From a bacterium (GTDB lineage Bacteria > Krumholzibacteriota > Krumholzibacteriia > LZORAL124-64-63): a stretch of 64,000 nt of DNA. The DNA is taken from positions 1 to 64,000 of the forward strand of contig JAAEOA010000427.1 of NCBI GenBank assembly GCA_024223715.1, in the 5' to 3' direction. Shown here piece by piece: positions 1 to 64,000 of this stretch. The notes under the pieces were generated by a model. It was not told the DNA's origin, did no database searches, and saw nothing but the letters and a program-made list of their open reading frames with translations. Every line of letters starts with the position of its first letter. Positions within the stretch are counted from its first letter, which is position 1. The position numbers were made by a program, and so were the translations under genes.

Positions 1-57
1 TGGTGGCTGGTGGCTGGTGGCAGGTGGCTGGTGGCTGGTGGCTGGAGGCTGGTGATG
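1..57. repeat. Heptamer tandem repeat (TGGTGGC)n, imperfect, truncated by window start
   Basis: tggtggc tggtggc tggtggc aggtggc tggtggc tggtggc tggaggc tggtgat read directly. Confidence 0.9.
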
Positions 58-220
58 CAAGTTCGCGTTTCTTCTGTTATTGTCAAGCAATTTTGGGTCC
101 CGCGACTATTCTTTAACTTATTATTTTTTAGATATTTAAACCATTTTCACCCTTGCGTTTTCGTGGTTTTTTCGTATCTTATGTACATCCTCCCAAGGCA
201 CCCAAATTAAGGATAATTTC

Positions 221-1363
221 ATGAATAGTTTACCCAAATACCATCCAGGCCAACCTGCAAAAAAAGTCGATCACCATTTAAAAGCGGCGCTCAAAGTCAA
301 AGAAACGGCACATCAGTGCTCTTTAGATTGGTTTGGGGAAATCTATAATCGAAAACTATTTAGAGATCTGGGTTTTAGCACCGTGAACCAATATGCCAGA
401 CAGGAACTTGGTTTCAGTAATTCAAAAATCGGTCATTATATTACGCTGACCAAAAAGCTGGAAAAGCTTCCTGAGTTGAAAAAGTCCCTCAGTAAAGGTG
501 ATTTGGGATATACCCTGGGCCGGGTATTGGTTGATGTTGCAGATGAAACCAACGAAAAACAATGGTTGGATTTTGCGAAGAAAAATTCCCGGCGCAAGGT
601 GGAAAATGAAGTAAAAAAGGCAAAGGGGGAAGCTAAGAATATTGCCAAAGGGCAGCCTTCATTTTTTCCAAGACCAAAAAAGAACATTCCACCCGTTGTT
701 TTGCCTGTGAAAGTCAATTTTGAAATGACTCCGACTCAGTTCGCCCGGTATGAAAAGTTGTGGGAGCAAGTCCGGAAAAATCGTAACGTTTCCTATGAAA
801 AAGTTGAAGCGATTTTGGAAATTATGGAAGGATTTCTGGAGTCCGATACGGAAGGAAAAATCGCTCCCCGGGGAGCGATTTGCGCACCTTCAACTCAGAT
901 TCACATTCATCATTGTCCGCAGTGCGAATCCTCTAAAGTCCAGTCCAGTAAAGGAGAATTGGAAGTCAGCGAGGCTGACTATGAACAGGCTCTGTGTGAT
1001 TGCCAGATTGAAGTTTCAGATTGTGGGGATGTAAAAACAAACACTCAAACCAGGCGAAATAAAACCTCAATTCCACCAGCCACTCGCCGCCGTGTTTTGG
1101 CCAATGCCCGGCACAAATGCGAAACTCCTGGTTGCAGCAATACGCGGTTCCTGGAAATCCATCACACCGTTCCCAGAAAAAATGGCGGTACCAACGACCC
1201 TGAAAATCTAAAATGCCTCTGTTCTTCCTGTCACAGCTTCATTCACGCGAAAGGTTTCATGGTTCGGGAATCATCAGAAAAATATTTTTGGACGGAACAG
1301 AAAACAAAACCCAATAAACTTATTTCAACAAATCGAATGCCCGTTGCCAGTCACCGTCGGTAG
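221..1363 (+). CDS. HNH endonuclease domain protein
   Basis: C-terminal RRRVLANARHKCETPGCSNTRFLEIHHTVPRKNGGTNDPENLKCLCSSCHSFIH is an HNH motif with CxxC pairs. Confidence 0.85.
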   Translation: MNSLPKYHPGQPAKKVDHHLKAALKVKETAHQCSLDWFGEIYNRKLFRDLGFSTVNQYARQELGFSNSKIGHYITLTKKLEKLPELKKSLSKGDLGYTLGRVLVDVADETNEKQWLDFAKKNSRRKVENEVKKAKGEAKNIAKGQPSFFPRPKKNIPPVVLPVKVNFEMTPTQFARYEKLWEQVRKNRNVSYEKVEAILEIMEGFLESDTEGKIAPRGAICAPSTQIHIHHCPQCESSKVQSSKGELEVSEADYEQALCDCQIEVSDCGDVKTNTQTRRNKTSIPPATRRRVLANARHKCETPGCSNTRFLEIHHTVPRKNGGTNDPENLKCLCSSCHSFIHAKGFMVRESSEKYFWTEQKTKPNKLISTNRMPVASHRR

Positions 1364-2042
1364 TCACTTTCCAGTTCAATTGTTCACCGGAAATTACTTC
1401 TGGATCAAGACCCCGGGCTGCCACAAGGGAACCGTCATCGGTAAAAACCAGGTCGTTGGCAGCTGCCCATTGATGGGCCTGGTATAATAATTCCCAGCGA
1501 AAGACCTGGGGAGTTTGCACCGCCACCAGTTCATTACGATTCAAATATTTACCAGCCGATTGCCCCTGAGGCTGTTGAAGAATAGTATCGGCAACGGGAA
1601 TGCCTGGGACTGCGGCTCCTTTATCCAGGGCCCCTTTGACCAGTTTTTCCAGCAAATTTAACGATGCAAACGGACGCGCGGCATCGTGAACGGCAACCAG
1701 GTCTTCGGGTTGTGTGGTTCCGCCCAAAGCCAATGCCTGCAATGCGTTGAAAGTGCTTGCGGTACGAGTCAGGCCGGGTGCAACTCTTTGGGTCGGACAC
1801 CCATAGCTTGAAATTTCATCAAAAAAACTGCGGACCTCAGGGTCCCAGCCATCAGCAGCAGTCACTGCAATTGAACCGAGGGTGCACAATGTATTTGGCA
1901 ATTTCAGGAACTGCTTCAGGCTGACACCAAACAAAATGCCCTTGCCCGTGGAACGAAACTGTTTGGGAATATCTCCTCCGGCGCGCATGCCTTTGCCACC
2001 TGCCAGTTGGACTATATGCAGCTTTCTTTTGGAAACGATCAT
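1320..2042 (-). CDS. ispD: 2-C-methyl-D-erythritol 4-phosphate cytidylyltransferase
   Basis: VQLAGGKGMRAGGDIPKQF nucleotide-binding loop, VAVHDAARPF, VQTPQVFRWELL; start chosen at MIVSKRKL. Confidence 0.9.
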   Translation of the reverse strand: MIVSKRKLHIVQLAGGKGMRAGGDIPKQFRSTGKGILFGVSLKQFLKLPNTLCTLGSIAVTAADGWDPEVRSFFDEISSYGCPTQRVAPGLTRTASTFNALQALALGGTTQPEDLVAVHDAARPFASLNLLEKLVKGALDKGAAVPGIPVADTILQQPQGQSAGKYLNRNELVAVQTPQVFRWELLYQAHQWAAANDLVFTDDGSLVAARGLDPEVISGEQLNWKVTTDGDWQRAFDLLK

Positions 2043-2043
2043 A

Positions 2044-3600
2044 TCAACCTTCCTGATGAGCTTGGTCAAAAGCCCCCGGGTGAACCGCAAGAGCCACCGC
2101 TTCTTCAACACTCGAAACGGTTATCAGTTGCATTTTCAAACCTTTTAGTCGGGGATTGACTTTTCCGCCAGGGTTGGGATTGGCCATGACTGCCCGCCGA
2201 AAACCATGCCGGCCAGCTTCGCGCAGACGAGACTCCAGGTCGGCTACGCCCCGCACTTCTCCGGTCAGGCCTACTTCGCCGAGAACCAGAGTGTCCAACG
2301 GAATTGGTTTTTCACGGAGAGAAGAAGCCAATGCAGCCATGATAGCCAAATCGGCACCAGGATCATCTATGCGTCCGCCGCCGGCCACTTTAACGAAGAC
2401 ATCGCATCCGCCTAAATCCAGCCCCGCTCGTTTTTCCAAAATTGCCGACAAAAGGGCTACACGTTTGTTATCAACCCCTTGAACCACTCGTTGCGGAGTA
2501 CCATAACGGGAAGGAGAGACCAGAGCTTGAACTTCCACAAGGAAAGTTCGTGAGCCATTTTTTACAGCACAAACCGAAGAACCAGGTTCTTTGCCCCCAC
2601 GACCGCTGAGAAATAAAACACCGGCCTGATCCACAGGAAAAAGACCATCGCCACGCATTTCCATGACTGCCAGCTCACCAGTAGTTCCAAAACGGTTTTT
2701 CACCGCGCGCACCATGCGAATGGGGCCCCCACCACTGCCTTCGAAATACAACACGGTATCGACCATGTGTTCAAGAAGTTTGGGGCCAGCCAAGTCGCCA
2801 CTTTTGGTAACATGGCCCACAAGGAAAACAGGACAAGCGGTTCGGCGGGCAAAATCGGCGAGCACTCCCCCGCAATATTTGATTTGAGTGGGGCTGCCGG
2901 GGTACGAGTCTACCTGTTCGCTGTGCAGGGTTTGAATGCTGTCGGCAATGATGATGGTTTTTTGATCCGGTTTGGTAGCCTGGTCAGAGTCATTCCCTGG
3001 AATATCATGCTGTGTATCGTTCAGTGTATTGTGTAAAGTCTCCAAAAGAGTTTCCAAATGCACTTCGGGCAGAATAAGAAAACCATCTTCTGTTTCGGGT
3101 ACAAAACCAAGGCGTTCGGCCCGCATACGAATCTGGGCAGGAGATTCTTCCCCGGCCACATAAATAACCCGCAGGCCTTTTCGCACCCACCACAGAGCCA
3201 ATCCCGTCAACAAGGTTGACTTACCCACACCAGGCTCTCCGCCGAGCATGACCACCGAGCCTTCCACCAAACCGCCACCCAAAACCCGTGCCACTTCAGT
3301 TGGCTCCACAGGTAAACGATTGGTTTCTGCTGATGAGATTTTGGATAGGGGCACCGGCTTCAGTTTTCCGTCCGGGCCTACAGCTTCAGGCCAGGCGCCA
3401 GCTGTTTTGTTGGCAAAGCCAACCGGCCCGCGCTCCCGCTCTGGGGACTTAAAACCCCGGGAACCTTTTTTGGCCGAGGTGGAAGTTACCGTCATTTCCT
3501 TAAAAGTATTCCAGGAACCGCAACCCGGACATTTGCCGGCCCAGCGCAACTCTTCGTGTCCGCAATCGGTACAAAAAAAACGGGTACTATTCTTGGCCAT
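2044..3600 (-). CDS. radA: DNA repair protein RadA
   Basis: N-terminal C4 zinc finger FFCTDCGHEELRWAGKCPGCGSWNT, Walker A GGEPGVGKST, KNRFGTTGE motif, Lon-like C-terminus. Confidence 0.95.
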   Translation of the reverse strand: MAKNSTRFFCTDCGHEELRWAGKCPGCGSWNTFKEMTVTSTSAKKGSRGFKSPERERGPVGFANKTAGAWPEAVGPDGKLKPVPLSKISSAETNRLPVEPTEVARVLGGGLVEGSVVMLGGEPGVGKSTLLTGLALWWVRKGLRVIYVAGEESPAQIRMRAERLGFVPETEDGFLILPEVHLETLLETLHNTLNDTQHDIPGNDSDQATKPDQKTIIIADSIQTLHSEQVDSYPGSPTQIKYCGGVLADFARRTACPVFLVGHVTKSGDLAGPKLLEHMVDTVLYFEGSGGGPIRMVRAVKNRFGTTGELAVMEMRGDGLFPVDQAGVLFLSGRGGKEPGSSVCAVKNGSRTFLVEVQALVSPSRYGTPQRVVQGVDNKRVALLSAILEKRAGLDLGGCDVFVKVAGGGRIDDPGADLAIMAALASSLREKPIPLDTLVLGEVGLTGEVRGVADLESRLREAGRHGFRRAVMANPNPGGKVNPRLKGLKMQLITVSSVEEAVALAVHPGAFDQAHQEG

Positions 3601-3691
3601 AATTTCCTTCCGTGGCTGGGCCGGCAAAATTTGCTGTGGCATTCCCTGTTGGAACTATGCCACAGCAAAGACCAGACCATAGCCACAAATA

Positions 3692-6600
3692 CTATCGGTC
3701 TTCCCGTTGGGGATTGGCACTCTCCTGGACAGCAGCTTCAACCATCAGTTCAATGGCTTTGTCGAGCTGAGGGTCGCGTTTGTGCATGCGGTCGGCGGCC
3801 GTCAGGTCCACTACATAGTCGGGAATGCATCCTTCAAGTTCGTGCACACCTTCCTGGTTTTTGTGGTTGCGTTCAGGGTTGTTTTTATCGCCCCAAACAT
3901 ACCATCCCCGGAAAGGAAGACGAGTATAGCCGCTGTACCGGTTTCCAAAACCACCGGTACTAATAACGTTGCCGCCAGTTTCCATGCCCACTACCGGACC
4001 GCGGTCAATGGTCTTAATGGCGTGACTGAAAATTTCAGCATTGGAATAGCTGCCCTGGTTGCAAATAACTGCAATGGGTTTACTCCACCGGAAAAACGGT
4101 TGCCGCTCAGTTTGCGGATAACCAATTTCACCGTTGCGAGGTAATGTGTAGGCGTGTACCGGCTGAGTCAGGATGGTCAGCAAAAGGTCGGTGGTCCAGC
4201 CACCACCATTGTTGCGCACATCAATTATCAGAGCGTCTTTGCCATCAGCGGCGGCAAATAAATTTTGTTCGAAACGTTCCACATTGGCAAAGCCCATGCC
4301 CTGAATGTGCACGTACCCTACGTGGTCATCTGATTTTTCTTCAGTATATGAACGTTTCGATTTTTCCATCGTCCGGTAGTTCAAATTCCAGATTTGTCGG
4401 GAAGTAGTCGGGACCACTTCAAATTCCAGGTCATCGCCATCACGGTTGACGGTTATGTAAGTAGGCAAATTGGCACGGGTTTCCAGAGCGGCAAACAAAT
4501 TCTCGCCCGAGGACACTGATTGACCGTCTACCGTTGTTAAAATATCGCCCACTTCAAGTTGGCTCAGGAATTTATCGCAAGGACCATGTTCAAGCACACG
4601 GTCAATTTGCAGGCCACCATCGGCAGGAGTGTATTCCAGACCGAGATAACCGTCGGTGCCGTAATTTCCAATACGATCCCACCGAGGATAAAACCCCATG
4701 TGGGAAGCATTCACTTCGCCCAGCATGAAATTCACCACATCGGCAAAGTCCCGGTCGTGGCTCACCGAAACAACCCAGGAGCCGTACTTCTCACGCAGGG
4801 CGGGCCAGTCCAGACCATGCATGTTTTCATCGTAGAAACGATCGCGAATGGTGCGCCAGGCCTCGTCCAGAACCTGCAGGCGAACGGCGGGACGATCAAT
4901 GGTCAGACGGGCTTCAAAGTCCGTGGTTTTAACTTCGCCCCCACCGGAACCCACTGTCGATGGCTTGCCGTTTTTCAGGAAGGTGAAGTTTTTGCCTTCG
5001 CTGTCCATGGCAATATTTTGCGGGGCCGTTCCATTTTTGGTGACGTTTTCACGCTCTTGACCAAACCGGTCCACACTGAACAAATCGGTATCGCCATCCA
5101 CTGTTGCCGTGAAATAAATACGGTCGCCCTTGGGGTCAATGCCGCGAGGGTTTTCGCTGCCCTTGAGCCGGGTCAGACGACGGGAGCGCAAATAAATATC
5201 ATCGAAGTCAATGGTCATGGTGAATTCGGGAGTTTCATCCTTGGTTAATTCTGCCAGGTCATCTTCGGAATCATCATCGGCAGGTTCTTCTTCAGGTTCG
5301 TCTTTCGTCGCTTTGTCGCGGGTTTTTTCCCAGATTTTCCAGTCTTCTCTGGAGCGCTCGTGCAACTCTTCGGTCAAATACATGAAATAAACATCGAAGT
5401 CCACTTCGGCAGGTGACGAACTGTGGCGGTTGGTATTCCAGGCCAGCATGGAACCGTCGGCACTGAAGACTGGATTGTCGTCATAGTCGGGATGACGGGT
5501 CACATTTATGGCTTCCCCCCCGGTGGCAGGCATCAACATAATATCGCTGTTGAAATTGCCGTCGTAGCTCACCACTGCGATCCAGTTTCCATCTGGAGAC
5601 CAGACATATTCTGACAAATACCAATGGTCATAAAGTAGTGTATTGTTTTTGCCATCGGCATCGATAACCCGCAAATCGCCGTCGCCTTCTTCGAACAGAA
5701 TTCGGTCTCCGGATGGAGACCAGCTTGGGCCACGGGTGGGCAGAGTATCTGGTGACAGGCGCTCAATGCGATGGGCCCGGGCCAGACGCAAATTACTTTC
5801 GTTTTCATCGTCTGAAACCAGAAGGCAGATTTCATCTTCACCAAACCGGTCGGTGACAAAAGCCAGAGTATCGTTTGAACCGGGACGGAAGCTGATATCT
5901 GTTTCAAGCCAAGGGCCGGGCACGGCAACAGTGGCTCTTCCTCCGAGCTCACGGTTTACCAAAACAATTTCACCTTCCACAATGAGGGCAAATTCTTCGC
6001 CGTCACTGCTGGTGGCCAATTCGGTGGCATCGGCGGTTTTGTTGGCAATAATGACCGGGTTCTCAATGGAATCGGCAGCTACCTGAATGCTTAGCGGGCG
6101 AGCCTGACCATCAGATAAATTCACCAGGAAAAGACCGGTTCCCGATTCAACCACCAGTGTTTTTCCACCATTGCCAATCCCGGCCCAACGCACGGCATCT
6201 TCGGCAAAATTTGTCACGGCTTTTTGGCCGCTGCCGTCACTGTTCATGGTAAATACGTTGGGGACTTTGCTATCGTTTTGATCGCCAATCCAATAAACCT
6301 GACCGTCGTCTGAAACCATGGGTTTGCGGTCAAAACCACGGTTATTGGTCAAACGAACCGGATCATTTCCGGCTGACCATGAAAACAGTTCCCGTTGGTA
6401 CGAACCCCGGTAATAAAGACGGTGTTCTTTGACCCGACCTTCGGCAATTACAAAAGTTTTTCCATCGTGGGTAGCCACTTCGTCGCCAAAAATATCGACC
6501 AGGCGAGTGGGGCTGCCACCGCTGGTGGGAATTTGCATAATTTGCGGGCCCATGGGAAAGTCGAAAAGACGCCGGGAAGCGAAATAAAGAGTTTTTCCAT

Positions 6601-6955
6601 CGGGTGAAAAGGCGCCCGGCTGTTCGGAAGATGCAGCAAAGGTGATCCTGCGGGGAGCCCCTCCTTGCACAGGCATGATGTAAATATCGTCATCGCCATA
6701 GCGATTGGAGGCAAATGCCAGTTCGCTGCCATCGGGACTGAAGATAGCCCGGCTGTCGTAAGCTTCGTGGGCAGTCAGGCGATGAGCCTGGCCACCATCG
6801 CTGGAAACGCTCCACAAGTCGCCCTGAAAGGAAAAGACCACGGTCTGGCCATCCGGGCTAAGGGCTGGAAAACGGGGCATAAAAACTTCTGCAGAATGGG
6901 CTACCGAAGCGGCAAGCAGAAGAACGGGCAGAATGATTTGAAAACAGCGTCGCAT
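3692..6955 (-). CDS. Tricorn-type protease: TolB-like beta-propellers plus PDZ and S41 peptidase domain
   Basis: Signal peptide, repeated SPDGxxLAFxS propeller motifs, PDZ GDILTTVDGQSV, S41 region DVRNNGGGWTTDLLL and NQGSYSNAEIFSHAIK. Confidence 0.9.
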   Translation of the reverse strand: MRRCFQIILPVLLLAASVAHSAEVFMPRFPALSPDGQTVVFSFQGDLWSVSSDGGQAHRLTAHEAYDSRAIFSPDGSELAFASNRYGDDDIYIMPVQGGAPRRITFAASSEQPGAFSPDGKTLYFASRRLFDFPMGPQIMQIPTSGGSPTRLVDIFGDEVATHDGKTFVIAEGRVKEHRLYYRGSYQRELFSWSAGNDPVRLTNNRGFDRKPMVSDDGQVYWIGDQNDSKVPNVFTMNSDGSGQKAVTNFAEDAVRWAGIGNGGKTLVVESGTGLFLVNLSDGQARPLSIQVAADSIENPVIIANKTADATELATSSDGEEFALIVEGEIVLVNRELGGRATVAVPGPWLETDISFRPGSNDTLAFVTDRFGEDEICLLVSDDENESNLRLARAHRIERLSPDTLPTRGPSWSPSGDRILFEEGDGDLRVIDADGKNNTLLYDHWYLSEYVWSPDGNWIAVVSYDGNFNSDIMLMPATGGEAINVTRHPDYDDNPVFSADGSMLAWNTNRHSSSPAEVDFDVYFMYLTEELHERSREDWKIWEKTRDKATKDEPEEEPADDDSEDDLAELTKDETPEFTMTIDFDDIYLRSRRLTRLKGSENPRGIDPKGDRIYFTATVDGDTDLFSVDRFGQERENVTKNGTAPQNIAMDSEGKNFTFLKNGKPSTVGSGGGEVKTTDFEARLTIDRPAVRLQVLDEAWRTIRDRFYDENMHGLDWPALREKYGSWVVSVSHDRDFADVVNFMLGEVNASHMGFYPRWDRIGNYGTDGYLGLEYTPADGGLQIDRVLEHGPCDKFLSQLEVGDILTTVDGQSVSSGENLFAALETRANLPTYITVNRDGDDLEFEVVPTTSRQIWNLNYRTMEKSKRSYTEEKSDDHVGYVHIQGMGFANVERFEQNLFAAADGKDALIIDVRNNGGGWTTDLLLTILTQPVHAYTLPRNGEIGYPQTERQPFFRWSKPIAVICNQGSYSNAEIFSHAIKTIDRGPVVGMETGGNVISTGGFGNRYSGYTRLPFRGWYVWGDKNNPERNHKNQEGVHELEGCIPDYVVDLTAADRMHKRDPQLDKAIELMVEAAVQESANPQREDR

Positions 6956-7061
6956 GGATTTCTCCGTTGGGGAAGCCAGAGTATCAGATTGTTATCGAAG
7001 TCGGGTATTTTAAAGTAACATTGACTGGGCTTTTCGGCTATAGATAAGGGACAAATACATT

Positions 7062-7101
7062 AAAAAAAACCGGCCACTTTCCTTGAGGGAAGATGGCCGG
7101 T
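7062..7101 (-). terminator. Intrinsic terminator downstream of the S8 peptidase gene
   Basis: ACCGGCCA...TGGCCGGT stem with inner TTTCC/GGGAA; T8 tract on minus strand. Confidence 0.85.
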
Positions 7102-7121
7102 CAATAGAACAAATGAATAAA

Positions 7122-10100
7122 CTAGCGCACCAGGAGCATTTTCCGTTCCTGAATATCAGCACCACTTTCAAGACGATACAAATAAACACCACTACTTACC
7201 GAGCGACCACCATCGTCACGACCATCCCAGCGCACGGTGTGCCGGCCGGCCACCATTTCTTCGCTGATCAGGTGCCGGACAAGATGCCCACGCAGGTTAA
7301 AAATCCCCAGCCGAACCGAACCGTTGTGAGCCAGATCGAATGAAATTTTGGTCATGGGATTAAACGGGTTGGGTACATTGGGGTTCAATCGGGTCACAGC
7401 AGGAAGAGCTTCGCCATCAACACCGGAGACTGTTCCGGGAATAGTAAAGTTTATACCCCAGCTGACAAGCGTACCGGTGTCTGACCCCGCATGATCGGCA
7501 ATGGCCAGAACCCAGGTGCCTGAATTACTGATTCCAATGTAGTCATTCAGACTTCCGGGGCCATCGACGGTCAAAGTCATGGGCCAGTTGCCAATGATAT
7601 CATTTGCACTGCCGCCACTGCGATCATGCAAATTGACAATCTGGCCGGTGGGGCTGATCAGTTGCACCGACAAATCGCCGATGTAAGTATGCTCAATATC
7701 GATATCCACCGTCACATCTGAGATGATACCCGCTTCATTCTCAGGAACGACAATAGTGCTGGAAATTCCGTTGCTGGAATTATCGGGAATGGGCAGGTTG
7801 GGACTGGTTGAATATTCCACCTGAATCACGGGCATCAGGTTGACATTAATGCCGGTCATATTGGTGCCATCATCCAGATCCACATCTACAATTATGGTTC
7901 CCCATTCAGCCTTGCTGAACTGAAGGCTGTACAGCCCTTCATAAAGATTGTCCAGAGTATAACTGCCATCATATTCGGTCAGAGTGCTGGCACCGGCACC
8001 GTTGGAAACCAGGACACCGGAATTATCCATTTCACCAACCAGGTTAACTGTTCCGGAAATGGAAGACGTCGGGGCCGGCTCGGCAGCTAAAAGATAGGCC
8101 GCCGCGTTCAGTGTCAAATCTTTGCCTGCGGTGCCATCAATGGCTTCCACGTTGAAAGCAAAGTACACAATCTGGGCCGACTGAGGGGCCGAGTTGTTGT
8201 CGTGAACCAGAATGCCGGCATCGCCCGACATGGCTGCAGGACTCATTATCACATAAGCATCAGATGTCGCCTCAACAGCATCCTGATCGCCATATCCGTC
8301 GTAAGTCATGGTCACGGTGGGATCAATCATTACCGGTACATTCAGCAGAGGGTGATTTTCATAACCTTGATCCACATGCAGATCGCCCGAGTTATCACTG
8401 TCCCATGATTCTCCATGCAAGACGTGCTGCGCAAAGTCGGGATAACCAGGATTGGACAAAGCATCGTATCCAATTTCGCCACCTTCGATGAGCAATTTGC
8501 CACCGCTGGTTGCCCAATCCTGAAGGGCTTGGCGAGTGGTTTCTTTGTCCACCGGAACCGCATTGTCACCAGCGGAAAGAATAACCAACTGGTAACTGAG
8601 GAAATCTTCCAAGGTCGCCTGGTCGGCAATCATTACATCGGCCACATAACCGGCATCGGTCAGCCAGGTGGCTATGGTTGCAGCGCTGGATTTGCCATCG
8701 TTGCGCCCTTCCACAGGCTGTTTATTTTTGTTGGTTTTCTCATCGGCCCTGGCTGCTGCTGTGTCGTCAAGAACCAAGACAACACCAAGAGCATCCATGA
8801 TGATAAACGCATGAGGACCACTGGTGTTTTCATTGGGAATGTTTGCCAGGTCATAAGCGGTGATGCTGTAAGTCAGACTATCGCCGACCTGCAGAGCCAC
8901 AGCGTCGACAGGAAAGACCAAGGAGTAGGCATCGTTGCTATCATCAGTCAAAACATAAGGCCCCATAACAGGCCCGCCGTTCAGCTGATAAGTCATTTCA
9001 ACCCGGTCCAGACCCAGGTTGTCGCTGGCAGTGCAATACAAGGTGGGCGGCCAGGCAATGAGTGCCTGATCGCTCAAAGCATTGTGCAATAACTCAGGCA
9101 ACGTAACATCCGGTCCCACATTGAAAGAGAAATAATTCTCTGGGGCCAGAGCAGGCAGAACCGTTTGCACACCATTTGTGCTTAGGGCGGACAAGTAATA
9201 ATCGACGGTGGTGCCGGCTGCCTGGCCGGGAATGTCTGCTGAATAAGTATCAGGCTCTCCGGTGGCAGTCATCGCTTGTTGTTGCCATAAGCCTGAGTCA
9301 ATTCGGTAAGAAAGAGTGACCGTATCAAGCCCTTCCCGGTCGGTAACCAGAGCAGATACGCTGTAAGGAGTTCCGGTACTTTCTGAATCGCCAAGAGGAG
9401 CATGATCCAAATTGGGACCAAAATATTGAACGGCTTCAAAGGCGTTGATAATTCCCCAACCAAAATCGTTGTTGGGACTATCGGCCATGCTGGCGGTTTC
9501 GCGCAGAGCTTCACGAACCTGCGCTGGTGTCAGGTTCGGAGCGCGGGAAAGAATCAATGCTGCAACACCACTGGTTAACGGGCAGCTGAAGCTGGTTCCG
9601 GAGGCGGTACGATAGCCATTGTCGTCACTCGGATCGGCAACGGTATTGCTGACACCCAAAGCCGATACATCGGGTTTGATGCGGCCGTCATAAGACGGTC
9701 CAGGTGATGAAAAAGAACTGATATTATCGGATGAATCCACTGCACCAACTGTGATGACATCAAAACCATCGGCGGGGGCAATGATATGATTCCAGCTGGA
9801 ATTCCGCTCGTTACCTGCACTGTTGATCACAATAATACCACGCGCCACAGCCAGGTCAGCAGCCAGGGTGGTTACGGCAGTATTGCCGTCCATGTCACTG
9901 AAATCGTACCAGTCGAGATAACCCAGGGACGATGAAACGATGTCCACACCAAAAGTTTCAACCCATTCCAGACCGGCAACCCACTGGTCTTCTTCAATGG
10001 GAATTTCCTGAGAAACGTCTTCGGTTTTGGCTAATACAACCGAGGCACCAAAAGCAGGGGCCACTAATTCACCGGGCATGTTGCCAGTCACTGTTGACAT

Positions 10101-10898
10101 GGTCATTGTACCGTGGTCACGACTGTTGCCGGGATCGCCAGGTTCGTTGTCCACGTTTTCATCGTCGTTGACAAAGTCATAAGTGCCAAGGACGGGAGTA
10201 TTGATAAGGGCTTCGTGAGTAAAGTGGAAACCGGAGTCGAGCATGCCTACGATAACCCCGCTGCCGTCGATTCCCATTTCGTGAACAGCGGGCACACCAG
10301 CTTGTACCATGGCAGCCAGGTTTCCGCCGTAATCGATGGTCCAATTGGGAGATTTGTCAGAATTTTTGTCGGCATCGTTTGATGAATCTTCAATAACCGG
10401 TTCGGATGAAGGAATGGGGCGATGCTGAAAGCGGGCCACCAGATCGGTTTTGCGTACAAAATTCAGGTTCAGCATTTGGTTGATCTGCGAGTCAGTCATT
10501 TGAAAACTGGCCGCGTTTAACCAACGGCTTTCCCGACGAAAAATAGCGCCGGTATTTTTTACCGCTTCCAGATAACTGGGATGCACGGGCAAATCGCCCA
10601 CGTTAACCAGACGTTCACCAGCAGCGGTGACTTTGCCACGACGCCAGGCCGCCCGTTCAGTCAAATTATCTTCAGCCAAATCCAGCGCGGCTTCCAATTC
10701 GAGTCCGGAAAAACCCTTGTCCTGGAAAAAGACCCAGACCGTCAGGCTGCCATCGCTGTTGCGCCAGGAAAAATCGTTGGCCCCCATTGCAGCAGAAAGG
10801 CGTTCGCTGGTAACAGGTTGATTGGCCGCCGCAGAGAATGTTGCGATCAGCAGAAGCAGGCAAAGAGCGAATAGGCGCAAAAAGCGAGGCTGGAACAT
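7122..10898 (-). CDS. Secreted S8 (subtilisin-like) serine peptidase with GATase-like, carboxypeptidase-regulatory-like, P/Homo-B-like and FlgD/Por-like C-terminal domains
   Basis: Signal peptide; triad regions GMLDSGF, RDHGTMTMS, SGTSFSCPLTSG; C-terminal PNPFNPMTKISFDL...GVYLYRLESG...ERKMLLVR. Confidence 0.9.
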   Translation of the reverse strand: MFQPRFLRLFALCLLLLIATFSAAANQPVTSERLSAAMGANDFSWRNSDGSLTVWVFFQDKGFSGLELEAALDLAEDNLTERAAWRRGKVTAAGERLVNVGDLPVHPSYLEAVKNTGAIFRRESRWLNAASFQMTDSQINQMLNLNFVRKTDLVARFQHRPIPSSEPVIEDSSNDADKNSDKSPNWTIDYGGNLAAMVQAGVPAVHEMGIDGSGVIVGMLDSGFHFTHEALINTPVLGTYDFVNDDENVDNEPGDPGNSRDHGTMTMSTVTGNMPGELVAPAFGASVVLAKTEDVSQEIPIEEDQWVAGLEWVETFGVDIVSSSLGYLDWYDFSDMDGNTAVTTLAADLAVARGIIVINSAGNERNSSWNHIIAPADGFDVITVGAVDSSDNISSFSSPGPSYDGRIKPDVSALGVSNTVADPSDDNGYRTASGTSFSCPLTSGVAALILSRAPNLTPAQVREALRETASMADSPNNDFGWGIINAFEAVQYFGPNLDHAPLGDSESTGTPYSVSALVTDREGLDTVTLSYRIDSGLWQQQAMTATGEPDTYSADIPGQAAGTTVDYYLSALSTNGVQTVLPALAPENYFSFNVGPDVTLPELLHNALSDQALIAWPPTLYCTASDNLGLDRVEMTYQLNGGPVMGPYVLTDDSNDAYSLVFPVDAVALQVGDSLTYSITAYDLANIPNENTSGPHAFIIMDALGVVLVLDDTAAARADEKTNKNKQPVEGRNDGKSSAATIATWLTDAGYVADVMIADQATLEDFLSYQLVILSAGDNAVPVDKETTRQALQDWATSGGKLLIEGGEIGYDALSNPGYPDFAQHVLHGESWDSDNSGDLHVDQGYENHPLLNVPVMIDPTVTMTYDGYGDQDAVEATSDAYVIMSPAAMSGDAGILVHDNNSAPQSAQIVYFAFNVEAIDGTAGKDLTLNAAAYLLAAEPAPTSSISGTVNLVGEMDNSGVLVSNGAGASTLTEYDGSYTLDNLYEGLYSLQFSKAEWGTIIVDVDLDDGTNMTGINVNLMPVIQVEYSTSPNLPIPDNSSNGISSTIVVPENEAGIISDVTVDIDIEHTYIGDLSVQLISPTGQIVNLHDRSGGSANDIIGNWPMTLTVDGPGSLNDYIGISNSGTWVLAIADHAGSDTGTLVSWGINFTIPGTVSGVDGEALPAVTRLNPNVPNPFNPMTKISFDLAHNGSVRLGIFNLRGHLVRHLISEEMVAGRHTVRWDGRDDGGRSVSSGVYLYRLESGADIQERKMLLVR

Positions 10899-10975
10899 TT
10901 ATTTCTCCTGAAAAGCTGAGACCGAAAGCACGGAAAGCGGGGCGATGAGATATTAACAGTATAATTATAACATAA

Positions 10976-11007
10976 AATGCCCTTTCCAGGGAATTGGAAA
11001 GGGCATT
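10976..11007 (-). terminator. Intrinsic terminator downstream of the TPR-like gene
   Basis: Perfect 12-bp stem AATGCCCTTTCC/GGAAAGGGCATT followed by TTTTAT on minus strand. Confidence 0.8.
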
Positions 11008-11030
11008 ATTTGATCAATAAAAAGAGACAA

Positions 11031-12005
11031 TTAATGCAATGGAGCCCCAGGATTTGAAGAATCGTCCCCATGCGGACCTTCATCCAGGGAAATGAGTCCC
11101 ATTTTCACCAATTCACCGTGTAACCACATTTGGGCTGCGGGGTTATGTTCCCATGCTTCGCCAATAATCTGTACGGTCACTTCAGCCTCCTGCGGGCTGC
11201 CAATGGTCACTTTCACAGGATTTTCTTCACTGCTTTCACCCATTCCAAGCAAATGGGGCGCCACATGCGGATTCACCGTCATTGCGTTCTGCAGGCTGTC
11301 TTCAGCAGCTTCCATATCTCCGGACAAAAGGGCCACCAGCACCCAGCCCCATTGGAAGATAGCACTTTCATCGTCATATTCTTCCAGCAGATCCCAGGAC
11401 CGTTGCACTTCACCCATGGCCAGATAACAACCCAGTAATAACACACTGTTGCCTTCGTGGTCTTCCGGATCCAGATCCAGCAAATTAACATAGTGCTCAA
11501 TGGCATCGAACCGGCGTCCAACGGTCCACAAAACTTCAGCTAGTTGTTTGATGGCACGCAGATAAGGACGAGCCTCCACCATGGGCCAAAAAGCACCCAT
11601 AAATTCGGAAAAGAAATCTTCACCCAAGCGGTTTTCACCACATGTGGCCGCATGTTCCAGAGCATCGATAAGCTGAGCGGCGTTCTCGCTCTCCAGAAAG
11701 GCCCGAATGGACAGTGCGTCCACGCAATCGGCATCCACTTCGAGGGCTTTTTGGGTCAACTTGTCGGCGAGGTCCTGATCGGCGCTTTCAAAAGCCTGAT
11801 ACGCCAGCTCCTGAGCCAATTCCTGAGGATGTTCTTTTAATGCTTTCAGCCGGTCATCATCCATATCGCCATCAATGAATTTGTGCATTTGTTCACGAAA
11901 TTCAGCCTCGCTGGTGAAATCTTCCTCTTCAAAACTCCGTCGGGTATCGCGCATAAGGCGTTCAATAATGAATGGAGATTCAGGAATATTGGGCGTTTCG
12001 CTCAT
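11031..12005 (-). CDS. Tetratricopeptide-like repeat protein of unknown function
   Basis: Alpha-helical repeats (ADKLTQKALEVDADCVDALSIRAF; DAIEHYVNLLDLDPEDHEGNSVLL). Confidence 0.6.
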   Translation of the reverse strand: MSETPNIPESPFIIERLMRDTRRSFEEEDFTSEAEFREQMHKFIDGDMDDDRLKALKEHPQELAQELAYQAFESADQDLADKLTQKALEVDADCVDALSIRAFLESENAAQLIDALEHAATCGENRLGEDFFSEFMGAFWPMVEARPYLRAIKQLAEVLWTVGRRFDAIEHYVNLLDLDPEDHEGNSVLLLGCYLAMGEVQRSWDLLEEYDDESAIFQWGWVLVALLSGDMEAAEDSLQNAMTVNPHVAPHLLGMGESSEENPVKVTIGSPQEAEVTVQIIGEAWEHNPAAQMWLHGELVKMGLISLDEGPHGDDSSNPGAPLH

Positions 12006-12203
12006 TTAAAGCCGTCCTTTGGGGAAAAAAACCCGTTCAGTGGTCCATTCCACCGTTTTGGCAGGGAAATTGCAGATCCAGTATGACCATGCTAAGCATT
12101 GTTTGCTCCGCAGTCAAAGAATCGTTGTCTGGTTCGTGGTTAAACCCTATGATCATGGCCTGTTGGATCATCAATTTCGTAGGCGGAAAAGGACAGGGAA
12201 GAC

Positions 12204-13136
12204 ATGGGGAATTCACTGAAAATTGGCTTGGCCCTTGGCAGCGGCGGGGCCCGCGGTTTAGCTCATGCAGGAGTATTGCAAGCTCTGGCTGAATCGGGAA
12301 TCGAGGCCGATTTTGTCTCGGGAACCAGCATGGGTTCCATTGTGGGCGGGCTTTATGCTCTGGACCCGGATCCGGCCATGGTTTGGGAACGTTTGAGTAT
12401 GTATGTCGGCAACGAAGATTTTGCCTCTTACTGGACTCCGTTTCTTCCCCGGGACGAAAACAACAATCGCGACCCACAACAACGCCTGGTCGATGTTTTC
12501 GATTTCATGCAACGCAAACTCATTGCCGTCAAAACCGTCACCAAATCATATATGCAGAGTGAAGAAAAACTGCGCGACCCCTTGATCCAACTCTTTGGTC
12601 AGCTTTCTTTTTCTGATTTAAAAATCCCTCTGTCTACTGTAGCCCTTGATTTGGTTTCCGGTGAAAGTGTGATTTACCGAGAAGGCTCGGTGGTGGAAGG
12701 TGTTTACGCCAGCAGTGCCATTCCTTCGGTTTTTCCACCGCTAAAAGGCGAGAACAGCATGATTGTCGATGGCGGCGGACCCTACCGCGTGCCTATTGAA
12801 GCCTGCCAGGAAATGGGTGCCAAATTTATTATTGCCGTAGATATTCCCGCCTTTGAAGAGACAAGTTTTTCAACAGGGTTGGACATGATTTTGCGCAGCA
12901 ACGCCATTGCCAGACGCCGTTTGAATCGCCTGGTTTGCGCCCAGGCCGATTTTGTTATTCGTCCCAATGTGACTGAATTTCACTGGGCAGATTTTGGTGC
13001 TGGTGAAGCTTGTCGTGCTCGTGGTTACAAAGCGGCCATGGATTCCATGGATGAACTTTTAAAGCTCATGCGCTGGCGCCGCAGTTTGCCGTTCAAGGCA
13101 AAAATGGCTACCCGGAAATTATTGCGGATGGATTGA
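12204..13136 (+). CDS. Patatin-like phospholipase family protein
   Basis: LALGSGGARGLAHAGVL oxyanion loop, GTSMGS (GxSxG), DGGGP (DGG/A dyad). Confidence 0.93.
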   Translation: MGNSLKIGLALGSGGARGLAHAGVLQALAESGIEADFVSGTSMGSIVGGLYALDPDPAMVWERLSMYVGNEDFASYWTPFLPRDENNNRDPQQRLVDVFDFMQRKLIAVKTVTKSYMQSEEKLRDPLIQLFGQLSFSDLKIPLSTVALDLVSGESVIYREGSVVEGVYASSAIPSVFPPLKGENSMIVDGGGPYRVPIEACQEMGAKFIIAVDIPAFEETSFSTGLDMILRSNAIARRRLNRLVCAQADFVIRPNVTEFHWADFGAGEACRARGYKAAMDSMDELLKLMRWRRSLPFKAKMATRKLLRMD

Positions 13137-14174
13137 TCAGTATCCGATAGAAATTGTCACGGCCCCAAAATGATCGGCTGCGTCCTGCCCTTTGAATTCT
13201 TTGCTGCGCATGACGTAATTAGCCGCCAGCCGAACCTGATAAAGGGACACAGCCCAGCCAAACCAGGCATCGGCCACATATGGTTCTTTGTCCACGCTGT
13301 GACTGGAACCGAAAGTATTGCCATCCAGGAAAATATTCTGCAACATTACCCGGCCTTCAATTCCCGCAAAAAAATACCAGGTCAGGCCTCCGTGCCTTCC
13401 AAAAGCCCGTGAACCTGGCGGGCCGGGACGCAGACGGGGAGGACCAAAACCTCCTGCCAGGCCCTGACCGAAACGGATATTTGCACCCATGGCTCCGTAG
13501 GTAAAAACATTCCCCAGAGCCACATCAAAATGAGGCGCGGGGTCTATTTCCAAATTCCAAAATCCAAGGTCTACGATGTTGCGCCAGCGGCGTTCAAAAC
13601 CGATAAGCAGAGCCAGTTCATCGTGCAGCTGATTATCCCAGCCCTGAGGATCGGGTGAGTCAATCAGGTCATGGAATTTCCCCTGTAACCACTGGCCGCC
13701 TGCTGAGGGGCCTACAACTCCCAGAGAGAGTTCCAAAACATTCATAGCCGTTTCGTCGCACCCGATGAGAGTCATGTCGCCGTGCAGCCAGCCCGCATAT
13801 GGGCGGTCATCGATTACCAGGTCTGACGATTCGATATCTTCAGGTGTGTAAAGATTTTGTCCCACGGCCAGTTTTGAATAGATTGTGAAATGCCGATTGA
13901 AGAAGATACTGCGGCGGGCCCAACTCGCAAGGGAACAGGGAACTTGCCCGGATGCCGATTGCCAGGACAACTGCAGACCGTTTGTGTAATGCTGGTCTGA
14001 ATCGTCCAGCCCAAGGACGTCGTTTTCGAATTGCAGAGAAAAAGCAGGACCCGATTCCTGGGCTGAGTAAGTTGAACCAGCAACCATTAACACCAAAAGC
14101 AGAACCCAAAAGCCATGTTGCCATCCGCACACCGGCGGTGTTATTTTTAAGTTGTAAAAATGATTGGATAACAA
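13137..14174 (-). CDS. LpxR-like (DUF2219) lipid A deacylase family outer-membrane protein
   Basis: FSLQFENDVLGLDDSDQHYTNGLQLSWQ signature, signal-like N-terminus, terminal aromatic residue. Confidence 0.8.
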   Translation of the reverse strand: MLSNHFYNLKITPPVCGWQHGFWVLLLVLMVAGSTYSAQESGPAFSLQFENDVLGLDDSDQHYTNGLQLSWQSASGQVPCSLASWARRSIFFNRHFTIYSKLAVGQNLYTPEDIESSDLVIDDRPYAGWLHGDMTLIGCDETAMNVLELSLGVVGPSAGGQWLQGKFHDLIDSPDPQGWDNQLHDELALLIGFERRWRNIVDLGFWNLEIDPAPHFDVALGNVFTYGAMGANIRFGQGLAGGFGPPRLRPGPPGSRAFGRHGGLTWYFFAGIEGRVMLQNIFLDGNTFGSSHSVDKEPYVADAWFGWAVSLYQVRLAANYVMRSKEFKGQDAADHFGAVTISIGY

Positions 14175-14194
14175 ACTTGTTTACTCCGGAGATT

Positions 14195-15406
14195 ATGATG
14201 CAAAATCTGACTGTGCCAGCCCTTTTGATTCTTGTTATTTGCGCCCTGGGAGACCAAAGCCAGGCCCTGGCTGAAGATAACACAGTGAACACGGAAACAG
14301 TCAACCCCAATAGTGCTTCCCACTATTTGCGTCTGGGCTTCCAATACGGGTCCGTTTTGCAAACCAACGGTTTTGTTGAGGGCGAAAATAATACTGGCGA
14401 GCCCATCAAAAAATATCAATCCCTTTGTCTGGATTTTGGCTGGCAAACCGACGGCAGCAAAGATTGGCATCATCTGTACAACTTCCCGTCTTTTGGTGTG
14501 GGAATTTATGGGGCTGATTATCCTGATACGGACGAACTTGGCCACCCCACCAGCATTTACGGTTTTTTTGCCTGGCCTGTTGTTCGCCACCAGCACTGGA
14601 ACCTGAATTTTGACCTGGCATTTGGTTTGACCGATAATTGGAAGCCCTACGACCCAGTCAATAACCCCAACAACATTGCTATTGGCATGGGACGCTCGGT
14701 TCACATTCAAAGTGGGCTGAGCGCTGAATACAAGGTGGCTAAACAATGGTCCCTGATTGGTGGCCTGACCTACACCCACTTTTCCAATGGCGGCACGCAG
14801 CGCCCCAATCATGGATTAAATAATTTTGGACCGGTGGTTTATCTGCAACACAATCTTGAAGATCAGGGGCCCGTGCCCCTCAGACGTCATATTGAAGGTT
14901 ACGACCCACAGTGGGAACTGAGTTTTACCGGCAGTGGCGGCATCCGTAATCTGAACCTTGATTTGCAAGATCTTGACCTGCGCCGAACCTATTTAAATCG
15001 CCATTATTTTGTGGGCAATTTCATTGCCACCATGGGCAAACACTTTTCAAGAATGGCACGCTTTAATTTTGGGTTGGACCTGACCTATGACCAGAGCGTC
15101 GCCGACCTGATGCAGATTGAGGCTTACAAAAACGGTGAAAATGCAGAGACCAGTGAGTTCGATAAATTTGACCTCGCCGCAGTAGCCGGGTACGAACATG
15201 TGGTGCACAATACCCGGCTACAGGTTCAACTGGGATATATATTTCTGCGCACAGATGTTGAAGGACGGTTGACACGGTTTTATCAGCGTTTGGGTTTGAA
15301 GCAGTTTTTCTTTGAGAACTGGTTTGGTGGGCTGAATGTACGTTTCCATGAACTGGGTAGTGCCGATAATCTGGAGTATAATATGGGGTTTGTTAGTCGG
15401 TTTTAG
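14195..15406 (+). CDS. PagL-like acyloxyacyl hydrolase / lipid A 3-O-deacylase family protein
   Basis: Signal peptide MMQNLTVPALLILVICAL; GLTYTHFSNGGTQRPNHGLNNFGP matches PagL H-x-S-N region; C-terminal Phe. Confidence 0.7.
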   Translation: MMQNLTVPALLILVICALGDQSQALAEDNTVNTETVNPNSASHYLRLGFQYGSVLQTNGFVEGENNTGEPIKKYQSLCLDFGWQTDGSKDWHHLYNFPSFGVGIYGADYPDTDELGHPTSIYGFFAWPVVRHQHWNLNFDLAFGLTDNWKPYDPVNNPNNIAIGMGRSVHIQSGLSAEYKVAKQWSLIGGLTYTHFSNGGTQRPNHGLNNFGPVVYLQHNLEDQGPVPLRRHIEGYDPQWELSFTGSGGIRNLNLDLQDLDLRRTYLNRHYFVGNFIATMGKHFSRMARFNFGLDLTYDQSVADLMQIEAYKNGENAETSEFDKFDLAAVAGYEHVVHNTRLQVQLGYIFLRTDVEGRLTRFYQRLGLKQFFFENWFGGLNVRFHELGSADNLEYNMGFVSRF

Positions 15407-15613
15407 GGAAAAATTCCGTTTAGATTTCCCCTCTGGTGTTAAAGGCAGGAGCTGATTCGGAAAGAGCCTCCTCTGTTTGAGAAGGCTCAGGTAATTAAAT
15501 GATAGCCAATTCCCAACTCAGCCTGACTTTGCCTTGGCTATTTTGAACCTCGAAACATGGCCTTTAGCCCATCAAAAGTTGCAGCCCCTGGGAGAATGAC
15601 CCAATCCTGAATC

Positions 15614-18031
15614 TTACTTCACCACCAAATTGACCAACCGCCCCGGCACATAAATCAGCTTTACAATGGTCTTGCCCTCAAGATGACCCTCCAGCTTCTC
15701 CCGACCGCCAATCATCTGCTGAATTCCACTCTGATCAATATCGGCCGGTACTTCCATCTGGTCGCGAAGCTTGCCGTTAATTTGCACAGCCACAGTAATA
15801 GTATCGTCCACCAGATACTTCTCATCTGCCTGAGGCCAGGCGACGTAGGAAATAGTTTCTTCATGACCCAACCGAGCCCAGATTTCCTCAGCCAGGTGCG
15901 GCGCATAAGGTGCCAGCAGCTTAATAAAATCTTCCATCACAGCCCTGGGACGAACGTCCATGCTGGTCATTTCGTTTACAAAAACCATCATTTGGCTGAT
16001 GGCGGTATTGAACCGCAAATCTTCAGTCATTTGGCTGACCGCATCGATGGTTTTATGCAACAGTTTCAAAGCTTCGTCACTGGCTTCACAGTCCTGAATG
16101 GCTCCCTGCAACTGACCCTCGTCATCTACATAAAGACGCCAGGTGCGGTCCAGGAATCGGCGCACACCTTCAATGCCCTGAGTGTTCCAGGGTTTGTCTC
16201 TTTCCAGAGGCCCGAGGAACATAAGGTACAGGCGCAGGGCATCGGCGCCCTGGTCGGCAATCACGTCATCGGGGTTAACGACGTTGCCCCGGCTCTTGCT
16301 CATTTTGTCGCCGTTTTCGCCCAGAATCATGCCCTGGTTGCGCAGTTTTTGGAACGGTTCCTTTGTGGAAACCAGATCCAGATCGAAAAGGACCTTGTGC
16401 CAGAAACGTGCATACAGCAGGTGCAGTACCGCGTGCTCAGTTCCACCCAGATACAGATCAACCGGCATCCAGTAATTTTCTTTTTCCGAGGACCAGGCCT
16501 CTTCCGTATTTCTTGGGTCGATATACCGCAGGTAGTACCAGCAACTGCCCGCCCACTGGGGCATGGTATTGCTTTCGCGCACGGCTTTCTGGCCACTGAC
16601 TTTATCGTCAATATTCATCCACTCGTCGATGACCGCCAAAGGGCCTTCGCCGGTGCCGGCGGATTCGTATTTTTCCACTTCGGGCAGAGTCAGAGGCAGC
16701 TCATCGGCACCCATCAGGCGGGTGGTGCCGTCGGCAAGTTTCAACAGGGGGAATGGTTCGCCCCAATAACGCTGGCGGCTGAAGAGCCAATCTCGCAATT
16801 TGAAATTAACCACGGCTTTGCCCAGGCCTTTTTCCACCAACCATTCAGTCATGTGAGCTTTGGCTTCATGAACGCCCATGCCGTCAAGGAACTCGCTGTT
16901 GATAGCCAGACCATCTTCGGTATAGGCTTTACCTTCGAAATTTTCAGGTGTTTGAACGGTGCGAATAATGGGCAGATCGAATTTTTCGGCAAACTCCCAG
17001 TCGCGCTCGTCCTGGCCGGGTACCGCCATAATGGCACCGGTGCCATATCCCATCATCACATAGTCGGCAATCCAAATGGGGATCAGCTTGCCGGTGGCCG
17101 GATTCACAGCTTCAGCGCCACAGAAAACACCGGTTTTTTCCCGGGCAATGAGGCGGTCGCGGTCGCTCTTGCCGGCGGCTTCTTTCAAATACGCTTCAAC
17201 AGCTTCCTTCTGATCGGAAGTGGTCAGCTTTTCTACCCAGGCGTGCTCCGGGCTAAGCACCATATAGGTTGCACCAAAGAGCGTATCCGGACGTGTCGTG
17301 AAGACACGGAGTTTTTCTTCGTGACCTTCAATGCTGAAGTCCACTTCGGCGCCTTCGCTGCGGCCAATCCAGTTGCGCTGCAAATCTTTGATGTATTCGG
17401 GCCAATCAAGGTCCTCCAGATCGTCGAGCAGGCGCTGGGCATAGGCGGTTATTTTTAACATCCACTGTTTCATGGGTTTGCGCACTACCGGATGGCTACC
17501 CACTTCGCTCAAGCCGTCTTTGACCTCTTCATTGGCCAGCACCGTGCCCAGAGCTGGGCACCAGTTCACAGCCATTTCACCTTCATAAGCGAGGCCCTGC
17601 TCGTACAGTTTGGTAAAAATCCACTGAGTCCAGCGGTAATAATCGGGATGACTGGTGGCCACTTCCCGGTCCCAGTCGAAACTGAAGCCCAGCATTTTCA
17701 ACTGACGCTTAAAGTTGGCAATGTTCCTCGAAGTTGTGGTTGCAGGATGTTCACCGGTTTTCATGGCGTGGTTTTCAGCAGGCAGACCAAAACTGTCCCA
17801 GCCCATGGGGTGCAAAACGTTATGGCCGGTCATGCGTTTGAAACGCGCCACAATATCAGTGGCTGTGTAACCTTCTGGGTGTCCTACATGCAAGCCGTTA
17901 CCAGATGGATAGGGAAACATGTCCAGGACGTAGTATTTTGGCTTGTCACTTTTGTCGGCAGCTTTGAAGGTTTTATTGGCTTCCCAATAATTTTGCCAGT
18001 TCGTCTCAATTGCTGATGGATCGTAGGCCAT
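15614..18031 (-). CDS. leuS: Leucyl-tRNA synthetase
   Basis: [24 protein letters not shown] (HIGH), MSKSRGNVV (KMSKS); start at MAYDPSAIE. Confidence 0.97.
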
Positions 18032-18132
18032 GATAAATCCTTGTCTGGAAACAAAAAACACCCGCATTCCGGAAGAATTCTAAGAGATTTCTGAAAGAAG
18101 CGGAAAATTACTTGAATGGAATATGAAACAAA

Positions 18133-19968
18133 TCAGGAGATATGGCAACACGAAGGATCTGAAGTTGTATTCGTGACTTCAACCGGCAACGTGAACCGGA
18201 ACCTGCTACCCATACCTTCGGTACTTTTGAAGGTGAGGGTTCCCCCCATTAAAGTGACCAATTGCCGGCTGATTGCCAATCCTAGGCCGGTGCCACCAAA
18301 ATGGCGTGTGGTGCTGTTATCGGCTTGGTTGAAAGCCTCAAATAGTCTGTCTTTTTCCTGAGGGGAAATGCCAACCCCTGTATCAGAAACTGTGAACCTC
18401 AAGTGAGACCTGGAATTCTCAGATGCTTCCAAATCAACCTGAAAAACCACGCTCCCCACAGGGGTAAATTTCAGGGCATTGTCAAGAAGGTTGACCACCA
18501 CCTGTTTGAGGCGAACCGGGTCACAATTTATTTTTTCTGGCACTTCTGCAGCTACCGTGCAGGTCAATGACAGTCCTTTTTCTTCGGCTTCAGGTCGTAT
18601 TTCCTGAGTCACCAGATCCACCACCGAGCGTACATCCATGGACCGAAGGTCCAATTTCAGATTTTGAGACTCAATCTTGGAAATGTCCAGAAGGTCGTTA
18701 ATAATTATCATTAAAGACTGTGCACTCGTCTGAACCAAAGAGGCATATTCCTCCTGTTCTTCGTTTAAATTACTGTTCAAAAGAATTTCCGCCATGCCCA
18801 GAACCCCATTCATGGGTGTTCTTATTTCATGACTCATGTTGGCCAGGAAATTACTTTTTATCTGGTCTGAGGCTTCTGCCTTGAGGCGCATTTTTTCAGC
18901 CTCATCTGTTGCAACCACCTGCAGAGATAAGGTGTGGGTTAAATCCTCATGAGCTGAGTCCAGGTCGTATTGTACCTGGCCCAAATAATAATAACCCAGA
19001 GCAAGAATTAATACACCAATTCCGAAGACTCCCAAGATAAGAATCCAGAACATTGAAGAATGATCCCTGACCACTTCTGAGGCATCCCAGACCACGATCT
19101 GAAAACCCATCACTTCGCTTTTAAAATCAATCAGGGGATACAACCCGCTCAACTGCCTTGGGCCAGATTGATTGGTTTGCCAAATCCGGCTTAAAGAAAT
19201 TCGATCACCTTTACGAAGCACTTCATGCAATCCCGGGTCAACCTTGGCCAAGCTTCCATCGGCAATAACGTAGCCTGGATAATCGGTCCACTTTCCTGTG
19301 TATCCAAAAGTATCCTTGCCTTTTTTCCAATCAGACTCTGTGAGTAGAGTTTTGTCCAAAACAGTAATAATGTTCAAATCCAGAACCCGACGGATATCTG
19401 CAGTCAGCCACTGCATTTCCATGCCCAATTCCAGATAACCAATCAACAATCCTTCATGGTACCAGGGTCGAACCAGACGCAAGGTCATGGCACCACGCCC
19501 ACCCAACTCCATTCCTACAATTTCTGACTCCGTAACCACAGCCTCATCCAGAGTTTCCCGTTGGACTATATCTCCATAATGGTTCGTGCTGTGTGCTCTC
19601 AGGAAGCAGATTTTGTCCATTTCGTGGAAATATATCTGGGTTATATTTGCCGACCGGTTCAATTGCACAAAAAGAGGGACCACCTGATCAAGGAGGGTCC
19701 CTCTGTCTCGTTCCAAAAATGCGGTTCTCAGGACGGGGTCTTTTTCAATGACCTCTACAGCAGTCTGGAGTTTCTGTCTGTAGGACTTTGCCTGCAAAAT
19801 CTGTAAAGCCTCGACCTGGTCCATGGTATTGTCATGCCGTTGGCGAAGGTGTTTTTCCAGCCCAACTTTCAGGGTTCCCGAGATTCCCGCCAGGAAAATC
19901 CCGATAGTCAGAAACAAGGGAACCATGGCTCGGTGTCGCATGTTCAGGTTGTCTGTCCAACGACTCAC
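18133..19968 (-). CDS. Membrane sensor histidine kinase with extracytoplasmic Cache-like region
   Basis: SNFLANMSHEIRTPMNGVLGMAEIL (HisKA), NLLDNALKFTP, DTGVGI, GGTGLGLAI (HATPase_c). Confidence 0.93.
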   Translation of the reverse strand: MSRWTDNLNMRHRAMVPLFLTIGIFLAGISGTLKVGLEKHLRQRHDNTMDQVEALQILQAKSYRQKLQTAVEVIEKDPVLRTAFLERDRGTLLDQVVPLFVQLNRSANITQIYFHEMDKICFLRAHSTNHYGDIVQRETLDEAVVTESEIVGMELGGRGAMTLRLVRPWYHEGLLIGYLELGMEMQWLTADIRRVLDLNIITVLDKTLLTESDWKKGKDTFGYTGKWTDYPGYVIADGSLAKVDPGLHEVLRKGDRISLSRIWQTNQSGPRQLSGLYPLIDFKSEVMGFQIVVWDASEVVRDHSSMFWILILGVFGIGVLILALGYYYLGQVQYDLDSAHEDLTHTLSLQVVATDEAEKMRLKAEASDQIKSNFLANMSHEIRTPMNGVLGMAEILLNSNLNEEQEEYASLVQTSAQSLMIIINDLLDISKIESQNLKLDLRSMDVRSVVDLVTQEIRPEAEEKGLSLTCTVAAEVPEKINCDPVRLKQVVVNLLDNALKFTPVGSVVFQVDLEASENSRSHLRFTVSDTGVGISPQEKDRLFEAFNQADNSTTRHFGGTGLGLAISRQLVTLMGGTLTFKSTEGMGSRFRFTLPVEVTNTTSDPSCCHIS

Positions 19969-19983
19969 GAGGTCATTCCAATC

Positions 19984-22053
19984 CTACACAAGGGCCCAAT
20001 CGTCTTCGTAGGACTCTTCATAAGACCCAGGCTGCTCCACCACTGGAACCGGATTCGCTGCCACAGAGGCATCGGTTTTAAACTGCTGCAGTTGAGTTGC
20101 CAGGCTTCCTGACTGAGCGTTAAGTTCGTCTGCAGAGGCAGCCAATTCTTCGGCCGCTGCTGTGCTTTGTTGAACCACGCCGTCAATCTGCTTCAAACCT
20201 TCGGTGATTTCTCCAATGCCGGTGGCCTGTTCGTTGGCTGCTACGGAGATATCTCCAACCAGGCTGGCAGCTTTGGTGACTTCATCCACAATACCCCGGA
20301 AGCTCTCGGCCGTACGATCAGCCAGTTCGCCACCCTGAGTTACTTTTTCGTAGGAATCTTCAATCAGTTGGCTGGTTTCGCGGGCAGCTTTAGCACTGCG
20401 ACCTGCAAGGCTGCGAACTTCTTCAGCCACAACGGCAAAACCTTTTCCGTGTTTTCCAGCCCGGGCCGCTTCCACGGCAGCGTTCAAGGCCAACAAGTTG
20501 GTTTGGAAAGCAATGTCATCCACAGTCTTAATGATGTGTCCAATTTTTTGACTGGACTCATTAATTTGCTCCATGGATTGAACCATTTTCTCCATGTCAT
20601 TGATGCCACTCTCGGACGCTTCTTTTGCGCTATCAGTAAGTTTCTTGGCTTCACCGGCATGATTTGCATTTTCACTGGTGCTGCTACTTAACTCGGTCAT
20701 GCTGCTGGAGATTTCTTCCAGTGTTGCTGCCTGTTCAGTGGAGCCCTGGGAAAGGCTCTGGCTGGCAGAGGCAATTTCACTGGAACCAACCGAAACCTGA
20801 TTGGAGCTGGCACGTGACTGCGAAATAAGTTCGCCAAGGGCATTTACCATTTTTTGCAGCGATGCCCCCAGGGTGTCTTTGGGGCCAGCCAAATTCACAT
20901 TCACGGTCAAATCCTTTTCTGCAATTTTTTCCGCTACTTTGGCCTTATCCTCCAAGCTTGAAATCATGGAGTTCAAAGCGGTCACCAATTGACCCGTTTC
21001 ATCTTTGGCGGAGCTACTGATTCGCTGACTCAAATCTCCTTCAGCCACAGCAAGCGCCAGGCTTACAGCACGATTCAATGAAGATGTAATTTCCCTGGAA
21101 TAATATGCCAAAAAGGCAAGAGATGCGCAGATGGCCAGGACCAGTACACTTGACCACAAAATTAGATCCTGCACTGCCTGGGCATTTTCACTATTAGCTC
21201 TCGCAACAACAGCTTCCTGCTGATCAAAAAGAATGGCCCCAAATTTATCGATATAAGAAGTCATTGTGTTAAATACTTCGGAACTGTCGAATCCATAATT
21301 TCCTTCAGATGATTTCTCCAATACCTTTTGGTATACACTATTTGTATAGGTCCATTCCTGACCCTCCTGCAACTCCCGGAATCTGGCTTTATTGGATTCC
21401 GTGAGAACCATCCCCGGAGAACTAACCCCTAACTCCACACCATTCATTTTGCCAGCCAGTTTTTCGACACCTTTGTAATCCAGTGGTCCGTCACCCGCAA
21501 CAGAGGCAGCCAGTCCGGCCCGTAATTGGCCAGCATTTTCTTTGGCCAATTCCAGGGTGAGCAAGGTCACCATGCGTTTGCCAAGCCCCTTGCCCGTTTC
21601 TTGGTTAATTATTTTTGTCTGATAGTTCGTAAATTCCTTAATCAAGGAAGTGTAACCGGAAACCACAACTCCCACCGGTCTTTCACTATCTGTTTCCGAA
21701 CGCAAATTATCTACTTTGCGGGCCAATCCTGCCAAATAGTCTTTAGTGGTCTTGTCCAGAGATTTATTTTCAATGGCAGCCAGAAACTCGGCTTGGCTAT
21801 CATTGGTATCATTCCGATGACCAACCAATTGGCTTTTTGTAAAGCCACCTTTTAAGAAGTTTGCAGTAGCTCCCCGTTCCACCTGCAACAGGTGGATATA
21901 ATGCGAGCAATCGGACATTAACTCTGTAGATTGGGCCCAGTGGGCTGAATCACTTTTTAAAGTGACCCGTGGTGCAATTACCACATAAGAAAAGGCCAAC
22001 AAAGCCACGATAGGAACCAAACCAACCAAGCCAATTTTTTGCAGGATCTTCAT
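19984..22053 (-). CDS. Methyl-accepting chemotaxis protein with NIT-type sensor domain
   Basis: Periplasmic [19 protein letters not shown] (NIT-like), HAMP, signalling hairpin [44 protein letters not shown]. Confidence 0.93.
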
Positions 22054-22142
22054 TATTCCACCTCATGAAAAATTCCGCGACTGAAATGCCGCCGGTATTA
22101 ATGTTCATGAGATTCCATCGGCAGCTAAAGAGATCGCTTAAG

Positions 22143-22173
22143 AAAAAAAACTCCCGCTAATAGCAGGAGTTTT
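22143..22173 (-). terminator. Intrinsic terminator downstream of the ferritin-like gene
   Basis: Minus strand AAAACTCCTGC-TATTA-GCGGGAGTTTTTTTT. Confidence 0.85.
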
Positions 22174-22195
22174 GAAATCAGACAAATTCAGTCAG

Positions 22196-22711
22196 CTACA
22201 TAGGAGAAAAGCCCTGATCCGACCAATAAGCATCCTGATAAATTTTTTCCAACTCCAAAAGTTGTTCCAGGTGACCGTCTTCCCATTCAGCCAGCCAGGT
22301 AAAAAGTTGCTTCAAATCGGCATCATCTGTCTTGGCCGCCTGGTCCCGGTAATAAGCAATAGCTTTATTTTCCAGATCACAACCAATGGAAATGATAGCC
22401 ATTTCAAAATTTCCACGCTTGATGGATTTCTTGAAATCATCGGTAACCACATTCTGACTGCCGTGGTCCACTTCAGCAGGATCGATTAGGCTGAGATCCA
22501 CTTTTCCATCTTTGAGCAGACTTTTGTATTGGGCCGAAAGAATAGCCACGTGGTCATCTTCGTCCTTGGCCAGCATTTCAAACATGGCCCGGGCCGCAGC
22601 GTCTTTTGTTTCCTTGGCGGCATGGTTGTACAGTTGCTGTCCCTTGATCTCTACCATCAGGGCATCCTTGATGGCCTTGATCATGGCTTCTTTTCTGGGG
22701 TCACTCATCAC
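22196..22711 (-). CDS. Ferritin-like/rubrerythrin-family diiron protein
   Basis: EIKGQQLYNHAAKE..DEDDHVAIL and ENKAIAYYRDQAAKTDDADLKQLFTWLAEWEDGHLEQL pairs of carboxylate/His motifs. Confidence 0.75.
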   Translation of the reverse strand: MMSDPRKEAMIKAIKDALMVEIKGQQLYNHAAKETKDAAARAMFEMLAKDEDDHVAILSAQYKSLLKDGKVDLSLIDPAEVDHGSQNVVTDDFKKSIKRGNFEMAIISIGCDLENKAIAYYRDQAAKTDDADLKQLFTWLAEWEDGHLEQLLELEKIYQDAYWSDQGFSPM

Positions 22712-22732
22712 AGGTCTCCTCTTCAGCTCTGA

Positions 22733-23632
22733 TTAGAAATCCATCACGTTAACTTTAAAATGACGTTTCGGGTTGCGCCGCATGGCATCTACCAGACGTT
22801 TGACTGAGGCCATGGTAGAATCGGCACGATCGTAAAGCAGGGGGTCATTGAGAAATTTGGCCATAGATCCGTCCCCTGAATCCATCTTTTCCAATACCAC
22901 ATTAAGACGATTGGCGGCAGTATTCAAATTATTCATGAGACTGTCTGCGCCGGCCAGGGCTCCGTCGATGTTTTCAAAGGCATCGTTAACCTGGCCAGAC
23001 TCCACAAACTTCCGCAATCCTTCGGTGGCCACCACCAGATTATCCAGGCTCTCCTCAATATCTGCCTGATTTTTTTCAATCATGGAATCGATTTTCCCCA
23101 AGGTTTGGTTGGCCTGAGCAAAGGTTTCCACGACTTTGCCCTGCTCCTGAACTTCATCGACCAGCTCGGTTACTTTTGCCGTCAGAACTCTCATTTCCTC
23201 CAGAGCAGCTCCCGCGGCATCCGTCATCGCAGCAATGGTTCCGGCAGTGCGACCGGCAAAAATAAAACCTTCATCGGCCTTTTTTCCCTGCCCGGGATCA
23301 ATTTCAAGGACGATTTCACCAACAATGCCTTTTTCTCCCAGAATAACGATGGCATCTTCCCGCAGGTCCGCTTTGGAGGACATTTTGATTTGAACCCTCA
23401 CAGCGGTGGAAAGCAGAGTCAAAGATTCCACCTCACCCATACGTATCCCTCGAATTTGAACCCGGTCTCCCTCACGCAGGCCTTCGACCTTGGAAAAATC
23501 CACCTGAAAGCGCATCTGGTCATCGGAAAGGTCCACATTCTTGAACCACATCATGCCAATGACAAGAACGACTACGGCAAAGGTGGTCAGTGCTCCCACT
23601 TGCACTTCGTTAAATTTTCTATTAATAGTCAT
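22733..23632 (-). CDS. mlaD: MlaD/MCE family substrate-binding protein
   Basis: Single N-terminal TM plus MCE domain (VDFSKVEGLREGDRVQIRGIRMGEVESL). Confidence 0.88.
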   Translation of the reverse strand: MTINRKFNEVQVGALTTFAVVVLVIGMMWFKNVDLSDDQMRFQVDFSKVEGLREGDRVQIRGIRMGEVESLTLLSTAVRVQIKMSSKADLREDAIVILGEKGIVGEIVLEIDPGQGKKADEGFIFAGRTAGTIAAMTDAAGAALEEMRVLTAKVTELVDEVQEQGKVVETFAQANQTLGKIDSMIEKNQADIEESLDNLVVATEGLRKFVESGQVNDAFENIDGALAGADSLMNNLNTAANRLNVVLEKMDSGDGSMAKFLNDPLLYDRADSTMASVKRLVDAMRRNPKRHFKVNVMDF

Positions 23633-24457
23633 TTAAAAAGTCTCCAGAGGTCCGGTGGAATTGCCTTCAATAAACTGGCGCACCATTGGGTTGCTGGTGT
23701 TTTTTACTTCATCAACAGTTCCAGTGTATACGATCTTCCCTTGGCTGAGCATTGCAATGCGATCAGCGATTTTGAACGCGCTGGGCATATCATGGGTCAC
23801 AACAATGCTGGTCACTCCCAATTCTTTCTGCAGCTTAATGATCAACTCGTTGATGGCATCGCTGGTAATGGGATCCAAACCAGTGGTGGGTTCGTCATAA
23901 AGAATGTACTCAGGTTCCATGACAATGGCTCGGGCCAGCCCGGCGCGTTTTTTCATGCCACCACTTAAAGCACTGGGCAGTTTATCTTCGACCTTATCCA
24001 GCCCCACCTGAGCCAGACACTCACTGGCCCGAGCTCGGATTTTATCCTTGGGCCAGTCTGTATGTTCTTCCAGAGCCAGTCCAATGTTTTTGCAAATGGT
24101 CATGGAATCGAAAAGGGCCGCGCCCTGAAAAAGAAAACCGAATTTACGCCTCAATTCCATGAGGGAACGGGTTCCCAGGCCGGTAATTTCGGTACCTTCA
24201 AACCAGATATTGCCTTCATCGGGTTCCAGAAGCCTGACTATGTGCTTCAATAAAACCGATTTACCTTCTCCGCTGCGACCAATAATAACCAGGGTCTCGC
24301 CTTTATTAACCAGTAAGTCGCACTTATTTAGAACTGTTTTGGTTCCAAATATTTTTGAGATTTCCTGAATAACGATTCCCTCAAAAACATTGGGATCGGT
24401 TGTGCGCAAGTGACGCGGCGCGGCTGAGGAACCGGCTGAATGAGATGGGTCAGACAT
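23633..24457 (-). CDS. mlaF: Mla-type ABC transporter ATP-binding protein
   Basis: GRSGEGKS Walker A, LSGGMKKRAGLARA signature, ILYDEPTTGLDP Walker B. Confidence 0.93.
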   Translation of the reverse strand: MSDPSHSAGSSAAPRHLRTTDPNVFEGIVIQEISKIFGTKTVLNKCDLLVNKGETLVIIGRSGEGKSVLLKHIVRLLEPDEGNIWFEGTEITGLGTRSLMELRRKFGFLFQGAALFDSMTICKNIGLALEEHTDWPKDKIRARASECLAQVGLDKVEDKLPSALSGGMKKRAGLARAIVMEPEYILYDEPTTGLDPITSDAINELIIKLQKELGVTSIVVTHDMPSAFKIADRIAMLSQGKIVYTGTVDEVKNTSNPMVRQFIEGNSTGPLETF

Positions 24458-24469
24458 GCAAACAGCTCC

Positions 24470-25282
24470 TTACTTCTGGAGAATGATTTGGAAAATGACG
24501 ATGGCCAGCAAATAGTCAGCCACCAGAACGCTCAGGGCACTGCCCACCACCGCGGTCATAGTGCTGCGGCCCACACCTTCGGCCCCCCCCTGGGTATTAA
24601 AACCAAAGTAGATGCCACTCATACCAATAATAGCCCCAAAGACTACTGATTTGGCCAGACCACCCAAAATATCGCTGTGCCGGTAAAACATCCGCAGGCC
24701 TTCAATGAAAACACTGCTGGTCACATCGAGGGTCATGACCGAAACCAAATACGCCCCAAAGATAGCAACCCCATCACAAATAATAGTCACCACGGGAATC
24801 ATCAACAAAGCCGCCAGAAAGCGCGGCAACGCCAAATAAGCCACTGGGTCAATAGCCATAATGCTCATGGCATCGATTTGTTCAGTCACTTTCATAGTAC
24901 CCAGCTCGGCAGCGTAATTGGCACAAAGACGGCTGCCCACTACCAGAGCCATCAGCACCGGGCCCAGCTCAATGAATACTGTTTTGGAGATCATTACTCC
25001 GAGAAATTTCAAAGGCACCATGGCCTGCATTTGGTAAACAGCCTGAACCGCAGTTACCGCTCCGACAAAAATTGATGTGACCAGAACCAAAGGAAGGCTG
25101 CCCATGGCCACAATATGCATTTGTTCACCAATTTCCCGGCGGCGGCGCCAAATTTTTGGAAACTGTAAAATGATGGCCCTGAAGAGCATGGCCCCACGAC
25201 CGGCATTAACCAGGCCGGTGAGGACAGAAGATCCGATAGTGTGGAAAAATGCTATCATAATGAGCGAATATAACCTCGTCAA
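24470..25282 (-). CDS. mlaE: MlaE family ABC permease
   Basis: ELGTMKVTEQIDAMSIMAIDPVAYLALPR is the MlaE signature. Confidence 0.93.
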   Translation of the reverse strand: MTRLYSLIMIAFFHTIGSSVLTGLVNAGRGAMLFRAIILQFPKIWRRRREIGEQMHIVAMGSLPLVLVTSIFVGAVTAVQAVYQMQAMVPLKFLGVMISKTVFIELGPVLMALVVGSRLCANYAAELGTMKVTEQIDAMSIMAIDPVAYLALPRFLAALLMIPVVTIICDGVAIFGAYLVSVMTLDVTSSVFIEGLRMFYRHSDILGGLAKSVVFGAIIGMSGIYFGFNTQGGAEGVGRSTMTAVVGSALSVLVADYLLAIVIFQIILQK

Positions 25283-25308
25283 AGACTCAAGTCCACAACC
25301 CTGTTTTT

Positions 25309-26247
25309 TCAGTTATTTCTGGCCAAAAACCCAGCCATACCACGCAAAGTTTGGTTAGTGAAGTCCGTTTCCCGCTGTTGAATGTCCTTAGGCAATTCAC
25401 TCCCCCGGGCAAAGAAAGGATCGGCGTCACGCAGTATTTGTATCAACTCCGGTGCATGGTTTTGCACCGCGGAATCATGGGCGGGGTTAATGCCTGCCTC
25501 TTTCAGTGTTTGGCCCACGACTTTAATCCAGAGCTTGAGTTGATGCCTGGCTTGCTCCAACAAAACCCGGCCATTTCCTTCAAAACTACCGTGATGGGCA
25601 AAGCACAATCGTTCGGGGAACGGTGTCCAGTCCAGCATCGCCTTCAGGGATTGGTCGGCAATGTCTGGAAAAAACCGGGGAGGAGTTGCCGGCCGAAGGT
25701 AATAGTCAACCGAACCGGCAGGCTTATGCAAGTTGCTGAAAGTTCCGGCAGATTCACCCAGAAAAAGATTCTCACCACACACAAAAGAAACATGGTGCGG
25801 AGCGTGTCCTGGAGTCTTAATAACCTGCATACCGTTTTCAGCAAGCTCCGGTTCATTCATTAGAGAATTTTCAGGAACAGGCTGCGGCTCACCATAGACT
25901 TCCGCCTTGTGCCCCAACACACTTAAAGATCCCTGCCACAACTTGCCGGGATCCACCAAATGGGGCCGTCCTTTTGACTGACAAAAAACCCGGGCGGCAG
26001 GCCACCGCTCAAGAATATGGGAAGTGGCTCCGGCATGATCCAAATGAATATGAGTCAGCAGAACAACGTCAACGCGGGGCAAGTTCAGGCTTTCCAGACT
26101 GGACACCAGAAAATCGCCAGTTGAAGGCGGGCCTGGATCCACCAGAAAGTACTGGCCATTCAAAGACCCCACCCAGCAGCTGATGAATCGGCGTTGGCCG
26201 GGAAGATTTTGGTCCAGATCAATGAGGTGCAGCAATTCCTGGTTCAT
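25309..26247 (-). CDS. MBL-fold metallo-hydrolase
   Basis: VVLLTHIHLDHAGAT (HxHxDH), TPGHAPHHVSFV, FAHHG. Confidence 0.9.
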   Translation of the reverse strand: MNQELLHLIDLDQNLPGQRRFISCWVGSLNGQYFLVDPGPPSTGDFLVSSLESLNLPRVDVVLLTHIHLDHAGATSHILERWPAARVFCQSKGRPHLVDPGKLWQGSLSVLGHKAEVYGEPQPVPENSLMNEPELAENGMQVIKTPGHAPHHVSFVCGENLFLGESAGTFSNLHKPAGSVDYYLRPATPPRFFPDIADQSLKAMLDWTPFPERLCFAHHGSFEGNGRVLLEQARHQLKLWIKVVGQTLKEAGINPAHDSAVQNHAPELIQILRDADPFFARGSELPKDIQQRETDFTNQTLRGMAGFLARNN

Positions 26248-26251
26248 TTTA

Positions 26252-27685
26252 TTACCGGGCAAGGTCGGCAAATTTGGTGAATTCCTTGTGGAAATACAGG
26301 TCCAACTGGCCAATGGGGCCGTTACGCTGCTTCCCAATAATAAGAGTGGCTAAATTGCGAAGAGATTCGTCTTCCGGTTTGTAAACTTCTTCCCGGAAAA
26401 TAAACATCACCACATCGGCATCCTGCTCAATGGCCCCGGATTCACGCAAATCACTAAGCATGGGTTTGTGATCGCTACGCGATTCCACACCACGGGATAA
26501 CTGACTCAGAGCAAGGACCGGCACATCGAGATCTTTGGCCATTCCTTTCAGATTTCGACTGATAACAGAAATTTCCTGCTGACGGTTTTCGTTGCGGCCA
26601 CTGCCCGTCATCAATTGAAGGTAGTCGATAACAATGAGACCCAGACCGTGCTGCTGTTTCAAGCGCCGGGCCTTGGCCTTCATTTCGAGAACATTGATGC
26701 CACTGGTATCGTCAATATGAATGGGTGCGTTTGACAATTGTTCACATGTGGAAGTTAGTTTGGGCCAATCTTCAGCTTTCAGCCGCCCCCTGCGCAGGTT
26801 GTGCAGGTTGAACTCACCGCTGGCACCCAGCATTCTCATGACCAGCTGTTCCCGGCTCATTTCCAGGCTGAAAACTCCCACGGGAACTTGCTCAATCATG
26901 GCCACATTATAAGCCAGATTCAGGGCAAAACTAGTTTTACCCATGGAAGGACGAGCGGCCAGAATGATGAGGTCACTGTCCTGCAGTCCCCCGGTTTTTT
27001 TATCCAAGTCGGTAAAGCCGGTGCGCAAACCGGTAACTTCGTCGTTATTCTGGAAAGCGTCTTCAATGCCTTTGAAGGTATCCGGTACAATGGAATGAAC
27101 CGAGCTGAAGCCTCCCTGGCGAGTGTCTTCGCTGATTTCATAAATGCGCCCCTGGGCACGGTCCAGAATATCAGCGGCGTCGTCTTCGGCGGCGAAAGCT
27201 TCTGCGGCAATGGTGGAAGAAACTCCGATAAGATTTCGCAACACTGCTTTTTCATGCACGATACCCGCGTGAAAATAGGCATTGGCCGCCGTCCCCATCA
27301 TCCCGGAAAGGTCGATGAGAAAATCCATGCCTCCGACCAATTCAACCAGATCACGGTCTTCCAGTTGTTTCTTCTTTTCCCGGCCCAGGAATTCTTCGCC
27401 GCCTTTTTTCAGCAAGTCGGCAATGGTGATCGGATCAATGGCCTGATCATCTTCGTAAAGACGGCACATAGCGCGAAAAATCAGTTGGTGCTCCAACCGA
27501 TAAAAATCGGGAAAATCGACTTTCTCCCGAGCCATTCCTATGGCTTCACGGTCAATCATTCCCGCTCCAAGAACCGCCTGCTCTGCTTCTTCATTAAATG
27601 GCAATTGCTTGTCTCGAGGCAAATTTTCGTAACCAAAAGATGATTTTTTACCCTTTCGGGATTTTCCGTATTTCTGGGGTTCCAA
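26252..27685 (-). CDS. dnaB: Replicative DNA helicase
   Basis: LPFNEEAEQAVLGAGMID; ARPSMGKTSFALNLA Walker A; VIDYLQLM; LSQLSRGVESR. Confidence 0.97.
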   Translation of the reverse strand: MEPQKYGKSRKGKKSSFGYENLPRDKQLPFNEEAEQAVLGAGMIDREAIGMAREKVDFPDFYRLEHQLIFRAMCRLYEDDQAIDPITIADLLKKGGEEFLGREKKKQLEDRDLVELVGGMDFLIDLSGMMGTAANAYFHAGIVHEKAVLRNLIGVSSTIAAEAFAAEDDAADILDRAQGRIYEISEDTRQGGFSSVHSIVPDTFKGIEDAFQNNDEVTGLRTGFTDLDKKTGGLQDSDLIILAARPSMGKTSFALNLAYNVAMIEQVPVGVFSLEMSREQLVMRMLGASGEFNLHNLRRGRLKAEDWPKLTSTCEQLSNAPIHIDDTSGINVLEMKAKARRLKQQHGLGLIVIDYLQLMTGSGRNENRQQEISVISRNLKGMAKDLDVPVLALSQLSRGVESRSDHKPMLSDLRESGAIEQDADVVMFIFREEVYKPEDESLRNLATLIIGKQRNGPIGQLDLYFHKEFTKFADLAR

Positions 27686-27799
27686 ACCAAAATCCTATCT
27701 TTTATACTGCTGACAATTTTTGAAGTTTTTTTCGGAAGATATAATCTATCATGGTGCCTTGAGAATGTCATCCCAGCGAATAACAACAGCGCAAACTCC

Positions 27800-27971
27800 C
27801 GTGGATAACTTGGGGAAAAAATCTGTTACACCCCGGGACAACACTTGAAGAATGTGTTGATAACTCTCAAATTTAGTGGAAAACTAAAGCCTTACCGAGG
27901 ATAATTTAGTACTCTGAAGGCCCAGACCCCCAACAAACACTCGTTCCCCCCTTGTGGATAACTGGGGATAA
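27800..27971 (-). promoter_or_regulatory. Cluster of DnaA-box-like 9-mers (candidate oriC or DnaA-regulated promoter region)
   Basis: Same-orientation 9-mers (minus-strand reading): TTATCCACG 27800-27808, TTATCAACA 27855-27863, TTATCCACA 27953-27961, TTATCCCCA 27963-27971. Confidence 0.6.
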
Positions 27972-27995
27972 CTTTTCTAAAAAGAAAGCCTAGCC

Positions 27996-28850
27996 TTGAA
28001 TCACCAAAATGCCCTGAAACAAATCATGGAAGCACCCCACCCGCCTGAACCCTGGGTTAATGGCCACCAAATTCCCTGGAATGACCCAGCTTTCAGCCAA
28101 CGCATGCTGGAAGTGCATTTGGACCCAAACACGCATATGGCCAGCCGCCGCTCAGAAGTCATTGACCATCACATAGACTGGCTGGTTTCTCAAATACCAG
28201 CCGGAAGTCATGTCCTGGATGTGGGCTGTGGTCCCGGCTTGTACAATCATGAGCTGGCCCGACGTGGATTTCGCTCCACTGGTTTTGATTTTGCTCCCGC
28301 AGCTTTGAAGTGGGCAGAAACCAAATCAGAATCTGAAAAATTGGCCTGCAATTTTCTGAATCTCGACCTTACCGCCCTTCCCAACGATCTGGTAGAAATA
28401 ATTGGCGGCCCAGTCGATGCGATCACCTTCTGGTTTGGTGAGTTTCACTCCTTTTCACCGGAAATGGTTCGTGACTTCCTGCCCCGGCTGCACTCCTGCC
28501 TTCGCCGGGGAGGAAAATTCATACTCGAATACCAGCCAGATGATATTTTTGTCCGTGAAGAAAGTAGCGAATGGTCTGCTGAAAAGTCCTCAGTTTTCTG
28601 CGACTCACCTCATTTATGGCTACAGGAATTTGGCTGGGACAAAGAAACGACTACAGAAGTGCATGTGCACTGGATTCTGGAACAAGAATCCGGTAGTCTG
28701 CAAAGGTACATTCAGTGTCACAAGGCTTGGACCGAAGCTCAACTTGTCGGCCTGCTGGCCGATGCCGGTTTTCGTGACCCTGCTTTTCACCCGCCCATTA
28801 CGGGTGATAGCGAAGAATTTGAATTTCCCATGGTGGTAACGAGTGCGTAG
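27996..28850 (+). CDS. Class I SAM-dependent methyltransferase (TTG start proposed)
   Basis: GSHVLDVGCGPGLYNHELARRGFRSTGFDFAPAAL motif I/II. Confidence 0.88.
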   Translation: MNHQNALKQIMEAPHPPEPWVNGHQIPWNDPAFSQRMLEVHLDPNTHMASRRSEVIDHHIDWLVSQIPAGSHVLDVGCGPGLYNHELARRGFRSTGFDFAPAALKWAETKSESEKLACNFLNLDLTALPNDLVEIIGGPVDAITFWFGEFHSFSPEMVRDFLPRLHSCLRRGGKFILEYQPDDIFVREESSEWSAEKSSVFCDSPHLWLQEFGWDKETTTEVHVHWILEQESGSLQRYIQCHKAWTEAQLVGLLADAGFRDPAFHPPITGDSEEFEFPMVVTSA

Positions 28851-30279
28851 AAAACGTCGACTGCTTCCTTTTCTTTTTGGCATAGCCCTCTTTGTGGGCT
28901 TTTATCTGGCACCTGCCATGCCGGATGCCCTTGACCCCGCCGGGCAAAGCATTTCTCTAACGCACGAAGGCAAAGCCGCCCTGGGCCTATTCCTTCTTGC
29001 GGGTGTTTGGTGGGTGTTTGAAGTTTTGCCCGCTGGAGTCACCGGCCTTACCATTGCCGTTATCCAGACCCTTTGGTTCATTCGTGAACCCAGAACCGCC
29101 ATGACCGATTTTATGGACCCTTCGGTCTTTTTCATATTTGGCAGTCTGCTTATTGGTGCTGCTTTTTCCAGCACCGGGCTTACCAAACGCATGGCCTTTT
29201 ACATGCTAAAAGCCATTCCTGAGCGTACGCCCATTATTTATCTCGGTGTCTTTTCCATGACCGCCACAATGACTCTGTTCATGGCCCATACGGCGGTGGC
29301 AGCGGCCGTATTTCCTTTGTTACTGGTTGTGCATCAACTTTACGATCCCACCGGCCGGCCCACCCGTTTTGGCAAAGGCCTCTTTATTGGCATGGCCTGG
29401 ACAGCCGGTGCCGGTAGCATTATTACCCTTTTGGGAGCCGCCCGTGGTGCCGTGGCCATCGGTTTTTTTAAACAACTCACCGGTCAGGAAATTTCCTTTT
29501 TCGAAATTTCAAAATTCATGCTGCCCTTAGGCGTGACTATGGTTCTGCTCTTGTGGGGGTACGTTTGCCTGGCTTTCAAACCTGAGCGAGATGAGTTGCC
29601 GGGCTTGCGGAAAAAAGCCTCTTCCTTGTACGATGCCCTTGGCCCGATTAAGAAGAAAGAAACGGGGACTCTGGTTATTGTGCTGGGCCTAATGATCCTG
29701 CTAAGTTTGCGCTCTTTCATCCCCGCTTTGGCCCCTTTCCACAAATCAGCCATTATTCTGGGGGCTGCCATTCTATTCTTTGTGACAGGGATTTTACGAT
29801 CCAAGCATCTGGAAGATGTCCCCTGGAATATCATTCTGCTCTTTGGTGGGGCCATGAGCATCGGATTCTGTTTGTGGCAAACCGGAGCCGCTCAATGGCT
29901 GGCCATTGGCTGGTTGCGCCAACTATCGGGAGCTCCCTGGCTGGTGTTCATCCTTGGGGTTGCCTTCCTCATTCTGATTATGACCAACTTTATCATGAAT
30001 GTGGCTGCCATTGCCATCACGTTGCCAGTTTCTCTGGTAATGGCACCTTATATTGGAGTCGAGCCCGAAGTTGTCATGTTTGTAGCTCTGGCCACTGCCG
30101 GTATGCCATTCATGCTTTTGGTTGGTGCGGCACCCAACGCCATTGCTTATGAAAGCAACCAGTTCAGTACCAAAGAATTCTTCATGGCTGGAATTCCAGC
30201 CAGTTTAATTCTCCTTGCCGTATTGATGTTGTTTGTCTGGAAAATATGGCCAATGATGGGAATGCCGATCTTAATTTAA
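28843..30279 (+). CDS. SLC13/DASS family anion permease (GTG start)
   Basis: Multi-TM; MTNFIMNVAAIAITLPVSLVMA and AGMPFMLLVGAAPNAIAYES resemble DASS signature regions. Confidence 0.8.
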   Translation: MRRKRRLLPFLFGIALFVGFYLAPAMPDALDPAGQSISLTHEGKAALGLFLLAGVWWVFEVLPAGVTGLTIAVIQTLWFIREPRTAMTDFMDPSVFFIFGSLLIGAAFSSTGLTKRMAFYMLKAIPERTPIIYLGVFSMTATMTLFMAHTAVAAAVFPLLLVVHQLYDPTGRPTRFGKGLFIGMAWTAGAGSIITLLGAARGAVAIGFFKQLTGQEISFFEISKFMLPLGVTMVLLLWGYVCLAFKPERDELPGLRKKASSLYDALGPIKKKETGTLVIVLGLMILLSLRSFIPALAPFHKSAIILGAAILFFVTGILRSKHLEDVPWNIILLFGGAMSIGFCLWQTGAAQWLAIGWLRQLSGAPWLVFILGVAFLILIMTNFIMNVAAIAITLPVSLVMAPYIGVEPEVVMFVALATAGMPFMLLVGAAPNAIAYESNQFSTKEFFMAGIPASLILLAVLMLFVWKIWPMMGMPILI

Positions 30280-30289
30280 CTGGCCTAAT

Positions 30290-30661
30290 TTACTCAGCAA
30301 TAATTCGAAACAGTTCACCCGGTGCAGGAATATCCTTCAAACGCACAATCCAGGGTTTGGCAGAATTTTGATAACTCAAGGGCCATTGACCCAATAGAAT
30401 AACCCGACCGCCAACATGCGAAACGGCGTCAATGATTTCGTTCGGAGATTCACTATTACTGGAAGCAACTCCGCTAATTAAAAGAACCACATCCGAATCA
30501 GGTGAAATGGCCTCAACCACCGCGGAAATACTTGTTTGAAGCTCAACTTGATGATATCCCGATAACAACGCACCCAAATCGCCAGCCAGAAATCCACTTT
30601 GGGAATAAATAATAATATTCAGTACATTGGTTGATTTAATTGGTTTCGGTTCCATAACCAT
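30290..30661 (-). CDS. Small protein of unknown function, possibly a degenerate receiver fold
   Basis: ORF 123 aa; alternating beta/alpha pattern LNIIIYSQSGFLAGDLGALL...DVVLLISG...GGRVILLGQ. Confidence 0.4.
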   Translation of the reverse strand: MVMEPKPIKSTNVLNIIIYSQSGFLAGDLGALLSGYHQVELQTSISAVVEAISPDSDVVLLISGVASSNSESPNEIIDAVSHVGGRVILLGQWPLSYQNSAKPWIVRLKDIPAPGELFRIIAE

Positions 30662-30764
30662 TTATCCGCCATTCAAAAAGGGAGCCAACGCAGCCGTGAT
30701 AAGCTCTCGCCCAATGCTATCCTAGCCGTGCCGACTCCCAAATCCAATCCCCCACCGTTTTCAA

Positions 30765-30805
30765 TTCGAATGGCACCCATCACCCACATGATGTGCCCAT
30801 TCGAA
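30765..30805. other. Imperfect long inverted repeat in intergenic region
   Basis: TTCGAATGGCAC(C)CATC...GATGTGCCCATTCGAA, 12-bp arms with one bulge plus inner CATC/GATG. Confidence 0.7.
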
Positions 30806-31093
30806 AAAGGTTGGCCGTTCGCCTAGCCTCCCTCCAGAACCCCAGGCAGATGGCCTCCCTGTTCCTTCCTCCCATAAGGCAAATGGTGTTCCAGTTTGGC
30901 TGTTTTTTCAGAAATTCTTAAATGGTTAATTATCAATGACTTAACGGATATAAAAATGCTCACAATTGAGGATTGTTCAGCAACTGCAACATTTGCGTGG
31001 CAGTGAATCCGGGAAATCTTCATAAGTTATTGTGAATCAATCAGATACTTATGCATCATAAATGTTACATTTGACGCATCATTGTTGCACAAA

Positions 31094-32470
31094 CTAAATT
31101 CTAAAATCTTCGGCCTCAATATTCAAAGACTTCAACAATCGTTGAAAACTTTGCCGCGGCATCCCACTTGCCTTCGCCGCTTCAGTAATATTCCCTCCAC
31201 AAAGCTCCAGGCGTGCCGACAAATAGTCTCTTTGCCATTTCTGAGTAACAATCAATTTGTCGTCATCATACAGCCCAGGAGTTTCCGCCTGGGCTGAACC
31301 ACTCAGTGAAGATTGAAAAATATCTCCAACCCCAATAACCTTACCCTGGCAGTTAAGAACCGCACGTTCAACCTCGTTCCCCAAGTGACGAACGTTGCCC
31401 ACCCATTCATGGCTCAATAACCGTTTTTTCACAGCATCGGAAAAACCATGAATGTCCTTTCGAAAGCGTGAAGCAGCCACCTGCAGAAAATTATCAGCCA
31501 GAGGAAGAATATCACCAGGACGCTCATTCAACGGCAACAGGTGGATTCGATATATGTTCAATCGATAGTATAGTTCCGGACGAAAATCACCATCTTCAAT
31601 AGCTTGCTCCAGGTCTTTACTGGTTGCAGCAATGATGCGTGTTTTCACCGGGATGTCGGAATTTTCTCCCACTCGGCTGAAAACCCTTTCGCCCAGAACA
31701 CGCAGCAATTTGACTTGAAAAGCCATAGGGCTGTCACCAATTTCATCCAGAAAAAGAGTCCCCCCCGAAGCCATTTCAAATTTCCCCACTCGTTGACGGT
31801 CCGCACCGGTAAAAGCTCCCCGGCTGTGGCCAAACATCTCAGACTCGATGATTTCCCCAGGAACAGCACCGCAATTAATGGCCACAAAAGGCCCTTCACT
31901 GACATCACTGCAATGATGAATTCGCCGGGCAACCATTTCCTTACCGGTGCCCGATTCACCGGTTATCAGAACCGTGGCATCGGTGGGCGCCACCCGATCA
32001 ATTTTGTCGAGCATATGGTGAGTGGAAGTGTCGCCGGCGATAAAAGAGCCCGTCAACCGAACAACTTCACCGCGATGAGCTGCCAGAGCCCGGCTGCTGT
32101 CACGGGAGGTGAGAGCTTTTTCCACAAGGTTCAGAAGCTGGGGCAAGTCAGCTTGTTTTGTAGCGTAATGAAAGGCTCCCATTTTTATGGCCTCCACCAC
32201 GGTAACCACTTCCTGATTTCCAGAAAGCATTATCACCGGTGGGGCATCATCCATAGCCCGAATATTTTCCAGGATTTCGAGACCCGACATTTTTCCAACA
32301 CCCAGATCAACGTCCAGCAGAATAATATCAGGGTGGTTTGATTTTAAATGCTCCAGAGCCTCGGGACCATTGTGGGCCATATCGAAGCAGAACTTTCCAC
32401 TGAGCATCAACTCCAGGTCCTGACAATACCGTATGTCATCGTCGATAATAAAAAGCCGGGTGCCGACCAT
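31094..32470 (-). CDS. Sigma-54-dependent response regulator (NtrC family)
   Basis: Receiver LFIIDDDIRYCQDLEL, AAA+ GESGTGKE, GAFTGA loop, C-terminal Fis-like HTH. Confidence 0.93.
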   Translation of the reverse strand: MVGTRLFIIDDDIRYCQDLELMLSGKFCFDMAHNGPEALEHLKSNHPDIILLDVDLGVGKMSGLEILENIRAMDDAPPVIMLSGNQEVVTVVEAIKMGAFHYATKQADLPQLLNLVEKALTSRDSSRALAAHRGEVVRLTGSFIAGDTSTHHMLDKIDRVAPTDATVLITGESGTGKEMVARRIHHCSDVSEGPFVAINCGAVPGEIIESEMFGHSRGAFTGADRQRVGKFEMASGGTLFLDEIGDSPMAFQVKLLRVLGERVFSRVGENSDIPVKTRIIAATSKDLEQAIEDGDFRPELYYRLNIYRIHLLPLNERPGDILPLADNFLQVAASRFRKDIHGFSDAVKKRLLSHEWVGNVRHLGNEVERAVLNCQGKVIGVGDIFQSSLSGSAQAETPGLYDDDKLIVTQKWQRDYLSARLELCGGNITEAAKASGMPRQSFQRLLKSLNIEAEDFRI

Positions 32471-32472
32471 GA

Positions 32473-33498
32473 TCAGGAGCCACCTTTGGCGTTGGAACGA
32501 TTTGTCACAACATCGTCAAGAGAGTCATGCAATGCTCTTAACCGCTGAACATCCTGCCAAGTGTCTTTTTTCCAGGCCGGATTGCGCAGCAAAGCCGCCG
32601 GGTGATAAGTAGCCATCACTGGAATTCCTTCGTAAAAATGAATACCCTCACGCAGACGGCCCAGGCTCAAATCCGAACCCAGCAAAGTTTGGGCAGCAAC
32701 CTTCCCGAGACAACAAATAATTTTTGGTTGAATGATGCTCAGCTGCTGTTTCAGAAAAGTTGAACAGGCTTCAATTTCGTCCAAAAGTGGATCCCGATTC
32801 TGAGGCGGGCGACATTTCAAAATATTGGCGATGTAAATGTGGCGCCGATCGAACCCAATGGCCTCGATAATTTTTGTCAGCAATTGACCACTGGCACCTA
32901 CAAAAGGCTCCCCTTGCAAATCTTCTTCTCTGCCAGGAGCCTCACCAATGAACAGAACCCGTGCCTGAGCATCCCCTGAACCAAAAACAACCTGGGTGCG
33001 ACTTTTGGCCAAACCACATTTCTGGCAGGATAAAGCTTCATCCCTCAAAGCCAGAAGGGTCTCTTTGGGGTTGTCTGAATTTTTTTGATCAAACTCTGCG
33101 ACAGCCGAAACTTGTGGACTCTGTTTGGCAATGGTCGCCAAGGCCTGAGCGACAAAACGCTCACACTCCTGCTTGAATTCCGGATTGGTAATTTCAGGTG
33201 CAGGTTTGGGTGCAGGTTTGGTTGTTGGTTTGGTTGTTGGTTTAGTTGTTGGTTTGGATTCCTTCGCAACATTGGAGGCTGTCACTTTTGCCTCAGGTGC
33301 TAAAGGTTTTCTGGCTTTTTCAACACGGGCAACAACAGCTTCCGGTATTTCCCCGACAGTAGATTCAGTATTGGGTTCTGAGATCTCCTCAGGCTTCCCT
33401 TCATCCAGAAACCAGCCCGACCCCAGGTCTTCATTCTGACGCACCCATTTCTTCAGGTCCGCTCGCAGTTTATCAGGATGATCATCCGCGTGGGTCAT
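32473..33498 (-). CDS. Uracil-DNA glycosylase family 4 with Lys/Pro/Thr-rich N-terminal linker
   Basis: CQKCGLAKSRTQVVFGSGDAQARVLFIGEAPGREEDLQGEPFVGASGQLL; MATYHPAALLRNP. Confidence 0.9.
   Translation of the reverse strand: MTHADDHPDKLRADLKKWVRQNEDLGSGWFLDEGKPEEISEPNTESTVGEIPEAVVARVEKARKPLAPEAKVTASNVAKESKPTTKPTTKPTTKPAPKPAPEITNPEFKQECERFVAQALATIAKQSPQVSAVAEFDQKNSDNPKETLLALRDEALSCQKCGLAKSRTQVVFGSGDAQARVLFIGEAPGREEDLQGEPFVGASGQLLTKIIEAIGFDRRHIYIANILKCRPPQNRDPLLDEIEACSTFLKQQLSIIQPKIICCLGKVAAQTLLGSDLSLGRLREGIHFYEGIPVMATYHPAALLRNPAWKKDTWQDVQRLRALHDSLDDVVTNRSNAKGGS
33203..33258. repeat. 12-bp tandem repeat GGTTTGGTTGTT (in-frame KPTT repeats in the UDG linker)
   Basis: ggtttgggtgca ggtttggttgtt ggtttggttgtt ggtttagttgtt ggtttgga. 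Confidence 0.9.
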
Positions 33499-34768
33499 AT
33501 TCCGTATCTTTTTCATTATCAGCCAAATTGTTCAAAATTCCCCAGGCCAGTTTACTTTTGGCCACGGAATCGCTCTGCCAAACCACTCCATCAGATCCCA
33601 GTAAGGTAACCTGATGATTTACCCCGCCAAAACCCGCCCCTTCGGCAGTTGGGTTATTGGCCACGATATAGTCCATATTTTTGGCTTGGCGTTTGCTGGC
33701 AGCCCGGTTCAGCACATCTTCTGTTTCCAGGGCAAAACCAACCACTTTGGTTTCATCAGTGCGATGAACAGGCACAACTTCAGCAAGAATATCAGGATTT
33801 CCCTGCAGATCCAACGACCAATGGCCCTGCATCGATTCTTTTTTAATTTTCCCGTCGACAATTTCTTTGGGCGCAAAATCAGCGACCGCTGCGCTCATAA
33901 ATAACCAGTCACAACCTGCCTGCAATCCTGTAGCCACGGCATCAGCCATTTCGCAAGCCGATTGAATTCTATCAGTCTGCACCAATCCCCTTGGCGGCAG
34001 CATGGCCGTGGGCCCAGCCACCAAATGGACCTGTGCGCCGGATTGAATGAGAGCTGAAGCCAGAGCAAAACCCATGGCACCAGTAGAGCGATTGCCCAGA
34101 AAACGAACCGCATCGATAGTTTCAAAAGTGGGACCGGCTGTTACCAAAACCTTCTTGCCTGTCCAGAAGCCTGATTGAATTGACGATGGCTCCTGCCGGG
34201 GATGCTGATCTGGGCGAAGCCCTTTCAAGGATCCGGCCATCTCCAGAGCGGCAGCCAGAATATCTTCCGGCTCACTCATGCGTCCTTCACTGATGGTGCC
34301 ACAGGCCAGCCAGCCATCGCCCGGGCCCACAGTGGCAACGCCACGGTCATGCAAAGTCTGCAAATTTGCCTGTGTGGCAGGATGACGCCACATATTATCG
34401 TTCATGGCCGGTGCCATCAGAACAGGACCACCAAAAGCGAGCAACAGAGTGGAGACAATGTCATCGGCTATTCCGTGAGTGGCTTTGGCCATGGTATTTG
34501 CCGTCGCCGGGGCAACAATGGCAATATCGGCCCAGCGGGCGTATTCAATGTGATCAAGGGCTTCACTCTGGCCTTCACCCCACAAATCGGTGGCAACGGA
34601 ATGGCCCGTCAAAGCTTCAAAAGTAATCGGAGTTACAAATCGGGTGGCCGCCTCGGTCATGGCAACCTTAACAGAAAAACCCGCCTGCAAAAGCAGGCGG
34701 GCTAAAAAACAAGCCTTATAGGCGGCAATACCACCGGAAACCATAAGAAGAGCTCGGGTAGAGGTCAT
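33482..34768 (-). CDS. coaBC: Bifunctional phosphopantothenoylcysteine decarboxylase / phosphopantothenate-cysteine ligase
   Basis: VSGGIAAYKA, APAMNDNMW, VTAGPTFETIDAVRFLGNRSTGAMGFALA. Confidence 0.96.
   Translation of the reverse strand: MTSTRALLMVSGGIAAYKACFLARLLLQAGFSVKVAMTEAATRFVTPITFEALTGHSVATDLWGEGQSEALDHIEYARWADIAIVAPATANTMAKATHGIADDIVSTLLLAFGGPVLMAPAMNDNMWRHPATQANLQTLHDRGVATVGPGDGWLACGTISEGRMSEPEDILAAALEMAGSLKGLRPDQHPRQEPSSIQSGFWTGKKVLVTAGPTFETIDAVRFLGNRSTGAMGFALASALIQSGAQVHLVAGPTAMLPPRGLVQTDRIQSACEMADAVATGLQAGCDWLFMSAAVADFAPKEIVDGKIKKESMQGHWSLDLQGNPDILAEVVPVHRTDETKVVGFALETEDVLNRAASKRQAKNMDYIVANNPTAEGAGFGGVNHQVTLLGSDGVVWQSDSVAKSKLAWGILNNLADNEKDTEYDPRG
34675..34709 (-). terminator. 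Intrinsic-terminator-like hairpin inside the 5' part of coaBC
   Basis: Minus strand TTTTTTAGCCCGCCTGC-TTTT-GCAGGCGGGTTTTT; 9-bp perfect GC-rich stem (34680-34701) with T5 tract. Confidence 0.7.
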
Positions 34769-34770
34769 GT

Positions 34771-35010
34771 CTAACCCTCTTCCTGCTCCCTTTCGGCGCG
34801 AATTTGACGGGCACGCTCTTTCTGGTCAAACCATTCGACTTTTCCGTCGATGAGTCGTTCCACAGCCAGGGAAGTGATTTTTCCAGGCAAGGTAACTTCA
34901 AACATACGAGCGCGTTCGTTCAAACGACGAGCTTCCAGGGCAGCAATTTTGATAGCCTTGAATTTATTGGGAATCAAGTCGACAACTTTATGGCGCGGTA
35001 TATAAGTCAT
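34771..35010 (-). CDS. rpoZ: DNA-directed RNA polymerase subunit omega
   Basis: NKFKAIKIAALEARRLNE signature; located directly upstream of coaBC. Confidence 0.85.
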   Translation of the reverse strand: MTYIPRHKVVDLIPNKFKAIKIAALEARRLNERARMFEVTLPGKITSLAVERLIDGKVEWFDQKERARQIRAEREQEEG

Positions 35011-35095
35011 GCGGCCTTCCTCTGCGGATATTAAGGTAATTCGGGGTACACATACCCATTCATTGCGTTTTGGCAACTGATGAACAATAGCGTAA

Positions 35096-35132
35096 GACTG
35101 GGAAAAAGCAAGAAGATTGCTCTTTCCCAGTC
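35096..35132 (-). terminator. Hairpin downstream of the second S8 peptidase gene (weak T tract)
   Basis: GACTGGGAAA...TTTCCCAGTC 10-bp stem with inner GCAA/TTGC. Confidence 0.6.
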
Positions 35133-35143
35133 AAAATTATTCG

Positions 35144-38047
35144 TTATTTAAGCAAAACCATACGCCGGGACAGAGTTTGACTGCCAGTCTGGAGTCGGTA
35201 GAAATATGTCCCCGAGGCCACCATTTGTCCCTGATCATTCCGACCATTCCAGGCTACTTTATGCGCCCCGGCACTCATGGGTTCGGAAACCAAAGTGGCA
35301 ATCCGGCGCCCATCCACGGAATAAATTTCCAGCTCCACAAGTTCGGATCCGGGCAATTCAAAAGAAATTGTCGTGCTCGGATTAAACGGATTAGGATGGT
35401 TCTGGGCCAAACGCACTACAGCAGGTTGCAAGTTGCCACCAGGTACGGGTGTGGTCTGAGGGGTGAAAGCCATTATGGAAAAATCATCAATGGCCGCTTC
35501 CACCACACTGAGAGAATTTTCGTCGCAACCAGTGAAACGGAAGACAACCTGGTCGGTGAAATTGATCAGTTGATTCAAATCAACAACAACCTGCACCCAT
35601 TGCGGATCAGTTTCGACAATGCGCTCAATTTCAACCCAGGTTTCTCCTCCATCTTCAGAGACGTCCACCACAAATTCATCATCGGGAGTGGCGCCTCCTT
35701 CGGAATACCAGCGCCAGTACTTTGCTGTGGCAAACTCCACTTCCGACAAGTCAAAAACAGGGCTCAACAAAGTTGTGCATCCACCATCGAGATCAGAGGC
35801 CAGGGCGCTGCCTCCCGGTTGACCAATGCCTGTCACAAAACACATCACACCCGGGTCAGGGGTGTGGTCATCGGCGGGCTCAAAAATAATCCCACCGAAG
35901 CTGGTTCCTTCAGGGTCTCCCCGCTCCCAAAGGCCAGCGGTGGCCTCATCACCGGAAACACCCAATTGCCATTCATTGTCTTCGGGGTTTTCGACTGTAT
36001 AGGAATAAATTTCCGTGGAAACCAACAAAGTAAAATAGCTTGTCGGCGCATCTGAAGGGCCATATCCGACCTGGTTAATGCCATCGGTGGCAGAAACAAA
36101 ATAATCGACGGTGGAATTGGGCCCCTGATTGGGAATTGCCGCTTCATGCAAACCATCTGCAAAAGACATGGGCAATTCAGTCCAGGCCCCATTGTTCACC
36201 CGGTAATGAAGTGAGGCAGAAAGCACCGAACTGTGGTCATAGGCCGCAGCAGTAATAGGATAGTCTGCATCTTCAGTACTTACAGCCAAAGGCTGCAGGA
36301 CATCAGTGACCACCGGTCCCTGGTTGTCCAACAAAGCAAAATCCTCGGTTTCAACATTGGGAACAGACAGTTGAACCGATGACTGGCCACTGGCAAAGCC
36401 ATCCATCTGAACTGAAACGGTGTAAGTTCCGTCGGGAGCATAAATGGAAAAGTTGCCCTCACTGTTGGTCTGCTGTTCGAAAGACTCCCGACCATTGGTC
36501 AAAGTAACTGTTGCTCCCGAAATGGCACCACCACCAAAACTGCCGTTAGTGACCTGACCAACAAACTGGCCATAGCTGTATTGCATTGCCTGAGATACGG
36601 CTTCATACGCATCGATAAAACCCCAGCCGTACAGATTGTCTTCACCGGAAGTTCCAAAATCGTGGGCACTGTCCATGAGAATCTGCTTAATGGTATCCAC
36701 TTCAATATTGGGAGCTGCTTCACGCATGAGGGCCACTACACCGGCAACGTGTGGAGTCGCCATGGAAGTGCCGTCAAAATTGGAATAGCCACCAGGTACG
36801 GAACTGTAAACACCCTGTCCAGGAGCCGAAACTTCCGGCTTAATAAGATTGGGCGCCGGAGCTGAACACTGGCTTGGACCACGACTGGAAAATGAGGAAA
36901 TCGAATAAGGATAAGAACCGTTGGCGTTTACTGAACCAACACTGAAAGAATTGGTGGTTGTTGTGGCACGGTTGGCAGGTGAACGCACGGAGCTTCCAGA
37001 AGGACCTTCATTTCCGGTAGCCCAAACGGTGACCACACCGGCGGCTTCGCAGTTGTCGATGACGGTATACCAATAACTGTAGCAGGCGGGATAGCCCATA
37101 TTCGATGTTACACCCCAGGAGTTGCATACAGCATCGGGCACATCGTCAATGGTTTCAGGGTTACCGTCTGGGTCGGTAAACCATTGCAGACAGTCAATAA
37201 TATCGTTGGTGAATCCGCCTCCGGCTCCCTGGTCGATGGCATTGGCGGCAATCCATTGAGAGCCCCAGGCCACGCCAATAGTATCGTTGGCCGCAACACC
37301 GGCCATGGTTCCGGTTGTGTGGGTTCCGTGGGAGTTGTAATCGACAGGGAATTGTGAGACCGCGCCCACAACATCGTGCCAGGACTCCTGCCAAGAGTGA
37401 GTTTGGCCGCGCCAACTATTGGCCAAAGCTACGTGACTTCCATCTACGCCAGTATCAAGACTGCCGACAATGCGGCCATTGCCGGTGATACCCAATTCGT
37501 ACCAAACACGGTCTGCGTTAATTGCAGTCAATCCGTTGGTGATTCCAATACTGCGGGAACCGGCTTGTGAGTCATCCCCGGACATTGTATTGCCGCGATG
37601 GATCGGTTCAATCAATTCCACTTCGAAGTTGGACTCGACGAACTCCACGTCCAAACGATCGGCAATGCGATAAATAACAGCTGGAGTTGCTTCAACCACC
37701 ATCAGGTTGCTGATCCAGTAACTGGTATAACCCACAACCTCGCCCGATAATTTTTGAGTCGATAGCTCGCTCAGAAGTTCTTTCTGGTTTTCAGCGACAT
37801 CCTGAAGGGTGGAGACAATAACACTGTGTCGCTGTTTTCTGCTGGCCTTGGCCGAGCGTAATTCTTCCGTAAGTTGGGCTATGGGAGCTTTTTCAGCCAT
37901 GTAAACCAGTACACTGACAGTTTCGTCGGCATTTTTGCCATCGAGAATGTCCTGCAGACCGGGAGCAATATCTCCGGCCTGAGCTGAGGTTGCCAGCACA
38001 AGGGTAGCCAAGAGGGCGAGGAATATCCTGGTCACTTTTTTCTCCAT
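35144..38047 (-). CDS. Secreted S8 serine peptidase with carboxypeptidase-regulatory-like domain and FlgD/Por-like C-terminal domain
   Basis: Signal peptide; GSLDTGVDGSH, NSHGTHTTGT, DGTSMATPHVAG; C-terminal NHPNPFNPSTTISFEL...GTYFYRLQTG...RRMVLLK. Confidence 0.93.
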   Translation of the reverse strand: MEKKVTRIFLALLATLVLATSAQAGDIAPGLQDILDGKNADETVSVLVYMAEKAPIAQLTEELRSAKASRKQRHSVIVSTLQDVAENQKELLSELSTQKLSGEVVGYTSYWISNLMVVEATPAVIYRIADRLDVEFVESNFEVELIEPIHRGNTMSGDDSQAGSRSIGITNGLTAINADRVWYELGITGNGRIVGSLDTGVDGSHVALANSWRGQTHSWQESWHDVVGAVSQFPVDYNSHGTHTTGTMAGVAANDTIGVAWGSQWIAANAIDQGAGGGFTNDIIDCLQWFTDPDGNPETIDDVPDAVCNSWGVTSNMGYPACYSYWYTVIDNCEAAGVVTVWATGNEGPSGSSVRSPANRATTTTNSFSVGSVNANGSYPYSISSFSSRGPSQCSAPAPNLIKPEVSAPGQGVYSSVPGGYSNFDGTSMATPHVAGVVALMREAAPNIEVDTIKQILMDSAHDFGTSGEDNLYGWGFIDAYEAVSQAMQYSYGQFVGQVTNGSFGGGAISGATVTLTNGRESFEQQTNSEGNFSIYAPDGTYTVSVQMDGFASGQSSVQLSVPNVETEDFALLDNQGPVVTDVLQPLAVSTEDADYPITAAAYDHSSVLSASLHYRVNNGAWTELPMSFADGLHEAAIPNQGPNSTVDYFVSATDGINQVGYGPSDAPTSYFTLLVSTEIYSYTVENPEDNEWQLGVSGDEATAGLWERGDPEGTSFGGIIFEPADDHTPDPGVMCFVTGIGQPGGSALASDLDGGCTTLLSPVFDLSEVEFATAKYWRWYSEGGATPDDEFVVDVSEDGGETWVEIERIVETDPQWVQVVVDLNQLINFTDQVVFRFTGCDENSLSVVEAAIDDFSIMAFTPQTTPVPGGNLQPAVVRLAQNHPNPFNPSTTISFELPGSELVELEIYSVDGRRIATLVSEPMSAGAHKVAWNGRNDQGQMVASGTYFYRLQTGSQTLSRRMVLLK

Positions 38048-38242
38048 TTATTTGGGAATGAGACGGTGGGCGCAATTAGTAACTATTTTGATAACCACTA
38101 TGCAAAAACAATGACTTTTGAACGACATTTACGTTACTAGGTCAATTATACCATATTTATCATACGAAATGACAGGGGAATTTGGTTTGAGTTTTTGGGG
38201 TTTCAGCCCAATTCAAAGGAGACAAAGAAGCCAATTTTGCAT

Positions 38243-38827
38243 TTAGCCAAGAGGATTTGACCCAATATTCACCCGTCGCAATTCTTCAGCGGCAATAATT
38301 TGCTGCATGCGCTGAACCGCAGCATCCAGATCATCATTCACGACCCAGTATTCATACCGTTGGGCAAAGCCCACTTCGTTTCGGGCGTTGGTCAATCGGG
38401 TGGAAATCACTTCATAGGTATCGGTGGCCCTTGAGCGCAACCGCCTTTCAAGTTCATCCCAGGAGGGTGGGAAGAGGAAGACCGAAACCAGTCCTGTCTT
38501 GAACATTTCAATCACATTGACCCCGCCCTGCACATCAATATCCAGTACCGGGATTTTCCCGGCGGCGGTCATTTTGTCGAGATAACTGCGCCGGGTGCCA
38601 TAACGGTTGTTGTGCACAAGGGCCCACTCCACAAAATCTTCTTCCTCAATTAGCCCGTCAAAAGTGGCGTCATCTACAAAATCATAATCCTGACCATCGA
38701 CCTCGCCTTCACGAATGGGACGGGTGGTGGTGGATATGGAAAAAGCCAGCCGGCAGTCCTCTGCCATTAGTTTGTGAATAAAGGAACTCTTGCCGGCTCC
38801 GGACGGACCAGTGATTAGGACAATCAT
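38243..38827 (-). CDS. gmk: Guanylate kinase
   Basis: LITGPSGAGKSSFIHKL, SISTTTRPIREGEVDGQDYDFV. Confidence 0.96.
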   Translation of the reverse strand: MIVLITGPSGAGKSSFIHKLMAEDCRLAFSISTTTRPIREGEVDGQDYDFVDDATFDGLIEEEDFVEWALVHNNRYGTRRSYLDKMTAAGKIPVLDIDVQGGVNVIEMFKTGLVSVFLFPPSWDELERRLRSRATDTYEVISTRLTNARNEVGFAQRYEYWVVNDDLDAAVQRMQQIIAAEELRRVNIGSNPLG

Positions 38828-38831
38828 TCCC

Positions 38832-39713
38832 CTACTCCAAATTCATGATTTGTTCACGCATGGATTCCACTTCGTCTTTCATGGTAATGACCGACTGAGT
38901 AATGTCCATTAGGTTTGTTTTTGAGCCCATGGTATTAACCTCGCGGTGCATTTCCTGCAGCAGGAAATTCAAACGTTTAGCCACCTGACCACCACTATCG
39001 AGAGCCGTATGAAAATGCTGGATGTGAATGCCCAGCCGCTCGGTCTCTTCATTAATGTTGGCTTTGTCGGCCAGAAGGGCTATTTCCTGGGCCTGGCGCT
39101 GGGGGTCCAGCGGTTCGTCCAAAATTTTTGCCAGACGCTCTTCCAGCTTCGCCTTAATCTGCTCGCCCGCCAAGGGCGCCAGTTTTTCCACATCGGCCAG
39201 ATTAGTCGAAAGAGTTTCCAAACGTTGTTTCATTTCCAGGACCAAAGCGTCACCTTCGTCTTTTTTGGTTTGCATGAGCCCTTTATGGGCATCCTGCAGG
39301 GCCGCCATCAAAGTCGTTTTAATATCTTCGTCGGGAATTTCAACTTCTCGGGGACGCAAAATATCGGGAATAGCCAGCAAATGGTCCAAACTGATGGCCT
39401 GAGGTTCTCCATTCAGATCAGTCACGGCCTGAGCTGCATCTTTCAACAAACCTATTCCCTGAGCCAGACGTTCCGGGTCCAGGCTGGCGTCGACGGAAGC
39501 TTTATCCACAACCAATTGAGTAGTGACAGTAACCCGGCCCCGGGAAACATTTTCTTTCAGGAATTGGCGTATTTCCATTTCATGAGTTGCCAGGGAGCCA
39601 TAGAGTTTAAGTCCCACGTCAAGAAAGCGGTGATTCACCGACCGCAATTCCACGGTCACAGTGATAGGCCCCAATTGTTTTTCTCCATTGCCAAAACCGG
39701 TCATGCTGAGCAT
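38832..39713 (-). CDS. yicC: YicC family protein
   Basis: MLSMTGFGNGE...ELRSVNHRFLDV; RLNFLLQEMHREVNTMGSK C-terminal signature. Confidence 0.95.
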   Translation of the reverse strand: MLSMTGFGNGEKQLGPITVTVELRSVNHRFLDVGLKLYGSLATHEMEIRQFLKENVSRGRVTVTTQLVVDKASVDASLDPERLAQGIGLLKDAAQAVTDLNGEPQAISLDHLLAIPDILRPREVEIPDEDIKTTLMAALQDAHKGLMQTKKDEGDALVLEMKQRLETLSTNLADVEKLAPLAGEQIKAKLEERLAKILDEPLDPQRQAQEIALLADKANINEETERLGIHIQHFHTALDSGGQVAKRLNFLLQEMHREVNTMGSKTNLMDITQSVITMKDEVESMREQIMNLE

Positions 39714-39880
39714 GGAACGCCTCCAAAAGCGGATGATCTGATCAGAATTTGATTTCGGGTCAAAGTTTAGGTCAGGGCGGGCCGATAGGCAAGAGATTGT
39801 CGTTCGGGTCCGATTCTAGTTGAGGCCAGAGCTTAATGGATTTATCTTGGTTCACAGGTTCCAATGAAACACCCTCTCCA

Positions 39881-40372
39881 ATGAAAGTTCACACCGTCAT
39901 GATCCAGAAAGCCCTACTAATTGTCGCCACAATTCTAACTCTGACTGTTAGTCTTGTCCAAGCTCAGGATTTTTCTGTCGGCCCGAGAATAGGCTACACC
40001 AAATGGGACGACGTCAGCCAAGTTCATTTCGGAGGCCACCTCAACACTGGCGACATTTTCCCGAACATTGCCTTCCGCTCCAGTGCGGAACTGGGATTTG
40101 GTGACGGTTACACTATTGTCGCGGTCAACGGTGATGTGGTTTATCGTTTCACCGAACTGACCACTCCTCCCTGGGGATTTTACAGCGGGGCCAGCCTGGC
40201 AGCGATTTATCTGGATCATGACCTGATCGACAGCAATGTCGATTTGGGTTTCAGTGGGGTTGCCGGTGTGACCAAAAAACTGGATGAAAGACATGGCCTT
40301 TTGGGAGAAATTCGGATCGGCCTGGTCGACAGCCCCGATGTAAAAATCACCTTCGGTTACACCTTCTTTTAG
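39881..40372 (+). CDS. Small outer-membrane beta-barrel-like protein
   Basis: Signal peptide IQKALLIVATILTLTVSLVQAQ; beta-rich, terminal FGYTFF. Confidence 0.6.
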   Translation: MKVHTVMIQKALLIVATILTLTVSLVQAQDFSVGPRIGYTKWDDVSQVHFGGHLNTGDIFPNIAFRSSAELGFGDGYTIVAVNGDVVYRFTELTTPPWGFYSGASLAAIYLDHDLIDSNVDLGFSGVAGVTKKLDERHGLLGEIRIGLVDSPDVKITFGYTFF

Positions 40373-40381
40373 GACAGAATT

Positions 40382-41824
40382 TTGACTGGAGCCAACGCCC
40401 ATCCCTGGTCCGAACTACCGGTTCTTCAGGACCTATGCGCCCTGCTGCGGACACGCCTGTCTGGACGTGAAGTTTTCCGCGTGGCAGTGGGCCCCAATTG
40501 GCTGCGCCTGCATTTTGTGGGAGACGAGCGACCGGGACTGGTTCTTTCCTCCCGCCCGGGCAGCAACTACACGTTCCCTGTTCAAGGCACCTGGTCCGAC
40601 GCCATAAAAAAAGCTCTCCCGGTGGCCAAAGGCCATATTCTGGGCCAGCAGCTTACCGGCAGCACTCTTTTGCATTTGGGTGCCCTACCCGACGATCGGA
40701 TCATTGCTCTGCATTTTCTGACCCAGGACGGCAGCCATCTTTATGTTCTGCACCAGCTGTTTGGTCAAAGGGGCAATACAACCCTGCTCGACCATCAAAA
40801 CCGTTTGCTGTGGGCCCGTCACCAAATCCCGCACACGTTGCTGACTGAAATTCCCACACCTGAGACCTGGCAATCAGGCCAAGCCACCGATGCCAGGGAA
40901 GAATACTTCCAAGAGATGCGGCTCTTGTTTAAAAAACGCCTGGCTCAGGATGTATTCACTCAATACCATGCCGCTATTAATAAATCGAACGCCGCATGCC
41001 AAAGGCTGGTTGAAAACCTCAAACAAGATTTAGAAACTGCCAACCAAGGTGACCAGTTCCGCCGATGGGCCGAAGCTCTGGCTGCAAACCTGCATCTGCT
41101 GAAACAAGGTCAGGAAACTGCTGACATTATGGACTTACAGGATGGAACGCCCATCAGCATTCCTCTGAACCCAGCCCTCAGCCCAGCGGTAAACATGCAG
41201 CACTGGTTCCGCAAAGCCAGCAAAGCAGACAAAGGCCGGCAAACCATCGCTGACAATTTTCAAAGAAATGCAAGGCTGCTCCACCAACAGCAAAATGCTC
41301 TGGAGCAACTGACTGACCTGGCCCTTGTTGAAGACGATGAAACAAAGCTTTCTCAACTGCACCAATGGGCAGCTGATCATCAGGAACTTTTGCCCCGCCC
41401 CAAACCCGCCTCCCAAAAAAGGAAACACGGGCCGGAAGAGGCCACTCGTCCTTTCAGGCGGTATCTCATTGAAGACAAATGGGAAGCCTGGGTGGGTCGC
41501 AATAACAAAGAGAACGATGAACTGACCCACCGGGCCAGCCATAGCAAAGATATTTGGATGCACGCTCAGGGCGTGGCCGGAAGTCATGTCATTTTGCGTA
41601 CAGCTGGAAAACCGGAGCAAATTCCCCGGACGGTTCTGGTCAAAGCCGCCGCCCTGGCAGCATTGCATTGCAAAGCAAAACATTCCAAGCTGGTTCCGGT
41701 AATTTACACTGAAAAGAGATACGTGCGCAAACCACGCAAATCACCGCCTGGCTTGGCCGTTTGCATTCAGGAAAAAAGCATTGATGTACAGCCTGGAGTG
41801 GCCGAGGGAGTCTGCCCCATTTGA
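40382..41824 (+). CDS. rqcH: NFACT/RqcH family protein (TTG start proposed)
   Basis: PDDRIIALHF (DR motif of NFACT-N), C-terminal NFACT-R: DIWMHAQGVAGSHVILRT...KAAALAALHCKAKHSKLVPVIYTEKRYVRKP. Confidence 0.85.
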   Translation: MTGANAHPWSELPVLQDLCALLRTRLSGREVFRVAVGPNWLRLHFVGDERPGLVLSSRPGSNYTFPVQGTWSDAIKKALPVAKGHILGQQLTGSTLLHLGALPDDRIIALHFLTQDGSHLYVLHQLFGQRGNTTLLDHQNRLLWARHQIPHTLLTEIPTPETWQSGQATDAREEYFQEMRLLFKKRLAQDVFTQYHAAINKSNAACQRLVENLKQDLETANQGDQFRRWAEALAANLHLLKQGQETADIMDLQDGTPISIPLNPALSPAVNMQHWFRKASKADKGRQTIADNFQRNARLLHQQQNALEQLTDLALVEDDETKLSQLHQWAADHQELLPRPKPASQKRKHGPEEATRPFRRYLIEDKWEAWVGRNNKENDELTHRASHSKDIWMHAQGVAGSHVILRTAGKPEQIPRTVLVKAAALAALHCKAKHSKLVPVIYTEKRYVRKPRKSPPGLAVCIQEKSIDVQPGVAEGVCPI

Positions 41825-41826
41825 GG

Positions 41827-43047
41827 CTACAAACTTATCTTGGAGACAGATTCAGCTGTTTTTTCCTTGTCCGGGTATTTGTTTCGAATTTGAATCAGGT
41901 CTTTTGGTCGGGAAATAAACACACTCACCAAATCCGGGTCAAACTGGGTTCCTGCCCCATCGCGAAGCACCTGAATCGTATCCTCATGGGACCAGGCCTC
42001 TTTATATACGCGGCGGCTGGTCAGGGCATCATACACATCACAAATGGAAACAATTCGGGCTTCCAGAGGAATAGATTTACCTGACAGGCCTTTGGGATAG
42101 CCCAAACCATCCCATCTTTCATGATGGCAACGGGCCACAATGGCTCCCATTGTGATCATGGCGTATTGACCAAAATCATCAATTAAATCTTCCAGCAATT
42201 CGCCACCGATGGTCGTATGAGTCCGCATGACATCAAACTCATCATCAGTCAATTTACCGGGTTTCAGCAAAATGGAATCGGGAACGCCGACCTTGCCCAC
42301 ATCGTGCAGAGCGGCCGCCCGTTCAATTATGTCAATAAAAGCTGGAGTTACGGAATGGTACCCCACGCGGTCCACCAAACGCTGAGCCAGGTAACGGCTC
42401 ATTGCACAAATACGACTTAAGTGACCGCCAATGTGTGAATCACGAATTTCGGACAACATGGCCATGCCCCGAATGACCGCATCGCGGCTATCACGCAATT
42501 CATTAACCAGGCGAATGTTTTCCAGGGAGTATGACATCTGGTCCACAATCATGGTGCACATGCCAATTCGGTCCTGAGTAAAAGCCCCCGGTTCGCAATA
42601 GCTGAAATCAAACACACCAACCGGCCCGGCGTTGGATATTACCGGAACCACCAGACTGCAACCCATGTCTTCGGCCAGAGGATTAATGCCAGGAGTGACA
42701 GTCAAATCATCGAGATGAACCTGATACTCTTCACTGAAAGCCTGGGCATGAATGCTGGAAGGGTCGTCGCAGGATATTCTCAGGCCCGCTTCAATGCCAT
42801 CAGTGCTGACAGCAGCCTGCAGGACCAACTCTTCGCTGTGTGGGTCTTTCAAAAACAGAGAGCAATAATCGCAACCAATTACCTTGGAGACGCCACTGAC
42901 CACTTCATCGTACGAAGACTCGTCCACCGTCATGCATACCATTCGGGCGTTTAAGGCTTGCAGGGCCTGCAATCGGTCAACCCCTGAAGCGGCTCCGGTG
43001 GCAACGGTCATGTCCTGATTAAAAAAGTTCTGAGTCAGATGTGGCAT
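41827..43047 (-). CDS. GAF plus HD-GYP domain phosphohydrolase
   Basis: AAALHDVGKVGVPDSILLKPGKLTDDEFDVMRTH; HHERWDGLGYPKGLSGKSIPLEARI. Confidence 0.93.
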   Translation of the reverse strand: MPHLTQNFFNQDMTVATGAASGVDRLQALQALNARMVCMTVDESSYDEVVSGVSKVIGCDYCSLFLKDPHSEELVLQAAVSTDGIEAGLRISCDDPSSIHAQAFSEEYQVHLDDLTVTPGINPLAEDMGCSLVVPVISNAGPVGVFDFSYCEPGAFTQDRIGMCTMIVDQMSYSLENIRLVNELRDSRDAVIRGMAMLSEIRDSHIGGHLSRICAMSRYLAQRLVDRVGYHSVTPAFIDIIERAAALHDVGKVGVPDSILLKPGKLTDDEFDVMRTHTTIGGELLEDLIDDFGQYAMITMGAIVARCHHERWDGLGYPKGLSGKSIPLEARIVSICDVYDALTSRRVYKEAWSHEDTIQVLRDGAGTQFDPDLVSVFISRPKDLIQIRNKYPDKEKTAESVSKISL

Positions 43048-43131
43048 TTTTAGACCTTGAGCGAAAGTTATTGATCTCCGATGGTCTTCTGGGTATCGGA
43101 CAGATATAATCTCACTAAAGGAAAAAAGATC

Positions 43132-44232
43132 TTATTTTAAACGCTCAATCTCGGCCACCAATACCTCTTCAAGGTCCTTTTTATCGATGGTCCGATGCAA
43201 TTCGCCCATCCGATAAATGGCCACCTTGGTTTGGCCAGCCGCAATACCCAGATCGGCAGCCTTCGCTTCGCCTGGTCCATTAACGATACAACCCATGACC
43301 GCAACAATTCTTTCGGGAGGCAAGTCTTTAGCCAGTTCTTCCACTTTTGCGGCCAGCTTGACCACATCGACCTCCACCCGACCACAGGTTGGACACGCCA
43401 CAACCCGGGCAAATCCCTGCCGTAATCCCAAAGCACTGAGCATGTGAAACCCGGCCAGAATTTCCTGCACCGGATCAGCCGCCAGACTGATACGAATCGT
43501 GTCACCAATACCCTCCGACAGTAACACCGACATGGCTGCCACCGACCGTGAGGTTCCGGCCAATAAAGTTCCGGCTTCAGTCACGCCAAGGTGCTGCGGC
43601 ACATCGCTGATTTTTGCAAAACGACGACAGGCATCGACTACCTGACCAGGCTCGCTGCTTTTCAGACTGACAGCCACATCGTGAAAGCCCACCGCTGCCA
43701 GAGTTTCGATTTCATCGAGGGCACACTGCACCAGAGCACCAGCAGGATCTTGGGCATGAAGCTCTTCATACCGACGATGCAAGCTGCCGCCATTGACCCC
43801 AATGCGAATGGGAACACCTTTATCCAAAGCCGCAGCCGCCACTTCCCGAATTTTGTCTTTGTTGCCAATATTACCGGGATTGATTCGCAATTTGGCAATA
43901 CCCGCTTCAAGGGAAACCAGAGCCAGTTTGTGGTTGAAGTGAATGTCGGCCACCAGAGGTGTATTGCTCTGGGCGATAATGCGCGGCAAAGCCTCACCGG
44001 CGGCTTCGTCGTTAACAGTCAACCGAACCAGTTCCGCCCCCGCGGTGGCCAGTTCACGAATTTGCTCCAAAGTAGTATCGGCATCACCTGTTTTGGTGCA
44101 AGTCATACTTTGAACCCGGATTGGGGCATCACCGCCAATAGTAATTCCCCCCACATTGATCTGGCGGGTTTTCACCCGAGGAGCACAAAGTCTGAAACTG
44201 TGGGAATTTCCAATCTGCTTTTCTCCAGACAT
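43132..44232 (-). CDS. ispG: (E)-4-hydroxy-3-methylbut-2-enyl-diphosphate synthase
   Basis: GGDAPIRVQSMTCTKTGD; VACPTCGRVEVD; VMGCIVNGPGEAKAADLGIA. Confidence 0.96.
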   Translation of the reverse strand: MSGEKQIGNSHSFRLCAPRVKTRQINVGGITIGGDAPIRVQSMTCTKTGDADTTLEQIRELATAGAELVRLTVNDEAAGEALPRIIAQSNTPLVADIHFNHKLALVSLEAGIAKLRINPGNIGNKDKIREVAAAALDKGVPIRIGVNGGSLHRRYEELHAQDPAGALVQCALDEIETLAAVGFHDVAVSLKSSEPGQVVDACRRFAKISDVPQHLGVTEAGTLLAGTSRSVAAMSVLLSEGIGDTIRISLAADPVQEILAGFHMLSALGLRQGFARVVACPTCGRVEVDVVKLAAKVEELAKDLPPERIVAVMGCIVNGPGEAKAADLGIAAGQTKVAIYRMGELHRTIDKKDLEEVLVAEIERLK

Positions 44233-46148
44233 TATTTCTCCTCAAGAGCCGTGCCGGCCCTTCTTGTATCGCCCTGGCGAACGGTATAATCCATTTGGTC
44301 CAAATATTCGAGCATGGGAATTCCCAGTTTCCGGGTCAGGCCACTGATTTCCCGAAAAACAGCAAAAGCCAGCTCTCCCTCAGCAGAAAAATGAGCCCTC
44401 AGCTTCTGCAGCAACTCTTCAAAGGCCTGATGAGAGACTAAATAGTCGTTGTTAATGGCCACCGCATACTTGTGATCCACAAGATATCGACTCACTTCAG
44501 GTGTTTTGAATTCTTTCAACTCCGGCTGACTTGCCGCTTCCCTGAAAGTGGGAGATTCTTCTGCCCAATTATCCAACCCTGGCCAGTCCAAGGCGAAGGC
44601 AAGCAATTCCCCGATGACCTTTTGCACAGCCACTTCCATGGCCGTATTCAACGGGGGGCCAGCTTCCGAAAGAACAATGCGGTCATCCAAAACCTGCCAG
44701 GAATCTTCCTGACCCAAAGCCCGACAAATGGCATTCCATTCCGCAGCTCCACTTTTGAATTTCATTTTGCGACGGGCTTCTTCTTTGGGAATGCCCAGTC
44801 GCAAAGGAAAACGCGTACCATATTCACTTACCATGGTTACAATTTTTTGACCCAACTCAGCAAGCAACTCCCGCAAGTAAATACGTTTGCCCACCACCAT
44901 GGCTTCGGGATCATCCTGATGGCCCATGGCTTCAGCCACCGGCAACCCTTTCAGACCGGCGTCTTTAAGATTCTGCCGAAACAGATCACCGGTATCGCCT
45001 TCCTCCATAATCAGCAGAATTTCGCTTACTTTTTCGTCGAATCGTTTGTGCGGGACCGGGTTTGCATCAAGCACCACACCGCCGGCAATGCTAACCACCG
45101 GCGAATAAAAACGCAGAACCAGCCGGTCGTCACGCACGGCAATCAAGTCCGATTCCAGGTGCATTTGGGCTAAACCTTTTCGTGGACCACCGTCACCTCC
45201 GAGCTCGTGCTCATCCAAAAGAACAATGCGCCCGAGAACTTCCCGCCCAGCATGATGAACATGGACCCTCTGGCGATTTTTTATAATTCCCTTGTAGTGC
45301 GACATAACATTGACCCGAATGTCCAGCCGACGGGTGGGTTCCACCGCCTTGGCTTCAACAATTTGAAAGCCACGTTCCATCTCGTCTTTTTTGACACCGT
45401 GAAGAGCCAGAGCCAACCGCTGGCCGGAAGCCCCCTGGTCGGCCTTCACCCCATGAACCTGAACTTCCCGCACTCTGATTTTATCGCCCGTGGGTTGAAC
45501 CACAAGTTTGTCCCCAGGCTTCACCGAACCACTCCAGCAAGTGCCCGTCACCACAACGCCGGCTCCCGGCAAAGTGAAAATGCGGTCCACGGGCATGCGG
45601 AAAAACCCCTCTTCCTTGCGTTGGGGCAAAGCCAGGGCTTCACCTTCAAGGGCAGCTTTCAGGTCATCCAGGCCGGCCCCGGTGTGAGCAGAAACCGGAA
45701 CTACCGGTTTGCCCTCCAAAAATGTGCCCTCCACCAACTCCAGAGCTTCTTCGGTGGCCACGGCAAGAATATCTTCATCCACCAAATCAGTTTTGGTCAT
45801 GACCACAACACCGCTGGCTACAGCCAGGGAATCAAGAATTTCCAAATGCTCAACAGTTTGAGGCATGACACCTTCATCGGCGGCAACCACCAGGAAAGCC
45901 AGGTCCACACCACCGGCTCCGGACACCATTTGTTTGACAAACTTTTCGTGACCGGGCATATCCACCACACCCAGTTTCAGGCCATCCGAGAGTTCAAACT
46001 CGGCAAAGCCCAGCTCGATACTAATACCGCGTTCCCGCTCTTCCTTGAGACGGTCAGTATGGGTGCCGGTTAATGCAGTAATCAGAGCTGTCTTGCCGTG
46101 GTCAACATGACCTGCAGCTCCAAGAATGAAATGGCGATCCTGAGCCAT
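44232..46148 (-). CDS. selB: Selenocysteine-specific translation elongation factor
   Basis: GAAGHVDHGKTALITALTGTHTDRLKEERERGISIELGFA; DMPGHEKFVKQM; winged-helix C-terminus. Confidence 0.93.
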   Translation of the reverse strand: MAQDRHFILGAAGHVDHGKTALITALTGTHTDRLKEERERGISIELGFAEFELSDGLKLGVVDMPGHEKFVKQMVSGAGGVDLAFLVVAADEGVMPQTVEHLEILDSLAVASGVVVMTKTDLVDEDILAVATEEALELVEGTFLEGKPVVPVSAHTGAGLDDLKAALEGEALALPQRKEEGFFRMPVDRIFTLPGAGVVVTGTCWSGSVKPGDKLVVQPTGDKIRVREVQVHGVKADQGASGQRLALALHGVKKDEMERGFQIVEAKAVEPTRRLDIRVNVMSHYKGIIKNRQRVHVHHAGREVLGRIVLLDEHELGGDGGPRKGLAQMHLESDLIAVRDDRLVLRFYSPVVSIAGGVVLDANPVPHKRFDEKVSEILLIMEEGDTGDLFRQNLKDAGLKGLPVAEAMGHQDDPEAMVVGKRIYLRELLAELGQKIVTMVSEYGTRFPLRLGIPKEEARRKMKFKSGAAEWNAICRALGQEDSWQVLDDRIVLSEAGPPLNTAMEVAVQKVIGELLAFALDWPGLDNWAEESPTFREAASQPELKEFKTPEVSRYLVDHKYAVAINNDYLVSHQAFEELLQKLRAHFSAEGELAFAVFREISGLTRKLGIPMLEYLDQMDYTVRQGDTRRAGTALEEK

Positions 46149-46349
46149 GGGAGTTTTTGCCTTTCCGAAAGAGTGTTCTGGGTTCCGGTCAAAGATAGAA
46201 CACTTTAAGTCCTTTGACTTACAAAAACTTGGGACTTCCTCTGAAAACCCCAATTTCATACCTGCCAGAAGCAAGATGTCCTGGCGGAATAAATATCCAA
46301 TCGGAACTTCAATGGGCTGAGAGCCCCATTCTCAAAGCGATGAAGAACA

Positions 46350-46499
46350 CAACAACGGCTTGTTGAATTTAACAACACAAGCAACTAGTTGCCATATAAG
46401 TGGTTAGATTCACTTTTCCGTATTCCCTCAAAATTAGCCGCTGAAATATTCATCATTATCATTACTTCAACTAAAGAAACAACACCCGTAACCTGTTGT
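46350..46499 (+). promoter_or_regulatory. Cluster of CAAC/GTTG-type dyads, candidate enhancer-binding-protein sites
   Basis: CAACAA-CGGC-TTGTTG (46350-46365); GCAACTAGTTGC (46381-46392, perfect); ACAACA-N9-TGTTGT (46479-46499). Confidence 0.5.
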
Positions 46500-46529
46500 C
46501 CCCCTGCTTGTTAAGCGACACCAACTTCC

Positions 46530-46545
46530 TGGCACCCTCTATGCA
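46530..46545 (+). promoter_or_regulatory. Sigma-54 (-24/-12) promoter candidate
   Basis: TGGCACCCTCTATGCA: GG-N10-GC spacing, 64 bp upstream of the ATG at 46609. Confidence 0.7.
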
Positions 46546-46608
46546 ATACATAAAATGTGATTCCCATAATTATTCTGTTTCAACGGAAACAAAACCAAAG
46601 GAAACGCC

Positions 46609-47274
46609 ATGACTGCCATCCTCGTAATCCTCATGTTTGTTGTTCTGTTAAGCCTCGACTCATTCAAACTTTACCTCAAACGACGCAAGGGTGCCGAACC
46701 AGCCGAAAAACCGCTGGCCACATTCACCCCCATTCAATTCCCCAAGGGTTTGTTCCTGGGCAAAAACCACAGTTATGCCCGGCTCACGGAATTGGGTGAA
46801 CTGAAAGTTGGAATCGATGAGCTGCTGACCCAGGCCCTTGGCGATGTGGATGAAGTGGATATCATGCCTGCCGGAACACGCCTGGCCAAAGGTGATACCA
46901 TGGCCATTGTCACCCGCTTGGGTCACAAATTTCAGGTTACTTCTCCAGTTTCCGGCACTGTTGTTGCCCCCAACGAGAACGCTGAAATTAATCCCTACAC
47001 CATCAATACCGATCCGTATGGCCGCGGCTGGCTGGCAACCATCTGGCCTGTTGAACACAACGAAGCCCTTCGGGACCTAAAAGTTGGCGACCGGGCCTCC
47101 AGTTGGTTAAAAAACGAGACAACCCGGTTCACTGACTTTTTAACCGCCCGAACCAGTTCTGAAATGGGAGGAGCCCTGGCTGCCGATGGTGCCCATCCTG
47201 TAGTTGGCGCAGCTTGTATTCTGGATGAAGAAGGCTGGAATCAGTTCGAAAAGGAATTTGCCCGGATCAAATAA
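46609..47274 (+). CDS. Membrane-anchored GcvH-like protein lacking the canonical lipoyl lysine
   Basis: N-terminal TM MTAILVILMFVVLLSLDSF; GELKVGIDELLTQALGDVDEVDIMPAGTRLAKGDTMAIVTRLGHKFQVTSPVSGTVVAPNENAEINPYTINTDPYGRGWLATI aligns to GcvH. Confidence 0.8.
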   Translation: MTAILVILMFVVLLSLDSFKLYLKRRKGAEPAEKPLATFTPIQFPKGLFLGKNHSYARLTELGELKVGIDELLTQALGDVDEVDIMPAGTRLAKGDTMAIVTRLGHKFQVTSPVSGTVVAPNENAEINPYTINTDPYGRGWLATIWPVEHNEALRDLKVGDRASSWLKNETTRFTDFLTARTSSEMGGALAADGAHPVVGAACILDEEGWNQFEKEFARIK

Positions 47275-47307
47275 TTATAAACTCCGGCACTGAAATTCAA
47301 AGGAAAT

Positions 47308-47339
47308 GAGGGAGGCCGAACCAGCCTCCCTCTTTTTAT
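47308..47339 (+). terminator. Intrinsic terminator after the GcvH-like gene
   Basis: GAGGGAGGC-CGAACCA-GCCTCCCTC-TTTTT. Confidence 0.9.
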
Positions 47340-47740
47340 TACCGCACTTCGCCTTCACCAAGTTCCGGCCCTTCGGGCAAAGCTTTTCGCTCGTGACAAT
47401 CGATACAGGTCGTGGAAATTTCCTCCACCATATGACACCCCACACATAACTGGTGGTAAGCCATCTTCAAATCCGGGCTCTCCCAATCTGCAGGATCAAA
47501 TTCCTCCATATGACAATCGCTGCATAAGGATATTTCATCCGGTTCCTGGTCGTGGTGGCAATCCGTACAGTCTTCGGCAACATCCACATGATCAGAATGG
47601 GTGAACTCCACCGCCTCAAACCAGTAACTAATGGATTCAATAGTCACCTCTTCAGGACTCTCAATCACTTCTGCTTCCTGGCCCACACCCACGGCAGCAA
47701 CCCAGGTTACAAAAGCAATCGTCAGGACCAAAGTTTTCAT
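47339..47740 (-). CDS. Tetrahaem cytochrome c (c3/c7-like)
   Basis: Signal peptide; four CXXCH motifs CTDCH, CSDCH, CVGCH, CIDCH. Confidence 0.9.
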   Translation of the reverse strand: MKTLVLTIAFVTWVAAVGVGQEAEVIESPEEVTIESISYWFEAVEFTHSDHVDVAEDCTDCHHDQEPDEISLCSDCHMEEFDPADWESPDLKMAYHQLCVGCHMVEEISTTCIDCHERKALPEGPELGEGEVR

Positions 47741-48312
47741 TCGTTGTCTCCTTTCAGGAAGAACGACAGGATTCCGTCTTTAGGTACATTCATGACTTCT
47801 GCACAGGACCCGCAATAGGACGGATCCTTCAAATCAACATGTTCAGGAAGAAGGGAAGCGTTCATCACACACCAGGAAAGCTGGCAATGAACCAAACCGA
47901 AGGTATGGCCCAGCTCGTGCATCACCTCTTTGAGGATTCGCAATCTGAGCTTGTGCAAATCCATTGGTTCCCCTGCAAACATGGGGCACAAACGATGGGT
48001 TGAGGCAATACCCAACTGCCCGTTTAATTGGGCGCTTCCCAATACGTGGGCAAAAACCGGTAGAAATAAATCAACATCCGTGACAGCAATCCGTTTTGTT
48101 TCCGGGTCCACAGCGGGCCGCTGCATCGTTTGAAGAAGGACGTCCACGGAATATTGCTGACGATCCAGAACAAAAGCCTCTTTAGTGGGCAGAACCTGAT
48201 CCATGACCCTAACCGGATGGGCCAAACTAACAGCCAGGTCCTGACGCAGCTGATTCAACAGCCCGGGCGCCAGGCCTCCCGTTCCCATGAGTTCCAAACT
48301 CCAGGCTGGCAT
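47737..48312 (-). CDS. amzA: Archaemetzincin-family zinc metalloprotease
   Basis: HELGHTFGLVHCQLSWCVMNASLLPEHVDLKDPSYCGSC fits HEXXHXXGXXHCX4CXM...CXXC. Confidence 0.92.
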   Translation of the reverse strand: MPAWSLELMGTGGLAPGLLNQLRQDLAVSLAHPVRVMDQVLPTKEAFVLDRQQYSVDVLLQTMQRPAVDPETKRIAVTDVDLFLPVFAHVLGSAQLNGQLGIASTHRLCPMFAGEPMDLHKLRLRILKEVMHELGHTFGLVHCQLSWCVMNASLLPEHVDLKDPSYCGSCAEVMNVPKDGILSFFLKGDNE

Positions 48313-48313
48313 T

Positions 48314-49657
48314 TCACTTCCGTTCGATGCCGAACTTGCGCATCTTGTTGTATAAGGTCACTCTGTCGATTTCCAAAGTCTTGGCTGTATGAGTAACATT
48401 AAAAGCATGAAGCTTGAGTAGCCGGCGAATGTGTTTCTCTTCAATGGCCCGGAGGGATTGGTCATCGTCCCCTCCTGTTTTGTCCTTGTCGACAATGGGC
48501 AGGTGCTCCTCCTGAATTTCGACACCTCGGCAGACAACCAGCGCCCGCTCAATGGCATTGGCCAGCTCCCGCACATTTCCAGGCCAGGAATACCTGACCA
48601 GCAACTCTCTGACTTCTTTTGAAAACCCTTTAGCCTGACGTCCCATGGCTCCGGCATAACGATCCAGGAAATGTTCGGCAATTGGCAAAATGTCCTCTGG
48701 TCGATCCCGCAAAGGAGGAATAGTCAGGGAAAAAACATTGATCCGGAAAAACAGATCATCACGGAAATCGCCAGAGTCGACAGCTTTCTGAAGGTTTCGA
48801 TTGGTGGCACAAATCAAACGAAAATCCACAGAAATTTCCTGATTGCCACCCAAACGGGTTATTTTCCGGTCTTCAAGAGCGCGTAATAACTCAACCTGAA
48901 CCTTGGGTGAAACTTCACCCACCTCGTCTAGAAAAAGTGTGCCACCGTCGGCCAATTCAATTTTCCCTTTTCGCCGGGAAGTTGCCCCCGTGAAAGCACC
49001 TTTTTCATGACCAAATAATTCGGACTCCAGCAAACTGTCCGAAAGAGCACCGCAATTAACAGCCACCATGGTGCCAAAATTGCGTTGACTGCGATTATGA
49101 ATCTGACGGGCAATCAGTTCCTTTCCCGTTCCCGATTCTCCAAAAATCATGACTGAAGTATCAGTGGGCGCAACCATCTCTGCCAACTCCATCACCTTGC
49201 CCATTTCCGGACTCTGGCCGGTAACAATTGTTGGCCCTGATTTGGTCAACTGGTTTTTCAGCGTCACATTTTCTTTCGTTAAGGCAACTTTTTCGCAGGC
49301 CTGGGCCACAATTCTTGAAAGGGCTTCCGGATCAAACGGTTTGACGAGATAATCGTAAGCTCCTTCCTTCAGAGCATGAACAGCGGTATCCACAGAGGCG
49401 TACGCCGTTACCAGAACAACCGCAATATCGGCATCCTTCCGACGCACCCGGCCCAGTAATTCCAGACCATCCATTCCCGGCATTTTTATGTCGGAAACAA
49501 TAACATCGTACGATTGACGACCGAGCATGTTGAGAGCCTCCTGCCCACTCGATGCTGACTCGACATCGTAGCCATCCTCAGCAAACCAATGCGACAGTGA
49601 CTCCCGCACATGGAGTTCATCATCAACAATCAAGAGCCTGGGTATGTGCTGACTCAT
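48314..49657 (-). CDS. Sigma-54-dependent response regulator (NtrC/ZraR-like)
   Basis: LLIVDDELHVRESL receiver, GESGTGKELIARQIH, GAFTGA, Fis-like HTH C-terminus. Confidence 0.95.
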   Translation of the reverse strand: MSQHIPRLLIVDDELHVRESLSHWFAEDGYDVESASSGQEALNMLGRQSYDVIVSDIKMPGMDGLELLGRVRRKDADIAVVLVTAYASVDTAVHALKEGAYDYLVKPFDPEALSRIVAQACEKVALTKENVTLKNQLTKSGPTIVTGQSPEMGKVMELAEMVAPTDTSVMIFGESGTGKELIARQIHNRSQRNFGTMVAVNCGALSDSLLESELFGHEKGAFTGATSRRKGKIELADGGTLFLDEVGEVSPKVQVELLRALEDRKITRLGGNQEISVDFRLICATNRNLQKAVDSGDFRDDLFFRINVFSLTIPPLRDRPEDILPIAEHFLDRYAGAMGRQAKGFSKEVRELLVRYSWPGNVRELANAIERALVVCRGVEIQEEHLPIVDKDKTGGDDDQSLRAIEEKHIRRLLKLHAFNVTHTAKTLEIDRVTLYNKMRKFGIERK

Positions 49658-49668
49658 GACACTTCCTC

Positions 49669-51249
49669 CTATGCTTGCAAATCAGTTTTCAGAGGCAGGT
49701 AAATACTGAACTGGCAACCTTTTCCCGGCTGGGTCGCCAACTCGATTCTTCCGCCATGGCTTTCCACAATTCCGTAAACCACCGAAAGCCCCAACCCCAC
49801 GGACGAGCCTTCCCCTTTGGTGGAATAGAAAGGCTCAAAAGCGTGGCGAGCTACCTCCGCTGCCATGCCCGGACCATTGTCCTGAACAATTATCTGCACA
49901 TCGTTTTCAAGGTGATGAGTGTGAATTTTTAACTGTCCGCCATTGGGCATGGCCTGAGCTGCATTAATGAATAAAGCCATCAGCAATTGCTGCAATTTGT
50001 TCTGGTCAGCCAAAGTGACAGGGAGATTTGGCTCCAGGTTTCTTACAATTTCAATGGCATTCAATTCGAACTGATGGTTGACCAGAAAAAGAGATTTTTC
50101 GACAATTTCATTGATGTCCGTCCGGTCCAGACTGCCACTTCCCCGCCGGGCAAATGTAAGAAGCTGAGCGACAATTTCACCACACCGGGTGGCCTCCGAT
50201 GAAATTGATTCCAGATACTCCAGATTTTTTTCGCACTCCTCGTTCATTTTCGATTTTTTGATTCGGCGCACCAGAATTTTGGCATAAGTGACCACACTGG
50301 CCAGAGGGTTGTTGATCTCATGAGCCACCACGGCGGCCAACTTGCCCAACGATGCCATTTTCTCCACTTGCACCAATTGGTCCTGAGCACGCACCAGCTC
50401 GTCTGTTTTCAACTCCACTCGTTGCTCCAGAGTTTTACCCCAAAGCAAAAGCTCTTCTCTTGCTTGTTTCAGATCCAGAGCCAACAAATTGAAAGACCGG
50501 TCCAGACAGCCGATCTCATCGCTGGATTCATCATCGATTCGCACAGAGAGGTCTCCCGCGGCCAGCATTTGGGTCTGGTCTATCAGCCTTTGAACTCTTT
50601 GGTAAACAATGGTTCTGCCAGCAAAATAAACGACAATGACCCCCAGAATGACTCCAGCCAAACCAGCCAAAGCCATGCCCTTGGCATTGTCCCGCCGGGC
50701 CTGGTGAAAAGGCTCCAGATCAAGTTTCAAACCCAGCACTCCAAGCAATGCGTCGGGTTTTTCATCGGAGTGACAGTCTGTGGTGGAACACGATGGCCGG
50801 TTTAATAGAACATTATTGACCATTAAAGATTGCCGCCCATCCTTCTGCTCCATATATGAGTGCTTATTGGCGGGGAAATTTACCGGCACAGGATCCTGAT
50901 TGTGACAGAGCATGCACTGGGTCTGATGCAGATCCTGCTGAAGCCCAATTTCTTCGTGATTGGTGGAATAAGCGATAGCTCCACCCCGGGTGTAAAGCCT
51001 AATACGTTCCACATCCCGATGCGCAGCAAAATCATCAATGGTGTTTTGAATCCTGTCCTGATCATTTACCAGCATGGATTCCTGTAAAACCGATAGCACG
51101 GTCTCGGTCAACTCCAAACCATTCTGACGTAAAATGCGAATGGTCGCCCTTTCCTGAACTTTCACGTTTATGAAAGTTGTCACCAGGAACACCCCAGCTA
51201 ACATTATTGAGGTGATGATAGTCATCTTTCCCGCAACACTGAGTTTCAT
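49669..51249 (-). CDS. Sensor histidine kinase with haem-c-like motifs in the extracytoplasmic domain
   Basis: CMLCH (CXXCH) and CSTTDCH (CX4CH) between two TMs; HAMP; VAHEINNPLASVVTYAKIL; DNGPGMAAE; GLGLSVVYGIVESHGG. Confidence 0.92.
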   Translation of the reverse strand: MKLSVAGKMTIITSIMLAGVFLVTTFINVKVQERATIRILRQNGLELTETVLSVLQESMLVNDQDRIQNTIDDFAAHRDVERIRLYTRGGAIAYSTNHEEIGLQQDLHQTQCMLCHNQDPVPVNFPANKHSYMEQKDGRQSLMVNNVLLNRPSCSTTDCHSDEKPDALLGVLGLKLDLEPFHQARRDNAKGMALAGLAGVILGVIVVYFAGRTIVYQRVQRLIDQTQMLAAGDLSVRIDDESSDEIGCLDRSFNLLALDLKQAREELLLWGKTLEQRVELKTDELVRAQDQLVQVEKMASLGKLAAVVAHEINNPLASVVTYAKILVRRIKKSKMNEECEKNLEYLESISSEATRCGEIVAQLLTFARRGSGSLDRTDINEIVEKSLFLVNHQFELNAIEIVRNLEPNLPVTLADQNKLQQLLMALFINAAQAMPNGGQLKIHTHHLENDVQIIVQDNGPGMAAEVARHAFEPFYSTKGEGSSVGLGLSVVYGIVESHGGRIELATQPGKGCQFSIYLPLKTDLQA

Positions 51250-51270
51250 GCGCAGCCTCCCCCTTTTGGG

Positions 51271-52434
51271 TCAGGACAATTCCACGAAAGGATCTTTGGG
51301 TTTGGCATCGGTCAAAGGACCTTCCGGAAATACCGGCAGATACCGTACGGCCAAACTGAAAGCGTAAATACCCAGGGCCACCATGCCCATCGAGACAACA
51401 AACTCCATCCAGTGGGGTTTGTAATCGGCTCCGGTTCCCAGCTGAAACGCAGTCACGGCAACATTCATTCGATTGAAAATTACGCCCAGAACCACTAACA
51501 ACTGAGCGCCACCGAGCCAGAGCATATTTTCACGCACCTTCCGCGTGAAAAGCAGCATCATGGGCACAATGCCTCCCAGGGTAATTTCAGCCAGGAAGAA
51601 CCACGATGCGGTATCAAATTTAAAAACGTATTGGAAGGCGTCGCGAATAATCAAATCTTCCACCCGGATAACCAGGTAGACCAAAAGCATAACGGCTGAA
51701 GCCCGGCCCACTCCCCGCAACAACCGGGGTTTGAAGCGATGTCCCAATCCGCGAAGAGTAAAAAATGCTTCTACATTCGTCATGGAAAGCCCCAGCGTTA
51801 TTGCCGAAACAAAAAACAAAATGGGAAGAATGGGTGAGTACCAAAGAGGGTGTAACTTCTGCGGCGCAATGACATAAAGCGTGCCCAGAGAACTTTGATG
51901 AAGAGTGGAAAGCAATACCCCGGCAATGACCAATCCTGGCGTCAAATATTTGTGCATAAATTTCGACTGACGAATGAAACCGAATCGCTCAAAAACCAGA
52001 GGCAGAAACTCCAGGAATAGGACTGTTGTGTAAAGCATCACACACCAGCCCACCTCAAACATTACCGAATGCGGATTCCAAAATACCAGCGGGTGCCAGA
52101 TATTCCACGGCCGCCCCAAATCCACCAGTAAGGCCATCACCACAATGATGTAACCCAGGAAAGCAGTCAGGACTGCAGGCCGGGCCATGGACTGGTAATT
52201 CTTAAGATGAAAAATATAGACCACCGCTGTAACAGTAAAACCACCTGCACCAAGGGCCACTCCACACAGCAAATCAAATCCAATCCACAGCCCCCAGGGC
52301 ATGGAGTCACTCAGATTTGAAATGGCCCCCAGGCCCATTGTGTAACGCCGGAAAAGAATAAAAACCAATAGGGCCACCAGCCCTAAAAAGAACGATGACC
52401 AAAAATGCGGGCGAAGGACTTTTACTCTACTCAT
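51271..52434 (-). CDS. HybB/NrfD-like polytopic quinone-interacting membrane subunit
   Basis: Multi-TM; SMPWGLWIGFDLLCGVALGAGGFTVTAVVYIF; MALLVDLGRPWNIWHPL. Confidence 0.88.
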   Translation of the reverse strand: MSRVKVLRPHFWSSFFLGLVALLVFILFRRYTMGLGAISNLSDSMPWGLWIGFDLLCGVALGAGGFTVTAVVYIFHLKNYQSMARPAVLTAFLGYIIVVMALLVDLGRPWNIWHPLVFWNPHSVMFEVGWCVMLYTTVLFLEFLPLVFERFGFIRQSKFMHKYLTPGLVIAGVLLSTLHQSSLGTLYVIAPQKLHPLWYSPILPILFFVSAITLGLSMTNVEAFFTLRGLGHRFKPRLLRGVGRASAVMLLVYLVIRVEDLIIRDAFQYVFKFDTASWFFLAEITLGGIVPMMLLFTRKVRENMLWLGGAQLLVVLGVIFNRMNVAVTAFQLGTGADYKPHWMEFVVSMGMVALGIYAFSLAVRYLPVFPEGPLTDAKPKDPFVELS

Positions 52435-53182
52435 GAGACCGACCTCTTTCTTTTTCCTCAGCCGCAGCCACTGCTTCTTTCCTTGATCCCAACCAATGCA
52501 TTCCACCCAAAAAAGCACCCCAGACCGGAATGATGGCTGGCAACTTTTCCAACACATTCCATGTCAAATGAGGCAAGTCCTGGTGAGGCACATTGTCTGG
52601 CAAGCCGGATTCTTTAATTGGATGAGTCAAAAGCATCAAAACACAGGTACCACCAGCTTCTTCTTCACCGTAAATGGTATCCTGATATTTGTCGGGGTTG
52701 GCAGCTAACCTTCGTTTGGCTTCATTCATCATGATTTCACGCTCGCCAAAATTGGTGGCTCCGGTAGGACAAATGCTGGCACAGGCGGTGGGTAAGTCTT
52801 CGGTAACCCGATGCACACACATATCGCACTTGCGAATTCGCGGGTTGCGTTCAAACCATTCGTAAGTTGGGATTTCAAAGGGACAGGCCATCATGCAATA
52901 ACGACACCCAATGCATTTTGAAGCATCCCAGGTTACAGGCCCGAAAGAAGATTTTTCCAATGCAGCCACCGGGCAAACCGAAGCGCAGGTTGGATCCTCA
53001 CAACTCATGCACAAGTGCCGGGTGTACTGATTATTCCCCAGGTCTTCCACCCAGGTAAACGATTCATGATCCAGTTTTTCAGGTTTATGAAGAAGCTGAT
53101 CATGCTCCGACTGGCACCCCTGCTCACAGGCTCCACACCCTATGCAAAGGCTTTGATCGAATAGAATCGCGTATTTTGACAT
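52427..53182 (-). CDS. 4x[4Fe-4S] ferredoxin-like electron-transfer subunit (HybA/DmsB-like) with possible C-terminal membrane helix
   Basis: CIGCGACEQGC, CMSCEDPTCASVC, CIGCRYCMMAC, CDMCVHRVTEDLPTACASIC; C-terminal LPAIIPVWGAFLGGMHWL; no Tat/Sec signal. Confidence 0.92.
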   Translation of the reverse strand: MSKYAILFDQSLCIGCGACEQGCQSEHDQLLHKPEKLDHESFTWVEDLGNNQYTRHLCMSCEDPTCASVCPVAALEKSSFGPVTWDASKCIGCRYCMMACPFEIPTYEWFERNPRIRKCDMCVHRVTEDLPTACASICPTGATNFGEREIMMNEAKRRLAANPDKYQDTIYGEEEAGGTCVLMLLTHPIKESGLPDNVPHQDLPHLTWNVLEKLPAIIPVWGAFLGGMHWLGSRKEAVAAAEEKERGRSHE

Positions 53183-53570
53183 GGCTATCACTCTCCGTTG
53201 TCTTCAAAACGTAAATCGAATGACCACCTGATAATTTTTACGCTTTTAAAACCTCAAGTAAAGTTTATTTTTTAACAACCCACACTAACCCACTGGGATT
53301 TAATGACTTATGATTTACAGAAGTTATATGGTCTAATATATTCTAAATTAAATAACTGAAAGGCGAATATAGGGTTGGGAGTTTTCCAGTGTAAAAACCA
53401 TAAACACACAAACCCGCCAACTGTTGAATTCTTAAACACTTAGAAATTTTACTATTTAAAAATATTTGATGACTATGTAATTATTTTCAGCAGTCAGAGG
53501 GTCCGGGAATGCTCACCTCTTCAAAAACCACATAACACCAGACTTCGGGGTTGCTCAAAAGAAACGCTGA

Positions 53571-54827
53571 TCAATAACTCTCGCGCTTAATATTTGCCCC
53601 CAGCGCGGCCAGCCTCACTTCAATTTTTTCATAACCACGATCAATGTGATAAACCCGGTTCACTTCCGTGGTGCCTTCAGCAGCAGCCCCCGCCAAAACC
53701 AGGGCCGCGCTGGCCCGTAAATCCGTGGCCATCACCGGTGCTCCCTGTAGCTTTTCAGACCCGAAAATAGTCGCCTTGTTTCCATCGAGACGAATATCAG
53801 CCCCCAAGCGGTTCAGTTCCGACACGTGGGTAAAGCGGTCATTATAAATGCTGTCAGTCATGAAACTCGTGCCATCGGCCAGAGCACAAACAGCCATAAT
53901 TTGAGCCTGCATATCGGTGGGGAAGCCCGGATAAGGCCGGGTCACCACTTCAATTCTTTTGGGACGCCGGTCCATTTCCACGGTAATCAAATCTTCATCT
54001 TCAATAATTTCACAGCCAAGATCCAACAAGACGCTTACCACCGAACGCAAATGTGAAGGATTAACCCGACTCATTGTCACCCGGCCGCCAGTCATGGCCA
54101 CGCCGGCCATGAAGGTGCCCGCTTCAATTCGATCAGCCATAACCCGATGCTTCAGTGGGGCAATTTCATTGACACCTTCAATGCGCATGGTATTTGTACC
54201 GATGCCTTCAATTTTGGCTCCGCTGCGCACCAGGGCTTCGGCCAGACCGGTCACTTCCGGCTCCACAGCACAGTTTTCAAGTTCCGTAACACCTTCGGCA
54301 AGAACCGCAGCCATCAGAATATTAGCCGAAGCTCCCACCGAAACGGGTTCAAAACGGAAACGAGTGCCTTGTAAACGTCCTTTGGTTTTCCCAACAATGT
54401 ACCCTTCATCCAGGTCCAGCTCGGCACCTAAAGCCTGCATAGCGTCCAAGTGAAGATTCACCGGCCGGGGGCCCCAGGCGCACCCTCCGGGCAATGAAAC
54501 CCTGGCTTCGCCGTGATAGGCCAACAGCGGCCCCAGAACATAAATACTGGCACGCATTTTACGAACCAGATCATAAGGAGCGTTGCAGCCGTCCTGGTGG
54601 GTTGTATCGATGGTCAGTCGGGAGTTTTCAAAATTACAAACAGCACCAAGTTCTTCGAGAATGGTCATGAAGAAACGCACATCCACCAAATCGGGGACAT
54701 TTTCAATAATCGTTTCACCACGAGCCAATAAAGCTGCAGCCATGAGGGGCAAAACCGCATTTTTGGCTCCGCCAATTGCAATTTCTCCCACCAGAGGAGT
54801 GGGCCCCTTGATTACAAATCTGTCCAC
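53571..54827 (-). CDS. murA: UDP-N-acetylglucosamine 1-carboxyvinyltransferase
   Basis: GGAKNAVLPLMAAALL; RASIYVLGPLLA; SLPGGCAWGPRPVNLH (active-site Cys). Confidence 0.97.
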   Translation of the reverse strand: MDRFVIKGPTPLVGEIAIGGAKNAVLPLMAAALLARGETIIENVPDLVDVRFFMTILEELGAVCNFENSRLTIDTTHQDGCNAPYDLVRKMRASIYVLGPLLAYHGEARVSLPGGCAWGPRPVNLHLDAMQALGAELDLDEGYIVGKTKGRLQGTRFRFEPVSVGASANILMAAVLAEGVTELENCAVEPEVTGLAEALVRSGAKIEGIGTNTMRIEGVNEIAPLKHRVMADRIEAGTFMAGVAMTGGRVTMSRVNPSHLRSVVSVLLDLGCEIIEDEDLITVEMDRRPKRIEVVTRPYPGFPTDMQAQIMAVCALADGTSFMTDSIYNDRFTHVSELNRLGADIRLDGNKATIFGSEKLQGAPVMATDLRASAALVLAGAAAEGTTEVNRVYHIDRGYEKIEVRLAALGANIKRESY

Positions 54828-54850
54828 GCTCAGCCTCCCTGCGGCGTTGG

Positions 54851-55747
54851 TTATTGGTCGGTTATTTGAGCAGAGACCACCCGGTCACGGTGGCTGTAAT
54901 CCTGAATTACCTGTATATCGCTGCCACCGGAGGCAGCAAAAATATCGCTGACATCCTGGGCCTGGTCGTCGCCAATCTCCACAATAATGTATCCACCAGG
55001 CCGCACCCAGCGTGCCATCTCCGCAGCCAAAGCCTTGTAAAACACCAGACCGTCGGGTCCACCATCCAGAGCTTCACGTGGGTCATGCTGAGCCACTTCC
55101 ACCGATAGCCCGTCAATATCGCCCCGGCGCACATAAGGCGGATTGCTCACCAGCAGGTCCACCTGTCCCTTTAGCTGAGATGGAATGGACTCAAAACGAT
55201 TGCCTTGGTGAAAGTTCACTCTGGCACTGACTTCCAACTGGCTGGCATTGCGTGTGGCCAGAGCAATGGCCTTGGGATTAATATCTGAAGCATGCAATAC
55301 CAACTGCGGAATTTCACAAGCCAAACTGATGCCCACAATGCCTGTTCCGCAACCAATTTCCACAGCTACGGGTTCCACCAATCTATGGTCCGCCGGAGTC
55401 AGCAGCTCGGCTGCCGCTTCCACCAGGTGTTCAGTTTCAGGACGGGGAATAAAAACGCCGGCTTCAACTTTAAAGGGTCGGGAATAAAATTCAACCATGC
55501 CCAAAATAGTTTGCAGAGGCTCACCGCTACCTCGACGCCGAACCAATTCGCGGTAGCTGTCCAACTCGGGGCCAAACACCGGCCGGTCAGCCTGCATGTA
55601 CAATTCCATGCGGGACATTCCCAGAACATCGCCCAGCAAACGCTCGGCATTCAGGCGGCAGGAGTCCAGCCCTTTACTCTCAAAATATCCGGTCGTAACC
55701 TTAATGAGCTCACGAACGGTTTTATTTTCCGCTGCTGCTGGCATCAT
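54851..55747 (-). CDS. prmC: Release factor glutamine N5-methyltransferase
   Basis: [31 protein letters not shown]. Confidence 0.94.
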
Positions 55748-56814
55748 TTGCGCGTGGCGGCCAGGGCTTCTTCACGGCGGTAGGCCAGAATGGCATCTAC
55801 CACTTCGTCAAGATTGCCAGCCATTACCGCATCCAGACTGTGAATCGTCAGGCCGATACGATGGTCGGTGACCCTGCTCTGGGGAAAATTATAAGTCCTG
55901 ATTTTAGCACTGCGGTCACCAGTACCAACCTGACTTTTACGCTCGGCAGCCATTTCCGCTTCCTGCTCCATAATGGCTTGTTCCAGCAAACGGGAACGCA
56001 GGACCTTCATGGCCTTGGCTTTATTTTTGTGCTGGCTTTTTTCATCCTGACACTGAACAACCAAACCGGTGGGTTCGTGAGTAATGCGCACTGCGCTGTC
56101 AGTGGTATTTACCGACTGACCACCCGGCCCCTGGGCCCGGTAAACATCGATCCGCAGGTCTTCATTGCGAATGTTCAGGTCAACTTCTTCAGCTTCAGGC
56201 AAAGCAGCCACGGTGATGGCCGAAGTATGCACCCGTCCCTGGCTTTCGGTAGCAGGCACCCGTTGCACACGGTGCACCCCGCTTTCCCAACGCAGAATAC
56301 CAAAAGCCCCTTCACCACGCACAGCGTAGCTGACTTCCTTCACACCTCCGGCAGTGCCTTCGGTCATATCAACGAGCTCTGTTTTCCAGCCCCGCTTCTC
56401 AGCATAACGAATGTACATGCGGGAAATTTCCTCGGCAAAAAGAGCGGCCTCGTCGCCACCGGTACCTGCACGAACTTCCAAAATAACATCACGGTCATCA
56501 TTGGGATCGTGAGGCAGCAAGGCTGTTTCCAGATCCTCTTCAGCCTTGGCATAAGCAGGTTCCAGTTCTCCAATTTCCTCACGAATCATTTCCTGCATTT
56601 CAGGATCCGATTCATCTTTCAACAACTCACGGCTATCGTCCAATTGTTCCCCGAGGGAAAGCCACTTTTCACCAAAAGCCAGGTTCTTACTCACCCGCGA
56701 ATGTTCCCGGGTTAATTTGCGATAAGCATCCTGATCGTTTAAAGATTCCGGCTTGGAAAGCTCGTCACTCAATTCCTGGTATCGCTGGCGCAAGGTTTCA
56801 ACATTGGCCTTCAA
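55744..56814 (-). CDS. prfA: Peptide chain release factor 1
   Basis: GGQ in [45 protein letters not shown] (RF1-type PxT). Confidence 0.96.
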
Positions 56815-57869
56815 GAGACATCTCCCTCTGTGGATTCTTCAGATTTTTCATCACGTACGGATTCAGCTGCACTGTCCAAGGGCATATCGTAATACACCCG
56901 CTCCTTGAAGTCATCACCTTCCGGTGTCAATACCGCTCGCAAAGCAGCCATCGATACGGTCAGTTGATCATCATCCGGTTCGCTGGTGGTAATCTTCTGA
57001 AGCAACAGCCCGGGTAGAATGACGGGCTTCAGGAACCAGGCTTTGGCGTATTTTCCGGAAAGCTTGATCGCTTCATAAGCCAGTCCGCCAATGACAGGTA
57101 CAAAGGCAATGCGTTGCAAACGGTCAACAATTTCTTCCGGACGCCCCAGCAATGAGAAAACCAGAATGGAGATCAGCATGACAAAGAACAGGAAGCTGGT
57201 TCCGCAACGGGGATGCAAAGTTGTGTATTCCCGGGAACCCTCGGCATCCAGAGGGCGACCATTTTCAAAAGCATGAATGCATTTATGCTCGGCACCATGG
57301 TACTCAAAGACCCGAGCCATGTCCGGCAGCTTGCTGACAGCCAGCAGGTAAGCCACAAACATAGCCACCCGAATAATGCCATCGACAATATTCCAGGTCA
57401 AACTGCCAGCATCTTCACCGACCACCAGGTCGGTCAGCAGAATGGGGAGGTAAAAAAACAGGCCCAGGCTCATGACAAAAGAGAACGCTACCGTGGCCCA
57501 CATCATGAGGGTGTCTTTCACGCTGGTCTTCTGATTTTCAATACGGTCTTCGCTGGTTGCCTGATCGGCCGAGAACATCAGGGCGTCAATACCCAGCCCC
57601 ATGGTTTCAATCAGATGAATACCACCACGAACCACGGGAATGTTCAGGAAGGGCAACTTTTTCATAATGCTGCCAAAGGTTTTCTTGCGAACCACAATTC
57701 GCCCGTCAGGAGTGCGTACAGCCATGGCCAGGTAAGATGGGCTGCGCATCATTACCCCTTCAATAAGGGCCTGACCACCTACGGCCAAATCCATATCCCG
57801 GGCATCAGAAGCATCAACCGAAGCAGGATTATCCACAGCACCAGTATCTTGACTTTGAGTATCGCTCAT
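56811..57869 (-). CDS. DUF1385 family membrane protein
   Basis: [51 protein letters not shown]. Confidence 0.9.
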
Positions 57870-57918
57870 CACATCTCCCATTAAAAGGGTTGCAACCGGA
57901 GTTGCAAGGTATCAAAGA

Positions 57919-57949
57919 GAGGGTGCCGGGACAATCACCCAGCACCCTC
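57919..57949. other. GC-rich hairpin between rpmE and the DUF1385 gene
   Basis: GAGGGTGC...GCACCCTC 8-bp arms with inner GGG/CCC; weak T tracts on both sides. Confidence 0.6.
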
Positions 57950-57950
57950 A

Positions 57951-57996
57951 GGAAGCTTTTCTTGAAGCTTTTCTTGAAGCTTTTCTTGAAGCTTTC
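57951..57996. repeat. 12-bp tandem repeat CTTGAAGCTTTT (about 4 copies)
   Basis: ggaagctttt cttgaagctttt cttgaagctttt cttgaagctttc. Confidence 0.95.
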
Positions 57997-58041
57997 GAGG
58001 TTCCCCCTAAAAAGCAAAGGGAAAACTCTTTCGAGACCAGC

Positions 58042-58257
58042 CTACTTCTTGGCGGTGGCAGAATTCTCGTACCGTTTGCGGAAACGTTCCACACGACCGG
58101 CTGTATCCATGATTTTCTGCTTGCCGGTGTAAAATGGGTGGCAATTGGAGCAAATTTCCACGTTCAGCGAGTTCTTGGTCGACCGGGTATTGATTACGTT
58201 GCCACAGAGGCAAGTAATGGTGCAGTCAACGTATTTTGGATGAATATTCTGTTTCAT
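58042..58257 (-). CDS. rpmE: 50S ribosomal protein L31
   Basis: [63 protein letters not shown]. Confidence 0.97.
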
Positions 58258-58452
58258 TTTTCTAGCTGCCTTTTTTATCTATCCTGTCGGACTATCCTGC
58301 GGCTTCTTTAAGCCAGGAATATTGAATACAGGTTGAGGCCAAAAAGAAGTAAGGAATGAGCTCAATTGCAAGGATATTTTTTATCAAAATACCAAACAAT
58401 TTAAACACTTTGCTCTTTTTTTTGGCTTTCTGGCTGAAAACAGGGCCAAAAA

Positions 58453-59841
58453 TCAAGTATTCATTGCGCCCAGGAACTGCTCATTATTTTTGGTTTTACC
58501 CAGCTTGGCGATCAAAAACTCCATGGCTTCAATGGGGTTGTAATCGCTCAGGTACTTGCGCAGAACCCATATTTTAGCCAAATCCTTGCTATCGATAAGC
58601 AGGTCTTCTTTCCGGGTCCCGGACTTGAATATGTCCATGGCAGGGTAAACACGACGCTCTGCGATTTTTCGGTCGAGAACCATTTCCATGTTACCGGTCC
58701 CCTTAAATTCTTCAAAAATGACCTCATCCATACGGCTGCCAGTCTCCACCAAAGCTGTCGCAATGATGGTGAGTGAGCCACCGTCTTCAATATTACGGGC
58801 CGCTCCGAAGAAACGCTTGGGCTTTTGCAAGGCGTTGGAATCCACACCACCGGAAAGAATTTTTCCAGAGTGAGGCACCACAGCATTGTGAGCCCGGGCC
58901 AGGCGGGTAATGGAATCCAGAAGAATAACCACATCGAGTCCGTTTTCCACCAGTCGGCGACTTTTGGCCAGAACCATATTTGCCACTTGCACGTGACGCT
59001 CGGCAGGTTCATCGAAAGTGGAGCTGACCACTTCACCGTTAACCGACCGAGCCATATCCGTCACTTCTTCCGGACGCTCATCAATGAGCAGCACAATCAG
59101 GTGCACTTCCGGATGATTAATACTGATGGAATTGGCAATCTGCTGCAAAATGATGGTTTTTCCGGCACGGGGAGGAGAAACAATAAGCCCACGCTGACCT
59201 TTGCCAATGGGCGACAGGAGATTTATTAGCCGGGTGGTCAGAATTTTTGGATCCCCTTCGAGATTCAAAATATCCTCGGGGTACAAAGGTGTCAGGTTGT
59301 CAAAGAGGGTGACCTTCTTGGCAGCCTTGGGGTCCTTGTAGTTAACAGATTCAACCTTCAGCAGGGCAAAGTAGCGCTCATTGTCTTTGGGAGGCCGCAC
59401 CTGGCCTGCCACCGTATCACCGGTTTTGAGGGCAAACTTTTTAATTTGGGACGGGGAAAGATAAATATCATCGGGACCGGGCAGGTAGTTGTATTTGGCA
59501 GCCCGCAGAAATCCGTAGCCTTCGGCCAGGACCTGCAGCACACCCTCAGCATAAATAAGCCCGTTTTTTTCCGTCTGTCCTTCAAGGATCTTAAAAATAA
59601 GTTCAGACTTTCGGAGGGTGCTGACCGCTTCAATTTCCATCTCCTGGGCAACATCCACTAATTCGTGAATGTCCATTTCCTGCAGTATCTTTATGTCCAT
59701 TTTGCTGTTGGCACCATTCTTTTTGGGTTTGGGGGCTGGTTTTTTCGCCCTGACCGGTTTCTTTGTTTTCACACCTTCAGTCTCTTTGGCAGCTAATGGT
59801 GTTTCTGATGATTTTTTTTGTTCGTTTTTTTCCATGTTCAT
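58453..59841 (-). CDS. rho: Transcription termination factor Rho
   Basis: [42 protein letters not shown]. Confidence 0.97.
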
Positions 59842-59999
59842 TTCACCGATCCTGTAGACCTGATTACCTGAATTCTGAGCGGAATCCCGATTTTCAACCG
59901 GACCCTCAAAAGGAAACCGGATCTAACGGGGGCAAAGGGTATATTTCAAAAGTGGTGTGTGTTATTCCTCAAGGTCTGAGTCAACAATCAGCCCGCGTT

Positions 60000-60035
60000 G
60001 GATACTCAGGATATTCAGGGTACTCAGGGCATTCC
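60000..60035. repeat. 9-bp tandem repeat GGATACTCA (about 4 imperfect copies) upstream of rho
   Basis: ggatactca ggatattca gggtactca gggcattcc. Confidence 0.8.
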
Positions 60036-60182
60036 AAGAATGTCCTGCAGGAAATCTCCTGGCGCGAAATAATAAACTGATTGCTGAAGTATTGGATAAT
60101 ATTAGCACATCAAATGCCAACAGGGAAACCTATTTATTTTCACTTTGCATTATTTTCAGACTGTACATCGGAAAATGATACA

Positions 60183-60213
60183 ACAGGACCCCATTTTCAC
60201 AATGGGGCCCTGT
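60183..60213 (-). terminator. Terminator-like hairpin after the TPR lipoprotein gene
   Basis: ACAGGACCCCATT-TTCAC-AATGGGGCCCTGT, one mismatch, weak T tract. Confidence 0.55.
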
Positions 60214-60222
60214 CTGAAATTC

Positions 60223-61434
60223 TTAAAAATCTGGTTGTGACGACAACTCTTCGTAGGTCTTGTAATTGGCATCAGAGGCAGTGAAGTCTCCGGTTTCAAT
60301 TTGAACCATACTCAGGAAAAGGAAACCCTGGTCATCCGACGGGAAGTTCAGAGTCATGGCCCGGCCAATTTCTTCAGCCCGGCGGAATTTTTCCATGCTG
60401 CGGGTTTTCAGGTCAGCTTTGAGCACGGCATCCTCTTCCAGATCGCCATCACCTTTAAGCTTCATGCCGTAGTCATAATAGGCACGCAAACGAGCCAGCA
60501 TGGTTCGCTGGTTCAAACTGGGATCCAACTCAGCGGAACGATCCAAAGCCACAATGGCGTCTTCGTAGCGACCCACAGAATTCATTCTGTACCAGTTACC
60601 AGCTGTGCGCAGAAGCAGGTTATTATCTTCATCGTTTTCGGCAATCACATCGGCTTCGTTCAAGTCCACAACCCTTACGTAAAGATCCGCCCCACGACCG
60701 TATTCACCGTCATCCACGGCCAGGGAAGCAATATCCATCAGCAAACGAACGTCATCACCGTGTTCACTCAGCAATTCATTGTACAACTGCCCAGCCTCTT
60801 CATCGCGGCCCAATAAATCCAATACGTTGGCTTTATCCAGGTTTAGGGAATAAGCCTCGGGATTGGCTTCCAGAGACTGGTTCAACAGCTCCAGAGCCTC
60901 TTCCCGCAAAGGAGTGGCCTGAGTACCAGTGGTATCTTCATCGGCCATCTGCATTTTCATGCGGGCAATACTTTTGATGGGAGTCAGACTGTCCGGCAAG
61001 GCAGCAAAAGCCAAACGCAAGTGGCCTTCAGCTTGTTCAAAATGACGGCCCTCCCAATCCAGGGCTGCCTGACGCACCCGGTTGGCATAGTTGTACTCCA
61101 GAGACTCCTTGACCATTTTGGACCATTCTGCGGCGTCCAGCTCAAGAGTCCTCATATAGGCATCGTAGGCCAACTGGTAGTTCTTTTTGGCTTCCGGGTA
61201 ATCGTCAACTTCCACGGCCTCGAGGGCCAAATGACTGTAAGCTTCACCCAGGTAATAATAAGCGTCGGGTTCATCATCCCCGTACTGGAAACCATCATGA
61301 ATCACATTGACCGCTTTGTCGTAGCTTTGCTCGTCGATGTAAAGAATGGCACTGGTTGTATGAGCGGAACGGCATCCAGCCACTACAACAACGGCCAAAA
61401 GAGCAAACAACAGGATAAGGCGCGATTTGGACAT
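60223..61434 (-). CDS. TPR-repeat lipoprotein
   Basis: LLFALLAVVVVAGC lipobox; successive TPR-like helices. Confidence 0.8.
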   Translation of the reverse strand: MSKSRLILLFALLAVVVVAGCRSAHTTSAILYIDEQSYDKAVNVIHDGFQYGDDEPDAYYYLGEAYSHLALEAVEVDDYPEAKKNYQLAYDAYMRTLELDAAEWSKMVKESLEYNYANRVRQAALDWEGRHFEQAEGHLRLAFAALPDSLTPIKSIARMKMQMADEDTTGTQATPLREEALELLNQSLEANPEAYSLNLDKANVLDLLGRDEEAGQLYNELLSEHGDDVRLLMDIASLAVDDGEYGRGADLYVRVVDLNEADVIAENDEDNNLLLRTAGNWYRMNSVGRYEDAIVALDRSAELDPSLNQRTMLARLRAYYDYGMKLKGDGDLEEDAVLKADLKTRSMEKFRRAEEIGRAMTLNFPSDDQGFLFLSMVQIETGDFTASDANYKTYEELSSQPDF

Positions 61435-61623
61435 TAAAAATCCCCCTCGGGACTGGGCGGCAAAGACTGCCGAAATGGGAACACCCCTGACGGGACAAAC
61501 CCGGAATGAAGTGGGGAACAACAGAACACCTGAACTAAAATTCGAGGACGGAAACCCGCCTCTTCGCTTGTAATAGATATAAAATGGGCTGCTTGGCTGT
61601 CAACTTGATTATTGTTTCGCACC

Positions 61624-62223
61624 CTAATTTGACTCCGGGGAATGACCTTTCATTTGCCGTTTCAAATGTCCGGAACGGAGACCCTTACCACCTCTACGCC
61701 CATTTAAGGTACCAAATGGCAGAATTTCCAAATACCGCGACCGTTGTTCATCGTCCAGAATTTCCAATTCCTGGAGCATGGTTTCAGTTACCATAGAGTC
61801 GAGTTTGGCTTGCTGGCGGCCCACTTCAGCAATTAAAGGACGAATAATAGAAATTTCAAACCCCGGTTGACCTGCAGCCTCCACCAAAGTCTTTTGAGCT
61901 TTGACGATAGTTTGACGTTGCTCTTTGAAACCTTCAATTGCCTTGCCGTGAATATCTTTGAACTCCGAAGCCTTGTCATTTTCGAGGCCCAATTGCTTGA
62001 TCACATATTCCAGTCTTTTGTCCACAATCCCCCGCCGAAAAGCTCCTCTTTCACCTTTTTCAGGATGTCGATCGGATGGTTTCCCCCTTTCATGCAAAAC
62101 TGAATGAGGCTCTGATGGGATACATCCTGGAGCCGAACGAGTCTGTTCACTACTGAGTCGAACCCAAAGACCCACGTTCAATCCCAATGAAATTAGCGCC
62201 AGCAATACCAGAAATCTTTTCAT
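61624..62223 (-). CDS. CpxP/Spy/ZraP-like periplasmic helical protein
   Basis: N-terminal TM/signal MKRFLVLLALISLGLNVGLWV; long charged helices RLEYVIKQLGLENDKASEFKDIHGKAIEGFKEQR. Confidence 0.65.
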   Translation of the reverse strand: MKRFLVLLALISLGLNVGLWVRLSSEQTRSAPGCIPSEPHSVLHERGKPSDRHPEKGERGAFRRGIVDKRLEYVIKQLGLENDKASEFKDIHGKAIEGFKEQRQTIVKAQKTLVEAAGQPGFEISIIRPLIAEVGRQQAKLDSMVTETMLQELEILDDEQRSRYLEILPFGTLNGRRGGKGLRSGHLKRQMKGHSPESN

Positions 62224-62591
62224 GATCCTTCGCTTTCGTCTTGCATTCCCGGATCCAGCCAAATTTCCGCCAAACCGGTGGTGGCGGTTTCATCGAGCCA
62301 TGACGATTCATCACTCCAAAGACCGGTTGACTCGTCGGAACCCTGGTCTGTTGCCTGAGCTTGCTGAGAAATACCAGGTAACATGACTCCAACCATCAGG
62401 CCAACAACCACGGCACCGGCGGCAACTGCTCCCCGTACGAGGGAACCATCGCCAAAGAACCAGCCGGCAGGAGAGTTATTATCCAGGGTTTGGGCTCGCA
62501 CCTTGGGCCAGACAGTCGACCCGAGGTCAGATTCCGGAACTCGGCCCTCTTCCAGCAGATCCCACAATTCCCTGTCATGTCCTTTGTTCAT
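62220..62591 (-). CDS. Small single-TM protein, candidate anti-sigma factor
   Basis: Located in overlapping frames between an ECF sigma gene and the CpxP-like gene; TM GAVAAGAVVVGLMVGVMLPG. Confidence 0.55.
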   Translation of the reverse strand: MNKGHDRELWDLLEEGRVPESDLGSTVWPKVRAQTLDNNSPAGWFFGDGSLVRGAVAAGAVVVGLMVGVMLPGISQQAQATDQGSDESTGLWSDESSWLDETATTGLAEIWLDPGMQDESEGS

Positions 62592-63148
62592 GATTCTCCC
62601 GCTTTCTCTTTCAGGGCATCGCCCAACTGACGCATGGCTCTTTGAATTAAAGATTCAACCGCCGGAACCGTCGCATCCATGGCTTCTGCTATTTCCCGAT
62701 ATTTCAAGCCCTGGAAACGATGCAAAACCAAGGCCTGCCTTTGTCTTTCCGGTAATTGGGCAATGGCTTGTTTTACCCGCAGAGCATCATTTTTTTTGTG
62801 ATACTCTGTTTCCGGATTAGCCCTGTCATCGGCATGGTCATGATAATCCGGATCAAACCGTATCCAGCTGATAACTTTCCGGCGGCGCAGTTTGCTGCGA
62901 GCAAGATTTCCGGCAATGCGAAACAGCCAACTCTGGAACTTCCCCTCAGGCGAATATTTGTCAGCCTGGTGATACACTTTTACAAAGGTATCCTGGGTCA
63001 AATCTTCGGCTTCTTCCACCGAAGAAAGCATGTGCACAAGAAAGGCCCTCACTTGATTTTCCCAACGCTGAACAAGGAGGCGGAAAGCCGCCTCCCTGCC
63101 CTGCTGTATGGCTTGCATGAGAGCATCATCGTGCATGTTATCAGACAC
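62588..63148 (-). CDS. ECF RNA polymerase sigma factor
   Basis: EEAEDLTQDTFVKVYHQADKY (region 2), LPERQRQALVLHRFQGLKYREIAEAMDATVPAVESLIQRAMRQL (region 4). Confidence 0.95.
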   Translation of the reverse strand: MSDNMHDDALMQAIQQGREAAFRLLVQRWENQVRAFLVHMLSSVEEAEDLTQDTFVKVYHQADKYSPEGKFQSWLFRIAGNLARSKLRRRKVISWIRFDPDYHDHADDRANPETEYHKKNDALRVKQAIAQLPERQRQALVLHRFQGLKYREIAEAMDATVPAVESLIQRAMRQLGDALKEKAGES

Positions 63149-63191
63149 TGGATATTACCTTCTGCCCTTGCCAATGACGACCATAAGTGGC

Positions 63192-63773
63192 TTAGCCATC
63201 ACATCTTTTAACTGGCTTGCTGTCACAACCAAAATTCCCCTGCCCGCATCCGGATCCATGGTTCCCTTTTTTCCCATGGTTGCCACGAGGAGATTTTCCT
63301 TTTCCACCGTGGCGGGACCCGCGTTCGCCCATGACAAGCATTTTATCGCGTTGTTCATCGGTTAATTCCTTGCGCACAGCCAGGCGAGTTTTCAAACGCA
63401 GGGCTTTCATTTCTGTTTTTAATTCACCCATTTTCTCATTTAAATCCAAGACGGTATTTTCTGAAGGATTGTCTTTCAGCATTTCGCCTTTTATTTCGTT
63501 ACGAAGACGCTTCATTTCTTTTCGTTTCTGCAGGCCTTCATCACGGGAATTTTCAAATAAGACTTTTATGGTTGATTGCTGGTCTTCAGTCAATTCCAGC
63601 CGCTTGGCCATCATTTCCAAACGATGACCTTTTCCTTCGCCCGGTCCATCACCGCAACGGCCAGGCCCCCTGCCCTGAGCCGAAACCAGGCCGGCGGTCA
63701 GAATCAGTGTGAGAACAAGAATTGATTTTCCGAAACTGAGGAAGCGGGAATTGATTTTGTTATGAGTTTTCAT
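63192..63773 (-). CDS. Spy/CpxP/periplasmic heavy-metal-sensor-like protein with Gly/Lys/His/Cys-rich tail
   Basis: LELTEDQQSTI and KELTDEQRDKM LTxxQ-like motifs; tail GSRHGGKGKSPRGNHGKKGNHGSGCGQGNFGCDSKPVKRCDG. Confidence 0.75.
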   Translation of the reverse strand: MKTHNKINSRFLSFGKSILVLTLILTAGLVSAQGRGPGRCGDGPGEGKGHRLEMMAKRLELTEDQQSTIKVLFENSRDEGLQKRKEMKRLRNEIKGEMLKDNPSENTVLDLNEKMGELKTEMKALRLKTRLAVRKELTDEQRDKMLVMGERGSRHGGKGKSPRGNHGKKGNHGSGCGQGNFGCDSKPVKRCDG

Positions 63774-63866
63774 TTTTTCTCCAGGGCTTTTCAGCCGAAC
63801 GGTTCAAGAGTTGTTTTTCGGGTTCGAAAACAAAACGCACCAATTTCAAGATACCAGCGAAAAAAA

Positions 63867-64000
63867 TCACCTTTGTAAACGAGACAGGTTTTCCCGCAGG
63901 AATTTATTATTCGGTTCCTGAACCAGACCCCTCTCGAAAACGGCCTTGGCCTGGTCTTTTTGACCCGATCGTGCCAGCAGAACCCCCAGATCCAAATATC
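63867..64000 (-). CDS. C-terminal fragment of a TPR-repeat protein (truncated by window end)
   Basis: Minus translation YLDLGVLLARSGQKDQAKAVFERGLVQEPNNKFLRENLSRLQR*. Confidence 0.75.
   Translation of the reverse strand, partial: YLDLGVLLARSGQKDQAKAVFERGLVQEPNNKFLRENLSRLQR

Follow-up and report, generated by a model that had tools for sequence, protein, structure and literature searches.

The gcvHL gene cluster

The window analysed here comprises 64,000 nucleotides (positions 1 to 64,000 of contig JAAEOA010000427.1, assembly GCA_024223715.1) of a metagenome-assembled genome (MAG) of the Krumholzibacteriota. It contains an open reading frame for a Lys-less, membrane-anchored GcvH-like protein, for which we use the working name GcvHL. 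A tight run of genes on the minus strand, from position 53182 to 47339, encodes an HmcB-like and an HmcC-like protein, a sensor kinase, an NtrC-type regulator, an archaemetzincin and a tetraheme cytochrome, and gcvHL is convergent to this run (Table 1). Directly upstream of gcvHL, and divergent from it, lies the gene of the selenocysteine elongation factor SelB (44232-46274).

Table 1. Features of the gcvHL locus, with positions in the window
Feature	Position	Strand	Basis
Sigma-54 -24/-12 box TGGCACCCTCTATGC	46530..46544	+	about 65 nt before the gcvHL start; also in orthologues
GcvHL open reading frame, 221 aa, Krumholzibacteriota MAG	46609..47274	+	Pfam GCV_H, AlphaFold model, orthologues 67-75% identical
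GcvHL N-terminal TM helix, residues 2-26, predicted N-out/C-in	46612..46686	+	model helix, hydropathy; orientation predicted from the positive-inside rule
GcvHL beta-hairpin, residues 97-111, turn 104-105; the same hairpin bears the lipoyl Lys in GcvH	46897..46941	+	PDB alignment, model
Gly105 codon, place of the lipoyl Lys	46921..46923	+	PDB alignment, family alignment, model
GcvHL C-terminal extension, helical, residues 150-221	47056..47271	+	pattern DG[GA].P..G....L....W....F conserved
Small exported cytochrome, four CXXCH, c3/c7 type	47339..47740	-	Cytochrom_CIII 1.6e-12, N-terminal hydrophobic segment
Archaemetzincin-type zinc metalloprotease, HELGH...HC...C intact	47737..48312	-	Peptidase_M54 3.8e-19, motif alignment
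NtrC-type response regulator: receiver, sigma-54 activator, Fis HTH	48314..49657	-	PF00072, PF00158, PF02954
Membrane sensor histidine kinase, periplasmic Cache-like domain, two c-heme motifs	49669..51249	-	domain matches, alignment, model
Kinase motif CSTTDCH, residues 154-160	50770..50790	-	both Cys and His invariant in 32 kinases
Kinase motif CMLCH, residues 112-116	50902..50916	-	both Cys and His invariant in 32 kinases
HmcC/HybB-like NrfD-family membrane subunit	51271..52434 (likely start 52434)	-	NrfD 9.6e-23; HmcC model 4.7e-99, below cut-off
HmcB/HybA-like iron-sulfur subunit, four 4Fe-4S motifs	52427..53182 (likely start 53182)	-	HmcB model 7.1e-66, below cut-off

GcvHL has the H-protein fold with glycine at the lipoyl position

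Residues 52-165 of GcvHL match the Pfam GCV_H family (E = 5.9e-19, above the family cut-off), and the top sequence matches in the PDB are all GcvH structures, the best being Thermus 1onl (E = 1.9e-13). In this search the hairpin aligns gap-free, with GcvHL AIVTRLGHKFQVTSPVSG placed over AVVESVKTASDIYAPVAG; the stretch AIVTRLGHK falls over AVVESVKTA and AVAESVKAA of the Thermus and E. coli proteins, respectively, and Gly105 occupies the column of the lipoyl Lys. The AlphaFold model of GcvHL (40 sequences, mean pLDDT 91.1) superimposes on E. coli GcvH (3a8k) in Foldseek with a TM-score of 0.95 (target length) and an rmsd of 1.2 Å, and TM-scores of 0.92-0.95 against the E. coli and Thermus structures identify an H-protein fold. 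Two strands (residues 97-103 and 106-111) flank the Leu104-Gly105 turn, and Lys107, two residues past the lipoyl-Lys position, sits in a strand outside this turn.

A previous sequence-only reading had aligned the lipoylated lysine with glycine by eye and had placed the nearest lysine two residues downstream. The PDB alignment confirms both assignments, and the structural placement proposed there as a check puts Gly105, not Lys107, at the turn. The N-terminal TM helix absent from GcvH is likewise recovered, residues 2-26 being helical in the model and hydrophobic, as is the C-terminal extension, which is helical and conserved over about residues 150-221. GcvHL thus resembles GcvH (TIGR00527, PF01597) in its fold, the hairpin and the DPYG.GW region, but differs in the glycine at the lipoyl position, the missing Glu at -3, the TM anchor and the helical C-terminal extension. 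We take GcvHL to have lost the ability to bear lipoate at its normal attachment position.

A canonical GcvH is encoded elsewhere in the genome

Searching the genome for further GcvH paralogues, which had also been suggested, yields two GCV_H proteins, GcvHL and one on another contig (C241). The C241 protein clears the cut-off of the GcvH equivalog TIGR00527 (165.2 bits against 115.85), retains the lysine (ESVKAVED) and is encoded between gcvT and gcvPA/gcvPB in a gcvT-gcvH-gcvPA-gcvPB operon, whereas GcvHL reaches 59.5 bits and stays below the cut-off. In the window neither gcvT nor gcvP is found near gcvHL, in agreement with the earlier observation. As the genome has an intact GcvH in its own gcv operon, GcvHL is best described as a diverged paralogue.

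With its 439 contigs the assembly is fragmented, and its contamination is 6.65%, so one could ask if GcvHL is a degenerate copy or a MAG artefact without function. However, the GcvHL proteins of six genomes of the same family are 67-75% identical and all contain RLGHK, so that Gly105 is no sequencing error. The open frame, the strongly conserved orthologues, the conserved sigma-54 box and the same neighbours in many genomes refute this explanation, to which we assign a negligible probability.

Loss of the lipoyl lysine defines a widespread family

Relatives of GcvHL occur in Acidobacteriota, Bacteroidota, Planctomycetota, Deltaproteobacteria, Eisenbacteria, Ignavibacteria, Gemmatimonadetes and others (names as in the records), and Lys-less loci with the cluster span at least 11 phyla. 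A residue other than lysine, mainly Gly, Ser, Asp or Asn, is found at the lipoyl position in 84 of 85 copies linked to redox or regulatory partners, whereas all 34 stand-alone canonical matches have Lys; the Fisher p-value of 4e-20 for this difference, like the p-values below, is a guide only and overstates independence, as the loci counted here and below come from relatives picked partly by similarity, are mutually related and often lie in fragmented MAGs. In a tree of 124 domains (118 columns, unrooted, finer branching unsure) two changes of the Lys state suffice, and a single starred branch (98/89) unites 34 of the 35 rows with Lys. The odd one out, L089:968-1981, is the sole cluster-linked copy that has the lysine; its context there (ETEKG) is atypical, and the protein branches within the Lys-less group.

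Could a lipoyl or acyl group still be attached to GcvHL, at Lys107 or another lysine, to form a redox arm? A precedent for GcvH-like proteins in redox pathways is LbpA of the sHdr system, which is lipoylated, keeps the lysine and mostly has two conserved cysteines (PMC6067878). Like LbpA, GcvHL appears tied to a redox system and not to glycine cleavage, but it lacks the lysine, contains one Cys in total and so falls outside the LbpA type. Within the Lys-less family the frequency of lysine is 21% at +2 and 20% at +1, which might be taken to favour a shifted site; 44 of 89 members, however, have no lysine within three residues. The Glu at -3, present in 34 of 35 canonical GcvH proteins, is not conserved among Lys-less members and is lost in GcvHL, and Lys107 lies in a strand rather than in the turn of the model. 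We therefore reject a shifted lipoylation on Lys107, given the poorly conserved +2 Lys and the missing Glu, and regard any such modification of GcvHL as very improbable.

Since GcvH is routinely annotated by homology as a glycine-cleavage protein, this Lys-less family risks being misnamed in every genome that encodes it. It also offers a case in which a cofactor-carrier fold stayed nearly unchanged while the cofactor site became a tight turn.

gcvHL is genomically linked to hmcB- and hmcC-like genes

HmcB and HmcC together are encoded near Lys-less GcvHL in 39 of 48 loci compared to 0 of 31 canonical GcvH loci. Among the same 48 loci the kinase with two heme motifs is present in 31, the regulator in 32, M54 in 29 and all five partners in 23, some absences being due to contig ends; at the same thresholds the 31 canonical loci contain none of the five. 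The commonest order is gcvHL-hmcB-hmcC-kinase-regulator-M54, at times with a second or third gcvHL. The one isolate with a name among the Lys-less loci is Desulfosarcina cetonica, and the region analysed from it yielded no two-heme kinase. The Lys-less GcvHL thus marks a recurring set of an Hmc-type complex, a heme kinase, a sigma-54 regulator and an archaemetzincin. This neighbourhood strongly favours a redox-complex role for GcvHL and supports the earlier proposal that a barrel-sandwich fold has been reused in a structural or redox-complex subunit instead of as a lipoyl carrier. The linked sensor kinase, the probable sigma-54 control, the protease and the family-wide pattern go beyond that proposal.

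After HmcB and HmcC, the kinase and the regulator recur most consistently (31/48 and 32/48), and GcvHL might instead be a signalling adaptor between the heme kinase with its regulator and the Hmc-type complex, such that the phosphorylation or redox state of the system gates the complex, or the complex gates the kinase. This would agree with one locus in which two GcvH-like domains are fused to receiver domains (L044:8570-9352 and 9440-10564), one fusion starting with a TM helix. HmcB, HmcC and a two-heme-motif kinase are encoded next to them, and the genome has no M54 gene. Such a fusion would fit a structural part equally well. On the other hand, such fusions are found in this one locus only and most GcvHL copies carry no signalling domain, HmcB and HmcC are the most constant neighbour pair, and a transcriptional output suffices where the cluster has a complete NtrC regulator. 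We consider the adaptor role a serious but less likely alternative.

A putative c-heme sensor kinase

In the 32 kinases compared a periplasmic CXXCH motif is followed about 42 residues on by a second motif, which is CX4CH in nearly all of them. The model of the sensor region resembles the Cache sensors WalK, CitA and DctB; its similarity to GSU0935 (3b42), a chemoreceptor sensor of Geobacter, is weaker. Among the sequences, 18 of the 32 kinases match the Pfam class-40H chemoreceptor sensor. Based on these motifs the kinase is likely to bind c-type heme. DUF3365 (PF11845), the heme Cache family (sCache_heme) that includes Tll0287 (PMC12889525), gives no match in any of the 32 kinases. The cluster kinase shares with the sCache_heme sensors and GSU0935 a periplasmic Cache-like domain with CXXCH, but stands apart from them by carrying two conserved heme motifs, a CXXCH plus a second that is usually CX4CH, and by the missing PF11845 match. 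The window kinase (49669-51249), with CXXCH and CX4CH in a Cache-like domain outside DUF3365, apparently represents a separate c-heme sensor family.

Probable sigma-54 control of gcvHL

The box preceding gcvHL reads TGGCAC-N5-ATGC and is weak by itself. Three orthologues for which upstream sequence is available have the same box at the same place (TGGCACC...TGCAAT). Across phyla, 18 of 26 gcvHL leaders contain the box with at most two mismatches compared to 6.8% of 426 control upstream regions, and 11 of 26 with at most one mismatch compared to 0.7% of the controls. In the window the box precedes gcvHL only, a search upstream of hmcB having given none. The window regulator combines a receiver, an AAA+ domain and a Fis HTH, as in NtrC-type sigma-54 activators, and a sigma-54 box at gcvHL is therefore what one expects from this cluster.

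The archaemetzincin

The M54 protein of the window scores 69.9 bits in Pfam (cut-off 24.4) and contains the zinc site HELGHTFGLVHC, while its NCBIfam NF033823 score is below the cut-off. Aligned cluster M54 proteins all have the HExxH and HC...C ligands. Among 57 Krumholzibacteriota genomes, 16 encode both M54 and GcvHL, one each encodes either alone and 39 encode neither (Fisher 5e-12). This provides a concrete context for bacterial archaemetzincins, whose role we did not find described.

The near-perfect co-occurrence in the phylum (16/17 each way) and the zinc motif kept by M54 would also fit GcvHL being a partner or substrate of the archaemetzincin, e.g. as a stability switch, with the Hmc genes merely co-regulated. 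Yet several clusters with HmcB, HmcC and GcvHL have no visible M54, some of them at contig ends, and there is no sign that M54 recognises GcvHL. This makes such a partnership improbable as the main function.

Membrane topology and relation to HmcD

The first helix of GcvHL runs into the sequence KLYLKRRKG, which according to the positive-inside rule places the barrel on the cytoplasmic side. Further support comes from one relative in which a TM helix is followed by a receiver domain and then the GcvH domain without a second TM segment, as receiver domains are cytoplasmic. We infer that the barrel is located in the cytoplasm and anchored by the N-terminal helix. HmcB of the window and of many relatives has no signal, in particular no Tat signal, and starts directly with its first Cys motif; it should consequently be cytoplasmic as well.

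In a second group of clusters HmcB has a Tat signal and gcvHL often follows hmcC, the position taken by hmcD in the known hmc operon. The TM helix of GcvHL relatives aligns with the HmcD model (NF045712) in the same register in nine of ten proteins scanned, with a best E-value of 2.4e-5 and all scores below the cut-off (up to 24.2 bits against 34); the match is weak and covers a single hydrophobic helix, and the window GcvHL gives no match to NF045712. We take this as a hint rather than as proof that GcvHL is a small subunit of the HmcD kind extended by a GcvH domain.

Comparison with known redox systems

The HmcB- and HmcC-like genes resemble those of the Desulfovibrio Hmc complex (HmcA-F), as does the position after hmcC in some relatives, with their TM helix aligned to HmcD. 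In contrast to Hmc, the window HmcB and HmcC remain below the NCBIfam cut-offs (222 versus 420 bits and 332 versus 550 bits, respectively), and the neighbouring cytochrome, with its four CXXCH, is a tetraheme protein and not the hexadecaheme HmcA. The window cluster further differs from Hmc in the added GcvH domain, the Tat-less iron-sulfur subunit, its own sensor and regulator and the protease.

Barrel-sandwich domains of NqrA and RnfC are lipoyl-like folds in membrane redox complexes, and some GcvHL relatives show weak Pfam or NCBIfam matches to them. Those domains, however, are part of larger NADH-side subunits, whereas GcvHL is a stand-alone, TM-anchored GcvH fold.

With the menaquinone reductase QrcABCD and HybAB (PMC6303296) the cluster shares the iron-sulfur and NrfD-family subunits of a quinone-linked redox module, but it lacks a molybdopterin-like or hydrogenase subunit. 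Some relatives (L046 and L049) encode a subunit exported by the Tat route that, from its N-terminus, could be of the molybdopterin type.

All parts of the cluster are of known kinds. Full-text searches, restricted to open papers, gave no description of the Lys-less anchored GcvH family or of the cluster.

Proposed role of GcvHL

With a probability of roughly 0.6 we propose that GcvHL belongs to an electron-transfer complex of the Hmc/HybAB type, as a subunit that is anchored in the membrane, faces the cytoplasm and has a structural or docking function without catalysis; its membership in the complex is suggested by genomic linkage, and linkage is not contact. As the fold is kept while the cofactor site is now a tight turn, the barrel most likely acts by binding. 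In related NrfD-family modules electrons are exchanged between the quinone pool and an iron-sulfur subunit (PMC6303296), and this precedent, together with HmcB and HmcC being the most constant partners, argues for a docking or assembly subunit at the cytoplasmic face.

In such a complex the N-terminal helix would anchor GcvHL with its barrel in the cytoplasm beside HmcC. The Tat-less HmcB and GcvHL would face the same compartment, and GcvHL could hold or dock HmcB or its partner. HmcC and the periplasmic tetraheme cytochrome would pass electrons between periplasm, quinone and HmcB. The kinase may read a redox state or gas at its c-hemes and phosphorylate the NtrC protein, which would with sigma-54 switch on gcvHL and, in other genomes, the whole operon. 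The archaemetzincin, as a cytoplasmic protease, is probably responsible for the turnover of one component.

A further-reaching and more speculative possibility is a widespread, undescribed bacterial redox system in which the Lys-less GcvHL serves as a regulatory hinge: the diheme kinase would sense electron flow through the Hmc-type complex and control this complex both via sigma-54 transcription and at the protein level through GcvHL. Receiver-fused forms of GcvHL would be phosphorylated directly, and a dedicated archaemetzincin would remove a component once it is superfluous. We regard this version as rather doubtful.

Unusual domain architectures

Several Lys-less relatives deviate from the single anchored barrel. 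A 418-aa frame in a Gemmatimonadota locus (L150:9848-11104) contains two Lys-less GcvH domains beside HmcB and HmcC. In L087:4068-5762 and L088:2021-3688 the GcvHL domain is C-terminal to a long N-terminal region with two predicted TM segments, and this region in L087:4068-5762 has a weak match to periplasmic binding proteins. A longer Lys-less relative of about 315 aa, with a Cys-rich N-terminal stretch (CPFLRKLNVKYCGL...), is present in L045, L046 (5854-6807), L048, L049 (12882-13838), L050 and L122; in L045, L046, L049 and L122 it adjoins a gene whose product has a Tat-like signal and a Cys motif of the molybdopterin type at its start, in a Qrc-like arrangement.
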